15,456 nt of DNA from Actinomycetota bacterium (lineage in GTDB: Bacteria; Actinomycetota; Actinomycetes; Mycobacteriales; Micromonosporaceae): the NCBI GenBank assembly GCA_005885115.1, contig VAXX01000113.1:1-15456 (forward strand), written 5' to 3'. A model generated the notes under the pieces. That model had not been told where the DNA came from and made no database searches. It saw only the letters and a program-made list of their open reading frames with translations. Shown piece after piece: positions 1 through 15,456 of this stretch (position 1 is the stretch's first letter; every line of letters starts with the position of its first letter). The translations under genes and the position numbers were made by a program.

Positions 1-285
1 CTTCGGCCGGGCCCGGAACATCTGCAGCATCCGGTCGGTCACCGCGTACCCGCCGACCACGTTCGCGGTCGCGAAGGCCATCGCCACGAACGCCAGCAGG
101 TAGCCGACCCAGTCGTGCGCGGTCGAGGCGATCAGCATCGCGCCGACGATGACGATGCCGTGGATCGAGTTCGCGCCCGACATCAGCGGGGTGTGCAGGG
201 TCGCCGGGACCTTGCTGATGACCTCGAACCCGACCAGCAGGGCGAGTACGAAGACGGTCAGGTCGAACAGCAGATCAGCGCTCAC
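1..285 (-). CDS. pntAB: NAD(P) transhydrogenase alpha subunit part 2 (membrane domain), 3' end outside window
   Basis: Small membrane subunit of the proton-translocating NAD(P)+ transhydrogenase, which couples hydride transfer between NADH and NADP+ to proton flow across the membrane. Reading leftward from GTG at 285 gives 95 codons without a stop. The product starts VSADLLFDLTVFVLALLVGF, contains the family stretch VPATLHTPLMSGANSIHGI, and continues with at least two more hydrophobic segments. The match to the PntA C-terminal membrane domain is clear by eye. The start overlaps the stop of pntAA (GTGA, 282-285), so the two are translationally coupled, as in the split three-subunit actinobacterial form. 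The C-terminus, and presumably pntB, lie beyond position 1. Confidence 0.93.
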   Translation of the reverse strand, partial: MSADLLFDLTVFVLALLVGFEVISKVPATLHTPLMSGANSIHGIVIVGAMLIASTAHDWVGYLLAFVAMAFATANVVGGYAVTDRMLQMFRARPK

Positions 286-1412
286 GAGAGGGCGCTCCTC
301 ACGGTGGGGTTCACGATCGCGCCGTCGTGGGTGACCACGACGGCGGCCTGGATCTCGTCGGCCACGTCGATGGCCGGGGCGCCCTCGGGCAGCAGGTGCG
401 CGACCAGGGCACTGACATTGCGCGCGTACGCGGCGGAGGCGCCGGGCGCCATCGCGGCGGGCAGGTTGCCGGCGCCGACGACGGTCACCCCGTCCGCGAC
501 CACGATGGTACGGTCCGGGACCGACCCTTCCACGTTGCCGCCCAGCGGTCCGGCGGCCAGGTCCACGACGACCGACCCGGGGCGCATCCCCTTGAGCGCC
601 TCCTGGGTCACCAGTTGCGGCGGGCGCCGCCCGGGTACCTGCGCCGTGGTGATCACCACGTCGAAGTCGCCGATCCGCTCCTGCAGCGCCTCCTGCTGGG
701 CGGCCCGTTCCTCGTCGGTCAGGGCCCGGGCGTACCCGCCCTCGCCCTTGCCCTCGGCGACCGCGGCCAGCTCCAGGAACCGGGCGCCGACCGACCGTAC
801 CTCGTCCCGGGTCTCCGGCCGGATGTCGTACCCGGTGACGACGGCGCCGAGCCGGCGGACGGTACCGATCGCGGACAGCCCCGCGACCCCGACCCCGAGC
901 ACGAGCACCTGGGCCGGCTTGGCGGTTCCGGCGGCGGTCATCAGCATCGGGAAGTACGACCCGTACGTGTCGGCCGCGAGCACCGCCGCCTTGTACCCGG
1001 CGATGTTGGCCTGCGAGGTCAGCGCGTCCATCGACTGCGCCCGGCTCAGCGTACGGGGCAGCAGGTCCAGGCTCACCGTGGTGACCCCGCGCTCCACCCA
1101 GGCGGCCACCTGCTCCTTGTTGCCGAACGGGTTGAGCAGCCCGATCAGGACCTGCCCGGCCTTGAGCCGGGTCGGGTCGGGCGGTTGGACACACAGCAGC
1201 ACCTCGGCCGCGTATACCGCGTCGGGCTCGGTGACCGTCGCGCCGGCCTCGACGTACGCGCTGTCGGGCAGGAACGCCCCCGCCCCCGCCTCGGTCTCCA
1301 CCAGCACCTCGACGCCGAGCTGCCGCAGCCGGGACACCACCGCGGGGACCGCGGCGACCCGCCGCTCCCCAGGGGCGGTCTCCCGCACCACACCTATCCG
1401 TACCGCCGCCAC
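282..1412 (-). CDS. pntAA: NAD(P) transhydrogenase alpha subunit part 1 (NAD(H)-binding domain I)
   Basis: Soluble NAD(H)-binding subunit of proton-translocating transhydrogenase, 376 residues, a normal length for the split actinobacterial form. It begins VAAVRIGVVRE followed by ETAPGERRVA, typical of the PntA/alanine dehydrogenase N-terminal fold. The RQD-loop region reads SRAQSMD near residues 123-129 and runs into SQANIAGYKA. The dinucleotide-binding glycine motif GVGVAG is at 173-178, with GYDIRPE closing the beta-alpha-beta unit. The frame is open further upstream to 1643, but that extension (RRTGYRVSTK and so on) resembles no PntA. I choose GTG at 1412 because CTCCCTCCC at 1419-1427 (GGGAGGGAG on the coding strand) is an excellent ribosome binding site 6 nt upstream. 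It overlaps pntAB by 4 bases. Confidence 0.95.
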   Translation of the reverse strand: MAAVRIGVVRETAPGERRVAAVPAVVSRLRQLGVEVLVETEAGAGAFLPDSAYVEAGATVTEPDAVYAAEVLLCVQPPDPTRLKAGQVLIGLLNPFGNKEQVAAWVERGVTTVSLDLLPRTLSRAQSMDALTSQANIAGYKAAVLAADTYGSYFPMLMTAAGTAKPAQVLVLGVGVAGLSAIGTVRRLGAVVTGYDIRPETRDEVRSVGARFLELAAVAEGKGEGGYARALTDEERAAQQEALQERIGDFDVVITTAQVPGRRPPQLVTQEALKGMRPGSVVVDLAAGPLGGNVEGSVPDRTIVVADGVTVVGAGNLPAAMAPGASAAYARNVSALVAHLLPEGAPAIDVADEIQAAVVVTHDGAIVNPTVRSALS

Positions 1413-1464
1413 GGCGTTCTCCCTCCCGAACCGGCTGGTCAACAGCGTCAGCCTGGTCGATCCG

Positions 1465-1477
1465 TACCGTAACGGTA
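1465..1477. promoter_or_regulatory. Short inverted repeat upstream of pntAA, possible operator
   Basis: TACCGT and ACGGTA form a perfect 6-bp inverted repeat around one central A, about 53 bases upstream of the pntAA start. The position fits a repressor or activator site for pntAA. No known regulator is recognised, and a 6-bp palindrome can occur by chance. Confidence 0.25.
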
Positions 1478-1606
1478 GCTGGCCTGCCACCCGATCCGCC
1501 CGGTACCTCGGTCCCGGTGCCGACGCCGGAAAGGGTCGCATGCTGGAGCCGTTCGGCGACATGGGGTTGTGGCGGGGACCACGCTTGTACCCGACGGAAA
1601 CCTTCG

Positions 1607-1636
1607 TTGACACCCGATATCCGGTCCGCCTAGCGT
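1607..1636 (+). promoter_or_regulatory. Putative sigma70/HrdB-type promoter of the CBM32/GH79 gene
   Basis: TTGACA (1607-1612) is a perfect -35 consensus. It is followed after 18 bases by TAGCGT (1631-1636), a fair actinobacterial -10 box. It points toward the gene at 1783 and would give a leader of about 140 nt. This is motif inspection only. Confidence 0.45.
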
Positions 1637-1782
1637 CTTGCAACGCTGACGCGCAGTGAACCGAGGGCCGCGGGTCGGCCGGCGCAGGGACGCGCCACCG
1701 TTACGCTGCGTCCACGCCGCCGGTCGGAGTCCCCTCCGGCCGAGCGCCGAAGCGGTGCCCTCGCTCGATCGGGAGGGCCGTC

Positions 1783-4323
1783 ATGTCCGCAGGGCCGCGC
1801 AGGCTATCGAGATTGTTCCAGAAGGTCCGTAGCCGGCGGGGGCTCGCGCTGGTCACCGCCGCCGCCGTGGCGCTGGTCGGGGCCCAGATAGCCGCCGCGA
1901 CCATCGCGTCGGCCGCCGACCCGTTGATCTCCCAGGGCAAGCCGGTACTGGCCTCCAGCGAGGGCGGTACCGCCTACGTGGCGAAGAACGCCGTCGACGG
2001 CAGCACCACCACCCGGTGGGCCAGCGTCTCCCACGTCGATCCCCAGTGGATCCGGATCGACCTGGGCGCGAAGCTGAACATCAGCAAGGTGGAGCTGGTG
2101 TGGGACCTGTCCTGCGCCAAGGCGTACCAGATCCAGGTGTCCAGCGACGGGACGACCTTCAGCACCGCGTTCAGCACCACCACCGGCGCGGGCGGGACCG
2201 AGGACATCACCGTCAAGGCCACCGGCCGGTACGTGCGGATGTTCGGCACCGTACGCTGCCGGGACTCGGGCTACTCGCTGCAGGAGTTCAAGGTGTACGG
2301 CGGCCCGGTCACCTCGCCGAGCCCGTCGCACAGCCCCTCGCCGAGCCCCTCGGCCGCCGGCAATGCCGTGGACGGCAGCACCGCGACCAGTTGGACCAGC
2401 GTGTCCGGCGTCGACCCGCAGTGGCTGCGGGTCGACCTCGGCGCCGGGTACCAGGTCAGCAAGGTGACCCTGGTCTGGGGCGCGGCCTGTGCCAAGGCGT
2501 ACCAGATCCAGGTGTCCGACGACGGCCAGACCTTCACCAACGTCTTCCTCACCACCTCGGCCAGCGGCGGTACGGAGAACCTCCCGCTCCAGGCCACCGG
2601 CCGGTACGTGCGGATGTTCGGCACCCAGCGGTGCAGTACGGCCGGCTACTCGGTCGTCGAGTTCAAGGTGTACGGCGTCGTCGCGCCGGTACCGAAGTGG
2701 CTGTCCAAGGGCAAGCCGGTGCTCTCCTCCGGCGACTTCGACACCGCCCACCCGGCGACCAACGCGGTCGACGGCAACACCACGACGGCGTGGCAGAGCA
2801 ACGTCTCCACCCCCGACAACGACCAGCCGCAGTGGGTCCGGGTCGACCTCGGCGCGGTATACCAGCTCTACAAGGTGCAGACCATCTGGGCCGACCCGCT
2901 GTGCTCGGCGGTGTACCGGATCCAGGTGTCCGACAACGACGTGGACTACAGCGACGAGTTCCAGAACCTGTCCGGCGCGGGCGGCACCGAGACGGTGTAC
3001 CTCAACGCCACCGGCCGGTACGTCCGGCTGTGGAACACCACGCCGTGCGGCACCAACACAAACATCGGGGTCAACGAGCTCAAGGTGTACGGCACCCCGC
3101 CGGTACCCGTCCCCGCGGTCGGTTCCATCTCGATCGGGAACCAGAACGGCGCGTTCCTCGCCGACTCGTACGGCGGCCTCTCGTACGGCATCGAGCAGCT
3201 CGGCCGGAACATCAACGCCGGCAACTACGCCCAGTACCTCAAGACCCTCGGCACCGGCGTGATGCGCTGGGGCGGCTCCACCGACGAGAACCTCTGGTGG
3301 ACCTCGACCAACGAGCCGATGCCGACCTGGGCGGAGTTCACCCTGACCCCGGCCCACCTGCAGAAGCTGAACACACTCGCGGTGAACACCGGCTGGAAGG
3401 TGATCCTCGGGGTCAACCTCAAGCGCGGTGACGCGGCGCGGGCCGCCGACGAGGCCAAGTTCGCCAAGCAGATCCTCGGTCCGTCGGTCGGCCGGGTCGC
3501 GGCGGGCGACGTGTTCCTCAAGGACTTCACCAGCCGCCAGCTCGGGCACTCCGACGTGGCGGTCCTCGCCTCGCACTTCTACCCGTCGTGCTCCCGTTCG
3601 GCCAGCAACGGGAAGATCAGCATCCCGACCCTGCTGTCGATGGACTGGCACAACCGGGAGCGGCTGCGCGCCGACCTGGTCGCCAGCCTCGCGGCGCAGT
3701 TGCAGGTACCGGGCATGATCACCGAGACGAACTCGGTGTCCTGCACGGGCCTCGCGGGCGTGAGCGACGTGTTCGCCGCCGCACTGTGGGGCGTCGACGA
3801 GATGATGTCGGTGGCCGAGGCCGGCAACGCCGGCATCAACCTGCACGGCGACCTCGGCACCTGCGACTCGCCGTTCTACAGCCCACTGTGCGCCCTGACC
3901 AAGCAGGACGACGCGGTGCTCAAGCTGACCGCGCGCCCGGTGTACTACGCCGAGCTGCTGACCCAGACCGTCGGTACCGGCTTCTTCCAGCCGGTGTCGA
4001 ACAACGCCACCTCGGTCGTGCGGGCGTACGCGATCCGCAACGGCACCCGGCTGCGGCTGGTCCTGGTCAACGTCAGCGACCCGGCCACCAGCACGGCGTA
4101 CCCGGTGAACATCAGCCTCGGCGGGGCGTTCACCCATGGTGACTTCTACCGGCTCAGCGGCCCCTCGCTGGACGCGACCACCGGCATCACCCTGGGCGGC
4201 AAGGCGATGAACGCCGACGGCACCTTCGCCGGCCCCACCCACACCGCACTCACGGTGAAGGGCAGCACCCTGTCGCTGAACCTGCCCGCGGGCAGCGCCA
4301 CGGTCGTCACCCTCACCCCCTGA
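1783..4323 (+). CDS. Secreted protein: three CBM32/discoidin-like modules plus GH79-like domain lacking the acid/base region
   Basis: 846-residue exported protein. ATG at 1783 follows GGGAGGG (1771-1777). A signal peptide with an RSRRG basic end and a hydrophobic core ends near residue 44 (IASA/AD). Three F5/8 type C (CBM32-like) modules follow: about 48-173, 191-297 and 305-440. Each has NAVDG, W, PQW(I/L/V)R(I/V)DLG and GRYVR signatures. A Ser-Pro linker (176-190) lies between modules 1 and 2. Residues of about 446-846 resemble GH79 (heparanase/beta-glucuronidase type): MRWGGSTDE, GWKVILGVNL, ASHFYPSC, then ITETNSVSC with probable nucleophile E648, and GVSDVFAAALW. The strand that normally carries the acid/base glutamate (NEP after the LGP helix) is missing: LGPSVG (565-570) jumps almost directly to GDVFLKDF. 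Module 2 also lacks its first strands. The frame is intact, so a protein is probably made, perhaps a sugar-binding protein without hydrolysis. Natural target unknown; uronic-acid-containing glycans are an inference. Confidence 0.85.
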   Translation: MSAGPRRLSRLFQKVRSRRGLALVTAAAVALVGAQIAAATIASAADPLISQGKPVLASSEGGTAYVAKNAVDGSTTTRWASVSHVDPQWIRIDLGAKLNISKVELVWDLSCAKAYQIQVSSDGTTFSTAFSTTTGAGGTEDITVKATGRYVRMFGTVRCRDSGYSLQEFKVYGGPVTSPSPSHSPSPSPSAAGNAVDGSTATSWTSVSGVDPQWLRVDLGAGYQVSKVTLVWGAACAKAYQIQVSDDGQTFTNVFLTTSASGGTENLPLQATGRYVRMFGTQRCSTAGYSVVEFKVYGVVAPVPKWLSKGKPVLSSGDFDTAHPATNAVDGNTTTAWQSNVSTPDNDQPQWVRVDLGAVYQLYKVQTIWADPLCSAVYRIQVSDNDVDYSDEFQNLSGAGGTETVYLNATGRYVRLWNTTPCGTNTNIGVNELKVYGTPPVPVPAVGSISIGNQNGAFLADSYGGLSYGIEQLGRNINAGNYAQYLKTLGTGVMRWGGSTDENLWWTSTNEPMPTWAEFTLTPAHLQKLNTLAVNTGWKVILGVNLKRGDAARAADEAKFAKQILGPSVGRVAAGDVFLKDFTSRQLGHSDVAVLASHFYPSCSRSASNGKISIPTLLSMDWHNRERLRADLVASLAAQLQVPGMITETNSVSCTGLAGVSDVFAAALWGVDEMMSVAEAGNAGINLHGDLGTCDSPFYSPLCALTKQDDAVLKLTARPVYYAELLTQTVGTGFFQPVSNNATSVVRAYAIRNGTRLRLVLVNVSDPATSTAYPVNISLGGAFTHGDFYRLSGPSLDATTGITLGGKAMNADGTFAGPTHTALTVKGSTLSLNLPAGSATVVTLTP
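2116..2625 (+). repeat. Internal direct repeat between CBM modules 1 and 2 (period 375 bp)
   Basis: Module 2 repeats module 1 at an offset of exactly 375 bp (125 codons). Exact DNA matches include 2116-2142 with 2491-2517 (27 bp, encoding AKAYQIQVS) and 2216-2250 with 2591-2625 (35 bp, encoding ATGRYVRMFGT). Module 3 is more diverged. The identity shows a fairly recent module duplication and gives substrate for recombination or assembly collapse. Confidence 0.85.
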
Positions 4324-4347
4324 GCCCTCACCCCCTGAGCCGCCCAC

Positions 4348-4387
4348 CGGGCCGGGCCGACCGCCGCGAGGCGGGGAGCCCGGCCCG
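4348..4387 (+). terminator. Strong hairpin terminator after the CBM32/GH79 gene
   Basis: CGGGCCGGGC (4348-4357) pairs perfectly with GCCCGGCCCG (4378-4387). Inside lies a second perfect stem, CCGCC/GGCGG (4361-4365, 4370-4374), closed by a GCGA tetraloop. The U-tract is minimal, as is usual in actinobacteria. It sits 25 bases after the stop codon and insulates the following importer operon. Confidence 0.8.
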
Positions 4388-4409
4388 TTCCATGCGCGCG
4401 GGTGCATTT

Positions 4410-4432
4410 GATAATGGAACCGGTTTTCGTTA
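4410..4432 (+). promoter_or_regulatory. Importer operon promoter -10 overlapped by a Zur-like palindrome
   Basis: GATAAT (4410-4415) is a near-perfect -10 box. Overlapping it, 4412-4432 is a 21-bp imperfect palindrome centred on G4422. Seven of ten pairs match in the pattern TAAnGnAAnC-G-GnTTnCnTTA. This fits the general form of actinobacterial Zur (Fur-family) boxes, which resemble TGAAAACGGTTTTCA. Binding here would block RNA polymerase. The -35 is weak (TTCCAT at 4388-4393). Transcription would begin roughly 20 nt before the ATG at 4444, giving a very short leader. Confidence 0.6.
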
Positions 4433-4443
4433 ACGTCTTGAGT

Positions 4444-5367
4444 ATGTCCCCGATCGTCCGATCCCGCTGGGTCGCCGCCGCCGCCGCGGCCCTCGCGCTC
4501 GCGCTGACCGGCTGCTCCACGAAACCGACCACCGCCGCGAACGGCTCCGGCACGGTCACCGTGGTCGCCGCCGAGAACTTCTGGGGGAGCCTCGCCGAGC
4601 AGCTCGGCGGCGCGCACGCCAGGGTCACCAGCATCATCGACAACCCGGACGCCGACCCGCACGACTACGAGGCCACCGCCGCGGACGGCCGGGCGGTCGC
4701 CGCTGCGGGGCTGGTTCTGGTCAACGGGGTCGGCTACGACGCCTGGGCGGACAAGCTGGTCGCGGCGAACCCGTCCAGCACCCGGACCGTCCTCAACGTG
4801 GGCGACCTGGTCGGGGTCAAGGAGGGCGACAACCCCCACCGGTGGTACAACCCCGCGAACGTCCGCACGGTGATCGACCGGATCACCGCCGACTACAAGA
4901 GGCTCGACCCGGTCGACGCCGCGTTCTTCGACCACCAGCACGACACGGTGCTGAGGACCAACCTCAAGGGGTACGCCGACGCGATCGACCGGATCAGGGC
5001 GACGTACGCGGGTACCCCGGTCGGGGCCTCGGAGTCGATCTTCGCGATGCTCGCCCCGGCGCTCGGGCTCACCCTGCTGACCCCCGCGTCGTTCCTCACC
5101 GCGATCAGCGAGGGCACCGACCCGACCGCCGCGGACAAGGCCACCATCGACGCCCAGATCAGGACCAGACAGATCCGGGTGTACGTCTACAACAGCCAGA
5201 ACGCCACGCCCGACGTGCAGGCGCAGGTCAACGAGGCCCGGCAGGCCGGGATCGCGGTCACCACGATCACCGAGACGCTGACCCCGGCCGGCGCCTCGTT
5301 CCAGGACTGGCAGGTGGCCCAGCTCGCCGCGTTGGAACGGGCGCTGGCCCAGGCGACCGTAAGGTAG
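4444..5367 (+). CDS. Zinc/manganese-type ABC transporter substrate-binding lipoprotein (ZnuA-like)
   Basis: 307-residue cluster A-I (ZnuA/PsaA-type) metal-binding lipoprotein that would capture a divalent metal outside the membrane and hand it to the permeases. The N-terminus has Arg residues, an Ala-rich core and the lipobox LTGC with C24 as the lipidated cysteine. Likely metal ligands are H73 (DPHDYE), H132 (NPHRWY) and E197 (GASESIF). A fourth acidic ligand is expected near the C-terminal TETLTP. The His-rich loop of Gram-negative ZnuA is absent. An in-frame GTG exists at 4402, but it lies upstream of the -10 box, so ATG 4444 is the start. It is first in the operon, 4 bp before the ATPase gene. 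The Zur-like box favours zinc over manganese, but the metal is inferred. Confidence 0.9.
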   Translation: MSPIVRSRWVAAAAAALALALTGCSTKPTTAANGSGTVTVVAAENFWGSLAEQLGGAHARVTSIIDNPDADPHDYEATAADGRAVAAAGLVLVNGVGYDAWADKLVAANPSSTRTVLNVGDLVGVKEGDNPHRWYNPANVRTVIDRITADYKRLDPVDAAFFDHQHDTVLRTNLKGYADAIDRIRATYAGTPVGASESIFAMLAPALGLTLLTPASFLTAISEGTDPTAADKATIDAQIRTRQIRVYVYNSQNATPDVQAQVNEARQAGIAVTTITETLTPAGASFQDWQVAQLAALERALAQATVR

Positions 5368-5371
5368 CCAC

Positions 5372-6259
5372 ATGTCGACCGCCCCACGCCAGAGCGCCGC
5401 GACGCGCGTCACCGGTGCCCGGGTACCCGACGAGCCCACCGCCCGTCCGGCCCTGGTGGAGATCGTCGACGCCACCGTCGTGCTCGGTGGTCGTACCGTC
5501 TGGTCCGGGGTCGGCGCCACGATCGCACCCGGCGAGTTCGTGGCCATCCTCGGGCCCAACGGCGTCGGGAAGTCCACGCTGCTCAAGGCGGTCCTTGGCC
5601 TGGTACCGCTGGCCCGGGGCACGGTACGGCTGCTCGGCCGCCCGCCCGGGCAGGCCAACCACGACGTCGGGTACCTGCCGCAGCGACGCAGCTTCGACGC
5701 GTCCCTGCGGATCCGGGGCCTGGACGTGGTACGCCTCGGGCTCGACGGGGACCGGTGGGGCCTGCCGCTGCCGGGTCCCCGCTCCCGGGCCGCCGCCGCC
5801 CGGGTCCGTGAACTGGTTGACCTGGTCGGTGCCGGCGGGTACGCCCACCGGCCGATCGGCCAGCTCTCCGGTGGTGAGCAGCAGCGGCTGCTGATCGCCC
5901 AGGCGCTCGCCCGTCGGCCCCGGCTGCTCATGCTCGACGAGCCGCTGGACAGCCTCGACCTGCCCAACCAGGCCGGGGTGGCCGCCCTGATCAGCCAGAT
6001 CTGCCGCACCGAAGGCGTCGCCGTGATGATCGTCGCGCACGACGTGAACCCGATCCTGAGCTACCTGGACCGGGTGATCTACCTCGGCCAGGGTGGCGCC
6101 GTCTCGGGTACGCCCGGCGAGGTGATCACCGCCGCCACCCTGACCCGGCTGTACGGGACGCCGATCGAGGTGCTGTCCACCTCCGACGGGCGGCTGGTCG
6201 TGGTCGGGCAGCCCGAGGCCCCGGCCCTGCACACCGACCGCCACCCGGAGCACGCGTGA
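5372..6259 (+). CDS. Metal ABC transporter ATPase (ZnuC-like)
   Basis: 295-residue ATP-binding subunit that powers metal import. All ABC motifs are present: Walker A GPNGVGKST (61-69), Q-loop YLPQ with Q104, signature LSGGEQQ (165-171), Walker B LLMLDE (185-190), D-loop DSLD and H-loop H223 (VAHD). The N-terminal 25 residues are a low-complexity extension before the fold begins at ALVEIVDA, so a later start cannot be excluded; ATG at 5372 lies just after the previous stop. The stop overlaps the first permease start (GTGA at 6256-6259), which indicates tight co-translation. Confidence 0.93.
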   Translation: MSTAPRQSAATRVTGARVPDEPTARPALVEIVDATVVLGGRTVWSGVGATIAPGEFVAILGPNGVGKSTLLKAVLGLVPLARGTVRLLGRPPGQANHDVGYLPQRRSFDASLRIRGLDVVRLGLDGDRWGLPLPGPRSRAAAARVRELVDLVGAGGYAHRPIGQLSGGEQQRLLIAQALARRPRLLMLDEPLDSLDLPNQAGVAALISQICRTEGVAVMIVAHDVNPILSYLDRVIYLGQGGAVSGTPGEVITAATLTRLYGTPIEVLSTSDGRLVVVGQPEAPALHTDRHPEHA

Positions 6260-7128
6260 CCGGTACGTTCACCTGGAACCTGCTCGCCGACATCCGGGAC
6301 ATGTGGGCGTACGACGCGATGGTCAACGCGTTCCGGGCCGGCACCATCGTCGCCGTCCTCGCGGCGCTCGTCGGGTGGTTCATGGTGCTGCGCCGGCAGA
6401 GCTTCGCCGGGCACACGCTGGCGCTGGTCGGCTTCCCGGGAGCTGCCGGGGCCGTCTGGCTCGGGCTGTCGGTCACCCTCGGGTACTTCACGTTCTGCCT
6501 GGCCGCGGCCCTGGTGATCGCCGCGCTGCGCACCGGGGGCCGGCGCGGGTACAGCGAGGAGTCCGCCGTCATCGGCACCGTACAGGCGTTCGCGCTGGCC
6601 ACCGGGATGCTGTTCGTCAGCCTGTACAAGGGCTTCCTCAACGGCACCACCGAGCTGCTGTTCGGCGCCTTCACCGGGATCACCGCCGATCAGGTGACCG
6701 TGCTGGCCGGTGTCGCCGTCGTGGTCCTCGCCGTGCTCGCCGTCATCGGCCGGCCGCTGCTGTTCGCGTCGGTCGACACCGATGTGGCGCGCGCCCACGG
6801 CGTACCCTCCCGGGTCCTGGACACGGTGTTCCTGCTGTTGCTGGGCGCCGCGGCCGCCGAGGCCAGCCAGATCACCGGCGCGCTGCTGGTCTTCGCCCTG
6901 CTGGTGCTGCCCCCGGCCACGGCGCAGCTCGTCACCGCCCGGCCCGGTCGGAGCCTGGCCGTATCCGTCGGGCTCGCCGTACTGGTCGTCTGGGTGGCGC
7001 TGTTCGTCGGCTACTACTCGCCGTACCCGATCGGGTTCTGGGTCACCACCACCGCGTTCGGGGCGTACGCGCTGACCTCGGTCCTCACCGGGCGGACCCG
7101 CTCGATCCCGCGACGGGCGGCGGCGTGA
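6256..7128 (+). CDS. Metal ABC transporter permease 1 (ZnuB/ABC-3 family)
   Basis: 290-residue integral membrane subunit of the importer, starting GTG and overlapping the ATPase stop. It shows the ABC-3 family pattern of about eight hydrophobic segments. Recognisable stretches are MVLRRQSFAGHTLALVGFPG near the N-terminus (coupling-loop region), LLFGAFTGIT in the middle, and RPLLFASVDTDVARAHGVP followed by AAEASQITGALLVFALLVLP. Residues FASVD and A-x-x-x-GVP are hallmarks shared with the next gene. The operon has two distinct permeases, so the membrane channel is probably a heterodimer. Confidence 0.92.
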   Translation: MTGTFTWNLLADIRDMWAYDAMVNAFRAGTIVAVLAALVGWFMVLRRQSFAGHTLALVGFPGAAGAVWLGLSVTLGYFTFCLAAALVIAALRTGGRRGYSEESAVIGTVQAFALATGMLFVSLYKGFLNGTTELLFGAFTGITADQVTVLAGVAVVVLAVLAVIGRPLLFASVDTDVARAHGVPSRVLDTVFLLLLGAAAAEASQITGALLVFALLVLPPATAQLVTARPGRSLAVSVGLAVLVVWVALFVGYYSPYPIGFWVTTTAFGAYALTSVLTGRTRSIPRRAAA

Positions 7129-7958
7129 TGCTCGCTCAGCCGTTCATGCAGCACGCCTTCCTCGGCGGTACCGCCGTGGCGCTGGCCGCCGGACTCGTCG
7201 GCTACTTCCTGGTCCTACGGGCCCAGGTGTTCACCGCCGACGCGCTGTCCCACGTCGCCTTCACCGGGGCGCTCGCCGCCCTGGCCGCCGGGCTGGACGC
7301 CCGGCTCGGGCTGTTCGCCATCACGGTCCTGGTCGCGCTCGGCATGGGTACCCTGGGCCGCCAGGCCCGCCCCGACGACGTGGTCATCGGCGGCGTGTTC
7401 GCCTGGGTACTCGGGCTCGGCGTGTTCTTCCTGCGCCTGTACACCAGCACCCGCAGCGGTACCGGCAACGGCTCGGCGGGGGTGAGCGTGCTGTTCGGCT
7501 CGATCCTCGGCCTGTCCGCGTCCCGGGCGCTGACCACCGCGCTGATCGCGCTGCTCGTCTGCGCGGTCCTGGTGGTGATCGCCCGGCCGCTGCTGTTCGC
7601 CAGCGTGGACGAGAACGTCGCCGCCGCCCGTGGCGTACCCGTCCGGCTGCTCGGCTTCGGGTTCCTCGCCCTGGTCGGCACCACGGCGGCGGAGGCCACC
7701 CAGGTCGTCGGCGCCCTGCTGATCCTGGGCCTGCTCGCCGCGCCGGCCGGGGCGGCGAGCAGGCTGACCACCCGCCCGCTGCCGGCTCTGGGCCTGTCCG
7801 CCGCGATCGCGGTGGCCAGCGTCTGGCTCGGGCTCACCGCGAGCTACCTGGTCGCCGTGCCGCCCAGCTTCGCGATCCTGGCCGTCGCCACCCTGTGCTA
7901 CCTCGGCACCGTCGCCGTCCAGCGGCTGCGCCGGGGGTCGGCCGTCCAGCCTGTCTGA
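7128..7958 (+). CDS. Metal ABC transporter permease 2 (ZnuB/ABC-3 family)
   Basis: 276-residue second permease. ATG at 7128 shares its A with the TGA of permease 1 (TGATG), and GTG one codon earlier (7125) is an alternative. It carries the same family landmarks as permease 1: YFLVLRAQVFTADALSHVAF, VLFGSILGLS, RPLLFASVDENVAAARGVP and TTAAEATQVVGALLILGLL. Its 1-to-1 motif correspondence with permease 1 shows an old duplication, and the sequences are now well diverged. The frame is open upstream to 6303 only as a shadow of permease 1. Confidence 0.92.
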   Translation: MLAQPFMQHAFLGGTAVALAAGLVGYFLVLRAQVFTADALSHVAFTGALAALAAGLDARLGLFAITVLVALGMGTLGRQARPDDVVIGGVFAWVLGLGVFFLRLYTSTRSGTGNGSAGVSVLFGSILGLSASRALTTALIALLVCAVLVVIARPLLFASVDENVAAARGVPVRLLGFGFLALVGTTAAEATQVVGALLILGLLAAPAGAASRLTTRPLPALGLSAAIAVASVWLGLTASYLVAVPPSFAILAVATLCYLGTVAVQRLRRGSAVQPV

Positions 7959-7966
7959 CGCGTACC

Positions 7967-7986
7967 GCCGGCTTGCCCAAGCCGGC
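7967..7986 (+). terminator. Hairpin terminator after the metal importer operon
   Basis: GCCGGCTTG (7967-7975) is a perfect inverted repeat of CAAGCCGGC (7978-7986) with two bases between; in RNA it would fold as a 7-8-bp stem. It sits 8 bases after the permease 2 stop and 38 bases before the next start. It lacks a U-tract, as is common in actinobacteria. Confidence 0.6.
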
Positions 7987-8024
7987 ACACTGGATGAGGA
8001 TCGGGGCCGGCGACAGGGGGTTGG

Positions 8025-8789
8025 ATGGAACCGGGAGAGGCCTATCTGAGCCTGCTCGACGGGCTGCGCGGCGCCGTGGATTCCGACACCGAACCGCGGC
8101 GCCTGGTCGACCGGGCCGCGGGCCTGCTCGCCGGTCGGGTCGGCTGTCCGGTCCGGGAGGCGCAGAGCCACCTGCTGCGCATCGCCGAGGAGCAGGAGCG
8201 CGACCCGGCCGAGGTGGCCGCCGACGTCCTGGCCATCCTGGACGCGCCGGCCAGCCCCGGTGCGGCGAGCCGGGTACGCGCCGTGGTGCAGGACGCGCTG
8301 CGGCCGCGCCCGGCGGACGTGTTCGGCGTACCGGACGACCGCGAACCGCCGCTGCGCCCCGGTACCGTCCAGGAGATCGTGCACGGCCTCCCCGGGGCGC
8401 ACTCGTGGCTGGTGCCGGTGCGGGACGAGGCCGGCGGGGTGCTCGATTTCGTCACCCAGGCGGCGAGCCCGGAGGCGGTCGACGTGGCCGGCCGGCGGGG
8501 CCCGCACATGGTCGGGGTACGCGTTCTCGACGCGTACCCCACGGTCAAGGGCGGTCCGATCTGGGAGGCGTACCTCCAGACCCTCGCCGACGGGCTGCCC
8601 GCCGGTGCAGCACGGGCGTGGCGACCACGGTCACCACGAGGTTCACCACGAGGGCGAGGACTCCGGCGTACACCGCCGCGGAGGTGTGCAGGCCGAGGTG
8701 GGACAGCGGCCAGGCGGAGCCGCCGAAGTGGGCCCGGAGGACGGTGTGCCCGTCGGCGCCGCCGAGCTGGGGGATCTGGTACAGCATGA
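8025..8789 (+). pseudogene. N-terminal fragment of an ANTAR/PAS sensor phosphatase gene, interrupted at 8601
   Basis: ATG at 8025 follows CAGGGGG. Codons up to 8600 (192 residues) encode the front of a signalling protein. Residues of about 25-72 resemble an ANTAR RNA-binding domain (AQSHLLRIAEEQERDPAEVAADVL). Residues of about 112-190 are PAS-like (WLVPVRDEAGGVLDFVTQAA, GRRGPHMVGVRVLDAYP, WEAYLQTLADG). From 8601 the frame runs into a copy of the symporter gene read in the wrong direction, adding 62 meaningless residues before a stop at 8789. The rest of the expected protein (second PAS, phosphatase, kinase-like domain) resumes at about 9337-9348 in a different frame. I infer that 8025-10965 was one gene. 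If translated, the fragment would be an ANTAR-PAS protein with no output phosphatase. Confidence 0.75.
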
Positions 8790-9347
8790 GCAGGCCGGTG
8801 ATGAGCCCGGCGACCAGGCCGCCGGCCAGTGCCCAGCGGTGCGCCCAGGCGCTGCGCAGGCCGAGGGCGAAGGCGGGCAGGGTCTGCAGGATCAGTACGC
8901 CGCCGACGAGCTGCATGTCGATGGCGAACTGGGTGTTGAACAGCGCGATCACCAGCAGCGCGCCGAGCTTCGTGGTCAGCGAGGCGGTCCGGCTGACCCG
9001 GGCCTCCCGCGCCGGCGTGGCGTCCGGTCGGATGAACACCCGGTAGATGTCGCGGGTGAACAGGTTCGCCGAGCCGATCGACATGATCGCCGCCGGTACC
9101 ATCGCCCCGACCCCGATCGCCGCCAGGGCCAGCCCGCTGGACCAGGCCGGGAAGGCCGAGTCGAGCAGCCGCGGGACGATCGTGTTGCGGTCGCCCCCGA
9201 TGGGCTGTACGCCGGCTGAGATCGCCGCGTACCCGAGCAGCGCGAGGAACCCCAGCATCAGCGTGTAGACCGGCAGGGCCACCAGGTTGCGCTTGATGGT
9301 GTTGCGGTTGCGCGCGGCCAGCGTCCCGGTCAGCGTGTGCGGGTACA
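8601..9347 (-). pseudogene. Inserted 747-bp internal fragment of an SSS symporter gene (copy 1 of direct repeat)
   Basis: This block has no start or stop of its own. On the minus strand it encodes the same segment as codons of about 259-507 of the intact symporter downstream (PHTLTGTLAARNRNTIKRN at one end, VVATPVLHR at the other). It is the same orientation and length as 11143-11889. Positions 8601-9195 are identical to the second copy. The 8 differences all fall at 9196-9303 (9196, 9208, 9217, 9226, 9244, 9271, 9277, 9303); the first seven are third codon positions and the last changes Asp to Asn. It splits the phosphatase gene. No transposase, terminal inverted repeats or target-site duplication is visible. 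Confidence 0.9.
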
Positions 9348-10965
9348 CCGGCTCGGCGGCGGTCTGCTGGTCGGCTGGAACCGGCATGACGAGCAGGCCC
9401 GCCAGGAGGAACGGATCGCGCAGACCGAACGGCTGGGCAACCTGGGCTGGGGCGAATGGGACCTGGTCACCGGCCACGTGGTGTGGTCCGCGGGGCTGTA
9501 CCGGATCTACGAGCGGAACCCGGCCGACGGCCCGTTGTCCACCGACGCGGCGTCCGAGCTGATCCTGCCCGAGGACCAGCCGCTGCGGATCCAGGCGATG
9601 ACCGCGTTCGCGGCCGGCGACACCGCCGACGTGACGTTCCGGATCCGGGTCGGCGAGCGGGTCAAGCACGTCCGCTCGGTGGTGGACGCGGTACGCGACG
9701 CGACCGGGCGCCCGTTGAAGATCTACGGCATCGTCCAGGACGTCACCGCGCGGGAGACCGCCCGGGTACGCCTGGCCGACGTGGAACGGCAGTTGCACGA
9801 GCACCAGCGCACACTCGCCGCCGAGCACCGGATGGCAATGCGGTTGCAGCAGATCATCCTGCCGATCCCGGATGCGCCGGTGGACCTGCCCGGGCTGCGG
9901 GTCGCGGTGCGGTACCTGCCCGCGGAGCGGGCCAGCCAGGTCGGCGGGGACTGGTTCCACGCGGCCGAGGTGGCCGGCGGTGGCGTCCTGCTGGCGGTCG
10001 GTGACGTGGCCGGCCACGGGATCCAGGCCGCGACGACGATGGCGCAGCTCCGGCACGCGCTGGCCGCCCTCGCGGTGACCACCACGAGCGATCCGGCGGC
10101 GCTGCTGGGCCACCTCAACCACTTGCTGTGCGCCGGTGGTGTCGCCGCCGACACGGCGACCGTGGTGATCGCCCGCTACCAGCCGGACAGCCACACCCTG
10201 ACCTGGGCGCTGGCCGGCCATCCGGCGCCGTTGCGCACCCGGGACGGGGTCACCACCGAGCTGCCCCGGCCGCGTGGACCGCTGCTGGGGGTACTCGCGG
10301 ACGCGGAGTACGAGAACGCCTCGATCTCCTTCGAGCCCGGTGACCTGCTGGTGCTCTACACCGACGGGCTGGTCGAGAACCGTACCCAGGGCCTCGGCGA
10401 CGGCCTCGCGCCGGTCATCGCCACCCTCAACCGGATCACCGCGGCGGGTAGCCCGCAGCCCCTGGCCGACCTGCTCGGCCAGTTGCACCGCGCCAACCCC
10501 GACGACGACACCTGCATCCTCGCCGCCCGCCCGCTACCCGGTCGGGTACCCGCGCCACCGACCGACCCGGTGCCGGGACAGCTGTTCCAGCGCGAGTTCG
10601 ACCTCGGTTCGCTGGTACCGCTGCGGCACGACATCACCCGGCACAGCGCCGACGCCGGCCTCGCCGACGCCGAGCTGCACTGGTTCGTCACCGCGGTCAA
10701 CGAGATCATCACCAACGCGGTACGCCACGGTGGCGGCACCGGGCAGGTGGCCCTGTGGATCGAGGATGGCCGGCTGTACTGCCGGGTCGCCGATCAGGGC
10801 CCGGGTATCCCGCTGGCCCGGCAGCGTACCGACGTCCGGCCGGCCCCGGACTCGCTGGGCGGACGTGGGCTCTGGCTGGCCGGGCAGGGCTGCGAATCGG
10901 TGGTCATCGACAGCTCAGCCGCCGGTACCCGGGTGACGCTCTCCACCCTCATCCCCGGTCGGTAG
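9337..10965 (+). CDS. C-terminal part of sensor phosphatase: PAS, PP2C/SpoIIE, HATPase (RsbW-like)
   Basis: 542 codons from a GTG that lies inside the repeat end and has no ribosome binding site, so this is best seen as the back half of the gene begun at 8025. It starts VRVHRLGGGLLVGW, then a linker (RQEERIAQTERLGN), then a PAS domain (LGWGEWDL to GIVQDVTARE, 9440-9755). A coiled-coil-like stretch (RLADVERQLHEHQR) leads to a PP2C/SpoIIE phosphatase with its acidic metal-binding sites: VGGDW (9938-9955), GDVAGHG, YTDGLVE (10356-10375) and DDDTCIL. The C-terminus is a serine-kinase-like ATPase with N-box NEIITNAVRHGG, DQGPGIP and GGRGLWL. Such proteins control sigma factors through anti-sigma antagonists by partner switching (family knowledge). 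The enzymatic parts look intact, but expression without the N-terminal half is doubtful. Confidence 0.85.
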   Translation: MRVHRLGGGLLVGWNRHDEQARQEERIAQTERLGNLGWGEWDLVTGHVVWSAGLYRIYERNPADGPLSTDAASELILPEDQPLRIQAMTAFAAGDTADVTFRIRVGERVKHVRSVVDAVRDATGRPLKIYGIVQDVTARETARVRLADVERQLHEHQRTLAAEHRMAMRLQQIILPIPDAPVDLPGLRVAVRYLPAERASQVGGDWFHAAEVAGGGVLLAVGDVAGHGIQAATTMAQLRHALAALAVTTTSDPAALLGHLNHLLCAGGVAADTATVVIARYQPDSHTLTWALAGHPAPLRTRDGVTTELPRPRGPLLGVLADAEYENASISFEPGDLLVLYTDGLVENRTQGLGDGLAPVIATLNRITAAGSPQPLADLLGQLHRANPDDDTCILAARPLPGRVPAPPTDPVPGQLFQREFDLGSLVPLRHDITRHSADAGLADAELHWFVTAVNEIITNAVRHGGGTGQVALWIEDGRLYCRVADQGPGIPLARQRTDVRPAPDSLGGRGLWLAGQGCESVVIDSSAAGTRVTLSTLIPGR

Positions 10966-10972
10966 CGAACGG

Positions 10973-12664
10973 TCAGACCCGGGTCGGCCGCTCCGCCGCC
11001 GTCCAGGTGCCCATCGACACCGGGTCGGCAGCGGGCAGCCGGGCCCCGTCGAGCAGCTCGGTCATGTGCTGTACGGACGCGTCGCCCTCATCCGCGACGT
11101 AGTGCTCGGGCCGGGTGGCGTCGACGCCGGCCGGTACCCCGAGCCGGTGCAGCACGGGCGTGGCGACCACGGTCACCACGAGGTTCACCACGAGGGCGAG
11201 GACTCCGGCGTACACCGCCGCGGAGGTGTGCAGGCCGAGGTGGGACAGCGGCCAGGCGGAGCCGCCGAAGTGGGCCCGGAGGACGGTGTGCCCGTCGGCG
11301 CCGCCGAGCTGGGGGATCTGGTACAGCATGAGCAGGCCGGTGATGAGCCCGGCGACCAGGCCGCCGGCCAGTGCCCAGCGGTGCGCCCAGGCGCTGCGCA
11401 GGCCGAGGGCGAAGGCGGGCAGGGTCTGCAGGATCAGTACGCCGCCGACGAGCTGCATGTCGATGGCGAACTGGGTGTTGAACAGCGCGATCACCAGCAG
11501 CGCGCCGAGCTTCGTGGTCAGCGAGGCGGTCCGGCTGACCCGGGCCTCCCGCGCCGGCGTGGCGTCCGGTCGGATGAACACCCGGTAGATGTCGCGGGTG
11601 AACAGGTTCGCCGAGCCGATCGACATGATCGCCGCCGGTACCATCGCCCCGACCCCGATCGCCGCCAGGGCCAGCCCGCTGGACCAGGCCGGGAAGGCCG
11701 AGTCGAGCAGCCGCGGGACGATCGTGTTGCGGTCGCCGCCGATGGGCTGCACGCCGGCCGAGATCGCGGCGTACCCGAGCAGCGCCAGGAACCCCAGCAT
11801 CAGCGTGTAGACGGGCAGCGCCACCAGGTTGCGCTTGATGGTGTCGCGGTTGCGCGCGGCCAGCGTCCCGGTCAGCGTGTGCGGGTACAGGAACAGCGCG
11901 AACGCCGAGCCCACCGCGAGGGTGACGTAGCTGAGCTGGCCGGAGGGGGCCAGGGTGAGCCCGTCGGTCAGGTTCGGCGTCGCGGCGAACTTGGCGCCGG
12001 CCGAGTGGAACAGTTCCGCCCAGCCGCCCGAGGTGGTCACCACCATCAGGATTACGCCGAGGACGGTCCACATGATCAGGGCGTCCTTGATGATCGAGAT
12101 CAGCGCCGGCCCGCGCAGGCCGGAGATGAAGGTGTACACCGCCAGTACCGCGAACGCGATGGTCAGCGGCCACGGCCCGGGTACCCCCATGACCCGGAAC
12201 ACCGCCTGGATACCGACCAGTTGCAGCGCGATGTACGGCATGGTGGCCAGGATGCCGGTGGCCGCCACGAGCAGCCCGAGCCCCGGCGAGCCGTACCGGT
12301 TGCGGACGAACTCGGCGGGGGTGACGTACCCGTTGACGTGCGCCACCGACCAGAAGCGGGGGAGCAGCACGAACAGCAGCGGATACAGGATCACCAGGAA
12401 CGGGATCGCGAAGAAGCCCCCGGCGCCGATCCCGTACATCAACGTCGGTATCGCGACGAAGGTGTACGCCGTGTAGATGTCGCCGCTGAGCAGGAACCAG
12501 GTGACCCAGTTGCCGAAGGCGCGCCCGCCCAGCCCCCACTCCTCCAGGGTGTGGATGTTCTGCGGCCGCCGCCACCGGGCGGCGAGGAAGCCGACCACGG
12601 TGACGATCGCGAAGACCCCCGCGAAGACGCTGAACTGTACGTGGTGGGTGGCGAAGGTCGGCAT
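10973..12664 (-). CDS. Sodium:solute symporter (SSS family), monocarboxylate permease type (MctP-like)
   Basis: 563-residue multi-spanning transporter, predicted to take up small organic acids such as acetate, lactate or pyruvate with a cation. Evidence for SSS family: LEEWGLGGRAFGNWVTWFL, GDIYTAYTFVAIP, YVTPAEFVRNRYGS, YPHTLTGTLAARNRDTIKRN and SIGSANLFTRDIYR, across about 13 hydrophobic segments. ATG at 12664 is preceded by GGAG five bases upstream. The frame is open further upstream only because the damaged DUF3311 gene happens to run in frame into it. It is convergent with the phosphatase gene, with 7 bases between stops and no clear terminator. Codons of about 259-507 are duplicated at 8601-9347. 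Substrate is inferred from the family and the DUF3311 neighbour. Confidence 0.88.
   Translation of the reverse strand: MPTFATHHVQFSVFAGVFAIVTVVGFLAARWRRPQNIHTLEEWGLGGRAFGNWVTWFLLSGDIYTAYTFVAIPTLMYGIGAGGFFAIPFLVILYPLLFVLLPRFWSVAHVNGYVTPAEFVRNRYGSPGLGLLVAATGILATMPYIALQLVGIQAVFRVMGVPGPWPLTIAFAVLAVYTFISGLRGPALISIIKDALIMWTVLGVILMVVTTSGGWAELFHSAGAKFAATPNLTDGLTLAPSGQLSYVTLAVGSAFALFLYPHTLTGTLAARNRDTIKRNLVALPVYTLMLGFLALLGYAAISAGVQPIGGDRNTIVPRLLDSAFPAWSSGLALAAIGVGAMVPAAIMSIGSANLFTRDIYRVFIRPDATPAREARVSRTASLTTKLGALLVIALFNTQFAIDMQLVGGVLILQTLPAFALGLRSAWAHRWALAGGLVAGLITGLLMLYQIPQLGGADGHTVLRAHFGGSAWPLSHLGLHTSAAVYAGVLALVVNLVVTVVATPVLHRLGVPAGVDATRPEHYVADEGDASVQHMTELLDGARLPAADPVSMGTWTAAERPTRV
11143..11889. repeat. 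Copy 2 of 747-bp direct repeat, within the intact symporter gene
   Basis: Source-like copy of the block at 8601-9347, same orientation, constant offset 2542 bp, 739 of 747 bases identical. Outside the block the two loci share nothing: CCC versus CGA on the left edge, and C versus G at the first base on the right. Here the block is an uninterrupted part of the symporter coding sequence. Confidence 0.95.
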
Positions 12665-12665
12665 G

Positions 12666-12964
12666 TCAGCTCCGCTTCCGGGTGGCCAGGTAGACGATCC
12701 CGATGACGCCAGGGCCACCGGTACGAGCAGCAGCCAGTGCCAGGCGGAGGCGTCGGCGAGCCGGGACCGGCCGGGGGCGGCCGGATGGGTCCACCGGGGC
12801 GGCTCCTCGGCCCGGTGGTGCGCCGGCCGGTGGGACACGCCGTTGTGCCGGTACGCGCCGTTGGTGGGGAACCGACCGTGGTACGTCGTCCCGGCCCCGG
12901 GTGCCGGCCGGTACCCCTGGTGCCACTCCTGGTGCTGACCCCGCTCAACCGGTTTCTCGAACAC
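12666..12964 (-). pseudogene. Damaged DUF3311 small membrane protein gene (internal deletion with frameshift)
   Basis: DUF3311 proteins (two short membrane helices) are commonly encoded just before MctP-like symporters. Coding character starts near GTG 12964. It gives a His/Tyr-rich disordered N-terminus (QHQEWHQGYRPAP, YRHNGVSHRPAHHRAEEPP) and then the first helix WHWLLLVPVAL. The expected loop and second helix are absent. A second frame supplies only the usual C-terminus, GVIGIVYLATRKRS, with its TGA at 12666, one base before the symporter ATG. So about 30-35 residues appear deleted near 12705-12712, with a frameshift. As written, the first frame instead reads through without a stop into the symporter, giving a possible 663-residue fusion from 12964. 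The exact start is uncertain. Confidence 0.65.
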
Positions 12965-13351
12965 GGTGCACAAGCTGCCCGCCCCGCGTGGGCGCGGGCA
13001 ATCGGCCCGTACCGAATCGGCGCTCAACGCGCCGGCCAGCGCGACCAACGGCACGGCGCCCGGCCCAGCGGTCGCACCGCGTGGTCGTCCGATCGGTCAT
13101 TCCCGGGTCATCGGTTCCGTCGGTGTTGTTCCGGACCGCGGAGCGAAGTGTTGCGAAGCGGTATCAGAATCCGTGTCCTGATTACCGGGATCCACCCAGT
13201 TCGTCCCGTCGGACAGGGCGAAAAGTTCGATATTCCACGCGGCCGGGGGACGGTTGATAAATGTCAGGCTGTCTTCCTAACAATAGACGGCCGCGGTCGG
13301 GCGATGCGATAGTAAGCCACTTTTCCCATTACCCCGGAGAACGGCCACCCC
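12965..13351. other. Divergent intergenic region between DUF3311 and the malectin-like gene
   Basis: 387 bases with lower GC toward the right-hand end. It holds a plausible plus-strand promoter (13254-13283) and GGAGA (13336-13340), 11 bases before the ATG at 13352. It also has a direct repeat GCGAAG at 13143-13148 and 13153-13158, spaced one helical turn. I see no convincing minus-strand promoter and no believable small gene; the short ORFs here have no recognisable content. Confidence 0.5.
13254..13283 (+). promoter_or_regulatory. Putative promoter of the malectin-like secreted protein gene
   Basis: TTGATA (13254-13259) is separated by 18 bases from TAACAA (13278-13283), a reasonable sigma70-type pair in the only AT-richer stretch upstream. 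It would give a leader of about 60 nt. This is based on motif inspection only. Confidence 0.4.
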
Positions 13352-15456
13352 ATGAACCGGTACACCCGTGTCGCCGCTGTGTCCGCCGTGCTGGCGCTGG
13401 CGCTCGGTGGGATGAGCGCGGCCCACGCGCAGACGCCCACGCCGATCGCCGCCATCAACTTCCAGCCGGCCGCCTCACCCGTGCCCGCCGGGTACACCGC
13501 GGACACCGGCGCCGCCTTCGACGCCACCCGGGGGTACGGCTGGGTCCGGCAGGACAGCGTCGCCTCGGCCAGCCACGTGCCGCTGGACCTGACCCGCAAC
13601 ACCCGGGACCGGGCCCGGGCCGGGATCGACCAGCGGCTGAACACGATCATCCACATGCAGTACGGCGACTCCCCGCCGCCGTTGACCAAGGGTGAGGCCA
13701 CGCCGGGCGCCTGGGAGTACGCGGTCCCGGCCGGCCGGTACACGGTCACGGTGTCCCGTCGCGGTGACCGACGGTCGGCTGACCGTCGACGCCATCGGCG
13801 GTACCAACACCAAGCTCAACTACGTCCAGATCACCAAGGTGGCCGACGACACCACGCCGCCGGCCACCCCGACCGGACTGACCGCCGCCGGCGGCGACAG
13901 CCAGGTCACCCTGTCCTGGACCGCGAACACCGACGCGGACCTGCTCGGGTACCGGGTCTACCGGCCGGCGGGTACGTTGATCTCCGGCGCCGCCCTGGTC
14001 ACCCGGCCCGGCTTCGTGGACACCACGGCGGTCGACGGGACGGCGTACAGCTACGTGGTGACGGCGGTCGACTCCTCGGGCAACGAGTCGCCCGCGTCGG
14101 GTCCGGCCAGCGCGACGCCGGCCGCGTTCGCGCTCAAGGTGAACTTCGCCGACCAGGCCACGGCCGCCCCGGCCGGGTACGTGGCGGACTTCGGCGAGGC
14201 GTACGGGGCGCACGCCAACGGGTTCACGTACGGCTGGCTCCAGTTCGGTACCACCACTCCGGTCAGCCTGGTCGGCAACGGCCGCAACCGGGGCGCGGCC
14301 AGCGACCCCGACGTGCGCCTGGCCACCTTCGTCCACGCGCAGCTTCCGGCGACCACCGCCGGTGTGCACACGCCCGGCACCTGGGAGCTGGCCGTCCCGA
14401 ACGGCGCCTACACGGTGACCGTCGCGGTGGGCGATGCCGGTACCGCGGTCAACAGCACCAACTACGTCAACGTCGAGGACCAGAACGCGATCGCCGCGTT
14501 CGTCCCCACCGCGTCGGTCAAGCACGCGACGGTGACCCGCACGGTGACCGTGACCGACGGCAACCTGACCGTGAGCCCGGCCTCCGGCACCAACACGAAG
14601 TTCGACTACGTCGACGTGGCCAGCGTGCCCGGCAGCGCCACCATCCCCTCGGTCCGCACCAGTACGCCGACCAACCTGGCGGTCAACGTCAGCACCACCG
14701 GCAGCGTCGTGGAGGACCTGCGGCTGCCCTCCGGCGGCGTGGACGCCTCGACCCTGACCTCGACCAGCGTCACGCTGACCAAGGTGGCGGACGGGACGGC
14801 GGTCGCCGCCAACGTGATCACCAGCGGCGGCGGCGACGTCATCAACCTGTCGCCGACCGCGCCGCTGGCCCCGAACACGCTGTACCGCTTCGCCGTGACC
14901 TCGGCGGTACGCGACGTCAACGGGCACGCGTTCGCGCCGTACTCGATGGTGTTCACCACCGGCGCCACCGGTAGCCAGAGCGGGCCGGCCGCGTTCGAGA
15001 AGGCGGTGTCCGGCGCGGTGACCGCGATGTACACCAGCGTGGTCAAGGGGCCGGACGGCCGGCTGTACGCGGCCACCCTGGACGGGCACATCTACCGGTA
15101 CCCGATCAACCCCGACGGTACCCTGGCCACCCCGACCGTGATCGACACCGTGCGTACCCACGCCAGCGCGGCCGGCCTGGCCGGTGCCCCGAACCGGACC
15201 ATCGTCGGCCTGGCGTTCGACCCGGCCGCCACGCCGGCCAACCCGATCCTGTGGATCAGCGACAACTACGAGTTCGTCGGCACCTTCGACGTACCCGACT
15301 ACTCCAGCCACCTCGCCAAGCTGACCGGTCCGGACCTGTCCACGTACACCGACGTGGTCACCAACCTGCCCCGGTCGGTCAAGGACCACGAGACGAACTC
15401 GATCGCGTTCGGCCCGGACGGTGCGCTGTACTTCGCCCAGGGCGCCAACAACGCGA
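13352..15456 (+). pseudogene. Secreted malectin-like/FN3/malectin-like/Ig-like/propeller protein, frameshifted near 13756, 3' end outside window
   Basis: ATG 13352 starts a signal peptide (RYTRVAAVSAVLALALGG, cleavage near AHA/Q). Frame 1 runs to about 13756 and encodes malectin-like domain 1 (INFQPAASPVPAGYTADTG to GRYTVTVS). From 13758 a different frame continues without a stop to the window end: VAVTDGRLTVDAIGGTNTK, then FN3 (13848-14115, TPPATPTGLTAAGG), malectin-like domain 2 (14128-14625), a Big_5-like Ig domain (14640-14962), and the start of a beta-propeller resembling PQQ-type sugar dehydrogenases (from 14990; GPDGRLYAATLDGHIYR, SIAFGPDGALYFAQG). Compared with domain 2, domain 1 lacks about 39 residues at the shift, so this is a deletion plus frameshift, not a single-base error. 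Frame 1 alone would continue to an irrelevant stop at 14974. Likely an extracellular carbohydrate-binding oxidoreductase; substrate unknown. Confidence 0.8.

What the first reader, a model, noticed from the sequence alone, without database searches (positions are those of the whole stretch)
8601..9347. Sensor phosphatase gene split by a fragment of a neighbouring transporter gene
A 747-bp block that has no start, stop, transposase or terminal repeats interrupts what reads as one ANTAR-PAS-PAS-SpoIIE-HATPase gene, and its sequence matches an internal part of the symporter 2.5 kb downstream. The right junction falls in an 11-bp match (GTGCGGGTACA) that fits both genes' coding frames: VRVHRL for the phosphatase, the symporter on the other strand. 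About 20-25 phosphatase codons seem to be lost as well, judging by family shape (inference). This looks like a templated insertion at microhomology, or a misjoined assembly.
Basis: partly seen in the sequence, partly recalled or inferred. Interest (0 to 1): 0.75.

Follow-up and report, generated by a model that had tools for sequence, protein, structure and literature searches.

The report
Phosphatase gene split by copied symporter fragment
In this draft genome a sensor phosphatase gene is broken by a 747-base copy of a piece of its neighbour, most likely because the draft was stitched together wrongly from mixed strains, although a genuine DNA-repair scar cannot be ruled out.

Summary
8601-9347 is a direct copy of 11143-11889 (747 bp, 8 mismatches), an internal piece of an SSF symporter gene, inside an ANTAR/PAS/SpoIIE/HATPase phosphatase gene. 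An intact allele on another contig (P0005, 756 aa) shows 22 codons (193-214) replaced. The right junction shares 11 bp; the left none.

The two copies thus look like alleles of different strains; which one is foreign is not settled.

The draft has 607 contigs and is 77.7% complete. A sample of it (77 readable contigs, 490 kb) holds a second neighbour-fragment replacement and a 462-bp tandem copy; control sequence (869 kb) holds no near-identical copy above 142 bp. The window has another out-of-frame loss of about 39 codons near 13757.

I favour a local assembly error with strain mixing (0.60). The rival is real capture of nearby DNA at a double-strand break, as reported in Streptomyces; Ku is present. 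Reads would decide.

The parts
8025..8600 (+). N-terminal piece of the phosphatase gene (192 native codons; ANTAR domain)
   Evidence: 190/192 identity to residues 1-192 of P0005; ANTAR 27.7 bits in ORF 8025-8789, cut-off 27.3
8601..9347 (+). Copied block: internal piece of the symporter gene (codons 259-508), antisense to the phosphatase
   Evidence: 747 bp, 8 mismatches to 11143-11889; codon range
8787..8789 (+). Stop codon met by the phosphatase frame inside the block
   Evidence: end of ORF 8025-8789
9196..9303 (+). The 8 mismatches to the symporter copy: 7 silent in the symporter frame, 1 D274N
9337..9347 (+). 11-bp sequence shared by block end and phosphatase codons from 215 on (GTGCGGGTACA)
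   Evidence: VRVHRL matches P0005 residues 215-220
9337..10965 (+). C-terminal piece of the phosphatase gene (PAS fold, SpoIIE phosphatase, HATPase); opens with a possible GTG start
   Evidence: 538/542 identity to P0005 215-756; SpoIIE 159.7 bits, HATPase_c_2 54.8 bits, PAS_3 20.6 bits under its cut-off of 25.6
10973..12664 (-). Intact sodium:solute symporter gene (SSF, 563 aa from ATG)
   Evidence: PF00474 74.7 bits on ORF 10973-13054; 5 differences to P0125
11143..11889 (+). The matching stretch inside the symporter gene (donor-like copy)

Best explanation
Most likely the block is a local assembly error in a metagenome-type draft that mixes strains of one actinobacterium. The true phosphatase gene is continuous, as in the P0005 allele. 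At a short stretch (about 66 bp) where assembly failed, reads or a short contig of a symporter allele, 2.5 kb away, were placed between the two halves and closed on the right over an 11-bp chance overlap. SHOWN: the copy, its 8 clustered mismatches, the intact allele on another contig, a second lesion of the same kind in the same draft, and a frame break in the same window. INFERRED: that no DNA molecule carries the join, that the genome is a metagenome bin, that strains are mixed in the contig, and which step of the assembly made the join.
For: The genome is a 607-contig, 77.7% complete draft; 10 of 77 readable sampled contigs hold N runs of assorted lengths, 3-293, which look like scaffold gaps though withheld stretches also read N. 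An intact allele exists: P0005, 99% identical, 10 member sequences. The chimeric 254-aa ORF was found on this contig alone, among the 7993 candidates scored. The 8 mismatches are confined to the last 152 bp (about 6e-6 if uniform, a stretch chosen after seeing it), 7 of 8 are in third codon positions of the symporter (0.0026), and D274N gives the residue of P0125 on an 8831-bp contig. Those are differences between working symporter genes, not decay after insertion. The draft sample (490 kb) has a second replacement of gene sequence by a neighbour's fragment: 196 bp at L165 9513-9708, like 7999-8194, where a related gene has about 86 codons of its own. It also has a 462-bp tandem copy (L104). 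Controls, a single-contig genome (400 kb) and 52 loci of named strains (469 kb), have no copy of 96% identity or more above 142 bp. The same window has an out-of-frame loss near 13757. Chen et al. (PMC7111523; section 9 and passages read) describe local joins without read support, suspected to be most prominent in IDBA-UD assemblies, and artificial repetition of stretches of hundreds of bases.
Against: No reads or coverage were available, and the window contains no N. Joins of 11 and 0 bp are too short for an ordinary k-mer graph join, so a gap-closing or overlap step has to be assumed. The 595 bp identical between the copies did not break the contig. The difference between drafts and controls is small: 3 near-identical copies of 190 bp or more in 662 kb (G000 and G001 samples) against 0 in 869 kb; the 52 control loci all lie around one gene and are no random sample. 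The sampled N gaps were not seen to be flanked by such copies. Which copy is the foreign allele is open: over the 8 sites G001 has the copy-1 base at 4, the copy-2 base at 2 and neither at 2, and residue 274 is variable in the family, so a change at the native symporter after a real insertion fits too.
Confidence: 0.6

Rival explanations
1. A real scar: a double-strand break in the phosphatase gene was trimmed by about 66 bp and healed by end joining (Ku/LigD type) or replication template switching, which captured 747 bp from the nearby symporter gene. The strain has lost the full-length phosphatase. The symporter gene was later partly replaced by another strain's allele, or the captured DNA came from such an allele.
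For: Deletion plus insertion of nearby DNA, with microhomology, is a scar type reported in Streptomyces ambofaciens: three Kan-sensitive clones had DNA inserted at the scar, of 42 and 83 bp from close by and 30 bp from a transposase gene in the chromosome ends; the discussion counts 5 insertions of 30 bp to 18.8 kb (PMC5869714, section 5 and passages). A Ku gene is present (G000:C368, E 3.1e-54). 11-bp match at the right junction. At 4 of the 8 sites copy 1, not the native symporter, has the base of G001, as expected if the native gene changed later.
Against: No change of the kind expected after insertion is seen in the block; all 8 differences suit a working symporter, so a further recombination step is needed. 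The closest relatives are intact at this place (42 of 53 loci) and the chimeric ORF was seen once. A second such scar in about 14% of the draft (L165) would mean an unusual rate. In that study microhomologies at scars were 1-6 nt in half of the cases; here 11 and 0.
Confidence: 0.35
2. A chimera made in the test tube during DNA amplification (multiple displacement amplification or PCR) before sequencing.
For: Such chimeras join segments at short complementarity, up to 21 bp (PMC1855051, passages), and the genome could be an amplified low-input sample (inference).
Against: In that study direct-orientation joins under 10 kb were 11 of 475 chimeras; here two joins, both direct, would be needed. 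It does not explain the 8 clustered differences.
Confidence: 0.04
3. A mobile element or a selected regulatory insertion.
For: None beyond a block inside a gene.
Against: No transposase-like frame was recognised in the block; no inverted arms of 25 nt or more and no exact inverted match above 4 nt in its end 40 bases; flanking duplication 2 nt at most. The content is an internal symporter piece, and apart from the symporter the held draft shows only a 70% paralog and three matches of 29-36 bp.
Confidence: 0.01

Closest known systems
Local assembly errors and artificial repetition in metagenome-assembled genomes (Chen et al. 2020, PMC7111523)
   Same: Wrong sequence inside a contig that breaks genes; repeats of hundreds of bases; co-occurring strains as a cause of trouble
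   Different: That paper identifies them by lack of read support, which could not be tested here; a neighbour fragment closing a gap is not described in the parts I read
End-joining scars with captured DNA in Streptomyces ambofaciens (Hoff et al. 2018, PMC5869714)
   Same: Deletion at the site, insertion from nearby DNA of the same genome, microhomology, Ku present
   Different: Here the insert is 747 bp (the two local cases there: 42 and 83 bp), it differs from the present donor at 8 sites, and shared sequence is 11 and 0 bp
ANTAR/PAS/SpoIIE/HATPase phosphatases of Micromonosporaceae and related actinobacteria
   Same: The two pieces together correspond to an ordinary member (P0005)
   Different: Broken here after codon 192

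Membership tests
Local assembly error (metagenome draft) | Region lacks support by reads | not testable with these tools
   No reads held
Local assembly error (metagenome draft) | An intact version of the region exists in a near-identical gene elsewhere | tested here: met
   P0005, 99% identical, continuous; compatible with a strain difference too
Local assembly error (metagenome draft) | Similar lesions elsewhere in the same draft, rarer in controls | tested here: inconclusive
   2 in 490 kb of G000 (L104, L165), 1 in 172 kb of G001 (L221), 0 of that size in 869 kb of controls; small numbers. Rows under 96% identity were not counted: L119 (363 bp, 86.5%), L176 (palindromic, 86.6%), G004 L203 (148 bp, 88.5%)
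Strain-composite contig | Copies carry alleles of different strains | tested here: inconclusive
   8 clustered differences, 7 silent, D274N as in P0125; but only one residue is matched, at a family-variable site, and in the left part copy 1 agrees with the window symporter, not with P0125 (I441, L445, V461)
End-joining capture of nearby DNA | Loss of native sequence at the join | tested here: met
   22 codons lost against P0005
End-joining capture of nearby DNA | Insert identical to a donor in the same genome | tested here: not met
   595 bp identical, then 8 mismatches in 152 bp
End-joining capture of nearby DNA | Ku present | tested here: met
   PF02735 at G000:C368, 184.7 bits; LigD not searched
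End-joining capture of nearby DNA | Short microhomology at junctions | tested here: inconclusive
   11 bp right; 0 bp left, inferred from residue R193 of P0005 and the mismatch 8600/11142
Transposable element | Transposase and terminal inverted repeats | tested here: not met
MDA chimera | Mostly inverted joins of segments under 10 kb apart | tested here: not met
   Both joins are in direct orientation; direct joins under 10 kb were 11 of 475 in the reference study
ANTAR/PAS/SpoIIE/HATPase phosphatase | ANTAR, PAS, SpoIIE and HATPase domains in one reading frame | tested here: not met
   Domains lie in two separate ORFs; together in P0005, whose ANTAR score is under the Pfam cut-off

The most novel reading that the evidence does not exclude
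The block is real and is one of several recent scars in this lineage, in which breaks inside genes are filled with a few hundred bases copied from the next-door gene in direct orientation (window block and L165). That would make natural, non-transposon gene interruption by local DNA capture visible at strain level in an uncultured actinobacterium.
Probability: 0.27. Interest if true: 0.5.

Novelty: not a real feature. Interest (0 to 1): 0.13.

Why it matters
If it is an assembly error, the record implies a truncated 254-aa protein and a separate 542-aa phosphatase that do not exist, and a simple repeat scan would flag similar lesions in other drafts. If it is real, it is a natural example of local DNA capture at a break in an uncultured actinobacterium.

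Tried and rejected
Tried: a transposon or mobile element (nothing recognised). A paralog as donor: the other symporter that this search found in the held draft is 70% identical (C144), so it is not the source. Decay after insertion as the cause of the mismatches: rejected because 7 of 8 are silent in the symporter frame and the eighth gives a residue found in P0125. Calling copy 1 plainly the foreign copy: dropped on checking, because G001 has the copy-1 base at 4 of 8 sites, the copy-2 base at 2 and neither at 2, and residue 274 is variable (N in 3, D in 8 of the 100 of 120 listed symporters in which a simple motif placed it; S in G001). Tandem duplication followed by deletion can also give this arrangement on paper; nothing seen here speaks for it over a single event. 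MDA chimera: unlikely from orientation. A search for relatives of the L104 protein gave little (4 of 21 genomes), so whether its tandem copy is native stays open. Literature searches on templated insertions, break repair in Streptomyces, amplification chimeras and metagenome misassembly gave the three papers cited; no search was made for this locus by name.

Full report
What is there. The window is the whole of contig C177 of a draft genome with 3,469,911 bases in 607 contigs, 77.74% complete and 0.79% contaminated. Bases 8601-9347 repeat 11143-11889 in direct orientation: 747 bp without gaps, 8 mismatches. The second stretch lies inside a 563-aa SSF symporter gene on the minus strand (12664-10973; PF00474) and covers its codons 259-508. 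The first stretch lies between two pieces of a phosphatase gene.

The broken gene. P0005, a 756-aa protein on another contig (source ENA, 4910 bp, 10 member sequences), matches the left piece at 190 of 192 residues and the right piece at 538 of 542, and is continuous. Between them it has 22 residues (193-214) that the window lacks. The G001 ortholog is continuous across that place, with 66 bp between the two matches; it changes frame later, ahead of its HATPase part. Of 53 GTDB loci found with the C-terminal piece, 42 align in one stretch across residues 192-215; 11 do not, 3 for lack of any hit and 8 because alignment starts at about residue 228 or later. In the window the left frame runs 62 foreign codons into the block and stops at 8787-8789. 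ANTAR remains on the left and SpoIIE plus HATPase on the right. The loss lies ahead of the PAS fold that Pfam sees in P0005 (262-354); a first PAS domain before it is inference.

Junctions. On the right, GTGCGGGTACA (9337-9347) belongs to both genes, and the next base differs (9348 C, 11890 G). On the left, base 8600 differs from 11142, and the native codon 193 encodes R in P0005, so its first base is C or A while the block has G. The left join therefore has no shared base, assuming this strain also has R there (inference). The block has no inverted arms of 25 nt or more, no exact inverted match above 4 nt within its end 40 bases and a flanking duplication of 2 nt at most.

The mismatches. All 8 lie in 9196-9303, none in the first 595 bp. 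Spread evenly, all 8 in one terminal 152-bp stretch has a probability of about 6e-6 (the stretch was chosen after seeing it); 7 or more of 8 in third codon positions has 0.0026. Seven are silent in the symporter; the eighth is D274N. The window's intact symporter has D, as have P0126 and P0127; P0128 has A and P0130 has G. P0125, a 99% identical symporter on another contig (10 members, 8831 bp, source not shown), has N. In the 120 listed symporters a simple motif placed this residue in 100: N in 3, D in 8, mostly A or G; G001 has S. In the left part copy 1 agrees with the window's symporter and not with P0125 at three residues (441, 445, 461), so P0125 is not the full source. At the 8 sites G001 has the copy-1 base at 4, the copy-2 base at 2 and neither at 2. 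The two copies thus look like alleles of different strains, but which of them is the foreign one is not settled.

How common such lesions are. I sampled 100 of 607 contigs at fixed number steps; 23, all under 3000 bases, read as N throughout and 77 were readable, 490,456 bases. They hold two direct copies of 190 bp or more at 96% identity or more. L104 has a 462-bp tandem repetition. L165 has 196 bp of the 5' part of one gene (7999-8194) standing at 9513-9708 inside the next gene, with 1 mismatch. A related gene in the same draft (60-63% identical; C184, L229) has about 86 codons of its own where L165 has about 62-65 copied ones. This looks like the same kind of lesion as the finding. The same scan gave one tandem copy (L221) in 171,681 readable bases of G001. 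In 400,000 bases of the single-contig genome G004 and 469,206 bases of 52 GTDB loci of named strains around phosphatase relatives it gave no copy above 142 bp. Copies below 96% identity were not counted (L119 363 bp at 86.5%, a palindromic stretch in L176, G004 L203 148 bp at 88.5%). The shorter rows are palindromes of 40-44 bp in G000, G004 and the 52 loci, and short-period arrays in G004. These numbers are suggestive, not conclusive. Ten of the 77 contigs contain shorter runs of N, 3 to 293 bases; they look like scaffold gaps, but withheld stretches also read N.

A second lesion in the window. The gene from 13352 to the window's end has two repeats of a domain of about 168 residues. In the first repeat the frame changes at 13757, and about 39 codons that the second repeat has are missing. 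Two broken genes in one 15-kb contig speak for a poor assembly, although strain-level mutation is possible.

Explanation. I put 0.60 on a local assembly error with strain mixing. It accounts for the clustered allele differences, the intact gene elsewhere, the chimeric ORF seen on this contig only (1 member; 7993 candidates scored), the second neighbour-fragment lesion and the frame break at 13757. Chen et al. (PMC7111523, section 9 read in full and other passages) describe local joins without read support, suspected to be most prominent in IDBA-UD assemblies, artificial repetition over hundreds of bases, and trouble from co-occurring strains. That this genome is a metagenome bin, and which step made the join, is inference. 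I recall, without a call, that some scaffolders merge ends over about 10 bp, which would fit the 11-bp overlap.

The rival at 0.35 is real capture of nearby DNA at a break. Hoff et al. (PMC5869714, section 5 read in full and other passages) found in Streptomyces ambofaciens, after I-SceI cuts, scars with microhomology of 1-6 nt in half of the cases and three clones with inserted DNA, of 42 and 83 bp from close by and 30 bp from a transposase gene; their discussion counts five insertions of 30 bp to 18.8 kb. G000 has Ku. Against it stand the clustered allele differences, which need a further recombination step at the symporter gene or another allele as donor, and the absence of any post-insertion type of change. 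A test-tube chimera is unlikely: direct joins under 10 kb were 11 of 475 in Lasken and Stockwell (PMC1855051, passages).

Verdict. It is more likely than not no feature of any cell. Only reads can settle this; none were available.

Noticed in passing
window 13352-15456, break near 13757: A secreted two-repeat protein gene changes frame at 13757 and its first repeat lacks about 39 codons present in the second: another broken gene in the same contig.
   Followed up: partly
L165 (G000:C210) 9513-9708 and 7999-8194: 196 bp of the 5' part of one gene (long YD/RHS-like frame, label recalled) stands inside the neighbouring gene in place of its own sequence, the same kind of lesion as the finding.
   Followed up: yes
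L104 (G000:C195) 196-1134: In-frame tandem repetition of 462 bp, with 3 mismatches at one edge only, in a membrane protein gene.
   Followed up: partly
L221 (G001:C160) 5992-6678: 336-bp-period tandem copy with 4 mismatches in the same-genus draft.
   Followed up: no
L022 (G001:C176) about 4193-4264: The G001 phosphatase ortholog changes frame ahead of its HATPase part.
   Followed up: no
P0011 (protein): A 509-aa relative of the same phosphatase joins about residue 146 to residue 235, skipping the very region that is broken here; possibly another assembly error at the same place.
   Followed up: no
window 1783-4323: Protein with three F5/8 type C domains and a glycosyl hydrolase family 79 C-terminal domain; its internal repeats of 74-81% identity are ordinary domain repeats.
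   Followed up: no
window 4402-7957: Metal-uptake ABC genes: ZnuA-like binding protein, ATPase and an ABC-3 permease by Pfam, followed by a second similar membrane frame that was not scanned (searches failed).
   Followed up: no
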